DNA of 64,000 nucleotides from Arthrobacter sp. C9C5. GTDB taxonomy: Bacteria > Actinomycetota > Actinomycetes > Actinomycetales > Micrococcaceae. Below are positions 1-64,000 of the stretch, one piece after another. Location of the stretch: positions 124,001 through 188,000 of the forward strand of contig NZ_JABFMX010000003.1 in NCBI RefSeq assembly GCF_013359735.1, read 5' to 3'. The notes below the pieces were generated by a model. The model was given only the letters and a program-made list of their open reading frames with translations. It was not told the DNA's origin and searched no databases. The translations under genes and the position numbers were made by a program. Each line of letters opens with the position of its first letter. Within the stretch, counting starts at the first letter, position 1.

Positions 1-819
1 GACGCACCCGTTCGACGGCGAAGGCCAGGCTTCCGTCGCGGAAGCGGGCGGGCGGCAACCGGCTGGGAGGCACCGCGCCGCAAGGTGTTGATCGCGGTCG
101 CCGTCGTCGTGGCACTTTTCGCCGTCGTGGCCGGCGGCTATCTCTATTACCTCGCCCGGACGTTTGACTCCAATAGCAGCAAGATCGAACAGGCCTTTCC
201 GGACGAGTCCACCCGACCCCAGAAGGCGAAGCCCGAACCGGGCCAAGCCGGCACACCCCTGAATATCCTGCTGATGGGCAGCGACAGCCGCGGGGCCACC
301 GGGGCCGACGCGGAGAAGGGTGCGGCCACTGACCAGCGCGCCAATACCCTCATGCTGGTGCACATTCCGGCCGACCGGAAAAACGTGTACACCATGTCCG
401 TGATGCGCGACCTCTGGGTGGATATCCCCGGCCACGGCCAGGCCAAAATCAACGCGGACTACCAGCGGGTCCGCAACCAGCAGGAGTACCTGAAGGCCGT
501 GGTCAAGAAGTCCATCGATGGCCAAACGCTCTCCAACCCCGTCACCATCAGCAACCTGGTAGGCGCCATCTCCCCCTACGTCAGCGTGGACAAGTCCCTG
601 AACGCTGCAGCGCTGGGCGGGCTCGCCCTTGAGTTGAAAGATGTGCGGGCGCGGAACACCGTCATGTTTGCGCTGCCGACCGGCGGCATCGGGACGTCGG
701 CCGACGGCCAGTCGATCGTGCTGACCGACCCCAATGCAATCCGGGACATCTCCCGGGCGTTGGCCTCGGACACACTGGACAAGTACGTCGCTGCGAACAA
801 GTTCCAAAACGGAAACTGA
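1..819 (+). pseudogene. LCP family protein, 5' partial, internally deleted
   Basis: LytR-CpsA-Psr proteins transfer lipid-linked wall polymers onto peptidoglycan from the outer membrane face. The frame is open from base 1, so the gene probably begins before the window; a GTG at 85 is the first visible start, just before a membrane segment (about codons 85-155). The domain opens with GSDSR, but the next metal-binding motif reads RANT instead of R-x-D-T. After GQAKINA the protein jumps straight to DYQRVRNQQ (junction near 456/457). The downstream paralogue has 86 residues there, including the FVRER arginines. The frame is kept and the C-terminus (KYVAANKFQNGN) still aligns with the paralogue. 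I infer it cannot catalyse ligation. It may be a pseudogene or a non-catalytic partner; a sequencing or assembly deletion is the alternative. Confidence 0.75.
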
Positions 820-870
820 TCCGCGCCGTGTGACAGCCGTGTGAGAGCGCCCTGGCGCGGACGCCGGTGA

Positions 871-876
871 TATCGT
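871..876 (+). promoter_or_regulatory. Putative -10 box, leaderless start of LCP gene
   Basis: TATCGT lies 6 nt before the ATG at 883, with no purine-rich ribosome site between. That spacing puts the transcription start on the ATG. Confidence 0.4.
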
Positions 877-882
877 CCGCTC

Positions 883-1935
883 ATGGTCACGCCTGAACCC
901 GCAGAACCTCCAGCAGCGCCACCCCGGGCCCCGGGCAACCGCCGGCGCCGCCGGATCCTTGTGCTCGCCCTGGTCCTTTTGCTGAGCGCCGGCATTGCTG
1001 CCGCGTTCCTGCTGGCACCGCGGACGGAGAACGCAGCCCCGGCGCAAAGCCCCGCACCGAGCGCCACACCAACTGCCAAGCCCACTCCCACGCCGCCGCC
1101 AGAGCCCCCGCCCACGGCATTGAACATCCTGCTAATCGGCAGCGACAGCCGGGTCAACCAGCGGGGCGCGGCCGCCGCGGGCAAGGCGTCCGACCAGCGG
1201 TCCGACACCATGGTGTTCATCCATCTGCCCGCGAACCGGCAGCGGGTCTACGGAATCTCGCTGATGCGGGATCTGTGGGTCACCATCCCCGGTCACGGCC
1301 AGGCGAAAATCAATGCGAGCCTGCAGCTGGGCGGAATCCCGCTGACGACGCGGACTGTCGAATCGCTGCTCGGCCAGCACATCGACCACACGGTCATGGT
1401 CGACTTTCAGACCTTCGCCGCACTGACCGACGCCGTTGGCGGCGTCGACGTCACTCTGAAGCAGCCATTCACCTCGACAATCGACCCTGGCGTGGCCTTT
1501 AGAGCGGGCGTAAACCGCCTCAATGGCGCCCGGGCACTGGATTTCGTCCGCGAACGGAAAGCATTTGTCGACGGCGACTACCAGCGCGTGCGGAACCAGC
1601 AGACCTTCCTCAAGGCCGTGCTGGCCAAGGTGGTCAAGCAGAGCATGGCCAACCGTGCCACGGCCCGCAAGCTGGCTTCCGTCGTGCTGCCGCGCACCGT
1701 TGTAAGGCCGGCCCTGACCCTCGACACACTGGCGCGCCTTACGTTCAGTTTCCGCAACACTCCGCCCGGCGGCGGGGTGTTCTTCACGCTGCCGACGGCG
1801 GGGGTCGGCACCAGCGATGACGGACAATCCATCGTCCTCCAGGACCCGGCCGCAACCGCGGAAGTAGCCGCAGCGCTGCGGGCCAACAAGATTGACCGTT
1901 ACGTGGCCGCGCACAAACTGCAAAACGGCAACTGA
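883..1935 (+). CDS. LCP family cell-wall polymer ligase
   Basis: Complete LytR-CpsA-Psr protein of 350 residues. It has a short cytoplasmic N-terminus rich in Pro and Arg, one membrane segment (about 24-46), a Pro/Thr-rich linker (about 50-80), then the LCP domain from LNILLIGSDSR. The metal-binding RSDT, the GHGQAKIN motif and the FVRER arginines, typical of active LCP enzymes, are all present. It ends RYVAAHKLQNGN, nearly the same as the truncated gene upstream, so the two are tandem paralogues. Family members join teichoic-acid-like or other anionic glycopolymers to peptidoglycan. It sits 127 bp upstream of a sensor kinase operon that ends in a glycosyltransferase, so a role in anchoring that polymer is possible but unproven. 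Confidence 0.9.
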   Translation: MVTPEPAEPPAAPPRAPGNRRRRRILVLALVLLLSAGIAAAFLLAPRTENAAPAQSPAPSATPTAKPTPTPPPEPPPTALNILLIGSDSRVNQRGAAAAGKASDQRSDTMVFIHLPANRQRVYGISLMRDLWVTIPGHGQAKINASLQLGGIPLTTRTVESLLGQHIDHTVMVDFQTFAALTDAVGGVDVTLKQPFTSTIDPGVAFRAGVNRLNGARALDFVRERKAFVDGDYQRVRNQQTFLKAVLAKVVKQSMANRATARKLASVVLPRTVVRPALTLDTLARLTFSFRNTPPGGGVFFTLPTAGVGTSDDGQSIVLQDPAATAEVAAALRANKIDRYVAAHKLQNGN

Positions 1936-1949
1936 CCGCCGCCGTCATT

Positions 1950-1969
1950 TGTGACAAGAAGCTGTCACA
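1950..1969. promoter_or_regulatory. Inverted repeat TGTGACA-N6-TGTCACA
   Basis: A perfect 7-bp inverted repeat with a 6-nt spacer lies between the LCP gene and the kinase operon, about 80 bp before the putative kinase promoter. A half-related TGTGACA-N4-TGTGAGA occurs at 829-846, before the second LCP gene. Symmetry and position suggest an operator. The factor is unknown; spacing does not match the classic CRP site. Confidence 0.45.
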
Positions 1970-2050
1970 TTTCGTGGAGGGCTTACTCAAAGGGAACAAA
2001 ATCCCTCAAGTGATTTACAGACGTGAGTGATTCGCTGCGGAAATCTCCGT

Positions 2051-2056
2051 CATAAT
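2051..2056 (+). promoter_or_regulatory. Putative -10 box, leaderless start of sensor kinase
   Basis: CATAAT ends 6 nt before the ATG at 2063 and there is no Shine-Dalgarno sequence. This supports 2063 rather than the in-frame GTG at 2027, which would lie upstream of the promoter. Confidence 0.5.
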
Positions 2057-2062
2057 CGTTTG

Positions 2063-5000
2063 ATGAGCCGTCTCCCCAACACCACATCCCGGTTCCGCAG
2101 GTGGCTCCTGGCGAGCGCGGCGGGCGTCGTCTCCCGGCGAGGGGCCGAGAGGGGGCGCGGGGACGTCCAGCACGTGCTCGACGCTACCCGGGACGGGATC
2201 TACGGCGTTGATAGCACCGGGCGGATCACCTTCGTGAACCGCGCACTGTGCGAACTGGTCGGCGCCGACCGGGCCGATGCCCTGGTGGGCCGGAATCACC
2301 ACCAGGCGCTGGGGCACCTCCCGACGCCAGGATCCGCGGCTGCCGGGACACAGCCCGGAACGCGCGGGAAGGAAACCCTGGAACGGTGCGGGGCATGTGC
2401 CGCCGTCGCCCTCGCCGCACCGGCGCACGGTGACCTGTTCCTCGAGGGCGTCGGCCAGGAGCCGCTGCCCGTCGGGTATTCATCCCGGCCCCTCGCAGCG
2501 GCCGGCAGATACCAGGGCACCGTGATCACCATCCACGACATGCGGGAACACCATGCCCTGGAGGCCCAGCGCCGCCGCGCACAGGCGGAACTCAACCAGC
2601 TCGTTTCCGTGGTGGAGGCCAGCCCTAACCTGGTTGTGGTGGGCCGGTCTGACGGCCAGGTGCAATGGATGAACACCAGCGGGCGCAGCTTGCTCGGGAT
2701 CGGTGCGGACGAGGACGTCAGCGCCTTGACCATCGGGGACATGTTCCCGCCCCAGGAGCTGCTACGGATTTATGCGGAGGACATGCCGGCGCTCGTCAGC
2801 ACCGGCCGGTGGCAGGGGCAACGCACCTTGCGGTCCCGCGCCGGAGATGCGATTCCCGTGGCTGTCGCGTCCCGGCTGCACCTCGACGACGGATTCCCCG
2901 AGGGCTACTACGTCACGGAAATCATGCGGGACCTTCGGCCGCAGCTTGAACAGGAACGTAGCCTAAGGCTCAGCGAGCGCCGCCTTTCCACCGCCGAAAC
3001 GATCGCCCGGATGGGGAGCTGGGAATGGAACCCTGAAACGGACCATGTCCAGTGGTCGCGCGGGCTCTACCAGCTCTATGGCATGGCCGGCAGCGGTGTG
3101 GAGACCGTGGAGACCTGGCTGATGACCGTGCATCCGGACGACCAGCAACGCGTCCGGGAGATCTGCACCAGGGTGGCCGAGGGAAACGGCGGCCTCGACT
3201 TCGTGTGCCGGTCCAGCCGCGCCGACGGCACTCCGATGGTCGTCCACAGCAGGGGCGGAATCGTCGAGGAGCCGGGTGCCCCGCGCGTCATTGTGGGCAC
3301 CCTGGTGGACATCACGGAGCAGCATGCTGCCCTCTCTGCGGTGCAGCAGAGCCAGGAGCTGACCCGGCGGATCCTGGAGTCCGCGGGCGACGCGTACGTG
3401 CAGTTCAGCGCCGATGGGCTGGTCACTGAATGGAACGTCCAGGCCGAGGAAACATTCGGCCTGACCCGGGCCGAGGCGATGGGGCAACCAGTGGTCGCAC
3501 TGGTCACGGCGCCGGACAAGCGGGAATCCCTCGAGCGGCTACTCGGGCTGCCTGGCGGTCCCGCCCACGCGGGGCAGCCCACCGAACATTTTGAACAGCC
3601 GATGCTTCACCGCGCAGGCCGTGAATTTCCCGCTGAGGTGACGGCGTGGACCACCGACGACGGCGCACAGCGCGTGTTCAGCTGCGTGATCCGCGATATC
3701 AGTGAACGGCAGGCCGCGGAGCGGGCCAAGAACGAGTTCGTCTCGGTGGTGGGCCACGAACTGCGGACTCCCCTGACCTCCATCCACGGGGCGCTGGGTC
3801 TGTTGCGGGCCGGCCTGCTTGGGGAATTGAACACCCGGGGGAAGCGGATGGTGGACATCGCTGCCCACAACACGGACCGGCTGGTCCGGCTGGTCAATGA
3901 CATCCTGGACATCGAGCGGCTTGAGTCAGGCAAGGTGGACCTGGAGTTACAGGAATGCGACGTCGCCGTCCTGGCGGAGAGGTCCCTGGAGGTAATGCGG
4001 TCCCTGGCCGACGGCGCCGGGGTACGCCTCACGCTCGACGCCAGGCCCGCCGTGCACCTAGTGGATCCGGATCGGATCGAACAGGCCGTAACCAACCTGC
4101 TCAGCAACGCGACCAAGTTCTCCCCCGCGGGTTCCGAGGTCCTATTGACGGTCCGTTCGGACGCGGACGGGCTCACAATCCGAGTCCGGGACCAGGGCCG
4201 CGGCATCCCCGTCGAAGACCTGGAACGGATCTTCGACCGTTTCCAGCAGGTGGATGGCTCCGACGCCCGGGACAAGGGCGGAACGGGCCTGGGCCTGGCC
4301 ATCTGCCGCACCATCACGGAGCAGCACGGCGGCCGGATCTGGGCCGAGAACGGACCCGGCGGCGGGGCAGTCTTCACCATGACAATCCCGGCCACCCGCG
4401 GTGCGGGTCCGGAGGTCGGGGCTGAGGAGACCGGCGGACCGATGGTAGTGGTGTGCAGCGAAGACGCCTTGGTGCGTGCCCGCATCGGGGAGGTGCTGCT
4501 CTCGCGCGGCTACGACCCGATCGAGGTGACCGCTGGCTCGCTGCTGCTCGACGCGGCACTCCAGCACCACCCCGCGGCCATTCTGTTCGAACAAAGGACC
4601 CCCACGGTGGCCGGCTGGGAGGCCGTAGTTGGCCTGCGCGCCCACCACGAGACCCGCGACATTCCGGTGGTCTTCCTGAACTTCGACGGGGACACTGTCT
4701 TCGCCAGGTCTGAAGGCGCTGCGATCGACGAACCGCTGGACATAGGTGGGCTGCTAAGCGCAGTCGAGGAGGTCATCGGCAACCGGGAGACGGGACCGGA
4801 GCTGCTGCTCGTGGAGGATGACCAGGGCCTGGCCGCTGTTCTGGCAGAGGGATTCCGCCAGCTGGGCATCCGGGTTCACCACGCCCCAACGGCCCGGCAG
4901 GCATTGGCCTTGTGCTCCCACATCGTCCCGGACCTCGTGGTGCTCGACCTTCAACTCCCTGACCAGGACGGCTTCGCCGTCGTGGCCCAATTCCGCCAGG

Positions 5001-5218
5001 ACGCACGACTGCGCGGCGTGCCCCTGGCAGTTTACAGCGCCCGCGACGTGGATGAGGCGGACCGGAAACGGCTGCGGCTCGGAAGGACCGGGTTTTTCAC
5101 CAAGGGGCGGGTCAACCCGGATGAGTTTGAACAACACGTCATGGAGTTGCTCGGCCACCTGACCCAAGCTGCAAAGGAGACCGCCCATGGATCACCCCCG
5201 GCGCATTCTGCTGATTGA
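2063..5218 (+). CDS. Multi-PAS hybrid sensor histidine kinase with two C-terminal receivers
   Basis: A 1051-residue soluble hybrid kinase. Four PAS-like sensor regions (about 33-140, 176-290, 306-423, 433-551) precede a HisKA domain (about 555-623, phospho-acceptor His565 in GHELRTPL) and a HATPase domain (about 666-778) with N (LLSNATKF), G1 (DQGRGIP), F (IFDRFQQ) and G2 (GTGLGLAI) boxes. Two receivers follow. The first (about 793-903) has Glu where the phospho-Asp should be (ILFEQRTP). The second (about 913-1030) keeps Asp962 in VVLDLQLP and a Lys in FFTKGR. There are no membrane segments, so the cue is probably cytoplasmic. It is first gene of a tight operon: the next gene starts inside its 3' end. 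I infer it feeds phosphate to the receiver and Hpt proteins downstream. The ligand of the PAS domains is unknown. Confidence 0.92.
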   Translation: MSRLPNTTSRFRRWLLASAAGVVSRRGAERGRGDVQHVLDATRDGIYGVDSTGRITFVNRALCELVGADRADALVGRNHHQALGHLPTPGSAAAGTQPGTRGKETLERCGACAAVALAAPAHGDLFLEGVGQEPLPVGYSSRPLAAAGRYQGTVITIHDMREHHALEAQRRRAQAELNQLVSVVEASPNLVVVGRSDGQVQWMNTSGRSLLGIGADEDVSALTIGDMFPPQELLRIYAEDMPALVSTGRWQGQRTLRSRAGDAIPVAVASRLHLDDGFPEGYYVTEIMRDLRPQLEQERSLRLSERRLSTAETIARMGSWEWNPETDHVQWSRGLYQLYGMAGSGVETVETWLMTVHPDDQQRVREICTRVAEGNGGLDFVCRSSRADGTPMVVHSRGGIVEEPGAPRVIVGTLVDITEQHAALSAVQQSQELTRRILESAGDAYVQFSADGLVTEWNVQAEETFGLTRAEAMGQPVVALVTAPDKRESLERLLGLPGGPAHAGQPTEHFEQPMLHRAGREFPAEVTAWTTDDGAQRVFSCVIRDISERQAAERAKNEFVSVVGHELRTPLTSIHGALGLLRAGLLGELNTRGKRMVDIAAHNTDRLVRLVNDILDIERLESGKVDLELQECDVAVLAERSLEVMRSLADGAGVRLTLDARPAVHLVDPDRIEQAVTNLLSNATKFSPAGSEVLLTVRSDADGLTIRVRDQGRGIPVEDLERIFDRFQQVDGSDARDKGGTGLGLAICRTITEQHGGRIWAENGPGGGAVFTMTIPATRGAGPEVGAEETGGPMVVVCSEDALVRARIGEVLLSRGYDPIEVTAGSLLLDAALQHHPAAILFEQRTPTVAGWEAVVGLRAHHETRDIPVVFLNFDGDTVFARSEGAAIDEPLDIGGLLSAVEEVIGNRETGPELLLVEDDQGLAAVLAEGFRQLGIRVHHAPTARQALALCSHIVPDLVVLDLQLPDQDGFAVVAQFRQDARLRGVPLAVYSARDVDEADRKRLRLGRTGFFTKGRVNPDEFEQHVMELLGHLTQAAKETAHGSPPAHSAD

Positions 5219-5570
5219 CGACGACCAAGGCATCCGGGAGGTGGCCCGTACCGTGCTCGAAATGGTGGGCGGCTACGACGTCGAAACGGCGGCCTCAGGA
5301 TTGGAGGGCCTCGGGAAGGCGCGCACCAGTCCGCCGGATGCGATCCTGCTGGACGTGATGATGCCCGGACTAGACGGACCGGAAACCTTCGCCTTGCTTC
5401 AAGAGCACCCGGAAACATGCAACGTCCCGGTTATCCTCCTGACGGCCAAAACACAGCCGGCGGACCGCAGCCGCTTCGCCTCGCTGGGCGTTGCCGGGAT
5501 GCTGGCGAAGCCTTTTGATCCAATGGCGCTCAGTGACCAGATTGCGGGCACCCTGGGGTGGCAGCCGTGA
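5187..5570 (+). CDS. Single-domain response regulator (CheY-like)
   Basis: A 127-residue stand-alone receiver: acidic pocket LLIDDDQ near the N-terminus, phospho-acceptor Asp56 in ILLDVMMP, a Thr in LLTAKT and the Lys of KPFDP. There is no output domain, so it probably shuttles phosphate or binds a partner. Its ATG has a strong AAAGGAG site 8 nt upstream and lies 32 bp inside the kinase gene. Its stop overlaps the GTG of the next gene (GTGA), so the products are likely translationally coupled. It could carry phosphate from the kinase to the Hpt domain of the next protein, which would make a kinase-receiver-Hpt-receiver relay; this is inferred. Confidence 0.92.
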   Translation: MDHPRRILLIDDDQGIREVARTVLEMVGGYDVETAASGLEGLGKARTSPPDAILLDVMMPGLDGPETFALLQEHPETCNVPVILLTAKTQPADRSRFASLGVAGMLAKPFDPMALSDQIAGTLGWQP

Positions 5571-7174
5571 GCGGCGCTGCGCCGGAGACCGGCAGGAACG
5601 ATCCGGCGGCCATGATCCGGACCATCTGGAACAGCAACCGTGATGAAGTCATGGACCGCGTGGCTGTGCTTGAAGACGGCGTGGCGGCAATGATCGAGGG
5701 CCGGCTTTCCGCCGAGGACCGCAGGGCCGCCGAACGCGACGCCCACAAACTGGCTGGCACCGCCGGGACCTTCGGCTTCCGGCGGGCCTCAGAGGCGGCC
5801 CGCGAGCTGGAGGGAATTCTGGCGGGGACGCACGGGATCCCGCTGGACCGGACACTCGTCGCAGCCGACGAAATTGTGGCACTACGCGGGGACCTCGGCC
5901 GGGACCCATCGCCCGCTGCGGAGCCTGACATGGACCAGCCTCCCGGCGGAACCGGGCACCGGGACCCAGCCGCAGGACCCCTGATAGTCATTGACGTGAC
6001 CACCCGGCGGTTGCGGAAACAGCTGGCCGCTGCCGCCACCGACCGCGGCTTCCTCCCCCTGGCGGTCGGTGCCCACGGCGCGCTTCCACAGGGACCGGCT
6101 CCCGTCGCGGCACTGATTGAACTTGGTGCAGGTAACAGCAGCCACGAGCTCATCGCCCGGCTGGCGGCGCTGGATCCTCCCGTTCCCTCACTGGCCCTGG
6201 CACAGCCGGACGCATCCTGCGACCGGGTCGCGGCTGCGCGTACAGGAGCCCGCGGGGTAGTCAGTTCCGAGGCGCCCCCCGAGGAGATCCTTACCGCGGC
6301 GCAGGGCATGCTTGCTCCTCCGCACCCGCCCGAAAGTACTGTGCTGGTCCTCGATCACGTGCCGGAGAGCCAGTCCCCGGTGCGCGCCGCCCTGCTGGAC
6401 GCCGGCCTGGCCGTGGTGACGCTCGCCGACCCGGCGCGGTTCTGGGAGGTGCTGGCCGAGACGCAACCGGACCTGGTGATCCTCGGAACCGGTTTGCCCG
6501 GGGCCGACGGTGCCGAACTGTGCCGGGTGCTCCGCAGCGACGCCGGATGGGCTGCCCTGCCGATTCTCCTGTTGTCGGCACACCAGGATGCGGACGCCGT
6601 GGCTGCTCTCTTCGACGCCGGCGCGGACGACGTCGTCACCGTGCCCTTCGCCGGAACCGATCTTGCGGTGCGCGTCCGAAACCGGATTGAACGCGCTCGG
6701 GTGCTCCGCGCGAGCGTACGTGTCGATTCGGACGAGGGTGCGCTTGCTGTGGACCGGGCCACCACGCCGGCGGGCGGAACGGTCGCCGCGGAATACGACG
6801 TGGATGTGGTAGTGGTTGAAGACGATCCGCTGCTCGCAGACCTCCTCCGGCATGCCGTGACCACGCGCGGCTACCGCTTCCGGCACTTCGCAGACGGGCA
6901 GGCTGCAGCAGACGAGCTGACGGGCAGACCACCGGCGTTGCGGTCGCGCGTCGTCCTGCTCGACGTCGATCTCCCCGTCCTCAATGGTTTCGGCCTGCTG
7001 CAGCAGATGGCAGTCACCCACAACCTGGTGGCCACCCGTGTGATCATGCTGACCGCGCATTCCAGCGAGAAGGAGATCGTCAATGCCTTGAAACTGGGGG
7101 CATTTGACCACGTAGCCAAGCCTTTCAGCGTGCCCGTCCTGATGCAGCGCGTGGACCGGGCAATGGGAGGCTGA
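5567..7174 (+). CDS. Hpt domain protein with degenerate and intact receiver domains
   Basis: I start at GTG 5567, which forms a GTGA overlap with the previous stop; an in-frame GTG at 5558 is the alternative. The 535-residue protein opens with an Hpt four-helix domain (His60 in AHKLAGTAGTFGF). A weakly receiver-like region (about 140-240) follows. Next comes a receiver fold (about 260-385) whose phospho-Asp is replaced by Gly307 (VILGTGLPGADG). A fully typical receiver closes it (about 410-535), with EDD, Asp466 in LLDVDLP, a Thr in LTAH and KPF. It has no DNA-binding or enzymatic output, so it looks like a phosphorelay hub. The HEAT-repeat gene begins 1 nt after its stop, which suggests the relay acts on the HEAT protein or the glycosyltransferase behind it. 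Confidence 0.88.
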   Translation: MSGAAPETGRNDPAAMIRTIWNSNRDEVMDRVAVLEDGVAAMIEGRLSAEDRRAAERDAHKLAGTAGTFGFRRASEAARELEGILAGTHGIPLDRTLVAADEIVALRGDLGRDPSPAAEPDMDQPPGGTGHRDPAAGPLIVIDVTTRRLRKQLAAAATDRGFLPLAVGAHGALPQGPAPVAALIELGAGNSSHELIARLAALDPPVPSLALAQPDASCDRVAAARTGARGVVSSEAPPEEILTAAQGMLAPPHPPESTVLVLDHVPESQSPVRAALLDAGLAVVTLADPARFWEVLAETQPDLVILGTGLPGADGAELCRVLRSDAGWAALPILLLSAHQDADAVAALFDAGADDVVTVPFAGTDLAVRVRNRIERARVLRASVRVDSDEGALAVDRATTPAGGTVAAEYDVDVVVVEDDPLLADLLRHAVTTRGYRFRHFADGQAAADELTGRPPALRSRVVLLDVDLPVLNGFGLLQQMAVTHNLVATRVIMLTAHSSEKEIVNALKLGAFDHVAKPFSVPVLMQRVDRAMGG

Positions 7175-7175
7175 C

Positions 7176-8285
7176 ATGCAACTGTACGACTTGCTAGCCT
7201 GTGTTCTGCTCGCCGAAGGCGGGATCCTCGGTGGCGGACTGAGCCTGATTCTTGGCCATGCGGCGTTCCAGCAGCTTCGGGCTGCGCGGCTGCGGCCTGG
7301 AATGCGGGCAAACATGCAAACTTTGGCCCGGGTCCTGGCCGGCGCCCCGGACCGTCCGGCCCTTGCCAGGCTTCCGCTGGACAAGGCGATCGAAGTAGTG
7401 GCCGAAGCGACGCGCAGCGTCGACGATGCTGGCCGGGCGCGGCTGGCGGAACTACCCGTCTACGCGGCGCTCACGGAGCGCGCGGCCCGGTGGTGCACCA
7501 GCACGCGTTGGCACCGCCGGCTCAAGGGCGTCCGGCTGCTGGTGATCCTGGGCGCCGGCCAGGACGCCGTCCCCCCGCTGCTGGAGGACCCCCGCGCCGA
7601 AGTGCGCAGCGCGGCCGCTGCCTGGGCAGCGAACCAGCCGAGCCCGCAGATCGCCACCCGGCTGGTCCGCATGCTGAGCGACGAGGCCCTCGCCTGCCGG
7701 CTGACCGCCCACCGCACCCTTGTCCGGATGGGCCTCCACGCAGTGCCCGCCATCATAAGCCACATGACCGAAGAGTCCCCGGCATCGCTGGCCACGGCGC
7801 TCCTTGTGGCGTCCCGCGTCCACGACTCCTCGCTGATGGGACCGGCGTTGGCGCACCGGAACCACAGCGATCCTGAGGTTCGGGCCGCCGTCGCGCAGGT
7901 GATCGCCTCCGGCGGCGGGACCGACGGCGTCGAAGGGCTGGAAGGTTTCCTGACTGACCCCGCCCCTGCCGTACGGGCCACAGCCGCGGCCGGCCTCGGC
8001 GGACTGGGCCACTGGCCCAGCTCGCCCCTGCTGGCCGAACTGCTGGGGGATCCGGCCTGGGAAGTCCGCCGCGCGGCCGGTCTTGCGCTCGACCGGCTCG
8101 GCGGCCCGGGTCAGCTGTACCTTCAGCGGGCACTTCATAGCACGGACCGGTTCGCGCAGGACATGGCCCGGCAGGTGCTGGACCGCGGCGGGACTGGGAC
8201 CGGCACGGAAAGCGGGACCGGGACCGGGACCGGGACCGGGACCACATTGGCAGTTTTCGCAACGAACGGCAAAGAGCGCAGATGA
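7176..8285 (+). CDS. Membrane-anchored HEAT-repeat protein
   Basis: A 369-residue protein with one N-terminal hydrophobic segment (about 5-30), then a long alpha-solenoid of HEAT-like helix pairs (about 100-345). Repeats such as DPRAEVRSAAAAWAA, DPEVRAAVAQVIAS, DPAPAVRATAAAGLG and DPAWEVRRAAGLALDRL are clear. HEAT solenoids are protein-binding scaffolds. The C-terminus has a Gly-Thr stretch encoded by GGGACC repeats. The gene sits 1 nt after the Hpt-receiver gene and its stop overlaps the GT2 start (ATGA). I infer a scaffold that couples the phosphorelay to the glycosyltransferase at the membrane. No enzymatic motif is seen. Confidence 0.85.
   Translation: MQLYDLLACVLLAEGGILGGGLSLILGHAAFQQLRAARLRPGMRANMQTLARVLAGAPDRPALARLPLDKAIEVVAEATRSVDDAGRARLAELPVYAALTERAARWCTSTRWHRRLKGVRLLVILGAGQDAVPPLLEDPRAEVRSAAAAWAANQPSPQIATRLVRMLSDEALACRLTAHRTLVRMGLHAVPAIISHMTEESPASLATALLVASRVHDSSLMGPALAHRNHSDPEVRAAVAQVIASGGGTDGVEGLEGFLTDPAPAVRATAAAGLGGLGHWPSSPLLAELLGDPAWEVRRAAGLALDRLGGPGQLYLQRALHSTDRFAQDMARQVLDRGGTGTGTESGTGTGTGTGTTLAVFATNGKERR
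8214..8243 (+). repeat. Hexanucleotide tandem repeat (GGGACC)5
   Basis: Five perfect GGGACC copies inside the 3' end of the HEAT gene, preceded by diverged copies from about 8189. Each unit encodes Gly-Thr, so copy-number changes keep the frame and only alter the length of a flexible tail. Confidence 0.9.
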
Positions 8286-9703
8286 TCTCCGATCTCGTCA
8301 CCACGGTCCTGGCCGGTTTCGCCTGGGCGGTGTTCGCCTATTTCATCGTGGTGAATGGCTGCCAGACAGCGTTGCTGGTGAGCGCCACGGCCGCCATGCG
8401 CCGGCACCGGCACCGGACCTGGGAAGAGGACCGGGTCGGCCTGCTCGGCTCCGCAGTGACACCGACAATCAGCGCCCTCGCGCCCGCCTACAACGAAGAA
8501 GCCAACGTGGCCGAAAGTGTCCACGCGCTGCTGATGCTCCAGTACCCGGCGCTGGAGGTGGTGCTCATCAACGACGGTTCGGCGGACTCGACCCTGGACG
8601 TGCTGATCCGCACCTTCGAGCTGTACCCGATCCACCCGATCTTCCGCAACCAGGTGCAGTCCCAGCCCATCCGCGGCCTCTACCGCTCAAAGGTCCATCC
8701 GCAGTTGCTGGTGGTGGACAAGGAGAATGGCGGGAAAGCCGACGCGCTCAACGCCGGGCTGAACTGCGCCACCGGAGAACTTGTGTGCGCCATCGACGCG
8801 GACACGCTCATCGAGCCCGACGCGTTGCTGCGGATCGTCCGTCCGTTCCTGACCGACGAGAACGTCGTGGCCGCCGGCGGCACCATCCGCGTTGCCAACG
8901 GTTCCCAGGTGGCCAACGGGCGGGTTCTGGATGCGCGGGTTCCCCGGGGGCTGCTGGCAGGCTGCCAGGCCGTGGAATACCTCCGCTCGTTCCTGTTCGG
9001 ACGGCTGGGCTGGAACAATCTGGGCGGGAACCTGATCATTTCCGGCGCCTTCGGCCTGTTCCGCCGGGCATCCGTGCTGGACGTGGGCGGGTACGTCCAT
9101 GACACGGTGGGTGAGGACATGGAGCTCATCGCCGATCTGCGGCGGCAGGGACAAGACCGCGGGACCGCGAGCAGGGTGGACTTTGTCCCGGACCCGGTGG
9201 CGTGGACGGAGGTACCGGAGTCCCTGCGCGTGCTCGGACGCCAGCGCGACCGCTGGCACCGGGGCCTGACCGACGTCCTGCGCCGGCACCGGGGCGTATT
9301 GCTCAATCCGCGGTACCGGGCCCTGGGCCTGGTGGTCTATCCCTACTACGTGGTGGTGGAGCTGCTGGGACCCGTAGTCGAGGCGCTGGGGGTGATTGCG
9401 GTGCCGCTGGGTTTGATGCTCGGCGCGGTCGACCTGACGTTCGCGCTGTTGTTCCTGGCGGTGGCGTACGGCTGGGGCGTGCTGTTGAACGTGACCGTCA
9501 TGGTGCTGGAGGAACTGACCTACCGGCGCTACCACCGGTGGTCGGACCTGTTGCTGTTGCTGTTCTGGAGCGTCGTGGAGGGAATCGGCTACCGCCAGCT
9601 CACCGTCTACTGGCGGCTGCTGGGGCTCTGGCGCTACGCCCGGGGCAGCAAGGACTGGGGCGTCATGAGCAGGCGGGGCTTCGGAACGCCAACACCGGCG
9701 TGA
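8282..9703 (+). CDS. Processive family 2 glycosyltransferase, membrane-bound
   Basis: A 473-residue GT2 enzyme of the BcsA/NodC/PgaC type. One or two N-terminal membrane helices (about 8-37) precede the cytoplasmic catalytic domain, followed by three or four helices (about 345-460). Catalytic motifs are complete: NDGSAD, NGGKADALNAG, DAD (Asp172, Asp174), GEDMELI, and QRDRW (321-325), the Q-x-x-R-W signature of processive synthases. There is no PilZ domain, so cyclic di-GMP control is not evident. The start overlaps the HEAT stop (ATGA). It is last gene of the kinase operon and the only biosynthetic enzyme in it, so the operon probably regulates an extracellular polysaccharide. The sugar cannot be told from sequence. 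Confidence 0.9.
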   Translation: MISDLVTTVLAGFAWAVFAYFIVVNGCQTALLVSATAAMRRHRHRTWEEDRVGLLGSAVTPTISALAPAYNEEANVAESVHALLMLQYPALEVVLINDGSADSTLDVLIRTFELYPIHPIFRNQVQSQPIRGLYRSKVHPQLLVVDKENGGKADALNAGLNCATGELVCAIDADTLIEPDALLRIVRPFLTDENVVAAGGTIRVANGSQVANGRVLDARVPRGLLAGCQAVEYLRSFLFGRLGWNNLGGNLIISGAFGLFRRASVLDVGGYVHDTVGEDMELIADLRRQGQDRGTASRVDFVPDPVAWTEVPESLRVLGRQRDRWHRGLTDVLRRHRGVLLNPRYRALGLVVYPYYVVVELLGPVVEALGVIAVPLGLMLGAVDLTFALLFLAVAYGWGVLLNVTVMVLEELTYRRYHRWSDLLLLLFWSVVEGIGYRQLTVYWRLLGLWRYARGSKDWGVMSRRGFGTPTPA

Positions 9704-9725
9704 CAAGGAAGCCCGGTGCCGAAAT

Positions 9726-9743
9726 CGCCCCCGGCCGGGGGCG
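9726..9743. terminator. GC-rich palindrome after the GT2 operon
   Basis: CGCCCCCGG is followed directly by its complement CCGGGGGCG, 23 bp past the GT2 stop and then GGAATTT. It is a plausible terminator of the operon, but lacks a proper T-tract. Confidence 0.35.
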
Positions 9744-9804
9744 GGAATTTGCTGCGCCGCTCTCCCGGTAGCGAACGCCCCGCGCCGGCAGCAGCACGGC
9801 TCTA

Positions 9805-9810
9805 TATATT
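9805..9810 (+). promoter_or_regulatory. Putative -10 box, leaderless start of S9 peptidase
   Basis: TATATT inside TATATATT ends 6 nt before the ATG at 9817. No ribosome-binding sequence is present in the gap. Confidence 0.55.
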
Positions 9811-9816
9811 GGGTCC

Positions 9817-12033
9817 ATGACGCAGACTCCCGTGCAGCCTTCCCCGCAGCCCCCCGTCGCCAAGAAGGTCCCCGCCCCCCGCACCCACCACGGCGACGTG
9901 TTCGAGGACGACTACGAGTGGCTGCGCGACAAGGAATCCGCCGAGGTCGTGGAACTCCTGAAGGCCGAAAACGCCTACCAGGAAGCTGTGACCGCCCACC
10001 AGGAACCGCTGCGCGAGGCAATCTTCCAGGAAATCAAGGGACGCACCCAGGAAACCGACCTCTCCGTGCCGAACCGCAAGGACGGCTGGTGGTACTACAC
10101 CCGCTCGGTCGAGGGCAAGGAATACGGCATCCAGTGCCGCGTCCGCGCGCAGGACAGCGGCGACCGCGTGGCGGACTGGACTCCCCCCGCCGTCGAGGTC
10201 GGCGTCGAAATCCCGGGCGAGGAAGTGCTCCTGGACGGCAACGTGGAGGCCGAAGGCAAACCGTTCTTCGCCGTCGGCGGCTCCGCGGTCACCATTGACG
10301 GGAACCTGTATGCCTACGCCGTGGACAACGCCGGCGACGAGCGGTTCACCCTGCGCATCAAGGACCTCCGCAGCGGCGAACTGCTGCCGGACGTGATCGA
10401 GAACGTCTTCTACGGCATCTCCTTCTCCCCCGACGGCAGCCGGATCTTCTACACCGTGGTGGACGCGTCCTGGCGCCCGTACCAGGTGAAGTCCCACGTG
10501 CTGGGCACGCCCGTCAGGGAGGACGAGGTCATCTACCAGGAGGACGACGTCGCCATGTGGCTCGGCTTCGAGCTCTCCGCGGACCGGCGGCACCTGGTCC
10601 TGGGCATCGGCTGCTCCGAGTTCAGCGAAACCCGCCTGCTGCGCTTCGATGACCCCGACGCCGGCCTGACAACCGTGATTTCCCGCGACGAGCGCATCCT
10701 GTACGAGGCCGAACCGTTCCTGCTGGCCGGCGCGGACGGCGGCAAGTCCGAAACCATCCTGCTGACCCACAACAAGGACGCCATCAACTCGATGGTCTCC
10801 CTGGTGGACCCGGCCGAACTCGCCAAGCCGGCCGCCGAGCAGCACTGGCGGACCGTCGTCGCGCATTCCGACCAGGTGCGCGTCAACGGCGCCGGGGTCA
10901 CATCCACCCACCTCGTGCTGTCCATCCGCAAGGACACGATCGAACGGGTGCAGGTCCTCCCGCTGGCGGGCCTCGGCACCCCGGACCAGGGCGCACCCGT
11001 GGAGCCGGCCTTCGACGAGGAGCTGTACACCGCCGGGGTGGCCGGCTCCGACTACGAGGCCCCCGTGATCCGGATGGGCTACACCTCCTACTTCACGCCG
11101 TCGCGGGTCTACGATTTTGTGCTGCCGACGGCGGAACTGCCCGCCGGCGAGCTGTTGCTGCGCAAGGAAAGCCCGGTGCTGGGCGGCTACTCGTCCGCCG
11201 ACTACGTCGCGACCCGGGAATGGGCGGTGGCGTCCGACGGGACCCGCATCCCGCTCTCGGTGCTCCGGCACGCCTCGGTGGCCCGCGATTCGACGGCGGC
11301 CGGGCTGGTCTACGGCTACGGCTCCTACGAACTGAGCATGGATCCGGGCTTCGGCATTCCCCGGCTCTCGCTGCTGGACCGCGGCATCGTGTTCGTGATC
11401 GCGCACGTCCGCGGCGGCGGCGAGCTGGGCCGGCACTGGTATGACGACGGCAAGAAGCTGCACAAGAAGAACACCTTCACCGACTTCATTGCGGCCACCG
11501 ACTGGCTCGCCGGATCCGGCTGGGTGGACCCGGCCCGGATTGCGGCGATGGGAGGCTCCGCCGGCGGCCTGCTGATGGGCGCCGTGGCCAACCTTGCGCC
11601 GGAAAAGTACGCGGCGATTGTCGCGGCCGTCCCGTTCGTGGACGCCCTGACCACCATCCTGGACCCGGAGCTGCCGCTCTCGGCGCTGGAGTGGGAGGAA
11701 TGGGGAAACCCGATCACGGACCCGGACGTGTACGCCTACATGAAGTCCTACACGCCGTACGAAAACGTCCGGGCGGCGGCGTACCCCAAGATCGCGGCCG
11801 TCACCTCGTTTAATGACACTCGGGTGCTCTACGTGGAGCCTGCCAAGTGGGTGCAGCGGCTGCGCGAGGTGAACACCGGAAGCGAGCCGATCGTGATGAA
11901 GATCGAGATGGAGGGCGGCCACGGCGGCGCTTCCGGCCGCTACGTGCAGTGGAAGGAGCGCGCCTGGGACTACGCCTTCGTCGCGGACTCCCTCGGCGCC
12001 ACGGAACTGCTGCCCGGCGCCGGACTGAAGTAG
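9817..12033 (+). CDS. ptrB: S9 family prolyl oligopeptidase / oligopeptidase B
   Basis: A 738-residue cytoplasmic serine peptidase with an N-terminal beta-propeller (about 75-430) and a C-terminal alpha/beta-hydrolase domain. The triad is visible: Ser581 in MGGSAGGLLMG, Asp667 in SFNDTRV and His702 in GGHGGASGR. Length and the motif RGGGELGRHWYDDGK match oligopeptidase B, which cuts short peptides after basic residues. There is no signal peptide. It starts 113 bp after the GT2 operon with its own promoter and ends in a long palindrome, so it is monocistronic. A prolyl-oligopeptidase specificity cannot be excluded from sequence alone. Confidence 0.92.
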   Translation: MTQTPVQPSPQPPVAKKVPAPRTHHGDVFEDDYEWLRDKESAEVVELLKAENAYQEAVTAHQEPLREAIFQEIKGRTQETDLSVPNRKDGWWYYTRSVEGKEYGIQCRVRAQDSGDRVADWTPPAVEVGVEIPGEEVLLDGNVEAEGKPFFAVGGSAVTIDGNLYAYAVDNAGDERFTLRIKDLRSGELLPDVIENVFYGISFSPDGSRIFYTVVDASWRPYQVKSHVLGTPVREDEVIYQEDDVAMWLGFELSADRRHLVLGIGCSEFSETRLLRFDDPDAGLTTVISRDERILYEAEPFLLAGADGGKSETILLTHNKDAINSMVSLVDPAELAKPAAEQHWRTVVAHSDQVRVNGAGVTSTHLVLSIRKDTIERVQVLPLAGLGTPDQGAPVEPAFDEELYTAGVAGSDYEAPVIRMGYTSYFTPSRVYDFVLPTAELPAGELLLRKESPVLGGYSSADYVATREWAVASDGTRIPLSVLRHASVARDSTAAGLVYGYGSYELSMDPGFGIPRLSLLDRGIVFVIAHVRGGGELGRHWYDDGKKLHKKNTFTDFIAATDWLAGSGWVDPARIAAMGGSAGGLLMGAVANLAPEKYAAIVAAVPFVDALTTILDPELPLSALEWEEWGNPITDPDVYAYMKSYTPYENVRAAAYPKIAAVTSFNDTRVLYVEPAKWVQRLREVNTGSEPIVMKIEMEGGHGGASGRYVQWKERAWDYAFVADSLGATELLPGAGLK

Positions 12034-12053
12034 GCGTCTCCCTCCCCCACCGA

Positions 12054-12103
12054 TTGCTCCGTAACGGCCCTTTCGAGCCCTCAAAAGGGCCGTTACGGAG
12101 CAA
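12054..12103. terminator. Long palindrome, 20-bp perfect stem
   Basis: The left arm TTGCTCCGTAACGGCCCTTT (12054-12073) pairs exactly with 12084-12103 around a 10-nt loop. It lies 20 bp past the peptidase stop and fits a terminator without a T-tract. Its outer arms, TTGCTCCGTA and TACGGAGCAA, recur near 16.5 and 36.9 kb. Confidence 0.8.
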
Positions 12104-12146
12104 ACGACGGAATATCCAGCCGGACGTATACCCAAATTTGATCATC

Positions 12147-12156
12147 ATGCTTACTA
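12147..12156. promoter_or_regulatory. AT-rich promoter region with ATGCTTACTA motif
   Basis: An AT-rich island (about 12128-12160) precedes the repeat-protein gene. It contains CATGCTTACTATT, identical over 13 nt, on the opposite strand, to AATAGTAAGCATG in the csbD promoter. I infer a shared regulatory site; the -10/-35 pair cannot be fixed by eye. Confidence 0.4.
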
Positions 12157-12237
12157 TTGACCTGCACTAGGCACGTCGGTGGAGACACTGCTCACTGGGG
12201 GCAGCAGGAAACCGTGCCGGAACTGGAGTAGTCAATC

Positions 12238-13005
12238 GTGAGTACTGAACAAGCTATGAGTGGGCTGTCCGACGAGGAACTGATGGCCGAGGGCGCCACC
12301 GCCCTGCCGGACAAGGAAGTTGCCTCGGTCCTGGATCTGAACGCCGACCTGAACCTGGGCATCGAGGCCGCCGCGCCGATCGACCTCGGCGTCGCAGCCA
12401 ACGCCAACGTTGCCGCCCCGATTGATGCGGCGGCTTCGGCCAACGTCCTCTCGTTCGGTTCCGAGTCCCAGGCTCTCGCCGACCAGGGCACCATCATCAA
12501 CCAGGGCGTCACGGGTGATGCCACGGCAGACTCCACCCAGGACAGCGTCCTTGACCAGGGCAACGCCACCGACGCCGGGACCACGGCTGATCCGGCTGCT
12601 GCGCCCGCCGCCACGGATCCGGCCGCCGCCGACCTCGCCGCCGGGGTGGACGCCGGTGCTGTCCCAGCCGACGCTACGGGCGGAATCCTGCCCGACGGCA
12701 CGGCCCCGGACCTGGGCGACGCGACGGATGTGGCCGGGACCGCCGGCGCCGCAGGCGCCTTGAACGGCAACCTGCTCAACGTCGACGTGAACCTGGACGC
12801 CAATGCAGGCATTGCAGCCCCCATCAACGGCGCGGTGGCCGCCAACGCCAACGTAGCCGCGCCGATCGACGCTGCCGTCGGCGCCAACATCGGCTCGATC
12901 GACAGCAACGCGTTCGCCGTCGCCCAGCAGGATGCCATCATCAACCAGGACATCCATGGCGATGCCACGGCTTCGGCCGATCAGCAGTCCGACCTGAAGC
13001 AGTAG
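12238..13005 (+). CDS. Two-repeat, Ala/Asn/Asp-rich protein with leader-like N-terminus
   Basis: A 255-residue acidic protein of unknown function. There is no signal peptide, membrane segment or Cys. The N-terminus contains LSDEELMAEG and ALPDKEVASVL (about residues 11-32), which resembles leader regions of actinobacterial ribosomal peptides; that is inference. Two repeats of about 67 residues (about 35-101 and 180-247) share N-x-D-x-NL, VAANANVAAPIDAA, IINQ and GDATA, separated by an Ala/Pro/Thr/Asp-rich spacer. GTG start with GGAG 9 nt upstream. The stop is 7 nt before the PqqD-M50 protease gene, so the two form an operon and this protein may be its substrate. Another reading is a structural surface or wall protein. 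Confidence 0.75.
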   Translation: MSTEQAMSGLSDEELMAEGATALPDKEVASVLDLNADLNLGIEAAAPIDLGVAANANVAAPIDAAASANVLSFGSESQALADQGTIINQGVTGDATADSTQDSVLDQGNATDAGTTADPAAAPAATDPAAADLAAGVDAGAVPADATGGILPDGTAPDLGDATDVAGTAGAAGALNGNLLNVDVNLDANAGIAAPINGAVAANANVAAPIDAAVGANIGSIDSNAFAVAQQDAIINQDIHGDATASADQQSDLKQ

Positions 13006-13012
13006 AACCTAG

Positions 13013-15460
13013 ATGAGCACTGTTCACGGAGGGCCGTCCGAGCAGGACGGCCCTCCGGCCCTGTCTGCTGCTCGCAGCGCAGCCGCCGGCGCGGCTGCCG
13101 GCAACCCGGCGTCGTCCGCGGCTGCCGGCACCCTGCCGCCCCCGGCGCTGGCCGACGGCGTCCAGCTGATCGGCGAGACCAAGGGCTCGGGCTACAAGCA
13201 GGCCCCGTCGCTGGTCCGGCGTGCCGACGGCCAGACGATCCAGCTGACACGCCTGCTCTACTTGGTGCTTGAGGCCATCGACGGCCGCCGCAGCCTGGAG
13301 GAGATCGCGCAGCACGCCGGCAGCGCCTACGGCAAGCCAGTCAATGCGGGAAACGTCCACACGCTGATCGACTCCCAACTGCTCCCCCTGGGCCTACTCC
13401 GGCTGGCCGACGGCTCGCAACCCGAAGTCAAGAAGTCCAACCCGCTCCTGGGCATGCGCTTCCGTTACTCCGTGACGGACCCGGAACGCACGCGGAAACT
13501 CACCGCGCCGTTCGCCACACTCTTCAACCCGCTGATCGTCGTGGCCGTGACCGCCGCCTTCCTAGCGACCTGCTGGTGGGTGCTGATGGTCAAGGGGCTC
13601 GCCTCCGCCACCCATGAGGCCTTTGCCAATCCGGGTCTGGTGCTGCTGATCCTGCTGGTCACGGTGCTGTCAGCCGGCTTCCACGAATTCGGGCATGCCG
13701 CCGCGGCCCGCCGCGGCGGGGCCACGCCGGGCGCCATGGGCACCGGCCTGTACCTGATGTGGCCGGCGTTCTACACCGACGTCACGGATTCGTACCGGCT
13801 GGGCCGCCCCGGCCGGATCCGCACCGACCTGGGCGGCCTGTACTTCAACGCGATCGTGGCCGTGGCCATCATGGGTGTCTGGTGGGCCACCGGCTTCGAC
13901 GCGCTGCTGCTGGTGGTGGTCACCCAGATCCTGCAGATGGTCCGGCAGCTGATGCCGATGGTCCGCTTCGACGGCTACCACATCCTCGCCGACGCCACCG
14001 GAGTCCCGGACCTCTTCCAGCGGATCAAACCGACCCTGCTGGCCCTGGTCCCCTGGCGCAAGACAGATCCCGAGGCCCAGCTCCTCAAGCCCTGGGCCCG
14101 GGCCGTGGTCACCGTTTGGGTGCTCATCACCGTGCCCTTGCTGCTCTTCAGCATGGTCACCATGGTGCTTACCCTGCCGCGGATCCTCGGCACCGCTTGG
14201 GACAACGGTTGGAAGCAGCAGGCCATGCTCTCGCACAGCGCCGCCTCGGGCGACTTTGTCGATGCTGCCGTGCGGGTGCTTGCGATCATCTGCATTGCGC
14301 TGCCGGTCCTGGGCATCTTTTATATCCTGCTGCGCCTGGGGCGGCAGTTCGTGACCGGCCTCTGGAAGCGGACCCGCGGCAAGGCGCTGCAGCGCGGCGT
14401 CGCCATGGCCGCCATCGCAGCTGTCACAGCGGGCCTCGCCTGGGCCTGGTGGCCGGGCGCCGAGAGCTACCGCCCGGTCCAGCCCTACGAACGCGGCACC
14501 CTCAGCGACATCACCACGGCTGTATTTCCCGCCGCCTCGACCAAGGGGATGAAGGAGGGCCAGGCCGGCCGTACCGTGGCGCTCTGGCCTGCCGGTGCGA
14601 AGAAGCCCACCCGCGAGGACCCGCAGCTGAGCATGGTGCTGGTACCCCGGGAAGGGTCTGCCCCGGCCGGCGGATCCGGCAACACCACGGCTGCGCCGTC
14701 CTGGGTGTTCCCCTTCGACAAGCCGGCCGCGCCCGAAGAGGGCGGCAACCAGTCGCTGGCGGTTAACACCACAGACGGCTCGGTGGTCTACGACGTCGCC
14801 TTCGCGCTGGTCTGGGCCGAGGACGGGGACGACGTCCGGAACCGGAACGAAGCCTACGCCTACGCCAGCTGCAAGGACTGCGCCGCGGTCGCGGTGGGCT
14901 TCCAGGTAGTGCTGATTGTGGGGCAGGCGGACGTAGTCGTGCCGGAGAACCTCTCGGCCGCAGCCAACTACAACTGCCTCCGGTGCCTCACCTACGCCCT
15001 GGCCAGCCAGTTGGTCCTCACACTGGACGGGCCGCTGAGCCCGGACGGAATGTCCAGGCTCAACGCGCTGTGGCAGCAGATCGCGGAGTACGCCCGGAAC
15101 CTGCAGAACGTCCCGCTCTCCGAGATCCAGGGCAAATTGAGCGGATTCAAGGAACAGATCATGGAGATCGTCCGAACGGACCCCAGCGCCACCCCGGGCG
15201 GTGCCGGGACGCCGACGGCGCCGGCAACGGCTCCGGCAACGGCTCCGCCGGGGGCCACCCCCGGGGCCACACCGTCGCCGTCGCCAGGCACCACGGACCA
15301 GCCCACCCCGGGTGGAACCGTCGCACCCGCGCCGGACGCCACGCTCGCCCCGGAGCCCAGCCAGCCTGTGGAAAGCGCCACCGAGCCGGCCACTGCGCCG
15401 GGTCCCGCCGAGGACACCGCCTCGCCGGCCACGACGACGTCGGCTCCGCCGGCCCCATAG
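13013..15460 (+). CDS. PqqD-like domain fused to M50 membrane zinc metalloprotease
   Basis: An 815-residue protein. After a disordered Ala-rich N-terminus comes a PqqD-like winged helix (about 66-130, with LEAIDGRRSLEEIA), the fold that binds leader peptides of ribosomal peptides. A multi-helix membrane domain (about 165-480) carries the zinc motif HEFGH (224-228) and a distal Asp320 in RFDGYH, as in site-2-type M50 proteases. An extracytoplasmic domain follows with CKDC (620-623) and a second CxxC (NYNCLRC, near 655-658), then a Pro/Thr-rich tail. It is co-transcribed with the leader-like protein just upstream. I infer that the PqqD domain captures that protein and the M50 domain cleaves or exports it. 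Related Actinobacteria genes are annotated only as putative peptide zinc metalloproteases. Confidence 0.85.
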   Translation: MSTVHGGPSEQDGPPALSAARSAAAGAAAGNPASSAAAGTLPPPALADGVQLIGETKGSGYKQAPSLVRRADGQTIQLTRLLYLVLEAIDGRRSLEEIAQHAGSAYGKPVNAGNVHTLIDSQLLPLGLLRLADGSQPEVKKSNPLLGMRFRYSVTDPERTRKLTAPFATLFNPLIVVAVTAAFLATCWWVLMVKGLASATHEAFANPGLVLLILLVTVLSAGFHEFGHAAAARRGGATPGAMGTGLYLMWPAFYTDVTDSYRLGRPGRIRTDLGGLYFNAIVAVAIMGVWWATGFDALLLVVVTQILQMVRQLMPMVRFDGYHILADATGVPDLFQRIKPTLLALVPWRKTDPEAQLLKPWARAVVTVWVLITVPLLLFSMVTMVLTLPRILGTAWDNGWKQQAMLSHSAASGDFVDAAVRVLAIICIALPVLGIFYILLRLGRQFVTGLWKRTRGKALQRGVAMAAIAAVTAGLAWAWWPGAESYRPVQPYERGTLSDITTAVFPAASTKGMKEGQAGRTVALWPAGAKKPTREDPQLSMVLVPREGSAPAGGSGNTTAAPSWVFPFDKPAAPEEGGNQSLAVNTTDGSVVYDVAFALVWAEDGDDVRNRNEAYAYASCKDCAAVAVGFQVVLIVGQADVVVPENLSAAANYNCLRCLTYALASQLVLTLDGPLSPDGMSRLNALWQQIAEYARNLQNVPLSEIQGKLSGFKEQIMEIVRTDPSATPGGAGTPTAPATAPATAPPGATPGATPSPSPGTTDQPTPGGTVAPAPDATLAPEPSQPVESATEPATAPGPAEDTASPATTTSAPPAP

Positions 15461-15931
15461 TCCGCCGTCGGGAGTTGTCGGCCGCCGTTCCACCGCCCCG
15501 CCCGCACCGTAGGGTCCGGGGCCTTATCCGAAGCTGCCGGCGGTGCCGGAGCGGGGCCCCGGGACTGCAGGCCAGGGCGGGGCGCTGTGCACGTGTCCGT
15601 TTGCCGAAGATGGCCGCTATGGAACTCTCATAGCGGCCATCTTTGGCAATTCACCGAGGTCGTGGCATCTCCGCCGACGTCCGCCACGTTCCAGAGGACG
15701 CGCCGCGGGCCGCCGCTGCGGACCTCCTGGCTGGACAGTCTCAGCGGGACGTCAGGCGTGTGATGCCTACCGTGTTGTGGCGCTCCAGCCCAGTTAGCCG
15801 CTGCCTGAACCCTGGATGTCGGGTGGAAACCGGGAGATTCCGGGCCCTGGCGGCGCCAAAGCAGGCTGCGCACCGGGGCAACCGGGCAGGAACGTACGCC
15901 TCAGGCCCGCGCCCCCGTCCCCCGCGGGCAC
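15461..15931. other. Intergenic gap, 471 bp, one palindrome
   Basis: No convincing gene on either strand between the convergent M50 and GNAT genes. Short open frames here have arginine- and proline-rich shadow composition and no ribosome-binding site. The only clear structure is the palindrome at 15601-15649. Confidence 0.6.
15601..15649. terminator. Palindrome between convergent genes
   Basis: Arms TTGCCGAAGATGGCCGCTAT (15601-15620) and 15630-15649 pair with one mismatch around a 9-nt loop. It is placed to end transcription from both sides, though 140 bp past the M50 stop. The ATGGCCGCTA core returns at 46791. Confidence 0.65.
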
Positions 15932-16504
15932 CTACCGCGGCTGCCGGGCCTGCCATTCCTCGGCGAGGATCGCGTACACCACCTCGGTGGCCCACTGGCC
16001 CTTGTAGTGCCATTTGTCCACCTGGGTGGATTCCAGCCGCATGCCGAGGCGCTCGCACAGGGCCGCGGAGGCGGTGTTCAAGGCATCCAGCTTGGCGTCG
16101 ATCCGGTGGAAGCCAAGGTCCTCGAAGCCCAGCTTCAGCATCGCGGCGGCAGCCTCCGCCGCATACCCTTTCCCGCGGGCCTCCGGAGCCAGGCTCCAGC
16201 CCACCTCGGCCTGGCCCCGGCCGGGCAGCCACTTGAGCACCACCTCGCCCAGCAGCCCGGGCGAGTCCGCGGCCTCGATGGCCAAGGCCACCCAGTCGCC
16301 CTCCTTCTCGAATTCGAAGTTGGCGTATTTGCCGACGTACTCCATCGATTGGGTGTAGCTCTTGGCTTCCCGCGGCAGGAAGCGCGCGGTTTCGGGCAGC
16401 GAGTGGTAGGCGTGGAAGGCGTCCAGGTCGCCCGCTTCGAAGCGGCGCAGCACCAGCCGCTGGGTGCGGAGGGGCAGCCGGAAGGGCAGGTTCGGTTCGG
16501 TCAT
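15932..16504 (-). CDS. GNAT family N-acetyltransferase (RimJ/RimL type)
   Basis: A 190-residue protein with the RimJ/RimL-like pattern: RLVLRRFEAGDLDAFHAYH at the N-terminus, LGEVVLKWLPG in the central strands, EARGKGYAAEAAAAML as the acetyl-CoA loop and NTASAALCERLGMR near the C-terminus. Such enzymes acetylate protein N-termini, small amines or antibiotics; the substrate here is unknown. The ATG at 16504 has TAGGCT 6 nt upstream and no ribosome site, so the message is probably leaderless. It is a single gene next to ackA. Confidence 0.88.
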   Translation of the reverse strand: MTEPNLPFRLPLRTQRLVLRRFEAGDLDAFHAYHSLPETARFLPREAKSYTQSMEYVGKYANFEFEKEGDWVALAIEAADSPGLLGEVVLKWLPGRGQAEVGWSLAPEARGKGYAAEAAAAMLKLGFEDLGFHRIDAKLDALNTASAALCERLGMRLESTQVDKWHYKGQWATEVVYAILAEEWQARQPR

Positions 16505-16510
16505 GTCCCC

Positions 16511-16516
16511 AGCCTA
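16511..16516 (-). promoter_or_regulatory. Putative -10 box, leaderless start of GNAT gene
   Basis: On the minus strand TAGGCT lies 6 nt before the ATG at 16504, with GGGGAC between. Confidence 0.5.
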
Positions 16517-16531
16517 GGACCCGTTCCCCGT

Positions 16532-16643
16532 CGATTGCTCCCCGCCGGCCCCCTCCCCTCGCAAGCTCGGTCAGGGAACCCTGCCGGCGTGGGCCCAGCA
16601 GCGCCGTTTTGGGCCGCCAGTAGGGCGGCTACGGAGCAACCGA
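16532..16643. terminator. Imperfect palindrome whose arm encodes the ackA stop
   Basis: CGATTGCTCC at 16532 mirrors GGAGCAACCG at 16634-16643, the same outer arms as at 12054 and 36875. The right arm contains the last ackA codons and its TAG (16629-16631), so the element abuts or invaded the gene end. The interior pairing is weak. Confidence 0.5.
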
Positions 16644-17798
16644 TGAGCGGGCGACGACGGCGGCGGTCGCCTCCGCGATCGCGCGTTCCTCGTCGGTGGG
16701 CACCACCAGCACCGGCAGGGCGGACTCGGGCGTTGAAATCACCCGGGGTTCCTTGGACCGCTCACGGTTCAGCCCGGCGTCGAGCTCCACGCCGAGTGCC
16801 CCCAGCCGTTCCGTGACGAGGCTCCGGAACTGGTACGAGTTTTCGCCGATCCCGGCGGTGAAGACCAGGGCCTTCGCGCCGCCGACGGCCACGTGGTAGC
16901 CGCCGATGTATTTGGACAGCCGGTAGGAGGCCACCGAGAGGGCCATGGCGGACTTGGCGTCCCCGGCTTCGGCCGCCTCGACGACGGAGCGCATGTCGTT
17001 GTTCCCGGCGAGGCCCTTGAGCCCGGACTGGCGGTTGAGCATGGAATCGAGATCTTCGGCGGACCAGCCGGCCCGGGCCAGGAAGACCAGGATCGAGGGG
17101 TCCAGGTCGCCGGAGCGGGTGCCCATCACGAGGCCTTCGAGCGGGGTGAAGCCCATCGAGGTGTCAATGGATGCGCCGCCGCGGATGGCGGTGACCGAGG
17201 CCCCGTTGCCCAGGTGGGCGATCACGGCGTCGAATTCGTCCACCGGGACGTCCAGCAGCGCGGCCGCCCGGTGCGCGACGTACTCGTGCGAGGTGCCGTG
17301 GAAGCCGTAGCGCCGGATGCCGTGGTTCGTGTAGAGCTCGTCCGGCACGGCGTAGCGCCAGGCGTGCTCGGGCAGGGTGCGGTGGAAGGCGGTATCGAAG
17401 ACGGCCACCTGCGGCAGTTCCGGCCACTTCTTCGCGATCGCGCGGATGCCCAGCACGTTCGCCGGGTTGTGCAGCGGCGCCAGCGGGTTCAGCCGCTCGA
17501 TGGCGCGGGTAATCTCGTTGTTGACCAGCACGGGCTCGGCGAAGCGCTCCCCGCCGTGCACCACGCGGTGCCCCACGGCGTCGAGCGGCCGGTCACCCAG
17601 TGCCTCGTGGATCGCCCCGTCCACCTGTTCCAGTGCCTCCGCGTGGTCGCGGGGGCCCTCGATCTGACCGTCGCCGTCACCGCCGTTGCCCATCCCGATC
17701 TTCTCGACCAGCCCCTCCGCGAGCACACTGCCCGCTTCGACGTCGCGGACCTGGTACTTGAGCGAGGACGAGCCTGAGTTGATGACGAGCACGAGCAT
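16629..17798 (-). CDS. ackA: Acetate kinase
   Basis: A 389-residue acetokinase that interconverts acetyl phosphate plus ADP with acetate plus ATP. Family signatures are present: LVINSGSSSLKYQV at the N-terminus, GHRVVHGGERF, VFDTAFHRTLPEHAW, RRYGFHGTSHEYV, HLGNGASVTAI and the C-terminal FTAGIGENS. Length is usual for the family. It starts 8 bp after the pta stop, so pta-ackA is one operon that makes or uses acetate through acetyl phosphate. Acetyl phosphate can also be a phosphodonor for receivers. Confidence 0.97.
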   Translation of the reverse strand: MLVLVINSGSSSLKYQVRDVEAGSVLAEGLVEKIGMGNGGDGDGQIEGPRDHAEALEQVDGAIHEALGDRPLDAVGHRVVHGGERFAEPVLVNNEITRAIERLNPLAPLHNPANVLGIRAIAKKWPELPQVAVFDTAFHRTLPEHAWRYAVPDELYTNHGIRRYGFHGTSHEYVAHRAAALLDVPVDEFDAVIAHLGNGASVTAIRGGASIDTSMGFTPLEGLVMGTRSGDLDPSILVFLARAGWSAEDLDSMLNRQSGLKGLAGNNDMRSVVEAAEAGDAKSAMALSVASYRLSKYIGGYHVAVGGAKALVFTAGIGENSYQFRSLVTERLGALGVELDAGLNRERSKEPRVISTPESALPVLVVPTDEERAIAEATAAVVARSSVAP

Positions 17799-17806
17799 GG
17801 GGCCTC

Positions 17807-19969
17807 CTAAGCCTTGGCTTCGACGGGCTGTACGGTGGCTTGCCCGACGGGCTGTGCGGTGGGCTGTCCGGTGACCGGTGCGTCCGGCTGGGCGGACTGG
17901 GCCTGGATCGCGGTGATGGCGACGGTGTTCAGGATGTCATCCACCGTGCAGCCGCGGGACAGGTCGTTGACCGGTTTGCGGAGCCCCTGAAGCACGGGCC
18001 CGACGGCGACCGCACCGGAGGACTGCTGGACCGCCTTGTAGGTGTTGTTGCCGGTATTCAGGTCCGGGAAGATGAACACCGTCGCCTGGCCGGCCACGGA
18101 CGAGCCGGGCATCTTGGACTCGGCGATGGCGGCATCGACGGCGGCGTCGTACTGGATGGGGCCTTCCACCGCGAGGTCCGGGCGCCGCTGGCGCACGAGT
18201 TCGGTGGCCTGGCGGACGGCGTCGACAGCTTCGCCCGCCCCGGAACCGCCGGTGGAGTAGGACAGCATGGCAACGCGCGGTTCGACGCCGAACTGGGCCG
18301 CGGTTTCGGCCGAGGCCAGGGCGATGTCCGCAAGCTGCTCCACATTGGGCTCGGGGTTGACCGCGCAGTCGCCGTAGACCAGCACCCGGTCCGGCATCAG
18401 CATGAGGAACACCGAGGAGACGATCTTGACGCCCTCGCGGGTCTTCACGAACTCCAGCGCCGGCCGGATCGTGTGCGCCGTGGTGTGCGCGGCGCCGGAG
18501 ACCATGCCGTCCACCACGCCGAGCTGGACCATCATGGTGCCGAAATAGCTTTCGTCCTGCATCACCTCGAGCGCCTTCGCCAGGTCCACGCCCTTGTGCG
18601 CGCGCAGCTCCGCGTACTTCTGTGCGAAGCCCTGGCGCAGCTCGGAGGTGGCGGGATCCACGATGTTGATCCCGGCAAGGTCGATACCCTGGGTGGCGGC
18701 AAGTTCGCGCACGTCGGTTTCACGGCCCAGCACGGTGAGTTCGCAGACGTCACGGCGGTGCAGGATCTCCGCGGCCCGGAGGATCCGAACGTCCGTGCCC
18801 TCCGGCAGGACGATGTGGCGGCGCTGCGAACGTGCCCGTTCGATTAGGTCATGGAGGAAGCGCAGCGGCGTCATCCGCTCCGGCCGCGGCAAGTGCAGCC
18901 GCTCCAGCAGTTCCGCCTCGTCCACCCGTTTGGCCCACAGGCCCAGCGCGGACGCCACCTTGCGGCGGTGGCCGGACCAGATTTCGCTGCGCACCTCGGA
19001 GACGCGTTTGGCGGTCACGTAGGTGTCGTCCGGGGCGGCGAAGATCGGGAACGGGGCCTGCGCCAGGAGCGAGTAGATGGTGGGGTCCGGGGCCAGTCCG
19101 CCGGTCAGGATCAGCGCGGACGGCACCGGGAATTCCGGCGAGAAGGAGGAGGCCAGGCAGGCCACCAGCACGTCCGCCCGGTCGCCCGGAACAATCACCA
19201 GCGCGCCGTCGTCGAGCACATGCAGGAAGTTGGCCACGTTCATGGCCGCCACCTTGACCGAGTGCACATCGCGTTCCAGGTCCGGCAGGCCGGCCACCTG
19301 GCCGATGCCGAGCGCGGCGGCCACTTCGCCGGTGGTGGGCCGCGCGATGTCCTCCAGTTCGGGGAAGACGTACACCGGTCGGCCGGAGGCGCCCGGGCGG
19401 ACCGCCGCGGCGATTGCCTCCAGGTCCTCGGGGTCGGCGCGGTTGACCATGATGGCCAGCAGGGTGCACCGCTCGGCCAGGAGTTCCTTGCGGGCCACCT
19501 CGACGGCGTCCGCGGTTTCGGCCACCGTGCGGCCCTTCGCCCCGACGACGGCGACCATCGGCGCCGCGAGGTTGTTGGCGAGCCGGGCGTTGAGGTCGAA
19601 TTCGACGGCGGCGTCCTGGCCGGTCAGGTCCGTGCCCTCGATGATCACCACGTCGCAGTGCCGGGACATCTCCGCGAAGATCTCGACGCAGCGCGAGTCG
19701 ATTTCCTCCCGTTTTCCCTCCGCGAGCAGGCCCCGGACCTCGGCGAAGGTCAGGCCGCCGCGGCAGCGGTCGTCGTCGAGGTCGAAGCGGGACTTCATCA
19801 GCGCGACCATCGGGTCCGCGTCGGCGCGGCCGTGGACCACGGGCTTAAAGAAGCCGATGCGGTCCGCGTGCCGGTGCAGGGTGTCCGCGAGGCCCAGGGC
19901 GATGAGCGACTTCCCGGATCCCGGCGTCGTCGCGCTGACATATATTCCTTTGGCCATGTGTCCCAGCAT
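17807..19969 (-). CDS. pta: Phosphate acetyltransferase, long form
   Basis: A 720-residue Pta that converts acetyl-CoA and phosphate to acetyl phosphate. The N-terminus is a BioD-like P-loop region (SATTPGSGKS near residue 13), the middle a DRTGG-type domain (about 215-330), and the C-terminal third the catalytic domain with MVSGAAHTTAHTIRPAL and SYSTGGSGAGEAVD. I keep ATG 19969, preceded by AAGGGG 7 nt upstream; ATG 19957 (MAKGIYVS) is a plausible alternative. Transcription diverges from paaI, and a putative PaaR operator lies in the shared 79-bp gap, so phenylacetate could affect pta-ackA as well; this is inferred. Confidence 0.96.
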   Translation of the reverse strand: MLGHMAKGIYVSATTPGSGKSLIALGLADTLHRHADRIGFFKPVVHGRADADPMVALMKSRFDLDDDRCRGGLTFAEVRGLLAEGKREEIDSRCVEIFAEMSRHCDVVIIEGTDLTGQDAAVEFDLNARLANNLAAPMVAVVGAKGRTVAETADAVEVARKELLAERCTLLAIMVNRADPEDLEAIAAAVRPGASGRPVYVFPELEDIARPTTGEVAAALGIGQVAGLPDLERDVHSVKVAAMNVANFLHVLDDGALVIVPGDRADVLVACLASSFSPEFPVPSALILTGGLAPDPTIYSLLAQAPFPIFAAPDDTYVTAKRVSEVRSEIWSGHRRKVASALGLWAKRVDEAELLERLHLPRPERMTPLRFLHDLIERARSQRRHIVLPEGTDVRILRAAEILHRRDVCELTVLGRETDVRELAATQGIDLAGINIVDPATSELRQGFAQKYAELRAHKGVDLAKALEVMQDESYFGTMMVQLGVVDGMVSGAAHTTAHTIRPALEFVKTREGVKIVSSVFLMLMPDRVLVYGDCAVNPEPNVEQLADIALASAETAAQFGVEPRVAMLSYSTGGSGAGEAVDAVRQATELVRQRRPDLAVEGPIQYDAAVDAAIAESKMPGSSVAGQATVFIFPDLNTGNNTYKAVQQSSGAVAVGPVLQGLRKPVNDLSRGCTVDDILNTVAITAIQAQSAQPDAPVTGQPTAQPVGQATVQPVEAKA

Positions 19970-20004
19970 ACTTACACCCCTTGACAGCAGGCACCCATAT
20001 GGGA

Positions 20005-20026
20005 TTACCTAATGAACATTCGGTAA
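20005..20026. promoter_or_regulatory. Putative PaaR operator, paaI/pta gap
   Basis: TTAC-CTAATGAACATTC-GGTAA, 22 bp, starts 23 bp before paaI. Ends and spacing match the sites at 25893 and 34845 before other paa genes. Confidence 0.6.
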
Positions 20027-20048
20027 ATAAAGCTGGAGGCAACGACGC

Positions 20049-20567
20049 ATGGCTGAACTGACGATTTCCGGTGACACCCACCCCATCCTGAAAGACGACT
20101 ACGCCTCCGAATGGATGGGCATTGAAGTCCTGGCGCTCGATGACGGCCACGCCACCATCCGGATGCCGCTCCGCCAGGAAATGCTCAACGGTTTCGGCAT
20201 GGCCCACGGCGGCATGATCTTCGCCTTCGGTGACACCGCTTTCGCCCTCGCCTGCAACCCGGTCAAACCGGCGCCCGGCGAAGCCGGGTCCATCACCGTC
20301 GCCTCCGGCGTCGACATCAACTTCATCAAGCCGGCCTTCCGCGGGCAGATCCTGACCGCCGTCGCAAACCGCCGCGCCAGCACCGGCCGCAGCGGCCTGT
20401 ACGACATCCAGATCTACGCCGCCGACCCCGGCACCGCACAGTCCCCGACAACCTCCACCGCCGCAGCACCCGCCACAACACTCCCGGGCGGACTCCCCGC
20501 CGACGTCGCTCCGGGCGAACTCATCGCCGAGTTCCGCGGCCGCAGCCGCACCATCTCCAAGAAATAG
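20049..20567 (+). CDS. paaI: Hydroxyphenylacetyl-CoA thioesterase PaaI
   Basis: A 172-residue hot-dog thioesterase. The core shows NGFGMAHGGMIFAFGDTAFALACN, with the catalytic Asp, then the GVDINFIKPAFRGQ strand. PaaI hydrolyses stalled ring-hydroxylated phenylacetyl-CoA products. It is longer than the usual 135-140 residues because an Ala/Thr/Pro-rich insert (about residues 120-148) splits the last strands. The ATG has GGAGG about 8 nt upstream. It is first gene of a paaI-paaK unit, with paaK 14 nt downstream. Confidence 0.9.
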   Translation: MAELTISGDTHPILKDDYASEWMGIEVLALDDGHATIRMPLRQEMLNGFGMAHGGMIFAFGDTAFALACNPVKPAPGEAGSITVASGVDINFIKPAFRGQILTAVANRRASTGRSGLYDIQIYAADPGTAQSPTTSTAAAPATTLPGGLPADVAPGELIAEFRGRSRTISKK

Positions 20568-20581
20568 AAATAGGGACCTAG

Positions 20582-21919
20582 ATGACCACCCCCACCGCTG
20601 AATCTGCCCTCGCCCCCAGTGACGCCGTCCTGGACCGCGAAGAAACCATCTCCCGCGACGAGCTCGAGGCCTTGCAGCTCAGCCGCCTGCAGCACACCGT
20701 GGCGTACGCCTATGACCGTGTCCCCCTGTACAAGCGCAAGTTCGACGAGGCCGGGGTGCACCCCACGGACCTCCGCGAGCTCTCGGACCTGGGTAAGTTC
20801 CCCTTCACTACCAAGGAAGACCTCCGGCTCGAGTACCCCTTCGGCATGTTCGCGGTGCCGCAGCGCGAGGTGGCGCGGATCCACGCCAGCTCCGGCACCA
20901 CCGGCCGCGCCACCGTGGTGGGCTACACCAAGAAGGACCTCGCCGACTGGGCCAAGCTTGTGGCCCGCTCGCTGCGTGCCTCCGGCGTCCGGCCCGGCAT
21001 GAAGGTCCACAACGCCTACGGCTACGGCCTGTTCACCGGCGGCATGGGCGCCCACGCCGGCGCCGAGGCGCTGGGCTGCACCGTCATTCCGATCTCCGGC
21101 GGCCAGACGGAGCGCCAGATCACGCTGATCCAGGACTTCAAGCCGGACGCCATCCTGGCCACCCCGACCTACCTGCTGACCATTGCCGACGCCATGATGA
21201 AACAGGGCATCGACCCGGCCTCCACCTCGCTGAAGTACGCGGTGCTCGGCGCCGAGCCGTGGACCGAGGAAATGCGGCACGAGCTCGAGACCACCATGAA
21301 CATCAAGGCCTGCGACATCTACGGCCTTTCCGAGGTCATGGGCCCCGGCGTCGCTGGCGAGGCCGTGGAGACGCAGGACGGCAGCCACATCTGGGAGGAC
21401 CACTTCCGCCCCGAGATCATCGACGCCTTCGACCCCACCGTGGTCCTGGGCGACGGAGAGCCCGGCGAACTGGTCTTTACCTCGCTCACCAAGGAAGCCC
21501 TGCCGATCATCCGGTACCGCACCAAGGACCTCACCCGGCTGCTGCCGGGCACCGCCCGTCCGGCGCACCGCCGCATGGGACGCATCACCGGCCGCAGCGA
21601 CGACATGATCATCCTGCGCGGCGTGAACCTGTTCCCGTCGCAGATCGAGGAAATCGCGCTGCGCATCCCCGAGCTCAGCCCGCACTTCCAGCTGGAGCTC
21701 ACCCGTCCGGAGGGGCAGCGGATGGACCAGCTGACCGTCAAGATCGAACGCCGCGAGTCGGTCACGGTCGAGGGCAGCGCGACGGCGGCGAAGGTGCTGC
21801 AGCAGCAGATCAAGATCCACGTCGGTTCCTCCTGCACCGTCGACGTCGTCGAGCCCGGTTCGCTGGAGCGCTCCAACGGCAAGTTGCGCCGAATCTACGA
21901 CATGCGCCCCAAGGCCTGA
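20582..21919 (+). CDS. paaK: Phenylacetate-CoA ligase
   Basis: A 445-residue adenylate-forming ligase that activates phenylacetate with ATP and CoA, the first step of the aerobic paa route. It has the P-loop SSGTTGRATVVGYTK, the PaaK-type NAYGYGLFTGGMG, YGLSEVMGPGV, YRTKDLTRLLPG, and the hinge GRSDDMIILRGVNLFPSQIEE. Length fits the family. It follows paaI by 14 nt and precedes the TetR regulator by 98 bp. Confidence 0.95.
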   Translation: MTTPTAESALAPSDAVLDREETISRDELEALQLSRLQHTVAYAYDRVPLYKRKFDEAGVHPTDLRELSDLGKFPFTTKEDLRLEYPFGMFAVPQREVARIHASSGTTGRATVVGYTKKDLADWAKLVARSLRASGVRPGMKVHNAYGYGLFTGGMGAHAGAEALGCTVIPISGGQTERQITLIQDFKPDAILATPTYLLTIADAMMKQGIDPASTSLKYAVLGAEPWTEEMRHELETTMNIKACDIYGLSEVMGPGVAGEAVETQDGSHIWEDHFRPEIIDAFDPTVVLGDGEPGELVFTSLTKEALPIIRYRTKDLTRLLPGTARPAHRRMGRITGRSDDMIILRGVNLFPSQIEEIALRIPELSPHFQLELTRPEGQRMDQLTVKIERRESVTVEGSATAAKVLQQQIKIHVGSSCTVDVVEPGSLERSNGKLRRIYDMRPKA

Positions 21920-21987
21920 CCTGCCCCGCCTGTTCAGCCACCGGGCTGGCCCGGCAGGTGTGTCCTTCGAGGCCACGGCTGCCGGGC

Positions 21988-22009
21988 CGACCGACCGTTC
22001 ATGAGAAAC
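21988..22009. promoter_or_regulatory. Weak PaaR-like site before the TetR gene
   Basis: GACCGTTC at 21993-22000 matches the centre of the other putative PaaR sites, but the outer halves are poor. It overlaps the likely promoter of the regulator, so autoregulation is possible. Confidence 0.35.
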
Positions 22010-22010
22010 T
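22005..22010 (+). promoter_or_regulatory. Putative -10 box of the TetR gene
   Basis: GAAACT lies 7 nt before ATG 22018. It is a weak match, but no ribosome-binding sequence is present, which again suggests a leaderless message. Confidence 0.3.
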
Positions 22011-22017
22011 AGCGAGT

Positions 22018-22629
22018 ATGCCCAGCACAGCAACCACCACCAAGCGCGGCCGTCCCGGCTATGACCAGCAGTCGGTGCTGCTGATCGCCGTCGACGTCTT
22101 CAACCGCCACGGCTATGACGCCACCTCGATGGGCATCCTCGCCGAGAACCTGGGCATCTCCAAGTCCGCGATCTACCACCATGTGCCGTCCAAGGGCGAT
22201 CTGCTCAAACTCGCGCTCGACCATGCCCTCGGCGGCCTCGAAGCCATCCTAGACCGGCCCGAGGCGCAGACCGGCTCGGCCGACGCCCGGCTGGAATTCG
22301 TGGTCCGCGAGACCATCTCCGTCCTGGTGGAACGGCTGCCGTTCGTGACCCTGCTGCTGCGGCTGCGCGGAAACACCGAAATCGAACGGGACGCCCTGGA
22401 ACGCCGGCGCACCTTCGACCACAAGGTGGCCGCCCTGATCTCGGCCGCCCGCGACGAAGGCTCGCTGCGCCAGGACATCGATCCCCGCACCGTCACCCGC
22501 CTGTTGTTCGGCACCATCAACTCGATCGTCGAGTGGTATAAACCGGGCGGCGCGCTCTCCCCGGAGAAGCTGGCCGACGACGTCATCACCATGGCCTTCC
22601 ACGGTCTCCACGTCCCCAGCAAGGCCTGA
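22018..22629 (+). CDS. paaR: TetR family regulator of phenylacetate genes (PaaR-like)
   Basis: A 203-residue TetR repressor. After a basic N-terminus (KRGRPGYDQQ) the helix-turn-helix is clear (ATSMGILAENLGISKSAIYHH, then VPSKGDLL). The C-terminal ligand domain is helical and less conserved. An open frame extends far upstream over paaK, but ATG 22018 follows the putative promoter and gives a normal family length. TetR-type PaaR proteins release DNA on binding phenylacetyl-CoA. Location beside paaK and the shared 22-bp sites before paaI, paaZ and the thiolase support this role; binding itself is inferred. Confidence 0.88.
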   Translation: MPSTATTTKRGRPGYDQQSVLLIAVDVFNRHGYDATSMGILAENLGISKSAIYHHVPSKGDLLKLALDHALGGLEAILDRPEAQTGSADARLEFVVRETISVLVERLPFVTLLLRLRGNTEIERDALERRRTFDHKVAALISAARDEGSLRQDIDPRTVTRLLFGTINSIVEWYKPGGALSPEKLADDVITMAFHGLHVPSKA

Positions 22630-22697
22630 CGCCGCCTCCGGGGGCAGCTTGGCGGCCGCGGCAGGCGGTTCCGCCGCCAAAGACCGGCGGGTCCGTG

Positions 22698-23084
22698 TCA
22701 ATGTGCCCCCGCAAGGCCGGGAAACCCGTTCACGGCCGCAAACCAGCCCATGTAGAGCAACACGGCGGACAGCGGGAGCACGGCCAGCCCTAGCAGGATC
22801 GAGTAGTCCTTGGCGCGGAACAGCGCAGCCAGGTTGACCACCAGCGTGCCGGCCACAACGAGGCACTGGAAAATGCTGTTCGCGGCCACCGCCCGGGGTG
22901 ACTCGAACATGCCACCGGCACCCACCAATAACGTCACGAGGTACCAGGACGGCAGGACCCAGACCGGGAAGGCGACCATCGCCAGGTCCAGAACCAGTGC
23001 CACCTTGCCGGTCCGGGTGGTGGGGATCCAGACGATGGGGCGGACCCGGGCTGCGGGTGCCGGTCCGGGAGACGAATCGGTCAT
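22698..23084 (-). CDS. Small four-helix membrane protein, unknown
   Basis: A 128-residue protein with a Pro/Ala-rich N-terminus and about four hydrophobic segments (near 28-52, 65-85, 90-107, 108-125). No family motif is recognised. The ATG has GGCGAGG 8 nt upstream. It lies between the TetR gene (convergent) and a VOC gene; no functional hint comes from context. Confidence 0.6.
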   Translation of the reverse strand: MTDSSPGPAPAARVRPIVWIPTTRTGKVALVLDLAMVAFPVWVLPSWYLVTLLVGAGGMFESPRAVAANSIFQCLVVAGTLVVNLAALFRAKDYSILLGLAVLPLSAVLLYMGWFAAVNGFPGLAGAH

Positions 23085-23263
23085 GGTGTGCGCCTCGCCT
23101 CCGCCGGCCGGGAATCTGGTTTCAAGCTACACCCGGAGTGCGTCCCGGGGACAGGACCCTGCAGCCCTAGCCGGGACATGGAACAGCGCCCCGGGGCCGG
23201 GGCGCTGTTCCGCAATTCTGTTCTGCAATTCCGTTCCGCAGCCACGATGCCGGGAGCCGCCGC

Positions 23264-23671
23264 TCAGAGCTGGTAGTCGGCTGCCGTGGTGATGTTCTCG
23301 TGCACGCAGAGAATGTTGTGCTCGGAGTCCATGAACCAGGCGCACTTCTCGGAATCCGTTGTACAAATGTGGTTCTCGGTCTTGAGATCAGGGAGGTTGT
23401 AGTCCTGGAACGTGACACCCTTGGCTTCCATCTCCCTGACGGTGCGTTCGATCTCGCTGACTTCGAAACTCAGGGTGGTGTGCTCCGAATGCTTTCCATC
23501 CTTGACTGGCATCAGTTGCAGCATCGGGCCGCCTTCTGAGCCGAATAGCTCGCTTCCGTCGTCTGCCACGCCACGGTGCGGGAGCCCCAGGGTGTCCGCA
23601 TAGAAATGCCGGGCACGGGCTACATCATCGACTGGCAGGACTGTTGTGGCTTTGTTGAGTACTAGGGACAT
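23264..23671 (-). CDS. VOC superfamily protein (glyoxalase/dioxygenase fold)
   Basis: A 135-residue single-unit VOC protein: TVLPVDDVARARHFYADTLG, then LFGSEGGPMLQLMP, HTTLSFEVSEIERTVREMEAKG and DSEHNILCVHEN. The His and Glu positions of the metal site appear kept. An excellent AGGAGGT site fixes the start at ATG 23671 rather than an upstream codon. Function is unassigned; members include glyoxalases, dioxygenases and drug-binding proteins. Confidence 0.85.
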   Translation of the reverse strand: MSLVLNKATTVLPVDDVARARHFYADTLGLPHRGVADDGSELFGSEGGPMLQLMPVKDGKHSEHTTLSFEVSEIERTVREMEAKGVTFQDYNLPDLKTENHICTTDSEKCAWFMDSEHNILCVHENITTAADYQL

Positions 23672-23732
23672 TTCGCCACCTCCTACGAGCACGATTTTAC
23701 GCCCGAGGAGGGGATAAAGAGCCCGCCAGGGG

Positions 23733-25844
23733 TTACTTCTCTACGAGGGTCAGGACGTCGTAGGTGGCCACGATTTCATCGTTCTGGTTGGTCAGGACGG
23801 CGTCCCAGGCCACCTCGCCGTACTCGTCGGTCTCGCGCGGGGTGATCTTCTTGGCCGTCAGGGTAACCCGGATGGAGTCGCCGGCCGCGACGGGGGTGAT
23901 GAAGCGCAGGTTCTCCAGGCCGTAGTTGGCCAGGACCGGACCCGGCGCGGGCTCCACGAACAATCCGGCACCCCAGGCCAAGAGCAGGTAGCCGTGCGCC
24001 ACGATGCCGGGAAAGAACGGGTTGGCCTCCGCCGCTTCCTGGTTCGTGTGGGCGTAGAAGGTGTCGCCGGTGGAGTTCGCGAACTTGGTGATCTCCTCCA
24101 GCGAGACCTCGCGCAGCTCCGAACGGATGGCGTCGCCGATGTGCAGCGTGCTCAGGTGCTTCCGGAACGGGTGCTGGCCCTCGGTCTCGAGGGTGAAGTT
24201 GCGGTCCGCACCGGTGTGCCAGACGCCCGTGACGGCCGTCAGCATGTTGGGCGAGCCCTGGATGGCGGTGCGCTGCATGTGGTGCATGACCGAGCGGATG
24301 CCGCCCAGCTCCTCGCCGCCGCCGGCACGGCCCGGGCCGCCGTGGACCAGGTGCGGGACCGGGGAGCCGTGGCCGGTGGAGCTGCGGGCGTCCTCCCGGT
24401 TGAGCATGAGGACGCGGCCGTGGTGGGCAGCGATACCGGTGACGAGTTCGCGGGCCACCGCCGGATCGTTGGTGCAGACCGAGGCGACCAGCGAGCCGCC
24501 GCCGCGGGCGGCGAGGCGGACGGCGTCGGCGAGGTCGGTGTAGCCGATCACCGAGGAGACCGGGCCGAAGGCTTCGAGTGAGTGGACCTCTTCGGCTTCC
24601 GGATCGGCCCAGCTCAGCAGCACCGGGGACATGAACGCGCCGTCCTCGACGACGCCGATACTCCCGTCCGCGCTGGTGACCTTGGGCGAGTCGAGGGTGC
24701 CATAGGCGAGCTCGCCGCCGGCGTCGAGCATGGACTGGACGGCGGCGCGCACGTCGGCGAGCTGCTCAAGCGAGGCGAGGGCGCCCATCGTGACGCCTTC
24801 GGCGCGCGGGTCACCCAGCACGACGCGTTCGGTGATCCGCTCCCCCACGGCGGCGACGACGTCGGACACCAGTTCCTGCGGCACGATGGCGCGGCGGATC
24901 GAGGTGCATTTCTGGCCGGCCTTGGCGGTCATCTCGGTGACGAGCGACTTGATGAAGGCGTCGAATTCCGGGGTGCCCTTGACCGCGTCCGGGCCCAGGA
25001 TGGCGGCGTTGAGCGAGTCGGTTTCGGAGGTGAAGCGGACGCCGCCCTTGACCACGTTGGGGTGGGACTTCAGCGTGTTGGCGGTGGAGGCCGAACCGGT
25101 GAAGGCGACGAGATCGCGGTAGTCGAGGTGGTCCAGCAGGGTGCGGACCGAGCCGGAGACCAGCTGCAGCGAGCCCTTGGGCAGGATGCCGGATTCGTCG
25201 ATCGCCTTCACCACGGCCGCGGCGACGTAGCCGGTGGGGGTGGCGGGCTTGACGATGGTGGGGACGCCGGCGATGAAGGCGGGGGCGAGCTTTTCGAGCA
25301 TGCCCCAGACCGGGAAGTTGAAGGCGTTGATCTGCACGGCGACGCCGGGGATCCGGGTGTAGATGTGTTCGCCGGCGAAGGAACCGTCCTTGGACAGCAC
25401 CTCCATAGGCCCGTCCACCACCACCTGGGCGTTGGGCAGCTCGCGGCGGCCTTTGGAGCCGAAGGTGAAGAGCACGCCGATGCCGCCGTCGATGTCGATC
25501 ATCGAGTCGACCTTGGTGGCGCCGGTCTGCGCGGAGAGCGCGTAGAACTCGTCGCGTCGGCCGTTGAGGTACTGGGCCAGTTCCTTGAGCTTGAGGGCGC
25601 GCTGGTGGAAGGTCAGCTTCCCCAGTTCCGCCTGGCCGGTGGTGCGGCCATAGTCGACGACGGCGGCGAGGTCGAGGCCCTCGGTGCTCACCTTGGCCAG
25701 GAGCTCACCGGTGCTGGCGTCCAGGACGGAGGCGGCTCCGGCGGCGGAGGCCGCGTCGGGCGTCCACCACGAGTTCTGGACGAAGCTGGGGACGATCTCG
25801 ACGGTGCCCACTGAGGGTTCCGGAGCTGTTGCAGTGGTGGTCAT
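23733..25844 (-). CDS. paaZ: PaaZ, ring-cleavage aldehyde dehydrogenase / enoyl-CoA hydratase fusion
   Basis: A 703-residue bifunctional enzyme that opens and oxidises the oxepin-CoA ring in phenylacetate degradation. The N-terminal aldehyde dehydrogenase domain (about 10-520) contains FNFPVWGMLEKLAPA, a GSA nucleotide loop and the nucleophile in GQKCTSIRRA. The C-terminal MaoC-like hydratase (about 555-703) has FYAHTNQEAAEANPFFPGIVAHGY. Length matches PaaZ. It diverges from a second thioesterase gene, and a putative PaaR operator lies in the gap. Confidence 0.95.
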   Translation of the reverse strand: MTTTATAPEPSVGTVEIVPSFVQNSWWTPDAASAAGAASVLDASTGELLAKVSTEGLDLAAVVDYGRTTGQAELGKLTFHQRALKLKELAQYLNGRRDEFYALSAQTGATKVDSMIDIDGGIGVLFTFGSKGRRELPNAQVVVDGPMEVLSKDGSFAGEHIYTRIPGVAVQINAFNFPVWGMLEKLAPAFIAGVPTIVKPATPTGYVAAAVVKAIDESGILPKGSLQLVSGSVRTLLDHLDYRDLVAFTGSASTANTLKSHPNVVKGGVRFTSETDSLNAAILGPDAVKGTPEFDAFIKSLVTEMTAKAGQKCTSIRRAIVPQELVSDVVAAVGERITERVVLGDPRAEGVTMGALASLEQLADVRAAVQSMLDAGGELAYGTLDSPKVTSADGSIGVVEDGAFMSPVLLSWADPEAEEVHSLEAFGPVSSVIGYTDLADAVRLAARGGGSLVASVCTNDPAVARELVTGIAAHHGRVLMLNREDARSSTGHGSPVPHLVHGGPGRAGGGEELGGIRSVMHHMQRTAIQGSPNMLTAVTGVWHTGADRNFTLETEGQHPFRKHLSTLHIGDAIRSELREVSLEEITKFANSTGDTFYAHTNQEAAEANPFFPGIVAHGYLLLAWGAGLFVEPAPGPVLANYGLENLRFITPVAAGDSIRVTLTAKKITPRETDEYGEVAWDAVLTNQNDEIVATYDVLTLVEK

Positions 25845-25892
25845 CGTTGACGGGTCCTTCCAACGCGGGGCAAGATCAACACGGCCAGCGCA

Positions 25893-25914
25893 TTACTGAC
25901 CGTCCGTTCGGTAA
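25893..25914. promoter_or_regulatory. Putative PaaR operator between paaZ and thioesterase
   Basis: TTAC-TGACCGTCCGTTC-GGTAA, 22 bp, is the most symmetric of the set and can serve both divergent genes. TAATAT at its right edge (25912-25917) could be the -10 of the plus-strand gene. Confidence 0.65.
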
Positions 25915-26005
25915 TATGTCTACAGTACATGAAGGAGCCCTGCGGCACACTAGTAGCGGCAGGGCCGACCGGCCCGTGACAGGCCAGAGCCCCAAAGGAG
26001 ACGCA

Positions 26006-26422
26006 ATGACGCCCGACGCCCGCGATACCGAGCTGTGGAAAATCACCCTCGGTGAACTCGACGAGAAGATGGGTGTCAAGATCGTTGAGCAGTCCGTGGA
26101 ACGCGTCGTGGCCACCATGCCGGTGGAAGGAAACCGCCAGTCCTTCGGCCTGCTGCATGGCGGGGCCTCGCTGGCCGTGGGAGAGGCCGTGGGGTCATGG
26201 GCCTCGGTGATCCACGCCAGCACCCTGGGCAAGACCGCCGTGGGCGTGGACGTTTCAGCCACGCACCACAAGTCCGCCCGCGAGGGCCTGGTCACGATCA
26301 CCGCCACCCCGATCCACCTCGGCAGCACGGTGACGACCCACGAGGTGCTGATCACCAACGCAGCCGGCGAGCGGCTCTGCACCCTGCGGATCACCAACCT
26401 GCTGCTGGACCGCAAGGGCTGA
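26006..26422 (+). CDS. Hot-dog fold thioesterase, PaaI/YdiI-like
   Basis: A 138-residue protein with the 1,4-dihydroxynaphthoyl-CoA/PaaI-type core: SFGLLHGGASLAVGEAVGSWAS, including the catalytic Glu, then GVDVSATHHKSAREG. An AAAGGAG site 5 nt upstream fixes ATG 26006. It differs from the PaaI at 20049 in having Glu instead of Asp at the catalytic position. Divergent placement from paaZ and a shared operator tie it to the phenylacetate regulon; a role in menaquinone synthesis is the alternative. Confidence 0.85.
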   Translation: MTPDARDTELWKITLGELDEKMGVKIVEQSVERVVATMPVEGNRQSFGLLHGGASLAVGEAVGSWASVIHASTLGKTAVGVDVSATHHKSAREGLVTITATPIHLGSTVTTHEVLITNAAGERLCTLRITNLLLDRKG

Positions 26423-26534
26423 GCCGGGCGGGGCAAAAGGTCCCACCGGCTGCATCCAAAGAGGGGCGCCGGCCGGTAGTAACGGTGTAAGCAAATCACC
26501 GCCCGAATCCGGGCAACTCAATGAGGAGTTTGAA

Positions 26535-27251
26535 ATGCGTAAAACCGTTTATGCCGCCGGTGCCGTGTCGATGGCGGCCGCCCTCGCGTTTGCCGCCCCG
26601 GCCCAGGCCGGCGGGAAGCACGACGGCGGCAGGCACCACGGCGACGATGCCGTCCTGTCCGTCTTGCACGGCGTCCCCGGCCTGACCGTGGACGTGTGGG
26701 TGAATGGCACGCTCACCTTGGACGACTTCAAGCCCGGCAAGCTCGCGGGCCCGCTGAAGCTTGAGAGCGGCAATTACAAGATTGCCGTCACGGCCGCCAA
26801 CGCCAAGAGCGCCGACGATGCGGTGATCGGCCCGGTTGAGGTCAAGCTCAGGGAGGGCCGGAACTACACCGCCGTGGCCCACCTGGATGAGGACGGGGAT
26901 CCCACCGCCACCCTGTTCAAGAACGACACCTCGCCCAGCCCCCGGGGCCAAGGCAAGCTGACGGTCAGGCACGTGGCGGCGGCGCCCGCCGTGGACGTTC
27001 TTGCGGGCAAGACCGCCGTCATCGAGGACCTGACGAACCCGGACCAGGAAGTGCTGACGCTGAAGGCCGGGAAGGTGTCCGCCTCGGTCGCGGCCGCCGG
27101 GACCACCAAGCCGCTGATCGGCCCGGCGGACATTCCGGTCACCGCGGGCAAGAACACCATTGTGTACGCGTGGGGCAGCCTCAAGAAGGGCACCCTCGGC
27201 GTTGCGGTCCAGGTAGTCGACTCGGACAAGTGGCGGAACCACGGCCGCTGA
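26535..27251 (+). CDS. Secreted DUF4397 protein
   Basis: A 238-residue exported protein: signal peptide (about 1-25, cleavage after AQAG), then two similar DUF4397 units. The first opens VLSVLHGVPGLTVDVWVNG and the second LTVRHVAAAPAVDVLAG. DUF4397 proteins are small beta-rich extracellular proteins of unknown role. A GAGGAG site lies 7 nt before the ATG. No anchor or sorting signal is seen, so it should be released. Confidence 0.88.
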   Translation: MRKTVYAAGAVSMAAALAFAAPAQAGGKHDGGRHHGDDAVLSVLHGVPGLTVDVWVNGTLTLDDFKPGKLAGPLKLESGNYKIAVTAANAKSADDAVIGPVEVKLREGRNYTAVAHLDEDGDPTATLFKNDTSPSPRGQGKLTVRHVAAAPAVDVLAGKTAVIEDLTNPDQEVLTLKAGKVSASVAAAGTTKPLIGPADIPVTAGKNTIVYAWGSLKKGTLGVAVQVVDSDKWRNHGR

Positions 27252-27332
27252 CCCGTCGTGCAGAACGCGACAGTCGGCAGCGCTTCCGCTGGCCGGAATG
27301 CGCTGCCGGCCCGGCCGGGCACGGCCGCCGGG

Positions 27333-27788
27333 CTAGTCGGGTTGCGGCACGCTGCTCGCCCTGACGACCAGGCGGGCCGGGAAAATCAGCGGGTCCCGGC
27401 TGGTCCCCGGGTCTTCGATGTCCGCGAGCAGGAGGCGGCCCGCCTGGGCCGCCATCTCCACCGTAGGCTGGTTGATCGTGGTCAAGGGCAGTTCGCCCGG
27501 AGCGGCCAGGTGGTCGTCGAAGCCGACGACGGCGACGTCCCCGGGGACCGAACGTCCGGAGGCTTGCAGGGCCATGATGGCACCGCGGGCCATTAGGTCG
27601 GAAGCGGCGAAGATCCCGTCCACGCTGCTGTCCTCGACCAGCAGCCGCTCGGCGACTTCGGTGCCCCCGGCGGGGGTGAAATCTCCATGCACAACTGGCC
27701 CGGCTGGCAGGCCGGGCTCCCTGAGGCCGGCCTGCCAGCCGGAGAGCCGGTCCGCGGCCGCCGGCCGCCGCGGGAGATCAGGCCGCAG
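27333..27788 (-). pseudogene. lacI family regulator remnant, C-terminal half only
   Basis: The frame reads RLSGWQAGLREPGLPAGP, then VVHGDFTPAGGTEVAERLL, FAASDLMARGAIMALQ and VAVVGFDDHLAAP, the C-terminal effector half of LacI-type repressors. The helix-turn-helix and about the first 180-200 residues are absent. Reading upstream, homology fades about 14 codons before the TAG of the surface protease gene (27789-27791), which is in the same frame. So the lost half ends at that gene. No good start codon exists; GTG 27692 is internal. I call it a truncated pseudogene. Confidence 0.85.
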
Positions 27789-30398
27789 CTAACGCACCGT
27801 CCGGCGTCGCCCCAGTGCGATGCAAGCCCCGCCGAGCAGCAGGGCCGCCGCCGCCAAAGCTGCGGCAGGAAGCACGCCGTCGGCTCCGGTGCTGGCGAGC
27901 ATCGCGGGGCTGCCCGGCTGCTTCGGAGTCGAGACACGAGCCCCAGCTGCTGCCGTCGGCGGAATGTTCGCTGCCATGGCTGCGGATGCCGGAGGACTGA
28001 TCGTGAACTTGGCCGTCACCGGTGACGAAGCGATCCCGTCAACGGACTGGGTAACGGACAGTGTGTGCGGCCCTGTGGCCAGGCCAGCGGGGAACCGTAC
28101 ACTCCAGCGCCCGTCAGCCACGAGGATCTGCGGGACCAGCGACGGGAACACCGCCTTCGTCCCCACGCCGGATCCGCCCTTCTGCACGGCACCGACCGGC
28201 TGCCCGTCAATCAGCACGGTGACCGCGGCACCGTCGACACCCGACCCGGAGATTGCATCGGGCAGCAAGTCCTGACGGAACGAGAGCCCGTTCCACTGTC
28301 CGGCGACGGCCGGTGCCGGCGGACGCACGGTGAACTCCAGCGTGGCCCGCGGGCTGTCCACGTGTCCGGGCGCCGTCTGGACCGCCGAGACCGAGAGCTT
28401 GCCGTACACCCGCTGGCTGCCCACGGAAACGCTCCATTGCCCCTCCGGCGTAACCTTCGCGGAACCGGTCAGCTCGCCCGAAAGGACCACGATGTTGCCC
28501 GGAGTGCCCGTTCCTTCGACGCGGTCCAGCGCCGCGAGGGTGGATCCGGGGGCGGGGGCACTGATCTCCGGCGCGGGCAACTCAGAGACGTTGAGGCTGA
28601 ACGCTGTGGACCCCGACCGGCTGAGGCCGTTGACGGTCTCGGCCGTGAACTGGTGCGTTCCTGCCGACGCCGGCGCGATGAAGGACCAGTTTCCCGCCGC
28701 GTCCACCGGGATTTCGACGGCATCCTGGTTCGGGCGCATCAGGCGGACCTTGGAGTTCGCAGCGACGCCCGAGGCGGGGGCGGCAGGCACGCGCCCCCGA
28801 ACGAGGCTGCCCGGCAGCACCGTGCCGCCGTCCGGGGTCCCCGCAAGGTTGGGCTTGTTCAAGAACAGCTGGAGCTGGACGGGGCCGGGAATGTAGCCCA
28901 GCGCATCGTCGAGCGTTGTCGCGACCGCAAAATTCTGCGCCGCACCCCGGGGTTCCCCGGCGGAGTGTGTGCCAACGGCGAAGTTTCCGCTGATCCAGGG
29001 CCCCCCGGAGTCTCCACCGCTGGATTGGACGTCGTAGGACAGGAAGCCCTTGAAGGCCCTCAAATCTCCTGCCGCGGTGGTTCGTCCTCCCACCACGTAG
29101 ACGCCGGTTTCGGCTACCTCGCCGCAGGACCAGCCGGTGGTCCGACCGGACCGGCAGACGGCCTGGCCCTGGTACGGCGCTGCGATGCCAATGATCTTGA
29201 CGGAGGTTTGTCCCGGGTTGGCCGGCGTCTTCCACGTAACGGCGGAGGGCTGCACCTTGAGTCCGGGCCGCAAGTCCTTGATCACGGCTATGTCGGTGCC
29301 GATGTTGCCCGGACTCGACTCTGCCCCGGTGATGGGCGAGTTATTGGGTCCGCCGAACTGGCTGAAGCCGAACGTTCCCAAGGGCTCGAGAACGGCCGGG
29401 AGCGACGTCGTCGCCCCGCCGGCCGGCGCCGCCGTCGAGGGCTCAACGTCGGCCTTTGCCGCCGTCCCGTCTTCGGCGCAGTGCCCGGCCGTCAGCACCA
29501 GCGGCAGGCCGGCGGGATCAAAGGCTCCGAACCCGGCAGAGCAGATCGTCATCTTGTCGATCACGTAGCCCTGCCCGCCGAAGTAGTCTTCTTCGGTCTT
29601 GATTGGAGCACCGTTTTCCAGCTCCACGTTGGCGTAACGGGACACGAAATCTGCGGCCGAGATCTTTCCGGGGGCCGGCGCCGCAGCCGGGTCGAGGCTG
29701 TTGGGCGCCAGGCCGGCCGAGGTCCACGCCTCGGCTGTGTTGGTGCCGCCGGTGCGGATGATGAAGTGGCCGTCGGCGTAGGCCACGGCCTGCAGCCCGG
29801 CAGGACCGACCTCACGGACATACGCCTGGAAGAGCTGCTCGGCACTGCCGGCGACGAGTTCCGGCTTCGGGGCAGCGGCTGGCGTGGCCCCTGGTTCCGT
29901 GGGGGCGGCCAGCGCGGAGGTCTTCAGCGCGGGCGCCTCGAGCCCGAATTCCGCCGGGCCGGCCTGGTTCAGTTCATCGATCCGCGCTTGAAGCTCGGCA
30001 CCCGCGCCTTGGACGACGATTTTTCCGTCCCGCAGGGCAATCCCGACATAGCCAGGCAGCCCGCGCAGGGAGGGCGCAGCCTCGGCGGCTCGCTTGGCCT
30101 GCGCTCCGGCGGCGTTAAACTCCGCCAGGGTCATGCCTAGGTCCCGTCGGATCGCCTCGGCGAGTCCGGCGTCGCTGATGCCAGGTTCTGGCGAGGACGC
30201 AACGGACTCAACCGGCGCCGTCGGCGCAGGCGCCGGGGCCGCCTCCGAACTGGTGTTGGGCGAAGGGGAAGGGGACGCCGTAGCGGGATCGGGGGACCCG
30301 GCCTCTGCCAGGGCGGGGACAGCCACAGACGACCCCGCGAGCGCAACGGCGACGGCCGCCGCTGCCCGCATAACCAGCGCGTACGTGGGAGTCTTCAC
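27789..30398 (-). CDS. Surface trypsin-like serine protease with LAXTG anchor
   Basis: An 869-residue secreted S1 protease. It has a signal peptide (about 1-31), a Pro/Ala/Ser linker, and an alpha-lytic-type pro-region (about 75-250). The catalytic domain carries the triad His306 (LTAGHC), Asp369 (GTDIAVIK) and Ser464 (GGDSGGPW). Two or three Ig-like beta domains follow (about 515-790). The C-terminus has LASTG (834-838), a hydrophobic helix and RRR, a sorting signal of the LAXTG kind used by class E sortases. So it should be wall-anchored. No sortase gene is in the window. Substrates are unknown. Confidence 0.9.
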   Translation of the reverse strand: MKTPTYALVMRAAAAVAVALAGSSVAVPALAEAGSPDPATASPSPSPNTSSEAAPAPAPTAPVESVASSPEPGISDAGLAEAIRRDLGMTLAEFNAAGAQAKRAAEAAPSLRGLPGYVGIALRDGKIVVQGAGAELQARIDELNQAGPAEFGLEAPALKTSALAAPTEPGATPAAAPKPELVAGSAEQLFQAYVREVGPAGLQAVAYADGHFIIRTGGTNTAEAWTSAGLAPNSLDPAAAPAPGKISAADFVSRYANVELENGAPIKTEEDYFGGQGYVIDKMTICSAGFGAFDPAGLPLVLTAGHCAEDGTAAKADVEPSTAAPAGGATTSLPAVLEPLGTFGFSQFGGPNNSPITGAESSPGNIGTDIAVIKDLRPGLKVQPSAVTWKTPANPGQTSVKIIGIAAPYQGQAVCRSGRTTGWSCGEVAETGVYVVGGRTTAAGDLRAFKGFLSYDVQSSGGDSGGPWISGNFAVGTHSAGEPRGAAQNFAVATTLDDALGYIPGPVQLQLFLNKPNLAGTPDGGTVLPGSLVRGRVPAAPASGVAANSKVRLMRPNQDAVEIPVDAAGNWSFIAPASAGTHQFTAETVNGLSRSGSTAFSLNVSELPAPEISAPAPGSTLAALDRVEGTGTPGNIVVLSGELTGSAKVTPEGQWSVSVGSQRVYGKLSVSAVQTAPGHVDSPRATLEFTVRPPAPAVAGQWNGLSFRQDLLPDAISGSGVDGAAVTVLIDGQPVGAVQKGGSGVGTKAVFPSLVPQILVADGRWSVRFPAGLATGPHTLSVTQSVDGIASSPVTAKFTISPPASAAMAANIPPTAAAGARVSTPKQPGSPAMLASTGADGVLPAAALAAAALLLGGACIALGRRRTVR

Positions 30399-30407
30399 CC
30401 GGTTACT

Positions 30408-31136
30408 CTAGTGCCCCAATTTGCCCCGGATGGCAGTCAGCTCCGGAACCGTTACCCCATTGTGGCCCAAAAATTCGGCGGTCTTCACCTGCCGCACAAA
30501 GCGCAGGAGGCTTTCCTGGCGTACCTTGATCAGCGGCGCGAGGATCTCCTCGGGCAGGTAGCGCTCATGCGGATGCGGGGTCGCGGACAGCCGGTGGTGC
30601 TCGTTGATGCCCCGCATGGCGCGTGCGTAGGCCAGGGCAATGGCGTCCTCCCCTGCTCCGGCGAGGTCCTGGAGCATGGCGGCGATCATGCCGCTGCGAT
30701 CCCTGCCGGCAGAGCAATGGATCACGACGCCGCCGGGAGCCGCCGCCACGGCCTTGAAGACCGCCGCGAGCTTCCCGGGGAAGATTCTGGCGTTGTCCGG
30801 ATAGGACGCCGGGTTGTTCAGGTAAGGAACGCAGAGCGCGCGGAATTCAGCGTTGCCGGGATCCTCGGTGGGGGCGTGCACGACGTCGAACGCCGCCAGG
30901 GTCGCCTCGCCCACCCGTGGATCGGTGTCGCGGCGGCGGATCTCGTCCGGGTTGCGGAGGTCGATCACGGTCCGGATGCCGCCGTCGTATGCCTGCTGCC
31001 AGCCGGTCTCGGTGAGCCATTCCCGGCGTCCCATCCGGTACACGCTGCCCGCAATGTGCCAGGCGTTGACGGCGCCGTCCCAGTTGACAGCCCAGTCCCC
31101 GTTCACAGCGCCGTCTGCGTCCCGGGGCCTCGCCAT
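30408..31136 (-). CDS. Tyrosine-protein phosphatase, lipid phosphatase-like
   Basis: A 242-residue phosphatase of the bacterial Tyr_phosphatase3 type. The signature loop HCSAGRDRSGM (C-x5-R) is intact, preceded by GIRTVIDLRNPDEIRRRDTD. ATG 31136 has GGAG about 6 nt upstream; the frame continues open into the next gene but has shadow composition there. Family members dephosphorylate Tyr or phosphoinositides. It follows a GNAT gene by 16 bp and ends 9 bp before the protease gene start, so these may be co-transcribed. Confidence 0.87.
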   Translation of the reverse strand: MARPRDADGAVNGDWAVNWDGAVNAWHIAGSVYRMGRREWLTETGWQQAYDGGIRTVIDLRNPDEIRRRDTDPRVGEATLAAFDVVHAPTEDPGNAEFRALCVPYLNNPASYPDNARIFPGKLAAVFKAVAAAPGGVVIHCSAGRDRSGMIAAMLQDLAGAGEDAIALAYARAMRGINEHHRLSATPHPHERYLPEEILAPLIKVRQESLLRFVRQVKTAEFLGHNGVTVPELTAIRGKLGH

Positions 31137-31152
31137 GTCGTGCTCCGGCCGG

Positions 31153-31788
31153 CTAGCCACGGGACACGTCCCGCTGCCTGGCCAGCCGGAACTCCAGGCC
31201 GCTGCGCACCATCGGCCATTCATGTTCGAGGATGGAGAACACCACGGTGTCGCGCAGTACGCCGTCGGCCGTGCGGCTGTGGCTGCGCAGCACGCCGTCC
31301 TGTTTGGCGCCCAGCCGGGCAATCGCCTCGCGGGACTGGTGGTTGAGCCAGTGCGTGCGGAATTCGACGGCGGGGCAACCGAGCGTCTCGAAGGCATGAC
31401 GGAGCAGCAACAGCTTGGAGTCCGGGTTGCTGCCGCTGCCCTGCGCGGAGGCGGCGTTCCAGGTGGAACCGATCTCCACCCGGGGTGTGGCGGCGTCGAT
31501 GTTCATGTAAGTCGTCATGCCGATCACTCTCCCGGGGCCGCCGGTGGCCGGGTCAAGCAGCCGGGTGGTGAACGGCAGCATCGAGCCGGCCCGCTGCAGG
31601 GCCAGCCGTCGATCGATCTCGGCCGTCATGGCCTCCGGGGCGGGGACGGAGGTGTACCAGAGCTTCCAGAGCTCGCCGTCCCGGACCGCCTCCACCAGGC
31701 CGTCGTGGTGGGCATGGCTCAGCGGTTCCAGCACCACGTGCTGGCCGGTGAGGGTGATGGGTTCAATGCGCGGCGGGGCGGTAGTCAC
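31153..31788 (-). CDS. GNAT family N-acetyltransferase
   Basis: A 211-residue acetyltransferase of the RimJ/RimL group. It shows ITLTGQHVVLEPLSHAHHDGLVEAV, PGRVIGMTTYMNID, VEIGSTWNAAS and NPDSKLLLLRHAFETLG, then NHQSREAIARLGAKQDG. The start is GTG 31788, preceded 6 nt upstream by TAGGAT, so probably leaderless. Substrate unknown. Confidence 0.87.
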   Translation of the reverse strand: MTTAPPRIEPITLTGQHVVLEPLSHAHHDGLVEAVRDGELWKLWYTSVPAPEAMTAEIDRRLALQRAGSMLPFTTRLLDPATGGPGRVIGMTTYMNIDAATPRVEIGSTWNAASAQGSGSNPDSKLLLLRHAFETLGCPAVEFRTHWLNHQSREAIARLGAKQDGVLRSHSRTADGVLRDTVVFSILEHEWPMVRSGLEFRLARQRDVSRG

Positions 31789-31794
31789 CGCACC

Positions 31795-31800
31795 ATCCTA
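31795..31800 (-). promoter_or_regulatory. Putative -10 box, leaderless start of GNAT gene
   Basis: Minus-strand TAGGAT lies 6 nt before GTG 31788, with GGTGCG between. Confidence 0.5.
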
Positions 31801-31863
31801 GGCATGCCGGCCCCTCGCTGGCGCCCGGACGGATCCCCCAATGAGCATCCGTCCGGGACCGGC

Positions 31864-32736
31864 TCAGGCGGTCCAGTCGAAGAAGCCCTTGCCGGTCTTG
31901 CGCCCGAGTTCACCGCGGGCCACCTTGTCCCGGAGGATCTGCGGCGGTGCGAAGCGCTCACCCAGCGTGGAGGCCAGGTATTCGGCGATGCCGAGCCGGA
32001 CGTCCAGGCCCACGATGTCGGTGGTGCGCAGCGGGCCGGTCGGGTGTTTGTAGCCCAGGACCATGGCGTTGTCGATGTCCTCGGCCGAGGCGACGCCTTC
32101 CTCCACCATGCGCATCGCCTCGAGGGCGATTGCGACGCCCAGCCGCGAGGAGGCGAAGCCCGGGGCGTCGTTGACGACGACGGCGGTCTTGCCGAGCGCT
32201 TCGACCCAGCCGCGGGCGGCCTGGGCGAGGGCCTCGCTTGTCTGCTCGCCGAGGACGACCTCGATCAGGGTGGACGCGGGGACCGGGTTGAAGAAGTGCA
32301 GGCCCAGGAAGTTCTGCGGGCGCTTCAGCTCGCGGGCCAGGCCGTTGACGGAGAGCGAGGAGGTGTTGGAGGCGAGGTAGGCGTCCGCGGCGAGCCGTTC
32401 CTCGATCCCGCGCAGCGAGGCCACCTTCAGGTCCCAGTCCTCGGGTACGGCCTCGATCACCAGCTGCCGGTCCTTGAAGTCGTCGTAGTCCACGGTCACG
32501 GAGAGCCGGGAGACCATCTCGTCGAGGTTGCCGTCGGTCGCGCCGCGCTCGATGCTCTTGGCCGCCGCGGACTCCACGCGCTCGCGGGCCGCCTCGGCGG
32601 ACTCCTCGTCACGCTCAACGACCAGCACGTCGGCGCCGTTGATCAGGAAGGCATGGGCGATGCCCGCGCCCATCCGGCCGCCGCCGAGCACCCCGACGGT
32701 CGCGGGCAGGTTGGCGGGGAGTACCGAGTTGCTCAT
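31864..32736 (-). CDS. paaH: 3-hydroxyacyl-CoA dehydrogenase
   Basis: A 290-residue short-form 3-hydroxyacyl-CoA dehydrogenase. The Rossmann loop is VGVLGGGRMGAGIAHAF; the catalytic region reads NFLGLHFFNPVPASTLIEV (His-Glu dyad) and GFASSRLGVAIALEAMR. It oxidises 3-hydroxyadipyl-CoA in the lower phenylacetate pathway if PaaH, or hydroxybutyryl-CoA in general. Position 52 bp after an enoyl-CoA hydratase and a thiolase supports PaaH. The ATG has GGAAG about 10 nt upstream. Confidence 0.9.
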   Translation of the reverse strand: MSNSVLPANLPATVGVLGGGRMGAGIAHAFLINGADVLVVERDEESAEAARERVESAAAKSIERGATDGNLDEMVSRLSVTVDYDDFKDRQLVIEAVPEDWDLKVASLRGIEERLAADAYLASNTSSLSVNGLARELKRPQNFLGLHFFNPVPASTLIEVVLGEQTSEALAQAARGWVEALGKTAVVVNDAPGFASSRLGVAIALEAMRMVEEGVASAEDIDNAMVLGYKHPTGPLRTTDIVGLDVRLGIAEYLASTLGERFAPPQILRDKVARGELGRKTGKGFFDWTA

Positions 32737-32788
32737 ATCTACTTCTTCCGGTCTGGATTCTGGCCTGGCGTGGCGGCTGGCTTCTTGC

Positions 32789-33589
32789 TCACTTTTTGGC
32801 TGACTTCGTGGCTGATTTCTTGACTGACTTTTTATCCAGGAAGGCCTGCATGCGCTCGAACTTCGCCTGCGATTCGAAGAGGATGCCCTGCGCCAGCTGG
32901 TCGATCAGCGGGTGCGCCTCAGCCGGGGCATGGAACACGGACTTGGTGATCCGCACCGCGAGCGGGTCCTGCTGCGCGATCCGGTCCGCCAGCGCATGGG
33001 CGGCGTCCATCAGCTGCGCGGGTTCATGGATCTCGGTGACGAGCCCGACGGCGAGCGCCCGGTCGGCGCGGAGTACTGCGCCGGCCAGGAGGATGTCCTT
33101 GGCCACCGGCTCCCCCACCAGCTCCTTGAGGCGCCAGCTGGCGCCGGCGGCGGCGAGGATGCCGAGGCCGGTCTCGGGGTTGCCGATCCGGACCCCGGGG
33201 GTGCCGATCCGGAAGTCGGCGGCGTAGGCCAGTTCGGCGCCGCCGCCCAGGCAGAAGCCGTCGAGGGCCGCGATAACCGGCATCGGCAGCTTGGCGATCC
33301 GGACGAAGATGGTGGAGTTGATGCCCTGCAGGGCGTCGTCGCGGCGGCGTTCGCGCAGCTGCGCGATGTCGGCGCCGGAGGCGAATACGCCTTCCGTGCC
33401 GGCAAGGATCAGCACCTTGGGCGTCTGCTCAAGGTACGCGCAGACGCTGTGGAGCTCATCGACCATCTGCTGGTCGATCGCGTTCCGGACCTCCGGGCGG
33501 TTGAGCAGGACCACCAGCCGGTCCTCGCGCTCCTCGACCAGGAGTGTGCCGAAGCCTGCGGCGTCCAGGCCGCCGGGTCGGGCCGCCAT
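32789..33589 (-). CDS. Enoyl-CoA hydratase/isomerase
   Basis: A 266-residue crotonase: LNRPEVRNAIDQQM, the oxyanion loop GVFASGADIAQL and ALDGFCLGGGAELAYAADF. ATG 33589 overlaps the thiolase stop (TAATG), so translation is coupled. It probably acts as PaaF in the lower phenylacetate route. The C-terminus has an added lysine/serine/alanine tail, DKKSVKKSATKSAKK, encoded by imperfect short repeats and absent from typical hydratases; its role is unknown. Confidence 0.88.
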   Translation of the reverse strand: MAARPGGLDAAGFGTLLVEEREDRLVVLLNRPEVRNAIDQQMVDELHSVCAYLEQTPKVLILAGTEGVFASGADIAQLRERRRDDALQGINSTIFVRIAKLPMPVIAALDGFCLGGGAELAYAADFRIGTPGVRIGNPETGLGILAAAGASWRLKELVGEPVAKDILLAGAVLRADRALAVGLVTEIHEPAQLMDAAHALADRIAQQDPLAVRITKSVFHAPAEAHPLIDQLAQGILFESQAKFERMQAFLDKKSVKKSATKSAKK

Positions 33590-34800
33590 TAGACGCGCTC
33601 CAGCAGCATGGCCGTGCCCTGGCCGACGCCGATGCACATGGTGGCGAGGCCGATCCTGGCGTCCTCGCGCTCCATCCGGCCCAGCAGGGTGATGGCAATC
33701 CGGGACCCGGACGAGCCGAGCGGATGGCCCAGGGAGATCGCGCCGCCGTCGCGGTTCACAATCTCCGGGTCGAGGCCGAGCCGGCGCATGCTGGCCAGCG
33801 ACTGCGTGGCGAAGGCCTCGTTGAGTTCGACGGCGCCGAGGTCACCGACGTCGAGTCCGCTCCGGGCGAGGACCTTCCGGGTGGCCGGGACCGGGCCGAT
33901 GCCCATGATCTCGGGCTCGCAGCCGGCCGAGGCGCCGTCGATGATGCGGGCCCGCGGGCTGAGGCCGAGTTTCTGGATCGCGGCTTCGGAGGCGACGATG
34001 ATCGCGGAGGCGCCGTCGTTGAGGGTGGAGGAGTTGCCGGCGGTGACCACGGAGCCGCCCGCGACGACGGGGCGCAGCCCGGACAGCACGTCCATGGTGG
34101 TGCCGGCGCGGGGGCCCTCGTCGGTGTCCACGACCGTCTCGCCCTTGCGGGTCTTGACGGTCACGGGAACGATTTCGTCCGCGAAGCGGCCCGCGGCAAT
34201 CGCGGCGAGGGAACGCTCGTGTGAGCGGACGGCGAACGCGTCGGCGTCCTCGCGGGAAATGCCGTCCACGCGGGCGACTTCCTCGGCCGTCTCCGGCATG
34301 GAGTAGGTCATCTTGCCGTCGCGGGAGAGCTCGCCCTTCTGGAACAGCGGGTTGGCGAAGCGCCAGCCGATCGAGGTGTCGAAAATCTGGCCCGGCTTGG
34401 CGAAGGCGGTCTGCGGCTTTTCCTGCACCCAGGGGGCGCGGCTCATGGATTCGACGCCGCCTGCAATGACGATGTCCGCGGCGCCGGACTTGATCATCTG
34501 GCTGGCCATGATGATGGCGCTCAGGCCGGAGGCGCAGAGCCGGTTGACGGTAATGCCGGGGATGTGGAGCGGAAGTCCGGCCAGGATGGTGGCCATCCGG
34601 GCGACGTTGCGGTTTTCCTCGCCGGCTCCGTTGGCGTTGCCGAGGATGACCTCATCGATGGCGTCCGGGTCGACCCCGGCACGGGCGACGGCTTCACGGA
34701 CCACCAGCGCCGCCAGGTCATCGGGCCGGACCGCGGAAAGGGCGCCGCCGTACCGCCCCACGGGAGTGCGGGCACCGCCAACAAGAAAAGCCTCGACCAT
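33589..34800 (-). CDS. paaJ: Acetyl-CoA acyltransferase (3-oxoadipyl-CoA thiolase)
   Basis: A 403-residue thiolase. Acyl-binding Cys is in NRLCASGLSA, the catalytic His in GHPLGSSGSR and second Cys in TMCIGVGQG. It would cleave 3-oxoadipyl-CoA to succinyl-CoA and acetyl-CoA. An AAGGA site supports ATG 34800 over an upstream TTG. It is first gene of the thiolase-hydratase-dehydrogenase operon, with a putative PaaR operator 44 bp upstream. PcaF is the other possible name. Confidence 0.92.
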   Translation of the reverse strand: MVEAFLVGGARTPVGRYGGALSAVRPDDLAALVVREAVARAGVDPDAIDEVILGNANGAGEENRNVARMATILAGLPLHIPGITVNRLCASGLSAIIMASQMIKSGAADIVIAGGVESMSRAPWVQEKPQTAFAKPGQIFDTSIGWRFANPLFQKGELSRDGKMTYSMPETAEEVARVDGISREDADAFAVRSHERSLAAIAAGRFADEIVPVTVKTRKGETVVDTDEGPRAGTTMDVLSGLRPVVAGGSVVTAGNSSTLNDGASAIIVASEAAIQKLGLSPRARIIDGASAGCEPEIMGIGPVPATRKVLARSGLDVGDLGAVELNEAFATQSLASMRRLGLDPEIVNRDGGAISLGHPLGSSGSRIAITLLGRMEREDARIGLATMCIGVGQGTAMLLERV

Positions 34801-34844
34801 GAGAACATCCTTCACCAAGGGAGCAGGGCCGGCAGCAGAGTAAA

Positions 34845-34866
34845 TTACCGACCGTTCGTTCTATAA
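34845..34866. promoter_or_regulatory. Putative PaaR operator before thiolase operon
   Basis: TTAC-CGACCGTTCGTTC-TATAA, 22 bp, aligns without gaps to the site at 25893 with four mismatches. Confidence 0.6.
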
Positions 34867-34924
34867 AGATTACACAACGGGTCAAGGGGGTCAACCGGAC
34901 GGCCCCGGATGACGCGGCGGGGAC

Positions 34925-35593
34925 TCAGGCCACGGTGATACCCAGATGGCCGGCCAGCAGCGGGGCCAGCAGGGTGAGCTGGTGCTCGTCGACCACGATG
35001 CCGGCGAGGCTGCCGAGGCCGCTGAGGGACCGGAACTCCGTGCCGCGCAGGTCGAAGTCCTTCAGCCGCGCTCCACTGAAGTCCAGGCTGCCGATGGTGC
35101 AGTTCTTCAGCGCCACCCGGGTGGCCGTGCAGGAGCCAAGGTCCAGTTCGTTAATGATGCAGTCGCTGATCTGCACGTCCACCAGTTTGGAGCCGCGGAG
35201 GTTGACGTAGTCCAGCTTGCCGCCGTCGATCCGCACCGACTGCCAGCCGCTTTCATACAGTTCCGCCGACCCCCAGCGGGGGTTGCGGATCTCGACGTCG
35301 CGCAGGCTCGAGCGCGCCGCCGTGAAGACCGGGGCGTAGACCTCGGCCAGGACGCAGTCGCGGAAGCTGGCGCCGCGCAGCTGGGTCTCGTTGAAGGAGG
35401 CGCCGTCAAACTCGCACTCGGCGAAATCCGCGCCGCTGAGCTCCAGTCCGTCCGCGGGCGCGCGGGTGTACCGGACGCCGTCGTAGCGCTCCCCTCGGCG
35501 GAAATCGGGGGCAGGATCCTCCGCAAGGTCCGCCAGCCGGACCGGCGTGAGGCGCGGGGCGGTGACTTTGGGCCCGCCGGCGGGCTTGGCCAT
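34925..35593 (-). CDS. Pentapeptide-repeat protein
   Basis: A 222-residue protein whose residues about 50-190 follow the A(D/N)LXX-like pentapeptide pattern (ELSGADFAECEFDGASF, LRGASFRDCVLAEVY, YVNLRGSKLVDV, LDFSGARLKDFDLRG). These form a right-handed beta-helix; some mimic DNA and bind gyrase, most have no known role. ATG 35593 with GGCGGAG upstream is preferred to earlier in-frame codons. It is a single gene. Confidence 0.85.
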   Translation of the reverse strand: MAKPAGGPKVTAPRLTPVRLADLAEDPAPDFRRGERYDGVRYTRAPADGLELSGADFAECEFDGASFNETQLRGASFRDCVLAEVYAPVFTAARSSLRDVEIRNPRWGSAELYESGWQSVRIDGGKLDYVNLRGSKLVDVQISDCIINELDLGSCTATRVALKNCTIGSLDFSGARLKDFDLRGTEFRSLSGLGSLAGIVVDEHQLTLLAPLLAGHLGITVA

Positions 35594-35722
35594 CACTGTA
35601 ACTCCGCCTTGGCAACGGTCGTTCCTTGGGCTGGGGTGGTTGAGGGCTCCATGGTTTGAGCCTAGCCGGGCGGATCGGAAAACCCTGGGCCTGGGCCGGA
35701 TCGAATGATCCTGCAAAAGGAC

Positions 35723-35753
35723 TTGAAATAGTAAGCATGCTTCGTGTTATGGT
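35723..35753 (+). promoter_or_regulatory. csbD promoter with AATAGTAAGCATG motif
   Basis: TTGAAA (35723-35728) and TATGGT (35748-35753), 19 nt apart, are plausible -35/-10 boxes. The spacer holds AATAGTAAGCATG (35728-35740), also found inverted at 12146-12158. Confidence 0.5.
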
Positions 35754-35798
35754 GAAAGTGCGTTGAATTTCAACCGGAAACGAAAGGTGGAGTACACC

Positions 35799-35975
35799 AT
35801 GGGTATCGGAGACAAGATTCAGAACGAAGCGGAGCACCTCGGCGGCAAGGCCAAGGAAGCTACCGGAAACGCCACGGACAACGACCGCCTGAAGGCCGAA
35901 GGGCAGAAGGACCAGGTCGTCGCCGACGCGAAGAAGGTCGGCGAAAACGTCAAGGACGCGGTCAAGCGCGACTAG
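35799..35975 (+). CDS. CsbD family stress protein
   Basis: A 58-residue charged helical protein: MGIGDKIQNEAEHLGGKAKEA, then TGNATDNDRLKAEGQKDQV. CsbD-like proteins are induced by general stress; their function is unknown. AAAGGTGGAG about 7 nt upstream fixes ATG 35799. It is monocistronic, with its own promoter and an intrinsic terminator. Confidence 0.92.
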   Translation: MGIGDKIQNEAEHLGGKAKEATGNATDNDRLKAEGQKDQVVADAKKVGENVKDAVKRD

Positions 35976-35987
35976 TCCAAAAAATCG

Positions 35988-36030
35988 ACGGCGTCGGACA
36001 TTCCTTTGGGGGATGTCCGGCGCCGTTTTT
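35988..36030 (+). terminator. Intrinsic terminator of csbD
   Basis: ACGGCGTCGGACAT pairs with ATGTCCGGCGCCGT (36013-36026, one mismatch) around an 11-nt loop and runs into TTTTT. It is the best canonical terminator in the window. Confidence 0.9.
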
Positions 36031-36090
36031 CGTGGCCGGATGCAAGACTGTCCGAACACGACACCCGCACCGCCCGACCTAGGAGTGCAC

Positions 36091-36861
36091 ATGGCCAGGA
36101 ATTCCGCGAACCGGGGCGAAGACCCGGACATGGCTCTGCATAACGTCGACCTCAGCGGGGCCAGCCTCGCTGCCGGCGGCTCGCCCCGGCTCCGCGGCTA
36201 CCTGGCGGAGCCGGAAGGGGACGGCCCCTTCCCGGCCGTGCTGATGATCCACGAAGCCTTTGGCCTGGATGGCATCACGGTCCGGCAGGCCGAGCGGATG
36301 GCGGCCGCCGGCTATCTCACCCTGGCCGTGGACCTGTTCAGCGACGGCGGGGCGCGCCGCTGCCTCGTCTCGACCATGCGCTCCCTGGCTGCCGGGCAGG
36401 GTCGCGCGTTTATGGACCTGGCGACGGCGCGGCAGTGGCTGTTGGATTCGGGCCGCACGACCGGAAAAATCGGCGTCATCGGCTTCTGCATGGGCGGCGG
36501 CTTCGCCCTGCTGCTGGCCAATGACGGCTTCGACGCCGCGGCGGTGAACTACGGCAGGCTGCCCAAGGACCCGGCAACGGAGCTCGCCGGCGCCTGTCCG
36601 ATCGTTGCCAACTTCGGCGCGAAGGACCGTTCCCTTCCCGGGGCGGCGGCACGGCTGGCCTCCGTGCTGGAGTCCCTCGGCGTCGAGCACGACATCAAGG
36701 AATTCGAGACGGCCGGCCACTCGTTCCTGAACGACGAGGAAACGGGACCCAGGCCGCTGCGCCCGTTGTTCCGCGTTCTCGGCGTCGGGCCCGATCCTCA
36801 GTCGGCGCCGGAGGCCTGGCGCCGGATCGAAGACCATTTCGCCCGGCATCTGAAGGACTAG
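36091..36861 (+). CDS. Dienelactone hydrolase family protein
   Basis: A 256-residue alpha/beta hydrolase. The triad fits dienelactone hydrolase: Cys nucleophile in IGFCMGGGFA, Asp in FGAKDRSLPG and His in TAGHSFLND. AGGAG 6 nt before ATG 36091 sets the start; an ATG at 36130 is possible. Family enzymes hydrolyse dienelactones or other esters. No ring-cleavage genes are adjacent, so the substrate is unknown. Confidence 0.88.
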   Translation: MARNSANRGEDPDMALHNVDLSGASLAAGGSPRLRGYLAEPEGDGPFPAVLMIHEAFGLDGITVRQAERMAAAGYLTLAVDLFSDGGARRCLVSTMRSLAAGQGRAFMDLATARQWLLDSGRTTGKIGVIGFCMGGGFALLLANDGFDAAAVNYGRLPKDPATELAGACPIVANFGAKDRSLPGAAARLASVLESLGVEHDIKEFETAGHSFLNDEETGPRPLRPLFRVLGVGPDPQSAPEAWRRIEDHFARHLKD

Positions 36862-36874
36862 GAGCCAGATCCCG

Positions 36875-36936
36875 CATCGGCTGCTCCGAAGGCGCCCTTT
36901 TGAAGCCCCCTAACGGAGTTTACGGAGCAATCGATG
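36875..36936. terminator. Imperfect palindrome between convergent genes
   Basis: CATCGGCTGCTCCG (36875) mirrors CGGAGCAATCGATG (to 36936), with weaker pairing inside. Outer arms match those at 12054 and 16532. It sits between the convergent hydrolase and permease genes. Confidence 0.6.
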
Positions 36937-37006
36937 GAACAGACGACGGCGGCGGCCACCTTGTTCAGGTGGCCGCCGCCGTCGTTGTTCATTTAGGACC
37001 GTGATG

Positions 37007-38467
37007 CTAGCTGTACAGCTCGCTCTTCGGTTCGTTGTTCTTGACCTTCTGCCAGCCGAGCCAGAGCACCACCGCGAAGAACGGGATGGTTGCCAGGGTC
37101 CACAGGCCCAGCGGGAAGACCTCGCCGGACTTGCTGGTCATGGTGTCGAAGCCGATCAGCACCGTGATGGCCAGCAAAGCCACCAGTCCGGCCCAGCTGG
37201 TCCACGGTGAACCCGGCATCGGCAGGGAGGACGCGTTGCCCTTGGTCTTACGCAGCGCGATCTGGCTGGCGAAGATCGAGCCCCACGTGAAGATGACGCC
37301 GATCGAGGCGGTGTTCAGTGCGAGGTCGAAGGCGTGCGAGCCGCCCAGCCAGATGTTGAGCAGGATGCCGACGAGGTAGACCGAGCCGATCGCCAGGATC
37401 GCGGCGTAGGGCACGTGGCTCTTGGACATCCGGGTCAGCCACTGCGGGGCATGCCCGTTGTTGGCCATGGTGCGGAAGATCCGGCCGATCGAGTACAGGC
37501 CCGAGTTGCAGGACGACAGCGCGGCGGTGATCACGATCATGTTCATGACGTCGCCCATCCACGGCAGGCCCATCTGGCCGAAGACGGTGACGAACGGCGA
37601 GGTGCCGGCCTTGTACTGGTCCGAGGGCAGCAGCATCGCCAGGAGGGTCACCGAGCCGACGTAGAACACGACGATCCGGATCACGACGGCGCGGATCGCC
37701 TTCGGGACCTCCTTGGCCGGGTCCTCCATCTCGCCGGCGGTGATGCCGACGAGCTCGATGGCGTTGTAGGCGAAGATCACCGCGTTCAGCACCAGGATCA
37801 TCACGAGGGCGCCCTTGGGGAACATGCCGCCGTCGGCCGCGAAGAGGTTGTTCACCGAGGCGTGGCCGTCGCCGACCTTGGCGTTGGTGACCACCATGAA
37901 GGTGCCGACGGCCAGGAAGATCAGGATGGCCGCGACCTTGAGGACCGAGGCCCAGAACTCGAATTCACCGAACGCCTTGACGCTCAGCAGATTCACTCCG
38001 ACGAGCAGCAGCAGCGCCGCGATGGCGGTCAGTTCCACCGGCACGTTGGGGAAGAAGAACTGGAAGTACAGCCCGATCGCGATCAGCTCGGCGATGCCGG
38101 TCATGGCCCAGTTGATGAAGTACATCCAACCGGACAGGTAGGCGCCCTTCTTGCCGAACATCTCACCGGCGTAGCTGACAAACGAGCCGGAGGTCTGGCG
38201 GTACATGATGAGCTCGCCGAGGGCGCGCATCAGCAGGTAGGCGATGACGCCCGCGATGGCGTAGGAGAAGATCAGCGCGGGGCCGGTCGAGGCCAGGCGC
38301 CCGCCGGCACCCATGAAGAGGCCGACGCCGATTGCGCCGCCCATGGCGATCATGGTGACCTGGCGGCCGTTCAGGGACTTCTTGTAGCCCTCGGCGCTGA
38401 GGGTCGAGTCGACGACGGCGGATTGCGCCGGCGCGCTCTTAACTTCTGTGGAAGTACTTTGTGGCAC
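37007..38467 (-). CDS. Amino acid permease (APC superfamily, AAT type)
   Basis: A 486-residue transporter with about 12 membrane helices. The first helix motif IAMGGAIGVGLFMGAGGRL and the following AYLLMRALGELIMYR are typical of the CycA/GabP/AnsP group of proton-coupled amino-acid permeases. The exact substrate cannot be read from sequence. GTG 38467 has AAGGAAC upstream. It is monocistronic. Confidence 0.92.
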   Translation of the reverse strand: MPQSTSTEVKSAPAQSAVVDSTLSAEGYKKSLNGRQVTMIAMGGAIGVGLFMGAGGRLASTGPALIFSYAIAGVIAYLLMRALGELIMYRQTSGSFVSYAGEMFGKKGAYLSGWMYFINWAMTGIAELIAIGLYFQFFFPNVPVELTAIAALLLLVGVNLLSVKAFGEFEFWASVLKVAAILIFLAVGTFMVVTNAKVGDGHASVNNLFAADGGMFPKGALVMILVLNAVIFAYNAIELVGITAGEMEDPAKEVPKAIRAVVIRIVVFYVGSVTLLAMLLPSDQYKAGTSPFVTVFGQMGLPWMGDVMNMIVITAALSSCNSGLYSIGRIFRTMANNGHAPQWLTRMSKSHVPYAAILAIGSVYLVGILLNIWLGGSHAFDLALNTASIGVIFTWGSIFASQIALRKTKGNASSLPMPGSPWTSWAGLVALLAITVLIGFDTMTSKSGEVFPLGLWTLATIPFFAVVLWLGWQKVKNNEPKSELYS

Positions 38468-38821
38468 AACTGTTCCTTGTAGGTCGGGGTATTGCCGGGA
38501 CGGGAAGGCGGCTCCGGGAGCACAAGTGTGGGCCCGGCCCGTGCCCTGAGCCTAGGAAAGCGGGCAGGGGTTTAGACCGAAACTCACAACGGGTCGCAGC
38601 GTCGCGCGGCACGTCCATAGTACTAGCCTTCGGCGCCGCACCGTGACGCGGGCTACACCCGGAACCGCTGAAAATACGAAATTAAAACAACGTTTTGACG
38701 CAAAAGCGCTGGTCAGGCCGATGTTTCCATTACTCTGAGCGAACCGGCGGGGATGTTCCTGCCGGTTCGCCTGCGACATCACTGCAGGCCATGGCAGCAG
38801 TGCCGTGAGTCAGGGGGGACT
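38468..38821. other. Divergent intergenic region, 354 bp
   Basis: No gene. It holds the promoters of the permease (minus) and lipoprotein (plus). An AT-rich island at about 38671-38710 contains TTGACG (38695-38700), a possible -35. CATAGTACTAG near 38618-38628 is a possible minus-strand -10 zone. No firm promoter pair could be assigned. Confidence 0.5.
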
Positions 38822-39280
38822 ATGAAACAGAGAGCGCTACTGCCCGCAGTGCTGCTTCTCGTACTAGCAGGGTGTTCGAGCGGCGGTTCCGGTCCGGCCA
38901 CACCCAGCATCGGCAGCACCGCAGCAACGCCGGCACCATCATCATCAGCAGTATCAGGATCTCCGGCGCCGAGCACTTCCGAGCCCGCCGATGTTTCCAC
39001 TTCGCTGAACGCACCCGACGCCTTGCGGAAGCCCATCTGCCGCGCGACGGCCGACGGGTCGTGGTCCTTTACAGGGACCCTCGTCAACAGCAGCGACAAG
39101 AACAAAATGTTCACCGTGGCAATCGCGGTCACCGTCGGCCCTGCAGTGGCAGGGCACACCATCATCACCAAAACCGTCGCTGCCGGCAAGTCGGCCGAGA
39201 TCGCAGCACCGAACTTTGCCAAGACCAAGGACAGCGCCGGGACCTGCACGCCGGTCGTCTCCGTAGAGGATGCGCCATGA
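38822..39280 (+). CDS. Secreted lipoprotein
   Basis: A 152-residue lipoprotein with a short signal peptide and lipobox LAGC at about residue 19-22. A Ser/Pro/Ala-rich linker (about 25-65) leads to a small beta domain with SWSFTGTLVNSSDKNKMFTVAIAV, similar in pattern to FxLYD-type domains. AGGGGGG precedes ATG 38822. Its stop overlaps the next ATG (ATGA), so it is coupled to the L,D-transpeptidase gene and may assist it at the cell surface; this is inferred. Confidence 0.82.
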   Translation: MKQRALLPAVLLLVLAGCSSGGSGPATPSIGSTAATPAPSSSAVSGSPAPSTSEPADVSTSLNAPDALRKPICRATADGSWSFTGTLVNSSDKNKMFTVAIAVTVGPAVAGHTIITKTVAAGKSAEIAAPNFAKTKDSAGTCTPVVSVEDAP

Positions 39281-41199
39281 AAAAACTACTTGTCATCTCA
39301 GCGGTGGTGCTGGGGCTCGCGGCTGGACCGCTGGCGGTCGGACCGGCCTTCGCCGAGACCGCAACGCTGCCACAGGACACAGCCAGCCCCACCGCGACGC
39401 CGAGCAGCGCCCCCGTTCCGACCACGTCCGCCTCGATCACTACCGCAACCGCCACCGCGCCCCCCTTGGAAGGAACCGAGGCAACGAGTGCGTCGGCGGA
39501 ACCCACCGGGGAGCCGAGTGCGCCCGGCGCCGAGCCGACGCCCACCGAGGAGCCGACGCCCACCGAGGAGCCGACGCCCACCGAGGAGCCGACGCCGCCG
39601 GCCGTCGTCGTACAGGGGCCGATCGGCGCGAAGTGGACCGAACTGAAAGGCGCCTCGGGCGTCCTCGGCGCGGCAACCGCGGACCAGCGCTGTTCAAGCG
39701 GGGTCTGCAGCCAGGCGTTCGAGGGCGGGTCGATCTTCTGGACCACGGCAACGGGCGCCCATCCGGTCCTGCGGAAGGCCGGCCACACGGGCCCCCGCTG
39801 GCACGCGAAGGGAGGCCTAGCCGTCCTCGGCTACCCGATCACGGACGAGACCGCGGTGTCCGGCGGAACGATCCAGAAGTTCTCCAACGGCATCGTCCTG
39901 GCGTGGACAGGCACGCAAATGCTGGAGTTCTCCACCCGAAGCGGCATCGGGAGCCGCTGGGTCGCAGCCGGTGGCGAGGCAGTCCTGGGCCTTCCCATGA
40001 CCGCTGAGGTCTGCGGGCTAAAGGCAGCGGGCTGCGTTCAACAGTTCACCAAGGGCCCCATCTACTGGGTGCGCGGCGTCGGCGGCCAAGTGGTCTGGGG
40101 CGGTATTCTCGGACGCTGGAAGGCGGCCGGGGCACAGAACAGCGTCCTCGGCTACCCGGTCAGCGCGGAAAGCTGCGGTTTGCCTTCCCGGGGCTGCGTA
40201 CAGCGCTTCCAGGGTGGCAGCATCTACTGGTCACCCACCACGGGCGCGCAGGCAACCCGGGCCGGCATTGGCAGCAGGTACCTCGCCGCCGGAGCGTCGC
40301 GGGGCATGCTGGGCTACCCGCTGACCGGCGAGATCTGCGGGCAGCCCGCGCGCGGCTGCATGCAACACTTCCAGGGCGGAAGGATCTACTGGTCACCCGC
40401 CACGGGTGCCTGGATCTCCGGCAGGGGAATCGTCAGCAAGTTCATCGCGGCCGGCGGCCCCGGCGGCTCGCTGGGATATCCGATCGGCAGCGAACACTGC
40501 GCCGCAGGCTCCTGTGCACAGTCCTACCAGCGCGGGGACATCACCTGGTCCCGGTCCACCGGCTCCCGGGTGTACGCAATGTCTGAGTGCCGCAACCTCA
40601 ATAACGGCAAGTCCAAATACCCCACATACGGCGCGAACCGCGTCCTGCTCACCTGGACCCAGGGCTACGGACAGAACCATGCGACCAACCTGTACTGCAT
40701 GAAGGTCGCCGGGACGTATGTGCCGGACTGGCGGACTGACGGGTACGTCGGCAAGTCAGGGTTCAAGCCGCCGGGAGTGCCGTCCGGCCCCACCCGGAAC
40801 CTGTTCTCCCCCACCGGCTCGTTTTCCGTGACCGAGGCGTTCGGCCTCGGTAACCCGGGCACGAAGCTTCCCTACCGCACGCTCAATCCCCGCTCGCGCT
40901 GGGGCGGCAACCCTTGGACGGCCACGTACAACAAGTACCACGAGTCCTCCTCCTGGGTCGGCTGGGACGAGAACATGTGGTGGTTCGCCAGCCTGGGCTA
41001 CTACCGCCAGGGCGTGGTGATTAACTACAACCGGCCCAAGATCGTCCAGGATGCGGGATTCGCCATCTTCCTGCACATGACCAAGACCCCGACGGCGGGC
41101 TGCATCTCCCTCGATGACTGGGCAGTGGTGGACTACATCCGCAAGTCCACCCCGGGCGACCGGATCATCATGGGGACCTACGGGGCGCTGTTCCGGTAG
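39277..41199 (+). CDS. LGFP-repeat L,D-transpeptidase-like secreted protein
   Basis: A 640-residue exported protein: signal peptide (about 1-25), a Thr/Pro/Glu linker with EPTPTE repeats, then about six LGFP repeats (residues about 115-430; IGAKW, IGSRWVAAGG, GILGRWKAAG, IGSRYLAAG and so on). LGFP modules bind the envelope in Corynebacteriales-type proteins. The C-terminal domain has FAIFLHMTKTPTAGCISL, the His/Cys pair of YkuD-type L,D-transpeptidases, here with TAGC for SHGC. Start ATG 39277 overlaps the lipoprotein stop. It probably remodels peptidoglycan. Activity is inferred. Confidence 0.85.
   Translation: MKKLLVISAVVLGLAAGPLAVGPAFAETATLPQDTASPTATPSSAPVPTTSASITTATATAPPLEGTEATSASAEPTGEPSAPGAEPTPTEEPTPTEEPTPTEEPTPPAVVVQGPIGAKWTELKGASGVLGAATADQRCSSGVCSQAFEGGSIFWTTATGAHPVLRKAGHTGPRWHAKGGLAVLGYPITDETAVSGGTIQKFSNGIVLAWTGTQMLEFSTRSGIGSRWVAAGGEAVLGLPMTAEVCGLKAAGCVQQFTKGPIYWVRGVGGQVVWGGILGRWKAAGAQNSVLGYPVSAESCGLPSRGCVQRFQGGSIYWSPTTGAQATRAGIGSRYLAAGASRGMLGYPLTGEICGQPARGCMQHFQGGRIYWSPATGAWISGRGIVSKFIAAGGPGGSLGYPIGSEHCAAGSCAQSYQRGDITWSRSTGSRVYAMSECRNLNNGKSKYPTYGANRVLLTWTQGYGQNHATNLYCMKVAGTYVPDWRTDGYVGKSGFKPPGVPSGPTRNLFSPTGSFSVTEAFGLGNPGTKLPYRTLNPRSRWGGNPWTATYNKYHESSSWVGWDENMWWFASLGYYRQGVVINYNRPKIVQDAGFAIFLHMTKTPTAGCISLDDWAVVDYIRKSTPGDRIIMGTYGALFR
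39532..39594 (+). repeat. 18-bp tandem repeat coding EPTPTE
   Basis: Three exact copies of an 18-bp unit beginning GAGCCGACGCCCACC (39532, 39550, 39568) plus a half copy. It makes a flexible linker after the signal peptide region. Confidence 0.9.
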
Positions 41200-41217
41200 A
41201 GCGCCAGCTCCTCAGCT

Positions 41218-41261
41218 ACACAGCTAACGCCCGGCGCCCTCGGCCCGGGCGTTAGCTGTGT
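41218..41261. terminator. Strong hairpin after L,D-transpeptidase
   Basis: ACACAGCTAACGCCCGG (41218-41234) pairs exactly with 41245-41261, loop 10 nt, 18 bp past the stop. A long GC-rich stem, without T-tract. Confidence 0.8.
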
Positions 41262-41278
41262 CCGCACAGCGGCGGGGC

Positions 41279-41284
41279 TAGGCT
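41279..41284 (+). promoter_or_regulatory. Putative -10 box, leaderless CPBP gene
   Basis: TAGGCT lies 6 nt before ATG 41291, with GGTGGC between. Confidence 0.5.
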
Positions 41285-41290
41285 GGTGGC

Positions 41291-42040
41291 ATGGGTCCCG
41301 CTCTCCGTCAACCACCTGCGCAGCGTCCGGAACTGTACGCTTTCTCCCGGCTGGACCTCATCACGGCGGGGATCTACGTGGCAGTGGGCGCGTTCTTCGC
41401 CACCGCCTCAGGCCTGCTGGCCCCGCTCGTGCTGCGGCTCTCGCCCAACCCGGCGGTGGCGTCCTACGCGGTGAACCTTCTCATCTATGCGGTCATCGGC
41501 CTGCTCGCCCTGTCCGCGGCACGCCAGGTCGCACGCCGGGACCTCCGCGTCCTGGCCACGAGGCCCTGGTTCACCCTGCTGATGGTGCCGCTGACCGTGG
41601 TGGCCGCGATGATCCTGACCGCCATCTTGGTGGCAGTGGCAGGGACTCCGCAAACCTCCGCCAACCAGGCCGGCCTGCAGGCACTCATGCAGCAGGTGCC
41701 GGCCTGGCTGATGGTGCCGCTGCTGGTGATTGTGGGCCCCTTCGTGGAGGAGTACATGTTCCGGCACCTGCTCATCGGCAAGCTGAGCCGGAAGCTGAAC
41801 ATCTGGCTCTGCTGCGCGCTCTCCGTAGTGCTGTTCGCGACCATGCACGTCGTGGGCCAGGAGGCGCTGACGCTGCCCGTGCTGATGCCCTACCTCGCCA
41901 TGGGCGCCACCTTGGTGTTCGTCTACGTCTGGACGGGCAAGAATGTGATGTTCTCCTATTTCGTCCATGCCTCGAAGAACCTGCTGGCCGTCATCTTCAT
42001 CTACGCCATCCCGCCGGAAATCCTCGAGCAGCTGCAGTAG
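41291..42040 (+). CDS. CPBP family intramembrane glutamic endopeptidase
   Basis: A 249-residue membrane protein with about seven to eight helices. The Abi/CPBP signature is present: FVEEYMFRHLL (EExxxR) and later downstream His residues in FATMHVVGQEA and YFVHASKN. Related to Rce1-type proteases; bacterial members are often linked to bacteriocin self-immunity or membrane protein turnover. No bacteriocin gene is nearby. Single gene. Confidence 0.88.
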   Translation: MGPALRQPPAQRPELYAFSRLDLITAGIYVAVGAFFATASGLLAPLVLRLSPNPAVASYAVNLLIYAVIGLLALSAARQVARRDLRVLATRPWFTLLMVPLTVVAAMILTAILVAVAGTPQTSANQAGLQALMQQVPAWLMVPLLVIVGPFVEEYMFRHLLIGKLSRKLNIWLCCALSVVLFATMHVVGQEALTLPVLMPYLAMGATLVFVYVWTGKNVMFSYFVHASKNLLAVIFIYAIPPEILEQLQ

Positions 42041-42103
42041 CGTCCGGACAACAACAGCGAAAGCTGCCCCGGCTGCACCCTAGCGCCGCGGGCGCCGTCG
42101 TCG

Positions 42104-42109
42104 TAGGTT
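42104..42109 (+). promoter_or_regulatory. Putative -10 box, leaderless VOC gene
   Basis: TAGGTT lies 6 nt before ATG 42116; the spacer TTTCCC holds no ribosome site. Confidence 0.45.
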
Positions 42110-42115
42110 TTTCCC

Positions 42116-42556
42116 ATGGCACTGAACATCCAAATCGCTGTCGACTGCGTCGATCCCCACGCCCTTGCGGACTGGTGGGCCGAAACCCTGGACTGGGCCG
42201 TGGAGCCGCAGGACGAGGACTTCATCCGTTCCATGATCAAGCAGGGCTTCGCGACGGACGCGGAGACCAAGCGGCACCACGGAAAGCTGGTCTGGCGGGA
42301 CGGCGCCGCCATCCGGCCGCCCGAGGACCTGGGCGTCAAGCCAGCTTCACGCCGGATTCTTTTCCAGACCGCGCCGGAGGCGAAGACCGTCAAGAACCGT
42401 GTCCACTGGGATGTGAACCTGGCCGGCGCTGACAAGGACGAGGTCCGGGCCGCCCTCGAGGCCCGCGGCGCGACGTACCTGTGGACCGCCAACGAGGGCC
42501 CGCATTCCTGGCACACCATGGCGGACCCGGAAGGCAACGAGTTCTGTATCAGCTGA
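42116..42556 (+). CDS. VOC family protein (glyoxalase_6 type)
   Basis: A 146-residue VOC-fold protein: NIQIAVDCVDPHALADWWAETLDW at the N-terminus, RILFQTAPEAKTVKNRVHWDVN in the middle and HSWHTMADPEGNEFCIS at the end. Proteins with this ending are common in Actinobacteria, with unknown substrate. It stands 21 bp before menB but on its own promoter. Confidence 0.87.
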   Translation: MALNIQIAVDCVDPHALADWWAETLDWAVEPQDEDFIRSMIKQGFATDAETKRHHGKLVWRDGAAIRPPEDLGVKPASRRILFQTAPEAKTVKNRVHWDVNLAGADKDEVRAALEARGATYLWTANEGPHSWHTMADPEGNEFCIS

Positions 42557-42565
42557 GCCGATTAC

Positions 42566-42571
42566 TAGACT
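42566..42571 (+). promoter_or_regulatory. Putative -10 box, leaderless menB
   Basis: TAGACT lies 6 nt before GTG 42578. The identical TAGACT-N6-start occurs at 55686. Confidence 0.55.
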
Positions 42572-42577
42572 CGGACT

Positions 42578-43531
42578 GTGAGCAACGAAATCCCCGCCAA
42601 GGTATCCGACGTCTTTGACCCCACCCGCTGGCGCACCGTGACCGGCTTCGACGACTTCCAGGACATGACCTACCACCGGCAGGTGGAGCGCTCCGCGGAC
42701 GGCACCGTGGTCCGGGACCTTCCCACCGTCCGGATCGCCTTCAACCGTCCGGAGGTGCGCAACGCGTTCCGGCCCGGCACCGTGGACGAGCTGTACCGGG
42801 CCATGGACCACGCCCGGATGACCCCCGATGTTGCCACGGTCCTGCTCACCGGCAACGGCCCCTCCGCCAAGGACGGCGGCCACTCGTTCTGCTCCGGCGG
42901 GGACCAGCGGATCCGCGGGCGGGACGGATATCGCTATGCCGAGGGCGAGACAAAGGAGACCATCGACCCCGCCCGCGCCGGCCGGTTGCACATCCTCGAG
43001 GTCCAGCGGCTCATGCGGACCATGCCCAAGGTGGTCATCGCCGTCGTGAACGGCTGGGCGGCCGGCGGCGGCCACTCGCTGCACGTCGTCTCCGACCTCA
43101 CCATCGCCTCCCGGCAGCACGGTAAATTCAAGCAGACCGACGCGACGGTAGGGAGTTTCGACGCCGGCTACGGCTCGGCGCTGCTGGCCCGCCAGATCGG
43201 CCAAAAGTCCGCCCGCGAGATCTTCTTCCTGGCCCGCGAATATTCCGCCGAGGACATGGTCCGGATGGGTGCCGTGAACGAGGCCGTGGACCACGAGCGG
43301 CTCGAGGAGGTGGCGCTGGAGTACGCGGCGGACATCGCCCGGCAGTCCCCGCAGGCCATCCGGATGCTCAAATTCGCCTTCAACCTCGCCGACGACGGCC
43401 TGGCCGGCCAGCAGGTGTTCGCCGGCGAGGCGACGCGGCTGGCCTACATGACGGATGAGGCGGTGGAGGGCAAGGAGGCCTTCCTGGAGAAGCGTGATCC
43501 GGACTGGTCCAAGTTCCCGTACTACTTCTAA
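42578..43531 (+). CDS. menB: 1,4-dihydroxy-2-naphthoyl-CoA synthase
   Basis: A 317-residue crotonase that closes the naphthoquinone ring from o-succinylbenzoyl-CoA. Signatures: FNRPEVRNAFRPGTVDELY, CSGGDQRIRGRDGY, VVIAVVNGWAAGGGHSLHVV, DATVGSFDAGYGSALLARQ and the C-terminal KRDPDWSKFPYYF. Length is usual for actinobacterial MenB. It heads menB-menE-menA. Confidence 0.97.
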   Translation: MSNEIPAKVSDVFDPTRWRTVTGFDDFQDMTYHRQVERSADGTVVRDLPTVRIAFNRPEVRNAFRPGTVDELYRAMDHARMTPDVATVLLTGNGPSAKDGGHSFCSGGDQRIRGRDGYRYAEGETKETIDPARAGRLHILEVQRLMRTMPKVVIAVVNGWAAGGGHSLHVVSDLTIASRQHGKFKQTDATVGSFDAGYGSALLARQIGQKSAREIFFLAREYSAEDMVRMGAVNEAVDHERLEEVALEYAADIARQSPQAIRMLKFAFNLADDGLAGQQVFAGEATRLAYMTDEAVEGKEAFLEKRDPDWSKFPYYF

Positions 43532-43541
43532 GGCTGCCGCT

Positions 43542-44705
43542 ATGACAACAGGCGCGGTGAACATCGAACCCGCCCTCGCTGCCCTCGCAGCTGCCCTCCG
43601 CGGGGAGGGTCCCGCCGTCGAGCTTTCCGCCGGCCCGGACGGCTCCCCCGTCGTCGGGCTGGTGGAAACCCCCGGTTTCGAGGATGCCGCCGTCGTGGTG
43701 CGGACCTCCGGCTCCACCGGGGTGCCCAAGGCCACGGTGCTGACCGTGGACGCCCTGGCGGCTTCCTCGATGGCAACGGCGATGGCGCTCAAGGGCGAAG
43801 GCCAGTGGCTGCTGGCGCTCCCGGTGCAGTTCGTGGCCGGCGTTCAGGTGCTGGTCCGGTCGCTCTTCGCCGGCACCCGGCCCTGGGCGATGGACCTCTC
43901 CGGCGGGTTCACCCCGGAGGCCTTCACCACCGCAGCCCTTGAGCTTACGGAGAAGATCCGTTTCACCTCCCTGGTTCCCACACAGCTGCAGCGGTTGCTG
44001 GAGGGGCCCTCGGCCGAGACGCTGGCCGTGCTCCGGCGCTTCAACGCGGTACTGCTTGGAGGCGCCCCCGCCTCGGCGGAGCTGCTCGCCGCGGCCCGGG
44101 AGGCCGGCGTCCGGGTGGTGACAACCTACGGTTCCGCCGAGACCTGCGGCGGCTGCGTGTACGACGGCGTGCCGCTGGACGGCGTCGAGCTGAAGCTCGC
44201 GGCGGACGGCCGGATCCTGCTGGGCGGCGCCACCATTGCGGCCGGCTACCTCGACGAGCCGGAGCTCACGGCCTCGGCGTTTGTCGAGGAGAACGGGATC
44301 CGCTGGTACCGCACCAACGACCTCGGCGCGCTGTCGGCGGACGGCGCGCTGACCGTGCTGGGCCGGGCCGACGACGTCGTCATCACCGGCGGCGTCAAGG
44401 TGTCCGCCGCGCATGTGCAGGCGGAACTGGAGAAGCTCGACGGCGTGCGGGCGGCGTTCGTGGCGGGTGTCCCGTCCGCCGAGTGGGGCCAGGCGCTGGC
44501 GGCCTATGTGGTGCTGGCGGACGACTCGCCGGAGGCAGCCGAGGCCTTCACGGCGCGTTTCACCGCCGGCGGCGCGGGGGCGCTGGCGGGGGCCCTGGTC
44601 CCTAAAACAGTGCTCACCGCCGCGGAACTGCTGATGCTTCCGAACGGAAAACCGGACCGGCTGGGCATGACCGTTCGGCTGGACACCCGCCATCAGGGAA
44701 AATAG
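43542..44705 (+). CDS. menE: o-Succinylbenzoate-CoA ligase, short form
   Basis: A 387-residue adenylate-forming enzyme that makes o-succinylbenzoyl-CoA, the MenB substrate. It has VVRTSGSTGVPKATVL (P-loop), YGSAETCGGCVYDG, WYRTNDLGALSADG, GRADDVVITGGVKVS and the catalytic Lys in MLPNGKPDRL. It is about 90 residues shorter than enterobacterial or Bacillus MenE because the N-terminal subdomain is reduced, as is common in Actinobacteria. ATG 43542 lies 10 bp after menB. Confidence 0.92.
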   Translation: MTTGAVNIEPALAALAAALRGEGPAVELSAGPDGSPVVGLVETPGFEDAAVVVRTSGSTGVPKATVLTVDALAASSMATAMALKGEGQWLLALPVQFVAGVQVLVRSLFAGTRPWAMDLSGGFTPEAFTTAALELTEKIRFTSLVPTQLQRLLEGPSAETLAVLRRFNAVLLGGAPASAELLAAAREAGVRVVTTYGSAETCGGCVYDGVPLDGVELKLAADGRILLGGATIAAGYLDEPELTASAFVEENGIRWYRTNDLGALSADGALTVLGRADDVVITGGVKVSAAHVQAELEKLDGVRAAFVAGVPSAEWGQALAAYVVLADDSPEAAEAFTARFTAGGAGALAGALVPKTVLTAAELLMLPNGKPDRLGMTVRLDTRHQGK

Positions 44706-44763
44706 AAAAGCTTCAAGCAACCTTTTCCACCAGATCAACACCCAAACCAACGAGGTACTGAAC

Positions 44764-45645
44764 GTGGCCACAGCCGCACAATGGATCCAAGGCGCCCGTC
44801 TGCGCACCCTGCCGGCTGCAATCGCGCCGGTCCTGATCGGGACTGCAGCCGCCTACGAGATGAACGCGTTCCGGCCCGTCAACGCCCTGCTGGCCGCCAT
44901 GGTGGCCCTGTTGCTCCAGGTCGGCGTGAACTTCGCCAACGACTACTCCGACGGCATCCGCGGCACCGATGAGGACCGGGTGGGCCCGCTCCGGCTCGTG
45001 GGTTCCGGGGTGGCGAAGCCGGAGCACGTCAAGCGGGCAGCGTTCGCGGCGTTCGGCCTGGCGATGCTGTTCGGACTGATCCTGGTCATCATCACGCAGG
45101 CCTGGTGGCTGATCCTGGTGGGGGTGGGCTGCGTACTTGCCGCGTGGGGCTACACCGGGGGCAAGAACCCCTACGGCTACCTCGGCCTGGGCGACCTGTT
45201 CGTGTTTGTGTTCTTCGGGCTGGTGGCCACGCTGGGCACCACCTACACCCAGGCCGGCCAGCTCAGCCTCGCGGCCATCATCGGTGCGATCGGCACGGGC
45301 CTCATCGCCTGCGCCCTGCTCATGGCGAACAATGTCCGGGACATTCCCACCGACCGCGTGGCCGGGAAGAAGACGCTGGCTGTCCGGCTGGGCGACAAGC
45401 ACGCCCGGGAAAGCTACGTGCTGATGCTCGCCGTGGCGATCCTGCTGGTGATTGTGCTTGCGCCCGGGCGGCCGTGGATGCTGATCGTGCTGCTGCTCAT
45501 CCCGGCCATCCTGATGCCGTCCTGGCTGATGATCGCGGGCCGGCGCCGCAAGAGCCTGATCCCGGTGCTGAAGCAGACCGGGTTGATCAATCTTGGCTAC
45601 GCCGTGCTGTTCTCGCTCGGCCTGGTATTGAGCCGCGGCTTCTAG
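44764..45645 (+). CDS. menA: 1,4-dihydroxy-2-naphthoate polyprenyltransferase
   Basis: A 293-residue UbiA-family membrane enzyme (about eight or nine helices) that prenylates dihydroxynaphthoate. The first Asp-rich motif is NFANDYSDGIRGTDEDR, the second NNVRDIPTDRVAGKKTLAV. GTG 44764 is chosen by homology of the N-terminus (QWIQGARLRTLPAA); it follows menE by 58 bp. Together with MenB and MenE it supplies menaquinone to the respiratory chain. Confidence 0.96.
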   Translation: MATAAQWIQGARLRTLPAAIAPVLIGTAAAYEMNAFRPVNALLAAMVALLLQVGVNFANDYSDGIRGTDEDRVGPLRLVGSGVAKPEHVKRAAFAAFGLAMLFGLILVIITQAWWLILVGVGCVLAAWGYTGGKNPYGYLGLGDLFVFVFFGLVATLGTTYTQAGQLSLAAIIGAIGTGLIACALLMANNVRDIPTDRVAGKKTLAVRLGDKHARESYVLMLAVAILLVIVLAPGRPWMLIVLLLIPAILMPSWLMIAGRRRKSLIPVLKQTGLINLGYAVLFSLGLVLSRGF

Positions 45646-45685
45646 GGCTGGTTCCGGCTGGTTCCGACTGGTTCCGGCTGGTTCC
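45646..45685 (+). repeat. 10-bp tandem repeat, 4 copies
   Basis: GGCTGGTTCC repeated four times head to tail (third copy GACTGGTTCC), directly after the menA TAG. It is not a hairpin. A small minisatellite in the menA/DUF4229 convergent gap. Confidence 0.9.
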
Positions 45686-45703
45686 AGCGTGTGCTGGCGG
45701 GCT

Positions 45704-46012
45704 CTAGGAGTCCTTGGGCCGGCTGTCGGTGCGCACGGTCACGTCCGGGTGTTCATCCACCAGGCGGTCTTCGGCGTCGGCGTCGTCGACCTCCCCGGCA
45801 CTGCGCAGCGGCTTGGCTTTGCCGGAGAAACGCTGGTGGATCGAAGCGGTGGCCGCATCGCGCTGCTTCTGGAAGAACAGGAAGCTGATGGCGAAGGCCA
45901 TCATCCCGGCGCAGAGCGCGGCCAGCAGCCAGCCAAGCTGCAAATAGACAAACAGGGCGAACAACGGCACAAACAGCGCCAGACGGATCAGGGAGTATTT
46001 CAGGAAAGCCAC
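45704..46012 (-). CDS. DUF4229 membrane protein
   Basis: A 102-residue protein with two membrane helices (about 8-52) and a charged cytoplasmic tail (KQRDAATASIHQRFSGKAK, then acidic). DUF4229 proteins are usual in Actinobacteria beside men genes; role unknown. GTG start, with TAAACT 6 nt upstream. Confidence 0.85.
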   Translation of the reverse strand: MAFLKYSLIRLALFVPLFALFVYLQLGWLLAALCAGMMAFAISFLFFQKQRDAATASIHQRFSGKAKPLRSAGEVDDADAEDRLVDEHPDVTVRTDSRPKDS

Positions 46013-46018
46013 GCTTCC

Positions 46019-46024
46019 AGTTTA
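46019..46024 (-). promoter_or_regulatory. Putative -10 box, leaderless DUF4229 gene
   Basis: Minus-strand TAAACT lies 6 nt before GTG 46012. The divergent gene at 46163 has the same hexamer and spacing. Confidence 0.55.
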
Positions 46025-46150
46025 GCCGTCCCGGCCAGGGCAGGAACCCGGCGGCCCGCCTGCCGCTGCGTTGGGGCACACGAGTGGCTGACCGGCTCCG
46101 GCCGGTGGGGTGCCCGGCGGCTGCCCGGCGCCGGAAGCTCGCGCGGAGGC

Positions 46151-46156
46151 TAAACT
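46151..46156 (+). promoter_or_regulatory. Putative -10 box, leaderless PLDc_N gene
   Basis: TAAACT lies 6 nt before ATG 46163, with GAAGCT between. Confidence 0.55.
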
Positions 46157-46162
46157 GAAGCT

Positions 46163-46588
46163 ATGCTCCGTGTCGTGGTACCAATCCTTGTACTGGTCGT
46201 CTTTGTCTACGGACTGATCGACCTCATCCGGACTGACGCACGTCTGACCAAGGGCATTTCCAAGCCGGCCTGGATCGTGGTGCAGATCGTCCTCCCGGTG
46301 GTCGGCGCAATCCTCTGGTTCCTCATCGGCCGGCCCCGCGGCGAGGCCGCGGCCGCCCCGGCCACGTACCGCCACCCCACCGCCCCGGACGACGATCCCG
46401 ACTTCCTCCGCAACCTGGAGCTGCGCCGCCGCAACCAAGCGGAGGCGGACCGGCTCAAGAAGCTGAAGGACGAGCTGGACGCCAAGGAGCGCGAGCTTGG
46501 CAACGGCACCGGAGACGCCCCCGGCACGGAATCCGGCGAAGCCCACGGCAGCGGCGACCCCACGCAGGGCACCGACGAGGTCAAGTAG
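46163..46588 (+). CDS. PLDc_N domain membrane protein
   Basis: A 141-residue protein with two membrane helices (about 1-20 and 35-58; IVVQIVLPVVGAILWFLIGRPRG) of the PLDc_N domain, then a charged coiled-coil-like tail (NLELRRRNQAEADRLKKLKDEL). It contains no phospholipase HKD motif. A short PLDc_N protein near men genes is common in Actinobacteria; function unknown. Confidence 0.85.
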   Translation: MLRVVVPILVLVVFVYGLIDLIRTDARLTKGISKPAWIVVQIVLPVVGAILWFLIGRPRGEAAAAPATYRHPTAPDDDPDFLRNLELRRRNQAEADRLKKLKDELDAKERELGNGTGDAPGTESGEAHGSGDPTQGTDEVK

Positions 46589-46636
46589 GCCCGTCCGTCG
46601 GATTCCCCGGCCCTCCTCCCCCGCGCCTCGACTTCC

Positions 46637-46704
46637 TTTCCGCTACGGATTCGGACCAGCGCTACGCGGATCCGGATCGCGCCAGACCGAAACCGTAGCG
46701 GAAA
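46637..46704. terminator. Palindrome TTTCCGCTACGG / CCGTAGCGGAAA
   Basis: Perfect 12-bp arms 44 bp apart, with further partial symmetry inside. It lies between the convergent PLDc_N and ccsB genes. Confidence 0.55.
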
Positions 46705-46790
46705 TGTAGAAGGTGCGCGCGGATGCGGGCTGCGGTGGTCCGAAACAGCCGCGAACCCGCCCGCACCCACCCCGCGCCCATCTGACAGGA

Positions 46791-46822
46791 ATGGCCGCTA
46801 AGCGGGGTGGCTTAGCGGCCAT
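46791..46822. terminator. Hairpin ATGGCCGCTAAGC, 6-nt loop
   Basis: A perfect 13-bp stem 30 bp past the ccsB stop. The core is shared with the palindrome at 15601. Confidence 0.7.
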
Positions 46823-46851
46823 TGATGGCGAATCGACGAACTCCCGGCGCC

Positions 46852-47952
46852 CTACAGCCCCGAGTAGGAGTGCAGGCCGTTGAAGAACTGGTTCACGATG
46901 GTGAAGTTGAAGACCACGCACAGGTAGCCGACGATCGAGAGCCAGGCCGCGCGGGTCCCGGTCCAGCCGCGGGTGGCGCGGGCGTGCAGGTAGCCGGCGT
47001 AAACCACCCAGATCACGAAGGTCCAGACTTCCTTGGTGTCCCAGCCCCAGAAGCGGCCCCAGGCCTTCTCGGCCCAGATGGCGCCGAACATCAGCGTGAA
47101 CGTCCAGCCGACGAAGGCGATCGCGTTGATCCGGTAGGAAAGGTTCTCCAGGCTCAGGGCGTTGGGGACCAGGCGCATGAAGCCCAGCTTGTCGGCCCCT
47201 CCGGCGGCAATGGTCTTCTGCCGGTGCGACTGGACCAGCTGCAGCGCGGACATCGCGAACGTCAGGGTGAACAGGGCCGAGGACAGCACGGCGATGGAGA
47301 CGTGGATGATCAGCCAGTAGCTCTGCAGCGCCGGCACGAGGTGCCCCACGGGCGTCCAGAACGCGATCGAGGCCGCGACCAGCATGATGATGGCCAGGCC
47401 GATCACGAAGGTGCCGAGGAAGCGCAGGTCGCGGCGGATCAGCACCAGCAGGAAGACCGCCACCGCCACGAACGCGCCGGTGGTCAGGAACTCGTACATG
47501 TTGCCCCACGGCACCCGGCCCGCGCCGATCGCGCGGGTGATGACGCCGGCCGCGTGGATGGCGGCGCCCAGCACGGCGAGGGCGACGGCGACCCGGGCCG
47601 GAACCCGGCGCTCGGCACCGTAGCGCATGCCGCCGTCGGCGGTTACGCCGGCTCCGTTTGCCTGGCTGCCCGAGACCGACGACGTCGGGCGCTCGGCACG
47701 CCCGACGGGGCCGCTGACCTCGGAGTCTGCGCGGTCCACGGCTACGGAGGAACCTCCGACGCCGGCACCCACCGGGACACGGGCCGTCTCGGCGCCGGAC
47801 AGTTCCGCCGCCTTCAGGTCCACCGCACGCAGGGTCTTGCTGCTCTTGGCCAGGTCCCAGGCGAAGGCGATGAAGGCCACGGTGTAGGTGCCGGCTGCGA
47901 GCAGCATGAAGAGCTCGCTGTACTGGCCCATGGTTTCGTTGATGGGGAACAT
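46852..47952 (-). CDS. ccsB: Cytochrome c biogenesis protein CcsB (ResC-like)
   Basis: A 366-residue membrane protein of the haem-handling CcsA/ResC family, about eight helices. The tryptophan-rich haem motif WGWDTKEVWTFVIWVVYAGY and flanking His residues are present. An Ala/Gly-rich loop (about 55-105) separates the first helix from the rest. Its ATG overlaps the resB stop (TAATG). With ResB it moves haem out and attaches it to apocytochrome c (system II). Confidence 0.94.
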   Translation of the reverse strand: MFPINETMGQYSELFMLLAAGTYTVAFIAFAWDLAKSSKTLRAVDLKAAELSGAETARVPVGAGVGGSSVAVDRADSEVSGPVGRAERPTSSVSGSQANGAGVTADGGMRYGAERRVPARVAVALAVLGAAIHAAGVITRAIGAGRVPWGNMYEFLTTGAFVAVAVFLLVLIRRDLRFLGTFVIGLAIIMLVAASIAFWTPVGHLVPALQSYWLIIHVSIAVLSSALFTLTFAMSALQLVQSHRQKTIAAGGADKLGFMRLVPNALSLENLSYRINAIAFVGWTFTLMFGAIWAEKAWGRFWGWDTKEVWTFVIWVVYAGYLHARATRGWTGTRAAWLSIVGYLCVVFNFTIVNQFFNGLHSYSGL

Positions 47953-49793
47953 TACTGATCCTTCTTTGACTCAGGCGAGCCTGCTGTGGACTGGATGAAG
48001 TCTGCTGCGGGTTGGTCCGTGGAGGCCTGCGTGCCGGCGTCGGCGCGTGCGCCGGTGTCCGCCCGGTCATTATCCGCTGTCGCGCTGGGAACAGGCTGGG
48101 AATCCGCCCCGGAATCGTCCGCCGGCCTGTCATCGAGCGGCCAGGCGGCCGACAGCAGGGCCCGGATGGCGGCGGCTTCCCCGGCCAGGCGGTGGTCCTC
48201 GCCGCGGGCCAGGAGGCCGTACTCCACCATGGTGCGGCCGTCCTCGTGGGTGCCGGTGCGGACCCAGACGCGGCGGCGGTTGACGTACAGCGAGGTGACC
48301 AGGCCCGCGACGGCGAGCAGCGCGAAGAACAAGGCGTAGCCCTGGCCCGGGTTGTGGTGGATGTCCACGCCGACGTAGCGCTTCACGCCGTCGAAGCTGA
48401 TGGTGCCCTTGCCGTTGGGCAGGGTGTGGGTGGTTCCGGGGGTCAGCACGATGCCCTTGGTGGGCAGGTTGCGGGCGTTGAGCGGCGTCAGTTTCTTCAC
48501 ATCGAGCTCGAACACGTTCTGCGGCGAGCCGCTGTCCAGGCCGAGGTCGCCGTAGTACGAGTTCAGCGTCAGCTGCGGGTTGAACAGTTCAGGATCGCCG
48601 CTGAAGGAAACGCCTTCCTTCGTGATGAATGCGGTGGGCAGGAAGAAGCCCGCGAAGGCGAGCTGCTCCGGCTTGGCATCGGGGACCTTGATGACCACGG
48701 AGGAGTAGTAGTTATCGCCCTGCAGCTTGGCCACCACCGGGCCCTGCATGGCGATGTTGCCGGCGCCGTCCCGCACCGTGACCACCGGGGCGTAGCCGTT
48801 GCCGGTCAGATAGATGCTGGTACCGCCCAGGCTGAGCGGGTCGTTGACCTTCAGCACCTCCTGCTTGGCCGGCGCGCCCGGGTTCTCCTTGGTGGTGACG
48901 TCCGCCTTGAAGTCGATGGGCTGGCCGAACTTGCCCTTCGATTCGCGGTCAAAGGTGATGTGAAACTTGTCCAGCTGGATGGAGTAAGGCTCCAGCTGGC
49001 TGCTCTGGAAATTGGTGCCCGGGGTGAACTGGTCGTAGCCCACCAGGGTGTTCACGAAGGTGTCCCCCTCGACCAGGATCCGTTGGCCGCTGTAGCCGAA
49101 CAGGCCGCCGGCCGCGACGGATACCAGGACACCGATCAGGGCGGTGTGGAAGACGAGGTTGCCGACCTCCCGGAGGAAGCCGCGTTCCGCGCCGAGCGAG
49201 GGCCGGTCGCCGTCGCGGTCCCGCACATCGACGCGGTAGCCGCGCTTCTTCAGCAGCGCGGCGGCGTCGTCAATGGCGCGCGACGCCGGGATTCCGGCGT
49301 CGGCGGGGACCACCAGGGTGCCGTACTCGGGCAGCCGGGAGAGCCGCGCCGGGGTGCGCGGCGGCTGGGAACGCATGGCCTTGTAGTGCACGATGGCGCG
49401 GGGCACCACGCAGCCGATCAGCGAGATGAACAGCAGGATGTAGATCGCGGAGAACCACGCCGAGGAGTAGACATCGTAGAGCTGCAGGGAGTCCAGGATC
49501 TTGCCGTAGTCCGGGTGGTCCTTGATGTACTGGGTGACCACCGCAGGGTTAGCGGGCCGCTGCGGGAAGAGCGATCCGGGCACCGCGGCCACGGCGAGCA
49601 GCAGCAGCAGGAACAGCGCGGTGCGCATGCTGGTCAGCTGCGTCCACGCCCAGCGGAGCATGCCCACCGGCCCCAGCGAGGGCAGGACAGCGCCTGCCTT
49701 CGCGGCGGAGACACCCGCCTGGGCGGAATTGGTGCCGGTCTCGGGCGTGCCGGGGGACGGGGATTTCTTCTCTACGTTCACTCGCTCGCTCAT
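47952..49793 (-). CDS. resB: Cytochrome c biogenesis protein ResB
   Basis: A 613-residue ResB: disordered N-terminus, membrane helices near 75-95, 120-145 and 215-240, a large outer domain (about 240-520) and a last helix (about 520-540). ATG 49793 overlaps the ccdA stop (ATGA) and is preferred to an upstream start. It pairs with CcsB in system II haem ligation. Confidence 0.94.
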   Translation of the reverse strand: MSERVNVEKKSPSPGTPETGTNSAQAGVSAAKAGAVLPSLGPVGMLRWAWTQLTSMRTALFLLLLLAVAAVPGSLFPQRPANPAVVTQYIKDHPDYGKILDSLQLYDVYSSAWFSAIYILLFISLIGCVVPRAIVHYKAMRSQPPRTPARLSRLPEYGTLVVPADAGIPASRAIDDAAALLKKRGYRVDVRDRDGDRPSLGAERGFLREVGNLVFHTALIGVLVSVAAGGLFGYSGQRILVEGDTFVNTLVGYDQFTPGTNFQSSQLEPYSIQLDKFHITFDRESKGKFGQPIDFKADVTTKENPGAPAKQEVLKVNDPLSLGGTSIYLTGNGYAPVVTVRDGAGNIAMQGPVVAKLQGDNYYSSVVIKVPDAKPEQLAFAGFFLPTAFITKEGVSFSGDPELFNPQLTLNSYYGDLGLDSGSPQNVFELDVKKLTPLNARNLPTKGIVLTPGTTHTLPNGKGTISFDGVKRYVGVDIHHNPGQGYALFFALLAVAGLVTSLYVNRRRVWVRTGTHEDGRTMVEYGLLARGEDHRLAGEAAAIRALLSAAWPLDDRPADDSGADSQPVPSATADNDRADTGARADAGTQASTDQPAADFIQSTAGSPESKKDQ

Positions 49794-50548
49794 CAGATCG
49801 GCAATTTCACATCGGTTTGGAACCAGTACTGCAGCCCGGACACCCAGGCTCCCCACACCCCGCTGGCCATCAGCACGCCCAGCACAATCAGGATCCCGCC
49901 GCCGGTGCGCTGGATGGCGAGCCGGTGTTTGCGGAAGAAGGAGAGCACCCCGATGCCGCGGCGGACGGCCAGGGCGATCAGCAGGAACGGGATGCCCAGC
50001 CCAAGGCTATACACGAAGGCCAGCAGGGCGCCCTTCGCGGCCGACGATCCGCCGGAAAGGCTCAGCAGCTGCACAGCCGAATAGGTCGGGCCGATGCACG
50101 GGGCCCAGCCGAGGCCGAAGGTGATGCCCAGCAGCGGCGCACCCCAAAGCCCGGCCGGCGGCTTGGCGTGGATCTTCGCGTCGCGCTGCAGCCAGGAGAA
50201 GCCGCCCATGAACACCACGCCCATCACGATTACCAGAACCCCGAGCAGCTGCGTAATCCAGGCGTTCTGCGAGCCGGTGATCAGTGTGCCCAGCTGGCCG
50301 AAGGCCCCGCCGAGGAGCACGAAGATCACCGAGAAGCCCAGGACGAACAACCCGATCCCGGCCAGCATCCGGCCCCGCTTCTGCTTCTGCAGGTCGACGC
50401 CGGTCAGGCCCGTCACGTAGCCAAGGTATCCAGGCACCAACGGCAGCACGCAGGGCGAGAGGAAGGATACGAGTCCGGCCAGCAGCGCCACCGGGATGGC
50501 GAGCAACAGCGAACCGTTCAGGATGGCTTCGGCGAAGGGGCTGTTCAC
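49793..50548 (-). CDS. ccdA: Thiol-disulfide transporter CcdA
   Basis: A 251-residue, six-helix membrane protein that passes electrons from cytoplasmic thioredoxin to outer thioredoxin-like proteins. The two redox cysteines are in LSPCVLPLVPGYLGY and GWAPCIGPTYSAV. It lies 10 bp after tlpA and overlaps resB, so the reductive and haem-ligation steps are coupled. Confidence 0.95.
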   Translation of the reverse strand: MNSPFAEAILNGSLLLAIPVALLAGLVSFLSPCVLPLVPGYLGYVTGLTGVDLQKQKRGRMLAGIGLFVLGFSVIFVLLGGAFGQLGTLITGSQNAWITQLLGVLVIVMGVVFMGGFSWLQRDAKIHAKPPAGLWGAPLLGITFGLGWAPCIGPTYSAVQLLSLSGGSSAAKGALLAFVYSLGLGIPFLLIALAVRRGIGVLSFFRKHRLAIQRTGGGILIVLGVLMASGVWGAWVSGLQYWFQTDVKLPI

Positions 50549-50558
50549 GGCGCCGGCC

Positions 50559-51170
50559 TTACTCGGCCACGGCGGCGGCGATGAGGGACTTGAGGGTGCC
50601 CTTCTGGATTTCGCCGAGCACCCGGGAGGCGACGCGGCCCTGCTTGTCGAGCACCAGCGTGGTCGGGACCGCGCCGGGCGGAACCAGCCCGGAGACGGCC
50701 AGCAGAACCGCGCCGTCCTTGTCGTTGAAGCTCGGGTACGTCAGGTTGAAGGTCTTGTCGAACGCTTCGGCCGTCGGTTTTTCGTCCCTCAGGTTGACGC
50801 CGAAGAACTGAACGCCCTGGCTCTTGAACTCCTGGTGCAGGGCCTCCAGCGACGGCGCCTCCACCCGGCACGGGGCGCAGGCGGCGAACCAGAAGTTGAG
50901 CACCGTCACCTTGCCCTGGAACTGCGACGCCGTGACTTCGGTGCCGTCGAACAGGGTCCCTTTGATCTCCACCGGTTTTTTCCGGTCAGCAGCGGCGAAT
51001 TCGGTCACCGAGCCGTCGCCGGCAACGTAGTTCTTGTTGTCCCCCGCCTTGGCCTGCTTGGCGAGGTCGTCCTCCTGGGCGCAGCCGGTCAGGCCCAGGA
51101 CGACGGCCAGGGCCGCGCCGCCGGCCGTGAGGACGCTGCGCCGGGACAGCCGCGAGTCGTTTTCGAACAT
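50559..51170 (-). CDS. TlpA/ResA-like thioredoxin lipoprotein
   Basis: A 203-residue exported thioredoxin-fold protein. The N-terminus has twin arginines (SRRSVL) and a lipobox (LTGC) near residue 29, so it is a lipoprotein, possibly Tat-exported. The redox site is FWFAACAPCRVE (CAPC). It reduces the haem-binding cysteines of apocytochrome c and is recharged by CcdA. ATG 51170 is 2 nt after the phosphatase stop; an upstream extension is a shadow. Confidence 0.92.
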   Translation of the reverse strand: MFENDSRLSRRSVLTAGGAALAVVLGLTGCAQEDDLAKQAKAGDNKNYVAGDGSVTEFAAADRKKPVEIKGTLFDGTEVTASQFQGKVTVLNFWFAACAPCRVEAPSLEALHQEFKSQGVQFFGVNLRDEKPTAEAFDKTFNLTYPSFNDKDGAVLLAVSGLVPPGAVPTTLVLDKQGRVASRVLGEIQKGTLKSLIAAAVAE

Positions 51171-51172
51171 GC

Positions 51173-51838
51173 TCAGGCCCCCGGGGTGCGGGAGGCACCG
51201 GGCAGGAGGGCGGCAGCGGGCTCGCTGTACTCGACGCGCAGCAGCGTTCCGCCGTCGTCGAACATGAGGGAGGTCACGGAGGTGAGCGTGCATTCGCGCT
51301 TGCGCGGGTCGTGCCACAACGGCCTGCCCTCGGCGCTGAGCCGGGTGGCCCAGATGGGCAGCTGGTGGCTCACCAGGATCGCCTCGGCGCCGTCGCCGCC
51401 GAGCTCGATGGCCCGCAGGCGTGCGTCCTGCACCGCCGCGGTCACCCGCGCAGCCTGCTCCTTGTACGGCTCGCCCCAGGACGGCCGGAGCGGGTTGCGC
51501 AGCATCGGCCAGTGCTTCGGCTTGAAGATTTCGCCCTTGGACACCTGCAGCCCCTGGAAGTAGTTCGCGGCCTCGATGATCCGCTCCTCGGTGGCGATTT
51601 CAAGGCCGAGGGCCTGGGAGATCGGCTGCGCCGTTTCCTGCGCACGGGTCAGCGGGGAGGCCGCGAGGTGCACGATCCTCGCCCCCTGCGCGGCGCGTTC
51701 ACTAAAGTGCTCGGCAAGCATCCGGGCCATCTGCTGACCCAGTTCGGAGAGGTGGAACTCGGGCAGCCTGCCGTACAGGACGCCTTCGGGATTGTGGACC
51801 TCGCCGTGGCGGAGCAAGTGAACAGTGGCTTGGGGCAT
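51173..51838 (-). CDS. Histidine phosphatase family protein
   Basis: A 221-residue phosphoglycerate-mutase-like protein: HLLRHGEVHNPEGVLYGR (catalytic His), SPLTRAQETAQPI, the catalytic Glu region and ILVSHQLPIWATR. It is first gene of the phosphatase-tlpA-ccdA-resB-ccsB operon, as in other actinobacteria. ATG 51838 is used; the TTG at 51868 would add ten residues. Its substrate is unknown. Confidence 0.9.
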   Translation of the reverse strand: MPQATVHLLRHGEVHNPEGVLYGRLPEFHLSELGQQMARMLAEHFSERAAQGARIVHLAASPLTRAQETAQPISQALGLEIATEERIIEAANYFQGLQVSKGEIFKPKHWPMLRNPLRPSWGEPYKEQAARVTAAVQDARLRAIELGGDGAEAILVSHQLPIWATRLSAEGRPLWHDPRKRECTLTSVTSLMFDDGGTLLRVEYSEPAAALLPGASRTPGA

Positions 51839-51937
51839 GTGTACCAGTTTCTCAAAGGGCAGGGGCAATGACGAAATCTTCTACGAGAGGTAGAACTGAA
51901 ACTTTTTCGGAAATGTTCCCCGGCGGCGGAATAAAAG

Positions 51938-51986
51938 ATGCAAATGCATGTTTATACTGGGTGAAGCAGTTAGTTGAGACTTCAAC
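51938..51986. promoter_or_regulatory. yceI promoter region with two inverted repeats
   Basis: ATGCAAATGCAT (51938-51949), then TATACT (51953-51958) as a likely -10, then GTTGA-GACT-TCAAC (51973-51986). The second repeat looks like a MarR-type site placed just downstream of the start of transcription. The AT content of this stretch is clearly higher than around it. Confidence 0.5.
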
Positions 51987-52052
51987 CAAAGAAGTGGCGA
52001 CCGACGACCAGATGAACTTCCGCACGACCCACCCGACTCAAGGAGAACCACC

Positions 52053-52601
52053 ATGGCACTTCCCGCCAACCTCACCACCGGCACCTGGACCCTCGACTCC
52101 TCGCACAGCGAAATCGGCTTCACCGTCCGCCACGCGGGCATCAGCAAGGTCCGCGGCCAGTTCAAGGAAGCCGACGCAACCCTGGACCTCGCCGAGAACG
52201 TCGCCGACTCCAAGGTGAACGCCACCATCAAGACCGCGAGCTTCGACTCCGGCGACGTCAACCGCGACGGCCACGTCCGCGGCGAAGACTTCTTCGACGT
52301 CGAGAAGTTCCCGGAGATCTCCTTCGTCTCCAACGCCATCGTCCCCAAGGGCGACGCCTACGAGCTCCAGGGCGACCTGACGATCAAGGGTGTCACCCGT
52401 CCCGTAGCGCTGGAAACCGAGCTCAACGGCGTGGCCGTTGACCCGTTCGGCAACACCCGCGCCGGCCTGACCGCCGAGACCACGATCAGCCGCAAGGACT
52501 TCGGCCTGACCTGGAACGCCGTCCTCGAGGCTGGCGGTGTGCTGGTCAGCGACAAGGTTGCCATCAACCTCGAACTGGCCTTCATCGCCCCCGCAGCGTA
52601 G
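52053..52601 (+). CDS. YceI family protein
   Basis: A 182-residue lipocalin-like protein: TGTWTLDSSHSEIGFTVRHAG, KVRGQFKEADATLDLAEN, GHVRGEDFFDVEKFPEISF and GDLTIKGVTRPVALETELNG. YceI proteins bind isoprenoid-type lipids. There is no signal peptide, so it is cytoplasmic, as is common in actinobacteria. A purine-rich AAGGAG site lies just before the ATG. It ends in a strong hairpin. Confidence 0.93.
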   Translation: MALPANLTTGTWTLDSSHSEIGFTVRHAGISKVRGQFKEADATLDLAENVADSKVNATIKTASFDSGDVNRDGHVRGEDFFDVEKFPEISFVSNAIVPKGDAYELQGDLTIKGVTRPVALETELNGVAVDPFGNTRAGLTAETTISRKDFGLTWNAVLEAGGVLVSDKVAINLELAFIAPAA

Positions 52602-52652
52602 TCCACGCCGCCCCGAGTGGCGCACAGGGCCCGTCCACGCGCCGCCCTCTTC

Positions 52653-52690
52653 AAACACCCCGCGCCATCCCCGGATGGCGCGGGGTGTTT
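52653..52690. terminator. Strong hairpin after yceI
   Basis: AAACACCCCGCGCCATCC (52653-52670) is followed after 2 nt by its exact complement (52673-52690), then GCTTT. A clear intrinsic terminator, usable from both strands. Confidence 0.85.
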
Positions 52691-52798
52691 GCTTTAATCG
52701 GGGCCGCTGCCGGGGCTGACTTCGGCGCGTTCTACGAAGGCGCCGGGCAGCCTCCGCTCCCGCTCCGGAGTCGGCTAGGAACCACCAGTTCCGCGGTC

Positions 52799-52804
52799 TA
52801 AAGT
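52799..52804 (+). promoter_or_regulatory. Putative -10 box, leaderless membrane protein gene
   Basis: TAAAGT lies 7 nt before ATG 52812, which argues for that start and against the GTG at 52803 that overlaps it. Confidence 0.45.
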
Positions 52805-52811
52805 GAAATCC

Positions 52812-53396
52812 ATGAGCAATACCGGCGACGTCCCCGAGCCCGATCAGCCAGGCGCCAATCCGCCGGAACCGGGCAGCGTTCCGCCGGTCGGACCGGGTCA
52901 GCCCAGGCGGTTCGGCAGGCTACGGATCGAGTGGCCGGCCGACCGGCCGCGGAACTTCCGGGACACACTCCCCCTGGGCGGTTACTCCGGGATCCTCAAC
53001 CTCCCGGCCATGCCCACGGAGCTGAAGATCTCCTACTGGGTCTGGGTGATTGGCGGGTTGCTGGGCCTGCTCGCAGGCGTGATCGGGCTCTTCGGCACCC
53101 TGGTCCTCTTTGTGGTCTCGCCGCCGGCGGGCATCCTGCTGCTACTGCTGGTGCTGGTGGCGGTCGCCTTGGCCGCGGCACAGGTCACGCTGGCGATGAA
53201 GATGAAGGAGGGCTGGGAATGGGCCAGGTTCGCCCTCACCATCGCCGCCGGCGTCAGCCTGGTGCTCGCCCTGGCCAGCATCGGCGTCGCGGGAGGCGGA
53301 AGCTGGCCCGGCTTCGTCATCAGCCTGGTGGCGACCGTGCTGATGTGGCTGCCGAAGTCGCAGGCCTGGTTCGACGCGTTCAAGGGCCGTTCCTGA
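52812..53396 (+). CDS. Four-helix membrane protein, unknown
   Basis: A 194-residue protein: Pro/Gly-rich N-terminus (about 1-35), then four membrane helices (about 75-100, 105-125, 138-158, 163-183). The middle KMKEGWEWARFALT between helices 2 and 3 resembles small actinobacterial membrane proteins. No function can be assigned. It ends 214 bp before the next gene. Confidence 0.7.
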   Translation: MSNTGDVPEPDQPGANPPEPGSVPPVGPGQPRRFGRLRIEWPADRPRNFRDTLPLGGYSGILNLPAMPTELKISYWVWVIGGLLGLLAGVIGLFGTLVLFVVSPPAGILLLLLVLVAVALAAAQVTLAMKMKEGWEWARFALTIAAGVSLVLALASIGVAGGGSWPGFVISLVATVLMWLPKSQAWFDAFKGRS

Positions 53397-53610
53397 CCTC
53401 CCTCTGCACCAGGCTGCTCCTTGGCGGCTTCGTGTCCGAAAAACGCGGATTGCTCCGTGCCGGCGAGTCCAAAAATGCCCCTCAGAATACTTCTGCGGAA
53501 TGACCCAAACCGCCGCAAGCGCGGGGTACGGTGTAGCTAAACCATGCTGGGGGCAGGGTGAAGACACTGGTCCCGGTAGCCCATCCCGTCATCGAAATGC
53601 AAGGACCGCC

Positions 53611-54459
53611 ATGAGTAACCCGCCAGTCGAGCCTTCCAGCCCGGACGGACCCGAGTCGGGCAAGCAGACTCCGCAGTACGGCCAGAACGCTCCCCAGTAC
53701 GGACAGCAGCCGCCGGCTCCGCAGTGCGGGCAGAACGCCCCGCAGGCACCCCAGTACGGCCAGCAGGCTCCCCAGTATGGCCAGAACGCCCCACAGTACG
53801 GGCAGCAGGCTCCCCAGTACGGCCAGCAGGCTCCCCAGTACGGACAGCAGGCTCCCGGCTATGGCCAGCAGCCGCCGGCCTACGGTCAGGCCCCGGGCCA
53901 GTTCGGCCAGAGCCCCTACGGCCAATCCCCCTACGCGCAGTATCCGTCGGAGCTTCCCACCGGTGGCGCCGGGACCAGGCCGCCGCAGCTCGACCTCGCC
54001 TTCTGGCTCATCATCGGTGCGGGCATCCTGTCCCTCATCAGCAGCCTGGTTGTGTCCTTTACCGGGGCGGACTACTTTGAGACCGCCATGCAGCAGGCCG
54101 GCGCCCAGCAGGGCAGAAGGCTCTCTGCGGACGAACTCAATGCGGTGCGGGCAATCGTCCCCATCAGCGGCATCATTGGCGGCCTCATCTCCTTCGGGCT
54201 TCACGCGCTGGTCGCATTCCCGGTCCGCAAGGGCAAGAATTGGGCCCGCATCCTGGGAACGGTCTTTGCCGCCCTGTCGCTGTTTGGCCTGTTCGGCGGC
54301 GTGTTCGCCTTCGGCGTCGTCTCCGGCGTGCTGCAGATCATCGTGATCCTGATGGGCGTGGCCGGCATTGTGATCCTGTACCTGCCGACGGTTTCCCCCT
54401 ACTTCCAGAAGCAGCAGCCGTTCTCCAACCCGTACGCGCAGAACCCCTACGGCCGCTAA
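53611..54459 (+). CDS. Membrane protein with PQYGQ-repeat N-terminus
   Basis: A 282-residue protein. Residues about 18-110 are low complexity with seven PQYGQ units spaced mostly by 7 residues, one PQCGQ variant, then decaying YGQ motifs. Four membrane helices follow (about 130-153, 178-198, 208-232, 235-255) and a short Pro/Tyr tail. AAGGA 6 nt upstream fixes ATG 53611. Pro/Gln/Tyr-rich N-termini are frequent on actinobacterial membrane proteins and can drive clustering. Function unknown. Confidence 0.78.
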   Translation: MSNPPVEPSSPDGPESGKQTPQYGQNAPQYGQQPPAPQCGQNAPQAPQYGQQAPQYGQNAPQYGQQAPQYGQQAPQYGQQAPGYGQQPPAYGQAPGQFGQSPYGQSPYAQYPSELPTGGAGTRPPQLDLAFWLIIGAGILSLISSLVVSFTGADYFETAMQQAGAQQGRRLSADELNAVRAIVPISGIIGGLISFGLHALVAFPVRKGKNWARILGTVFAALSLFGLFGGVFAFGVVSGVLQIIVILMGVAGIVILYLPTVSPYFQKQQPFSNPYAQNPYGR

Positions 54460-54495
54460 CCCAGGGCCCCTGCAGAGGGCGCGGGAACCGGATGG

Positions 54496-54515
54496 GCCGA
54501 CTGAAGTCAGTCGGC
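54496..54515. terminator. Bidirectional hairpin at rex stop
   Basis: GCCGACTGA and TCAGTCGGC form a 9-bp stem that includes the rex TGA, extended by imperfect outer pairing. It separates the convergent repeat protein and rex genes. Confidence 0.65.
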
Positions 54516-55214
54516 GTCTTCCGGGTCCTGCGCCCTTTGTGCGTGGTAGGCGAGAATCTGCAGTTCGGTGGCCATGTCCACCTTGCGGAGATTGACCCCC
54601 GGCGGGACCTGCAGCATGACGGGGGCGAAGCTCAGGATGCTGCGCACGCCCGCGGCCACTACCCGGTCGCACACGCTCTGCGCCACGGCCGCGGGCAGCG
54701 CCAGAACCACCATGTTGGTCCCGGTGCGGCGCAGCACGGCTTCCAGATCCGCGGCGTCGCTCACCCGCAGCCAGCCCACCTCGCTGCCCACCACCATCTG
54801 GTCGGCGTCGAAAATCGCCACGATGTCAAAGCCCCGGGACTCGAAGCCGCCATACCGGGCGAGGGCTTTGCCGAGGTTGCCGGCGCCGACGATCGCAACT
54901 TTCCAGTCGTGGGTTAGGCCCAGGGCCGCGGCAATGTGCCGGTTCAGGTACTGCACCTCATAGCCGACCCCCCGCGTTCCATAGGAGCCCACATAGGAGA
55001 GGTCCTTGCGGAGGGTGGAGGAACTGACGCCCGAAGCCTCAGCGAGCGATTCGGAGGAAACCCGGTCCACCCCTTCAGCCAGCAGGGTGGTCAAGGCGCG
55101 CAGATAGAGCGTCAGCCGTGCCACGGCCGCGGGCGGGATCTGCTTGGCGGCAGGTCCGGCTCCCCCAGGCAGGGCGTCGGGTGAGGAATCCAGCGAAGTC
55201 ACTATCTGCTCCAT
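54507..55214 (-). CDS. rex: Redox-sensing transcriptional repressor Rex
   Basis: A 235-residue Rex protein. Winged helix with ALAEAS-like region LAEASGVSSSTLRKDLSYVGSYG-type sequence (about 50-80), then a Rossmann domain with VAIVGAGNLGKALARYGGF and the C-terminal swapped helix. Rex senses the NADH/NAD+ ratio and represses respiratory genes. ATG 55214 (GGAG about 9 nt upstream) gives the usual length; an open upstream extension is not coding. It follows a glutaredoxin-like gene, a common actinobacterial pairing. Confidence 0.94.
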   Translation of the reverse strand: MEQIVTSLDSSPDALPGGAGPAAKQIPPAAVARLTLYLRALTTLLAEGVDRVSSESLAEASGVSSSTLRKDLSYVGSYGTRGVGYEVQYLNRHIAAALGLTHDWKVAIVGAGNLGKALARYGGFESRGFDIVAIFDADQMVVGSEVGWLRVSDAADLEAVLRRTGTNMVVLALPAAVAQSVCDRVVAAGVRSILSFAPVMLQVPPGVNLRKVDMATELQILAYHAQRAQDPEDAD

Positions 55215-55305
55215 TGCGTCGCGTTGTGACTCCACTCTAGAGCCCCTGTAGTTCGGGCCACAAAGCAGCAGCCCGCGGCCCCGCAGCCGCCTGCCCGGGG
55301 TGCAG

Positions 55306-55578
55306 TCAGGCTGACTGGCCGAGGGCGCGGCGCAGGGTTCGGGCCAGCCGAACCTCGTCGATCCGCCAGAAATCCCGCTGGACCCCGTCCACCAGCAGCA
55401 CCGGGATCTCCTCGGCGTAGCGCTCGCGCAGGGCGTCGTCGTCGTCGATGGACCGCTCGGACCAGCCGAGTCCCAGCGCAGCGGTGACCCGGCCGACGGC
55501 GTCGCGGGCGTCCGCGCACAGGTGGCAGTCAGCTTTGGTGATGAGTACGACATCGGGAAGGGGCGCGGGTTTGGCCAT
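55306..55578 (-). CDS. Glutaredoxin family protein
   Basis: A 90-residue thioredoxin-fold protein with VVLITKADCHLCADARDAV (CHLC active site) and EIPVLLVDG. Small glutaredoxin-like proteins in Actinobacteria may work with mycothiol. ATG 55578, with TACCGT 6 nt upstream; the longer frame upstream is a shadow. It precedes rex by 91 bp. Confidence 0.88.
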   Translation of the reverse strand: MAKPAPLPDVVLITKADCHLCADARDAVGRVTAALGLGWSERSIDDDDALRERYAEEIPVLLVDGVQRDFWRIDEVRLARTLRRALGQSA

Positions 55579-55584
55579 GGTTCC

Positions 55585-55590
55585 ACGGTA
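55585..55590 (-). promoter_or_regulatory. Putative -10 box, leaderless glutaredoxin gene
   Basis: Minus-strand TACCGT lies 6 nt before ATG 55578. Confidence 0.4.
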
Positions 55591-55685
55591 GCCCGGCGCC
55601 CGGTCCGGCGTCGACGCGACCCGGTGTTCCAACCGGGCGGCCGGTGCGGGGGCCCATTCTGCGCGTGGGATCCTCCGGCATTGAC

Positions 55686-55691
55686 TAGACT
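55686..55691 (+). promoter_or_regulatory. Putative -10 box, leaderless HAD gene
   Basis: TAGACT lies 6 nt before ATG 55698, the same as at menB. Confidence 0.55.
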
Positions 55692-55697
55692 CGTGGC

Positions 55698-56516
55698 ATG
55701 CCCGAGGAGAAGATCGTCGCTGTGGCCACGCGGCCTGTTGCGTCACCGCAGCACGGCGAAGCCGCCTTCTTCGACGTTGACAACACCCTCATGCGGGGCG
55801 CCAGTCTCTTCCACGTGGCCCGCAAAATGCATCAGCGCGGGGCGTTCACCATTCCCCAGGCGGCGGGGTTCGCCTGGAAGCAGCTGATGTTCGTGTTCCG
55901 CGGCGAAAACATCGACGACGTCCACGCCGTCCGCGACACCGCCCTGAGCCTCGCCTCGGGCTTCACCGTGCAGGACATCGAAGCTCTCGGCGAGGAAGTC
56001 TACGACGAGATGATCGAGTCCCGGATCTGGCCCGGCACCAAGGCCCTGGCCGAACAGCACCTGCGGGTGGGCCGCCGGGTCTGGCTGGTCACGGCGACGC
56101 CGATCGAGGTGGCCACCGTCATTTCCACCCGGCTGGGCCTCACCGGCGCCCTCGGCACCGTCGGCGAGATCCGCGACGGCTCCTACACCGGACGGCTGGT
56201 GGGCGAGATCCTGCACGGCCCGGCCAAGGCCGTCGCAGTCCGCGGCATTGCCGAGGCGGAGGGCCTGGACCTGAACCGCTGCTGGGCCTACAGCGACTCC
56301 CACAATGACATTCCGCTGCTCAGCATGGTCGGGCACCCGGTGGCCATCAACCCCGACGCCCGGCTGCGCCGCCACGCCCGCGAACACAACTGGCCGGTCT
56401 ACGACTTCCGGTCCGGCCGCCGCGCCGCGACCCTGGGCCTGAAGGCCGCGACCGTCGGCGGGGCCATCTACGGTCTCTGGCGGGGCTTCTCCCGCTTCCG
56501 GGGCCCCGCGGCCTAG
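55698..56516 (+). CDS. HAD-IB family phosphatase (SerB1-like)
   Basis: A 272-residue HAD hydrolase. Motif I is AFFDVDNTLMRGAS, motif II near LVTATPIEV, motif III and IV in GPAKAVAVRGIAEAEG and WAYSDSHNDIPLLSMVG. The C-terminal hydrophobic region (TLGLKAATVGGAIYGLW) may be a membrane anchor. Members include phosphoserine phosphatase homologues; substrate unproven. Confidence 0.88.
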   Translation: MPEEKIVAVATRPVASPQHGEAAFFDVDNTLMRGASLFHVARKMHQRGAFTIPQAAGFAWKQLMFVFRGENIDDVHAVRDTALSLASGFTVQDIEALGEEVYDEMIESRIWPGTKALAEQHLRVGRRVWLVTATPIEVATVISTRLGLTGALGTVGEIRDGSYTGRLVGEILHGPAKAVAVRGIAEAEGLDLNRCWAYSDSHNDIPLLSMVGHPVAINPDARLRRHAREHNWPVYDFRSGRRAATLGLKAATVGGAIYGLWRGFSRFRGPAA

Positions 56517-56551
56517 GCGCTTCCCGGGGCCCGGCCGGCTTTCGGCTACGC

Positions 56552-56594
56552 GTTCGGACGGGCGCACCCCGGACCCGGGTGCCCCTGTCCGGAA
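56552..56594. terminator. Imperfect palindrome after HAD gene
   Basis: GTTCGGACGGGCGCACCC pairs imperfectly with GGGTGCCCCTGTCCGGAAC around a short loop, 35 bp past the stop. It may terminate both convergent genes. Confidence 0.5.
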
Positions 56595-56686
56595 CCGCCG
56601 CGTTTTCCCGAATCCGGCGCGCTTTGCCGAAAAGAAAATGCCCGCCGCCGTGAAGGCAACGGGCATTGACGCTGTTCGAAGTATCT

Positions 56687-56785
56687 CTACTTCTTGTTGC
56701 GACGCTGGTGGCGCGTCTTGCGAAGCAGCTTGCGGTGCTTCTTCTTGGCCATACGCTTGCGACGCTTCTTAATAACTGAACCCAC
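56687..56785 (-). CDS. Small ribosomal protein bS22 (AURKAIP1/COX24 type)
   Basis: A 32-residue, strongly basic protein starting MGSVIKKRRKRMAKKK and ending HQRRNKK. This matches the short actinobacterial ribosomal protein bS22, annotated elsewhere as an AURKAIP1/COX24-domain protein. GTG start with AAGGAA about 6 nt upstream. The excisionase-like HTH gene upstream on the same strand is a conserved neighbour in actinobacteria. It is too short for most gene finders. Confidence 0.9.
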   Translation of the reverse strand: MGSVIKKRRKRMAKKKHRKLLRKTRHQRRNKK

Positions 56786-56979
56786 GAAAGTTCCTTACCG
56801 GCTAGATGCAGTACCTGCCCGTTGGGAAGGGTCCGCGGGCTAAGCAAGCAGACTGAACAACTGACAGGTTCTTACAATGACGTAAAACGTTCCTTAACAG
56901 GGTACCGCCTATCCGGGGCACACCACGACCGCAGGCCCCGCGAGGGGGTCTGCCGTGGCCCTGTGCGACAGCAGAAGAC

Positions 56980-57192
56980 TCAGGCCGACTCAGTACGTCC
57001 GTCGACAACAGCACCCTTGAGATACTGTTCGACGGCGTTTTCCGGAACCCGGTAGGAGCGGCCAAAGCGCACCGCCGGCATTTCGCCGGAGTGCACCAGG
57101 CGATACACGGTCATCTTTGATACCCGCATTACATCCGCGACCTCGGCCACGGTGAGAAAGCGCGCGTTGGAGAAGTTGGCCTCCGAAGACAT
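56980..57192 (-). CDS. Helix-turn-helix excisionase-type DNA-binding protein
   Basis: A 70-residue MerR/Xis-like DNA-binding protein: FLTVAEVADVMRVSKMTVYRL, HSGEMPAVRFGRSYRVPE, NAVEQYLKG. ATG 57192 has AAGGAATAGGGAA upstream; the TTG at 57213 is rejected. BldC and related regulators share this fold, but phage excisionase function is unlikely because the gene is in core context next to bS22. Confidence 0.9.
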   Translation of the reverse strand: MSSEANFSNARFLTVAEVADVMRVSKMTVYRLVHSGEMPAVRFGRSYRVPENAVEQYLKGAVVDGRTESA

Positions 57193-57384
57193 TTCCCTAT
57201 TCCTTTTGCTCAAGCGAACGGCTGCCCCGTCTGAACGACATGGCGGTGTGCCGATGCTGAGCCATCAAACAACCATGTGCTAGATACTCTAGGGGTTCAT
57301 GGTGCCAATGTGAAAGGTTTCCGCAGGATTCTGCGAAGGATTTCCGCAGGATTGTCCCACTTGGCCCCTCCTGGGTCCCCGCAC

Positions 57385-58497
57385 TCAGCCCCGGACCCGC
57401 CGGGTGCGTGCCGACGCCGCCAGCTGGCCGAGCAGCGCCGCCGTCACGTCCCAATCCATGCAGGCATCCGTGACACTCTGGCCGTACAGCAGCTGGTCGG
57501 TTCCCGCGGCGTGTTCGGCAACGTCAAGGGACTGCGCCCCGCCCACCAGGAAGCTCTCCAGCATGACGCCGGCGATCGCGGACGCGGAGGCCCCGCCGTC
57601 CTCGAGCTGGGCACCGATCTCCAGCGCGACCTCGGCCTGCCGGTGGTGGTTCTTGCCGCTGTTGGCGTGGCTCGCGTCCACGATCAGCCGCGGGTTCAGC
57701 TGCTTGGCGGCGAGCCGGGCGGAGGCGGCTTCGACGTCGGCGGCGGAGAAGTTCGGGCCGTCGCTGCCGCCGCGCAGGATGACGTGGGTGTCGGGGTTTC
57801 CGGCGGTGCTGACCAGCGCGGCCCTTCCGTCGCCGTCGATCCCCAGGAAGGCCTGGGCGGCACCCGCGGCACTGCAGGCGTCAAGCGCCACCTGCAGGCC
57901 GCCGTCGGTCCCGTTCTTGAAGCCGATCGGCATGGAAAGCCCGGATGCCAGCTGGCGGTGGATCTGGCTTTCCGTGGTGCGCGCCCCGATGGCACCCCAG
58001 GCGACGAGGTCCGCCATGTACTGCGGGCTGATGGGCTCGAGGAATTCCGTGGCGGTGGGCAGTCCCAGCGCGGTGACCTGGCGCAGGAACTGGCGTGCGG
58101 CGCGCAGGCCCGCGGCAATGTCGTGGCTGCCGTCCAGCCGCGGATCGTTGATTAGGCCCTTCCAGCCGACCGTGGTGCGCGGCTTCTCGAAGTAGGTGCG
58201 CATGACAATCAGCAGGTCTTCGCGGTGCTTCTCGGCCTGGCTGACCAGCCGGCGGGCGTATTCCAGTCCGGCCTTGGGATCGTGGATGGAGCACGGGCCC
58301 ACGATCACCAGGAGCCGGTCGTCGACGCCGTCCATGATCGCGCGCACTTCGTCCCGGCCGCGGCCGACGACGTCGGAGCCCCGGGCGTCCAGCGGGAGTT
58401 CCGCGATCATCTCCTGCGGGGTGGGCAGCGCGGTGAATTGGCTGATGCGCAGGTTGGACGTGGTCTGCTGGCTGTCAGGGGCTGCTTCGATGCTCAT
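57385..58497 (-). CDS. aroG: 3-deoxy-7-phosphoheptulonate synthase, class I
   Basis: A 370-residue DAHP synthase that joins phosphoenolpyruvate and erythrose 4-phosphate, the first step to aromatic amino acids. Motifs: LLVIVGPCSIHDPKAGLEYA, GARTTESQIHRQLASG, IGFKNGTDG and LIVDASHANSGK. Class I is typical of AroG/AroF/AroH; which effector inhibits it is not visible. A 19-residue aromatic leader peptide and competing hairpins lie upstream, so it is probably controlled by attenuation. Confidence 0.95.
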   Translation of the reverse strand: MSIEAAPDSQQTTSNLRISQFTALPTPQEMIAELPLDARGSDVVGRGRDEVRAIMDGVDDRLLVIVGPCSIHDPKAGLEYARRLVSQAEKHREDLLIVMRTYFEKPRTTVGWKGLINDPRLDGSHDIAAGLRAARQFLRQVTALGLPTATEFLEPISPQYMADLVAWGAIGARTTESQIHRQLASGLSMPIGFKNGTDGGLQVALDACSAAGAAQAFLGIDGDGRAALVSTAGNPDTHVILRGGSDGPNFSAADVEAASARLAAKQLNPRLIVDASHANSGKNHHRQAEVALEIGAQLEDGGASASAIAGVMLESFLVGGAQSLDVAEHAAGTDQLLYGQSVTDACMDWDVTAALLGQLAASARTRRVRG

Positions 58498-58559
58498 GTT
58501 GGGGTCCTGTTCCAGGTGCGGAGCGGGCCCTGATCAGAACCCGCCGGAGAAATGGCGAA

Positions 58560-58592
58560 GGGCAGAGAATGATCTCTGCCCTGTTGGCTCTG
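58560..58592 (-). promoter_or_regulatory. Attenuator hairpin and anti-terminator arm before aroG
   Basis: On the transcript, GGGCAGAGA / TCTCTGCCC (58560-58581) form a terminator-like stem. Just before it CAGAGCCAA (58584-58592) pairs exactly with TTGGCTCTG (58633-58641) inside the leader peptide. No T-tract follows the stem, so the outcome may be translational or Rho-dependent. Confidence 0.6.
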
Positions 58593-58611
58593 AAGGTGTG
58601 TTGGATGCGTG

Positions 58612-58671
58612 TCAGTTAGACGCGGGCCCCTCCAGAGCCAACGAAAAATACGCATACCAACGGTTAGTCAT
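58612..58671 (-). CDS. Aromatic leader peptide of aroG
   Basis: A 19-codon frame, MTNRWYAYFSLALEGPASN, lies 114 bp upstream of aroG. Four of its residues 5-9 are aromatic (Trp, Tyr, Tyr, Phe), which fits ribosome stalling when aromatic aminoacyl-tRNAs are scarce. Its codons 10-13 (TCG TTG GCT CTG) form one arm of a competing hairpin. Upstream GGTGGC is a weak ribosome site. Confidence 0.75.
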   Translation of the reverse strand: MTNRWYAYFSLALEGPASN

Positions 58672-58739
58672 GCCACCGACCATAGCCCCGTCAACCGCCG
58701 AAGGGCAAAGCGGCGCCGTAATATTCCGACGGCGTCCCC

Positions 58740-58745
58740 TAGAGT
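58740..58745 (+). promoter_or_regulatory. Putative -10 box of hydroxy acid dehydrogenase gene
   Basis: TAGAGT sits right before the palindromic operator, so the predicted start of transcription falls inside the operator. Confidence 0.45.
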
Positions 58746-58759
58746 GTGGTTGGACCACA
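58745..58759. promoter_or_regulatory. GntR/LldR-type operator TGTGGTTGGACCACA
   Basis: A perfect inverted repeat, TGTGGT-TGG-ACCACA, with the TGGT-N3-ACCA core of FadR-subfamily GntR sites such as LldR. It lies 29 bp before the dehydrogenase start. The regulator gene is not in the window. Confidence 0.65.
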
Positions 58760-58788
58760 GACTGTGACGAGACGCACCGGAGGCAGCA

Positions 58789-60144
58789 ATGACGCAACCC
58801 CCAATCATCGGCAACCCCGAGGCCCCGACGACGCCGGAGGACACCGCTACCGACCATCACACCGGCGGGACGCCCGCCGGCGTTGGGGGCCCGGCGCCCC
58901 GCGGCGGCGGACTGCCTGCCGCCCTCAAGCGCCGGGTGCCGAAGTACGCGGACCTCGCACCGCTGATGCAGTTCAAGAAGCCGGACTTCGGCCGCGAGGC
59001 GAGGCTGCGCCGGGCCAGCACCATCTGGGACCTGCGGGAGATGGCCAAGCGGCGCACCCCGAAGGCGCCGTTCGACTACACGGACGGGGCGGCCGAGGCC
59101 GAGATCACCCTGCGCCGGGCCCGCCAGGCCTTTCTGGACATCGAATTCCGTCCCGGCATCCTGCGCGACGTCTCCAGCGTGGACCTCGGCACCGAGATCC
59201 TGGGCAAGGCCGCCCGGCTGCCGTTCGGCATCGCGCCCACCGGCTTCACCCGGATGATGCAGTCCGAGGGCGAGTACGCCGGCTCCCGGGCCGCCGCGGC
59301 CGCCGGCATTCCGTACACGCTCTCCACCATGGGCACCGCGTCGATCGAGGACGTTGCCGCCGCGGCCCCGGACGGCCGCAACTGGTTCCAGCTGTATCTC
59401 TGGACGGACCGGGACCGTTCGCTGGAGCTGATCGAACGCGCCGCCAGGGCAGGCAACGACACGCTCATGGTGACGGTGGATACCGCCGTCGCGGGCGCCC
59501 GCCTCCGCGATGTCCGCAACGGCATGACCATCCCGCCGGCGCTGACGCTGAAGACCGTGCTGGACGCTTCCTACCGGCCGGCGTGGTGGTTCAACTTCCT
59601 CACGCACGAGCCGCTGACCTTCGCCTCGCTGTCGCGCTACACCGGCACCGTGGCGGACCTGATCAACTCCATGTTCGATCCCACCCTGACCTTCGCGGAC
59701 CTTGACTGGCTGCGCGAAACGTGGAAGGGCAAGCTCGTGGTCAAGGGCATCCAGACCGTCGACGACGCGCGCAAGGTGGTGGACCACGGCGCGGACGGCA
59801 TCGTGCTCTCCAACCACGGCGGCCGCCAGCTGGACCGGGCCCCCATCCCGTTCCACCTGCTCCCGGAGGTCTCCGCGGCGCTCAAGGCGGACAACAGCGA
59901 CGCTGCGGTCATCCTGGACACGGGCATCATGAGCGGCGCGGACATCATCGCGGCACTGGCGCTGGGTGCGGACTTCACCCTGATCGGCCGCGCCTACCTT
60001 TACGGTCTGATGGCCGGCGGCCGGGCCGGGGTGGACAGGGCCATCCAGATCCTGGAGACGGACATGCGCCGCACCATGGCGCTGCTGGGCGTCAGCCGGA
60101 TCTCCGAGCTCACCCCGGACCACGTCCGGCTCCTCGCCCGGTAG
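58789..60144 (+). CDS. lldD: FMN-dependent alpha-hydroxy acid dehydrogenase (L-lactate type)
   Basis: A 451-residue flavoenzyme of the glycolate oxidase/L-lactate dehydrogenase family. An N-terminal extension of about 45 residues is disordered. The TIM barrel has [26 protein letters not shown] (catalytic His and Arg) and [18 protein letters not shown] with the FMN phosphate site. GGAGG precedes the ATG. The operator upstream suggests lactate control. Confidence 0.9.
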
Positions 60145-60178
60145 CCCACGGTTCCGCGAGAGGGCAGTGGGGGGCGGG

Positions 60179-60721
60179 TTACTTCCTGCGGCCGAATTTC
60201 GGCAGGTTGGCCAGCAGGTCCGCGGCGCGGGTGGCGGCGCGGCCCACCGTCCGGCCGATCTGCTGCGGCCGTTTGTCCTCCCCGGCGGTGCCGACGGGGA
60301 TGGCGACGGCGGGGCTGAGCGCGCTGCCCGCGGGGCGTTCGGCCAACGCCGATGCGGCCGGTTCCGGTGCGGTCGGCGGGGTGGTGACGGCGGCGGCAAG
60401 GCTGTCCGGGCCGGGTGCCGGGGTGGCGGCCGGCGTCGAGGGCTCGGCGGCGGCGGCACGGCCGACGTCGAACGTCTCCAGCCAACTGGCGACGCCGGCC
60501 AGCGGCTTGGGGTTAAGGGCGTAATAGCGTTTCTGGCCCTGGGCGCGCATGCTGACCAGGTCTGCTTCGCGCAGGACCTTGAGGTGTTTGGAAATGGTGG
60601 GCTGGCTCGCCTCGAGCTCCTGGACCAGCTCCCCCACCGCTTTGTCCCCGTTGCGGAGGGACACCAGAATGTCACGCCGGGTTGCCTCAGCAATGACGGC
60701 AAATACGTCGTCTGTCACCAT
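60179..60721 (-). CDS. ArsR family transcriptional regulator
   Basis: A 180-residue regulator with an N-terminal ArsR winged helix (DVFAVIAEATRRDILVSL, then ASQPTISKHLKVLREADLV) and a Pro/Ala-rich C-terminal tail (about 95-150) ending in a basic KFGRRK. No metal-binding cysteine pair is seen, so it is not a classic metal sensor. ATG 60721 follows TAGGGT by 7 nt. Targets unknown. Confidence 0.88.
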   Translation of the reverse strand: MVTDDVFAVIAEATRRDILVSLRNGDKAVGELVQELEASQPTISKHLKVLREADLVSMRAQGQKRYYALNPKPLAGVASWLETFDVGRAAAAEPSTPAATPAPGPDSLAAAVTTPPTAPEPAASALAERPAGSALSPAVAIPVGTAGEDKRPQQIGRTVGRAATRAADLLANLPKFGRRK

Positions 60722-60728
60722 GCCCTCC

Positions 60729-60734
60729 ACCCTA
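60729..60734 (-). promoter_or_regulatory. Putative -10 box, leaderless ArsR gene
   Basis: Minus-strand TAGGGT lies 7 nt before ATG 60721. The GGAGGG in between is too close to the start to be a normal ribosome site. Confidence 0.4.
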
Positions 60735-60810
60735 GCGACATATACGCCAGATGGCATCCACTAATTACGGGCGCCTGCGCGGGCTTGGCCCGGCAGTCCG
60801 GAACCGCCGC

Positions 60811-62034
60811 CTAGTCGAACCAGGGATCCAGTCCGTAGAGCGGGAAAACTTCCTTGCGGGTGGCCATCACGGTGCGGTCCACCTCGTCGTTGGGGTCGAA
60901 CCCGACCTCCCAGGAACGCCACCAGAGATCGACGTCGTCGCCCATCACCGTAGGCGGTTCGACACCGTACTTGGCGCCGTACTTTTCCTGCACATAGTGC
61001 CGCCAGTCCTCGGGGACGGCGGTCCGCAGCGGGACCGGGCGCCCGGCGGCGATCGCGATCAGGTGGCTCCAGGAGCGCGGGACCACCGTGATCACGTTGT
61101 AGCCCCCGCCGCCGGTGGAGATCCAGCGGTTCTCGCAGTAGCGGGCCGCGAGGTTGCCGATCGCCGTGGCGGCCTCCCGCTGACCGTCCACGCTGATGTT
61201 CAGGTGCGTCAGCGGATCCAGGCGGTGCGAGTCACAGCCATGCTGGCTGACGATGACCTCCGGCTCAAAGGCTCCCACCAGCTGCGGAACGATCGCGTGG
61301 AAGGCCCGCAACCAGCCGGCATCCCCGGTCCCGGCCGGGAGCGCCACGTTCACGGCGCTGCCCTGGGCGTTCGGGCCGCCGATCTCGTTGGCGAAGCCGG
61401 TGCCCGGGAACAGCGTCAGCCCGGTCTCGTGCAGCGAGATCGTCAGCACCCTCGGATCGTCCCAGAAGATGCTCTGCGTTCCGTCGCCGTGGTGCGCGTC
61501 GACGTCGACATACACCACCCGTTGCACGCCGCCGTCGAGCAGCCGCTGGATGGCCAGGGCGGCGTCGTTGTAGATGCAGAAGCCGCTGGCCCGCTCGCGG
61601 GAGGCGTGGTGCATGCCGCCGCCGAAGTTCACGGCCCGGACCGCGCTGCCGTCCAGGATGGCGGCGGCCGCCAGCAGGGAGCCGCCAGCCAGCCGCGCAC
61701 TGGCCTCGTGCATGCCGGCGAAGGCCGGGTCGTCTTCGGTGCCGAGGCCGCGTTCCAGGTCCGGGGTGTCCGGGTCGGCACTGACGCGGCGGACGGCGGC
61801 GACATATTCCGCGCTGTGCACGGCTTCCAATTCCTCGTCGGTAGCCACCGAGGGGGCCGCCACGCTGACGTGGTCCAGGTCCAACAGTCCCAGGCTGCGG
61901 GCCAGCCGTGCGGTGAGTTCCATCCGTTCCGGCGCCATCGGGTGGCTGTGGCCGAAGTTGTAGGCCGTCATGGCAGAGTCCCACACCACCGTCGTCGGCA
62001 GGGCGGTCTGGGCGAGTCCGGGCAGGAAGGTCAT
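60811..62034 (-). CDS. acuC: Acetoin utilization protein AcuC, histone deacetylase fold
   Basis: A 407-residue class I deacetylase-like enzyme. Zinc and charge-relay residues appear in MHHASRERASGFCIYND, DVDAHHGDGTQ, and SQHGCDSHRLDPLTHLN; the loop HPMAPERMELTARL is conserved. In Bacillus AcuC deacetylates and activates acetyl-CoA synthetase. A link with the pta-ackA pathway is possible but distant. ATG 62034 is preceded by TAGCCT. Confidence 0.92.
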   Translation of the reverse strand: MTFLPGLAQTALPTTVVWDSAMTAYNFGHSHPMAPERMELTARLARSLGLLDLDHVSVAAPSVATDEELEAVHSAEYVAAVRRVSADPDTPDLERGLGTEDDPAFAGMHEASARLAGGSLLAAAAILDGSAVRAVNFGGGMHHASRERASGFCIYNDAALAIQRLLDGGVQRVVYVDVDAHHGDGTQSIFWDDPRVLTISLHETGLTLFPGTGFANEIGGPNAQGSAVNVALPAGTGDAGWLRAFHAIVPQLVGAFEPEVIVSQHGCDSHRLDPLTHLNISVDGQREAATAIGNLAARYCENRWISTGGGGYNVITVVPRSWSHLIAIAAGRPVPLRTAVPEDWRHYVQEKYGAKYGVEPPTVMGDDVDLWWRSWEVGFDPNDEVDRTVMATRKEVFPLYGLDPWFD

Positions 62035-62041
62035 CAATCAC

Positions 62042-62047
62042 AGGCTA
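62042..62047 (-). promoter_or_regulatory. Putative -10 box, leaderless acuC
   Basis: Minus-strand TAGCCT lies 7 nt before ATG 62034. Confidence 0.4.
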
Positions 62048-62085
62048 CCGGAGCGCACCGCCCCGATCCCCGTCCTTGCGCGGAA

Positions 62086-62091
62086 TATAGT
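62086..62091 (+). promoter_or_regulatory. Putative -10 box of trkH
   Basis: TATAGT in GGAATATAGTGG, about 45 nt before the ATG. Unlike many neighbours this gene has a normal leader, with GAGGAC as a possible ribosome site. Confidence 0.4.
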
Positions 62092-62136
62092 GGTTTACTA
62101 CTGAAGGACGCCGTTTCAACCGAGGACAAGCCGCAC

Positions 62137-63570
62137 ATGACGCAAAGCCAGTCGAGGTCACCGAGCCCGGCCAGCTGGCACCCCGGCCAGCCGGAGCGCG
62201 AGGGCCTGTGGATCTTCACCCGGTTGCGCGACTTCGTCGACGACATCGCCAACACCTCCCCGGCCCGCCTGGCCGTGTCCGCCTTCGTCGTGGTCGTCCT
62301 GATCTTCACCACCCTGCTCTCCCTGCCGGTATCCTCGGCCGCGGGGCAGCCGACGCCCTTGCACCAAGCCCTCTTCACCGCTGTGTCCGCCGTGTGCGTG
62401 ACCGGGCTGACCGTTGTTTCCACGGCCGTGCACTGGTCCTTCTTCGGCCAGCTCGTGATCCTGGTCGGCATCTTCGTCGGCGGCCTCGGTACCCTGACCC
62501 TGGCGTCGCTGCTGGCACTGATGGTCAGCAAGAAACTCGGTGTCCGCGGCAAGCTCATCGCCCAGGAGGCCATGAACAACGCGGGCCGCCTGGGCGAGGT
62601 GGGCACCCTGCTGCGGATCGTCATCGTCACGTCCGTGGTCATTGAGGCAGCCTTGGCCGCGGCCCTGATTCCGAGGTTCCTGGCGCTGGGCGAAAGCGTC
62701 GGCCAGTCGGTCTGGCACGGCGTCTTCTACTCCATTTCCGCGTTCAACAACGCGGGCTTCACGCCGCATTCGGACGGCATCGTGCCGTACGAAACCGACC
62801 TGTGGATCCTGATTCCGCTCATGATCGGCGTCTTCCTCGGCAGCCTAGGCTTCCCGGTCGTCATGGTGCTGCAGCAGAACGGCCTGAACTGGAAGAAATG
62901 GAACCTGCACACCAAGCTGACCATCCAGGTCTCGCTGATCCTGCTGGCCGCGGGCACCGTGCTCTGGGGGCTGATGGAGTGGGAAAACATGCGCACCATC
63001 GGCGGCATGAGCCTGGGCGACAAGCTCACGCACTCGCTCTTCGCCTCCGTGATGACCCGCTCGGGCGGCTTCAACCTGGTGGACCAGAACCAGATGGACT
63101 CCACCACCATGCTGCTGACCGACGCGCTGATGTTTGCCGGCGGCGGCTCGGCGTCGACCGCCGGCGGCATCAAGGTGACCACCATCGCGGTGATGTTCCT
63201 GGCCATCATCGCCGAGGCCCGCGGCGACGCGGATGTGAAGATCTACGGCCGCACCATCCCGGAGGGCACCATGCGGGTGGCCATCTCGGTCATCGTCGCC
63301 GGTGCCACCCTGGTGGCGGTCTCGGCCCTGCTGCTGCTGCAGATCAGCGGCGCGTCGCTGGACCGGGTGCTGTTCGAAACGATTTCCGCGTTCGCCACCG
63401 TGGGCCTGAGCACCAACCTGAGCGCCGAACTGCCCCCGGCCGGCGTCTATGTCCTCACCGTCCTGATGTTTGCCGGCCGCGTCGGCACCGTCACCCTCGC
63501 CGCTGGGCTGGCCCTGCGCCAGCGCAGCCAGTTGTACCACTACCCGGAAGAGAGACCGATCATTGGCTAG
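62137..63570 (+). CDS. trkH: Potassium uptake channel subunit TrkH/KtrB
   Basis: A 477-residue four-fold repeat K+ transporter. Each selectivity-filter glycine is visible: SAVCVTGLTV, SAFNNAGFTP, MTRSGGFNL and SAFATVGLST. The membrane span matches the KtrB/TrkH superfamily; its length is closest to KtrB. A long frame upstream is a shadow of acuC; ATG 62137 is chosen. The TrkA gene overlaps its end, so a complete Trk/Ktr system is encoded. Confidence 0.93.
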   Translation: MTQSQSRSPSPASWHPGQPEREGLWIFTRLRDFVDDIANTSPARLAVSAFVVVVLIFTTLLSLPVSSAAGQPTPLHQALFTAVSAVCVTGLTVVSTAVHWSFFGQLVILVGIFVGGLGTLTLASLLALMVSKKLGVRGKLIAQEAMNNAGRLGEVGTLLRIVIVTSVVIEAALAAALIPRFLALGESVGQSVWHGVFYSISAFNNAGFTPHSDGIVPYETDLWILIPLMIGVFLGSLGFPVVMVLQQNGLNWKKWNLHTKLTIQVSLILLAAGTVLWGLMEWENMRTIGGMSLGDKLTHSLFASVMTRSGGFNLVDQNQMDSTTMLLTDALMFAGGGSASTAGGIKVTTIAVMFLAIIAEARGDADVKIYGRTIPEGTMRVAISVIVAGATLVAVSALLLLQISGASLDRVLFETISAFATVGLSTNLSAELPPAGVYVLTVLMFAGRVGTVTLAAGLALRQRSQLYHYPEERPIIG

Positions 63571-64000
63571 TTCCTCAGGCGCCGTCAACCGTCCCGCCCA
63601 CAATGCGCCCGTGCTGGTCATCGGGCTGGGCCGCTTCGGCGCGTCCACCGCAGAGCAGCTAGTGAAGCAGGGCCGCGAGGTGCTGGCCATCGAACGCGAT
63701 CGGAACCTCGTGCAGAAGTGGGCCAGCGTGCTGACCCACGTGGTGGAGGCCGACGCGACCAACATTGACGCCCTCCGCCAGCTCGGCGCGCAGGAGTTCA
63801 GCTCCGCCGTCGTGGGCGTGGGCACCTCCATCGAGTCATCGGTGCTGATCACGGTCAACCTCGTGGACCTCGGCATCGAGCACCTCTGGGTGAAGGCGAT
63901 CACGCCCTCGCACGGCAAGATCCTGACCCGCATCGGCGCCAACCACGTGATCTATCCGGAGGCCGACGCAGGGGTCCGTGCCGCGCACCTCGTCTCCGGC
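63563..64000 (+). CDS. trkA: Potassium uptake regulator TrkA/KtrA, 3' truncated by window end
   Basis: The first 146 codons of a RCK-type NAD-binding subunit: VLVIGLGRFGASTAEQL, EVLAIERDRNLVQKW, VVEADATNIDALRQLG and KAITPSHGKILTRIGANHVIYP. It starts at TTG 63563, 8 bp inside trkH; GTG 63617 would cut off the N-terminus. It gates TrkH in response to nucleotide. It runs off the window. Confidence 0.9.
   Translation, partial: MASSSGAVNRPAHNAPVLVIGLGRFGASTAEQLVKQGREVLAIERDRNLVQKWASVLTHVVEADATNIDALRQLGAQEFSSAVVGVGTSIESSVLITVNLVDLGIEHLWVKAITPSHGKILTRIGANHVIYPEADAGVRAAHLVSG

Follow-up and report, generated by a model that had tools for sequence, protein, structure and literature searches.

The window, a 64,000-nt stretch of an Arthrobacter sp. 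C9C5 contig (NZ_JABFMX010000003.1, positions 124,001 to 188,000), carries two adjacent forward-strand genes, one for a leader-bearing precursor and one for an M50 protease. Both open reading frames lie where a sequence-only reading of this DNA had placed them, 7 nt apart. In window coordinates, the features of the locus are as follows.

12051–12106, no strand: very stable upstream hairpin (27-nt arms, 93% complementary; MFE −41.6 kcal/mol, z −8.9)
12238–13005, + strand: precursor (the "repeat protein" of the earlier reading), 255 aa, GTG start; from the ORF and alignment A1 (18 sequences)
12238–12339, + strand: leader, residues ∼1–34, its end placed from the alignment
12337–12558, + strand: core unit 1, residues ∼34–107; from the alignment and a nucleotide-level repeat
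12559–12771, + strand: variable Ala/Asp/Gly-rich linker, residues ∼108–178; from the alignment
12772–13002, + strand: core unit 2, residues ∼179–255; from the alignment, and the two-copy cores match tandem mini-precursor cores
13013–15460, + strand: RRE-M50-CxxC protease, 815 aa
13160–13387, + strand: RRE/PqqD-like domain, residues ∼50–125, three strands and then three helices
13481–14047, + strand: M50 site-2-protease core, residues ∼157–345
13682–13696, + strand: HEFGH zinc motif, residues 224–228
13970–13972, + strand: D320, second catalytic motif
14693–15187, + strand: CxxC...CxxC domain, residues ∼561–725 (C620, C623, C655, C658)
15601–15649, no strand: very stable downstream hairpin (21-nt arms, 95% complementary; MFE −40 kcal/mol, z −9.4)

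Because the pair is flanked by two very stable hairpins, it seems to form a transcription unit by itself, with the upstream hairpin as the probable boundary toward the prolyl oligopeptidase gene. A domain scan of six flanking ORFs identified HEAT-repeat, GT2 glycosyltransferase, prolyl oligopeptidase, GNAT, AckA, and Pta proteins and no lanthipeptide, radical SAM, or ABC gene, in agreement with the earlier statement that no lantibiotic, radical SAM, or ABC gene is adjacent. Among 67 loci with close homologs, prolyl oligopeptidase is present in 39, GNAT in 24, and AckA in 31; all three are missing from the 11 of these loci that lie outside Arthrobacter-type genomes (0/11) and from 33 others (0/33), so it is the pair that is conserved, not the neighborhood. 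Neither window protein reaches any family's cut-off in Pfam or NCBIfam, the RefSeq label of both plasmid relatives examined is "hypothetical protein," and we found no description of the gene pair in the literature searched.

The precursor has a single leader followed by a unit of ∼75 aa that occurs twice, an arrangement that had been overlooked. The leader-like N terminus noted earlier is supported, but the name "repeat protein" needs changing: a single leader precedes a pair of cores, and the arrangement corresponds to the separate mini-precursors found elsewhere. The window leader (EELMAEGATALPDKE) includes L10, E14, L15, L23, P24, K26, E27, V28, S30, and D33, all invariant (18/18) in alignment A1; the C terminus of the precursor is LKQ. 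The constant feature is the leader, not the repeat. No signal peptide is visible by eye, as had been noted. The protein is Cys-free, and its cores are weakly hydrophobic (best 19-residue mean of 1.17, GRAVY of ∼0.2), which makes them unlike the usual substrate of an intramembrane protease. Searched against Pfam and NCBIfam, the precursor matches no family up to E = 1, and its structure model is poor (pLDDT 47) and unfit for a fold search.

The sequence-only reading had also seen a PqqD-like domain fused to the M50 protease, and AF2 topology and coverage by a daptide protease model bear this out, although the PqqD model alone is weak. In the AF2 model, residues 51–123 form three strands and then three helices (block pLDDT 60–90), the RRE order named in PMC12710340, and the daptide metalloprotease model NF041824 spans residues 62–341 (107.4 bits, E = 8.8e-31, cut-off of 300). 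By single-family search, matches to the PqqD model TIGR03859 (E = 0.061) and to the ApyI RiPP-binding model (E = 0.0042) are weak. By homology with the daptide protease, this domain may be expected to bind the leader. The HEFGH motif and Asp320, both pointed out earlier, are intact and lie in AF2 helices, as in an M50 site-2 protease; H, E, and H of the motif and D320 are invariant in 22/22 aligned homologs. Pfam PF02163 gives the window protease 10 bits (cut-off of 27.2). Foldseek of the protease model against the PDB returned chance matches only (best E of 0.29), and a sequence search of the PDB with both the precursor and the protease alignments returned nothing useful.

The conserved CxxC domain of the protease had been overlooked. 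It probably sits outside the cytoplasm, although this placement is not certain because hydropathy also flags residues 618–644 within the domain. A CxxC protein is in fact a recurrent third component, fused to the protease in the window and separate in many other loci. Some of the stand-alone relatives start with signal-peptide-like segments, and the separate protein of other lineages is probably secreted. The earlier idea of a minimal two-gene system is thus supported in its strict pairing, but the system does not strictly have two parts only. The CxxC domain also resembles the cores: their alignment scores above 200/200 column shuffles, and in two separate searches every weaker match of a CxxC HMM with E up to 1 is a precursor peptide. 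The likeness is modest, as is that of cores to chaplins (hhalign probability of 14 to 78%), and a common Ala/Asn composition may help the HMM matches. Against the Streptomyces A-type core, 4/100 shuffles scored as high as the CxxC alignment, which is not clear.

Protease and precursor are paired in 66/67 close-homolog loci, and both genes occur in the same 9/149 genomes of the window's family. Absence of the precursor gene beside most protease homologs, named in advance as an outcome that would refute the two-gene reading, was not what we found for close homologs. The pairing is kept despite divergent orientation in two loci (L102 and L103) and is seen on two plasmids and in different classes. 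In a sample of 296 genomes from the phylum, a protease match of at least 459 bits occurs in 16, every one of which has a precursor. This figure is biased and partly circular, as 12 of the 16 supplied a row to the search alignment (A3) in addition to the window, the threshold was chosen after the list was seen, and only G008, G074, and G167 are independent. Third-tier protease matches score 59 to 124 bits. In other Actinomycetota classes, leader plus core takes the form of short, mostly tandem ORFs of 64 to 75 aa, which adjoin the same protease in 7/9 genomes. In G167, protease and peptides are on separate contigs; at L057, the protease is present and a precursor was not found in the genome; and G006 has peptides and no protease match listed.

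At more distant proteases, from Streptomyces, the window's own family, and other classes, the pairing persists in a changed form: the repeat protein itself is absent, and its place is taken by a peptide whose leader is related. Leader peptides adjoin these second-tier proteases, while the cores differ and include short hydrophobic and Cys-containing peptides. By eye, a leader peptide lies upstream of the protease in 10/10 loci of the phylum sample and 28/28 Streptomyces loci, and leader peptides were seen in 7/7 additional loci. A leader HMM built from 92 close-relative leaders only was run on the 3,358 ORFs of 38 second-tier loci; its first 57 matches are leader peptides, from 36/38 loci, with E < 0.01 for only 14 of the 57 and the others counting by rank alone. 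This HMM is the control we rely on, in preference to two regular expressions for leaders near proteases. One was not used because it also picked up an LLPWR stretch within the protease. The other, looser, had a high background (106 in 575 kb), failed to detect the visible peptides of L062 and L145, and matched an unrelated ORF at L057. A leader-plus-core precursor stands beside an RRE-type protease in three sets of loci.

The cores of the L148–L150 precursors, chosen by eye for this comparison, align with 25 chaplin segments (PF03777), both Cys included, above 200/200 column shuffles. One peptide from these loci matches PF03777 at E = 0.015, below the cut-off (best second-tier peptide, 15.5 versus 21 bits), and the L150 match is not counted as proof because a per-genome PF03777 search also gave weak matches for the genome of the window and for the controls, E. 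coli and Caulobacter. Compared with the tandem core, 2/100 shuffles scored as high as the L148–L150 core, again not clear. Chaplins are Sec-exported. We rejected a chaplin identity for the window-type core: 31/200 shuffles scored as high for tandem cores and 45/100 for the Streptomyces A-type, PF03777 does not match the window precursor, and the window protein is Cys-free.

We consider it likely that the pair is a leader-guided protease cassette in which the RRE reads the leader, the protease cuts, and strand-rich cores are released and assembled with the CxxC domain. The cytoplasmic RRE-like domain would bind the conserved N-terminal leader, and the site-2-protease core would then remove it by a cut close to the LPx(K/R)E boundary. 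This would leave at least one Ala/Asn/Asp/Gln-rich core unit (two in a single Cys-free chain here, separate mini-ORFs elsewhere). The units would reach the outside of the membrane and there form strand-rich surface material, built on the CxxC domain or together with it; that domain is fused here and a separate protein in other lineages. The constant leader, the pairing, the conserved catalytic residues, the variable cores, and the recurrent third component can be read from the sequences. That the protease reads and removes the leader is the most likely part of this scheme. The core idea of the sequence-only reading, a protease with a leader-bearing substrate, has gained support, and that reading as a whole is partly supported. 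Leader binding and cleavage we infer by homology with the daptide protease, and that strand-rich cores are set free and join with the CxxC domain would be a further inference; the export route, the assembly, and a surface function are speculative. A product of ∼220 residues, acidic, is hard to fit through an intramembrane protease.

The closest precedent is the RRE-fused site-2 protease of daptides (MpaP/NF041824), which removes the leader during daptide biosynthesis (PMC10036551). It also lends weight to a rival explanation, an unrecognized RiPP pathway in which enzymes nearby or elsewhere modify the core before the protease removes the leader, so that the product is a natural product and not structural. 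In several tandem cores the last residue is Thr, as in daptide precursors, and the hydrophobic and Cys-containing second-tier cores, a methyltransferase downstream of the L151 protease, and the GT2 and GNAT genes near the window pair fit as well. However, the C-terminal Thr is not invariant and is absent in the window, the window GNAT is not kept beside the pair outside Arthrobacter-type genomes, and that methyltransferase is the only one in a Pfam scan of ten second-tier neighbors, a partial annotation in which the rest are regulators, an SLH domain, an AHSA1 protein, or without a match. The window system also lacks the daptide-defining features tested: its protease falls short of the NF041824 cut-off, as do eight relatives (73 to 109 bits), the ELExMEAP leader and invariant C-terminal Thr are absent from the precursor, and none of the six flanking ORFs is an oxidative decarboxylase, aminotransferase, methyltransferase, or DUF-RRE gene. 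It has, in addition, the CxxC domain and a two-core 255-aa precursor. The epipeptide protease EpeP/YydH and LiaK (NF058609) likewise represent M50 proteases for a small precursor; NF058609 gives the window protease 34.3 bits against a cut-off of 225, and the six flanking ORFs include no radical SAM gene. According to PMC10885120, EpeP is thought both to cut and to export, and the Pearlin M50 proteases TglG/TmoG, which are membrane proteins, work on a carrier peptide. By description, TglG/TmoG free the C-terminal amino acid of their substrate peptide. On balance, we regard the rival RiPP pathway with a modified core as rather unlikely.

The classical job of M50 site-2 proteases is regulated intramembrane proteolysis, and the precursor could instead be a membrane-associated regulator from which cleavage frees a signaling fragment. 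Response-regulator or LuxR-type genes do lie near three second-tier loci (L146, L152, and L153), but the precursor has no regulatory domain in the Pfam and NCBIfam searches and no strong hydrophobic segment, and the peptides are often several ORFs with variable cores, which makes such a circuit highly improbable. We give just as little credence to a protease that merely degrades the peptide, or to two genes that just travel together. Carriage is patchy in the window's family, so co-inheritance is possible, but the pairing outlasts divergent orientation, different classes, plasmid carriage, and a change of core, with a related leader kept throughout.

The leader-guided cassette can be taken further, if quite tentatively, as a Sec-independent way of building strand-rich material, amyloid- or chaplin-like, outside the cell. 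In this view, the protease with its RRE would read, cut, and gate the membrane; the CxxC domain or protein, as a subunit related by descent, would nucleate or anchor core assembly; and the leader would work as an interchangeable address tag on many cores that are unrelated. The known role of RRE domains is that of handles in peptide modification. In this system, an RRE-like domain is part of an intramembrane protease, and in at least three actinobacterial classes the partner of that protease is exchangeable cargo that follows one kind of leader; a CxxC partner is often present as well. Should the cassette be confirmed, the reading of leaders would serve as a general signal by which small surface proteins are sorted and released, and the pair would offer a compact, testable model for the handling of secreted products by site-2 proteases.

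Both ORFs proposed by the sequence-only reading were borne out, 7 nt apart, as was its statement that the pair lacks adjoining genes of the lanthipeptide, radical SAM or ABC kinds, here among the six flanking ORFs scanned (HEAT-repeat protein, GT2 glycosyltransferase, prolyl oligopeptidase, GNAT acetyltransferase, AckA and Pta).

Features in the window
7176-8285: HEAT-repeat protein; C-terminal Gly-Thr repeat tail (GTGTESGTGTG...), possibly length-variable
12051-12106: very stable hairpin
12238-13005: precursor gene
13013-15460: protease gene
15601-15649: very stable hairpin

The hairpins on either side of the pair are long and near-perfect, without T-tracts, and are possibly bidirectional terminators. 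Relatives of the prolyl oligopeptidase, GNAT and AckA genes occur at 39, 24 and 31, respectively, of the 67 close-relative loci from our homologous-locus search. In the available flanks, to which this test is limited (the GT2 gene is too distant from the pair to be covered), all three are missing from each of the 11 loci in this set that belong to Mycobacterium-type, Nocardioidaceae, Terrabacter, Kribbella and Intrasporangium records, and from 33 further loci (16 + 10 + 7). The pair is kept where these neighbours are missing.

The co-occurrence check suggested with the original proposal came out in its favour: the precursor gene lies directly upstream of the protease at 66 of the 67 close-relative loci, at -2 to 137 nt from the matched protease region. 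The sole exception, in Mycolicibacterium pyrenivorans (L057), looks like a decayed locus, because its genome has no precursor at E 0.01 and its protease frame lacks residues usually conserved ahead of IGEMAGSGY. The protease of Arthrobacter sp. OVS8 (L030:6001-8213) has a frame shift, either genuine or a sequencing error. Within the window's family, the close protease and the precursor are both present in the same 9 of 149 genomes. In a phylum sample of 296 genomes, the precursor is present in all 16 genomes with a protease match of at least 459 bits, a count that is partly circular (12 of the 16, besides the window, supplied rows to the search alignment) and that uses a threshold chosen after the list was seen. 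The precursor occurs in 17 of the 296; the extra genome, G006, has it on a 5.6-kb contig. A later, independent case, genome G309, has two adjoining leader peptides (L185).

The window precursor has 37 Asp/Glu against 2 Lys/Arg, lacks Cys, and matches no Pfam or NCBIfam family at E=1 or better. An alignment of 18 precursors shows a constant N-terminus, L...EL.......LP.KEV.S..D, followed by one unit in two copies with a variable linker between them. The linkers are long and repetitive in L054 and L060, and these precursors, like the mycobacterial ones, carry C-terminal tails. In nine genomes whose families do not belong to the class of the window (G001, G006, G036, G124, G130, G167, G178, G184 and G236), the precursor matches are short ORFs, mostly in tandem and mostly 64-75 aa, with a leader and one core; G130 additionally carries two core copies within a single 180-aa ORF. 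The protease adjoins these mini-precursors in seven of the nine, lies on a separate contig in G167, and is absent from the listed matches in G006. Profile comparison relates the mini-precursors to the window precursor family (probability 99.1, E 1.2e-18) and the tandem cores to the two-copy cores (E 5.3e-25; 0/100 column shuffles as high). On these grounds, the "repeat protein" of the sequence-only reading is better described as one leader with two cores. At two of these tandem-type loci (L102, L103), the peptide and protease genes are divergent.

Other genes at homologous loci include a small conserved protein (KVIN...I...NAxxxANVGE...S.QR.VQR) that has a core-like segment without a leader and lies beside peptides or protease, and a lipoprotein-like gene, without a Pfam match, that follows the separate CxxC gene at three tandem-type loci.

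Additional genes at homologous loci
L101:1804-2064 (+): KVIN small protein; no Pfam match
L103:8607-8897 (-): KVIN small protein
L104:9828-10055 (-): KVIN small protein
L154:8263-8520 (-): KVIN small protein, adjoining a protease without leader peptides; chance-level Pfam match
L099:4997-5842 (+), L102:5961-6764 (-), L104:5666-6442 (-): lipoprotein-like gene
L146:9722-10414 (-), L152:9272-9919 (+), L153:1265-2020 (-): LuxR-type or response-regulator gene near or next to a second-tier protease

Among NCBIfam models, the daptide intramembrane metalloprotease comes nearest to protease residues 62-341, with 107.4 bits against a cut-off of 300, followed by YydH/LiaK (34.3 bits; cut-off 225), and the Pfam M50 match is also under its cut-off. 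The zinc and Asp motifs are unchanged in 22/22 aligned sequences. In the AF2 model (mean pLDDT 59.5, with better values for the core), residues 51-123 form three strands followed by three helices, and the membrane core comes next. The C-terminal domain has four Cys as two CxxC pairs, invariant in 19/19 sequences across both alignments. Hydropathy gives seven hydrophobic segments ahead of this domain (overlaps merged, 271-317 counted as two helices as in AF2), which, together with the positive loop 441-461 (7 Lys/Arg, no acidic residue), would place the C-terminus outside the cytoplasm. This is a reading, not proof, since hydropathy also flags residues 618-644 within the CxxC domain, where AF2 has a strand.

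The CxxC domain can also be a separate protein. A separate gene was found at five of nine tandem-type loci (L099, L102-L105), with a signal-peptide-like or hydrophobic N-terminus by eye, and not in the available stretches of L100, L101, L106 and L107. Among more distant, second-tier proteases, a CxxC profile found a frame apart from the protease at 17 of 20 Streptomyces A-type loci and at L147, at none of eight G-type loci (the survey of these 28 spans a flank of about 1.5 kb, so absences are weak), at none of nine other second-tier loci, and at six of seven later loci (L220 begins near a contig end). The profile's weaker matches, E 0.006 to 1, were all precursor peptides in the first set of loci, as were those at the seven later loci (E 0.05 to 1). 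The profile was run with filters off and composition may contribute, so we used column shuffles, which keep composition. CxxC scored 29.2 against the tandem core (best of 200 shuffles, 23.5) and 21.9 against the two-copy cores (best of 100, 16.4); the comparison with Streptomyces A-type cores was not significant (4/100 as high). These results hint at a relationship between the core and the CxxC domain, and at possible joint assembly of the two.

Second-tier loci carry the same kind of leader with other cores. At ten places (272-376 bits), a leader peptide was called upstream by eye in 10/10; the cores behind it are variously short and hydrophobic, chaplin-like, or rich in Arg/Gly/Pro or Ala/Ser/Gln. 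The three chaplin-like cores (L148-L150, picked by eye) scored 26.1 against 25 chaplin segments (best of 200 shuffles, 16.8); cores of the window kind, unlike these, do not show this likeness. In the genus of G182, which we call Streptomyces because L213 coincides with a stretch of a named Streptomyces plasmid (L217; counted once), the second-tier protease occurs in 22 of 199 genomes, at 29 places. By eye, at least one leader peptide is present at each of the 28 new loci, of A-type (LLP[GS]REALG) at 20 and of G-type (mostly LPER or LPPR; core Gly/Ser-rich or Cys-bearing) at eight. A-type cores show weak likeness to tandem cores (20.9 versus 17.1 for the best shuffle; 0/100 as high). The cassette is also on linear plasmids of Streptomyces sp. 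NBC_00557 (L217) and S. changanensis (L216), both with leader peptides and L217 with a CxxC gene.

As calling leaders by eye is subjective, we ran a profile of 92 leaders from close relatives (tier-1) on all 3,358 frames of 30 aa or longer in the six-frame translations of these 38 loci. The top 57 matches, some assigned by coordinate match to peptides called by eye, are all leader-peptide frames, from 36 of the 38 loci, though just 14 have E<0.01; the first non-leader frame is rank 58 (E 1.7), L152 comes later (E 5) and L153 is absent from the list. The window's family supplied seven later loci (330-349 bits, except for one at 318), which have one to four leader peptides each, and the first 16 profile matches there are all peptides; best E values are 0.34 at L218, which has one leader peptide, and 2 at L219.

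By homology, the RRE would read the leader in the cytoplasm and the M50 core would then cut it, and an acidic product of about 220 residues would leave the cell. Export is the weakest step, because the window core is insufficiently hydrophobic for a classical transmembrane substrate and no transporter gene lies among the six flanking ORFs scanned. EpeP is thought both to cut and to export (PMC10885120), which gives a protease-gated route a precedent, though just at the level of a proposal. No modification gene was found beside the window pair; the neighbours sampled at other loci include a methyltransferase gene (PF13649, PF08241; L151:3443-4132 (+)), some 0.6 kb downstream from the second-tier protease of that locus. 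Literature text searches (subscription papers and supplements outside their scope) found no description of the pair. The leader-guided logic is not new, as daptides already have RRE-fused site-2 proteases that go with short precursors. What is new is the CxxC partner, fused or separate, the two-core precursor, and one kind of leader joined to different cores across three or more classes, among them the window's and that of G237.
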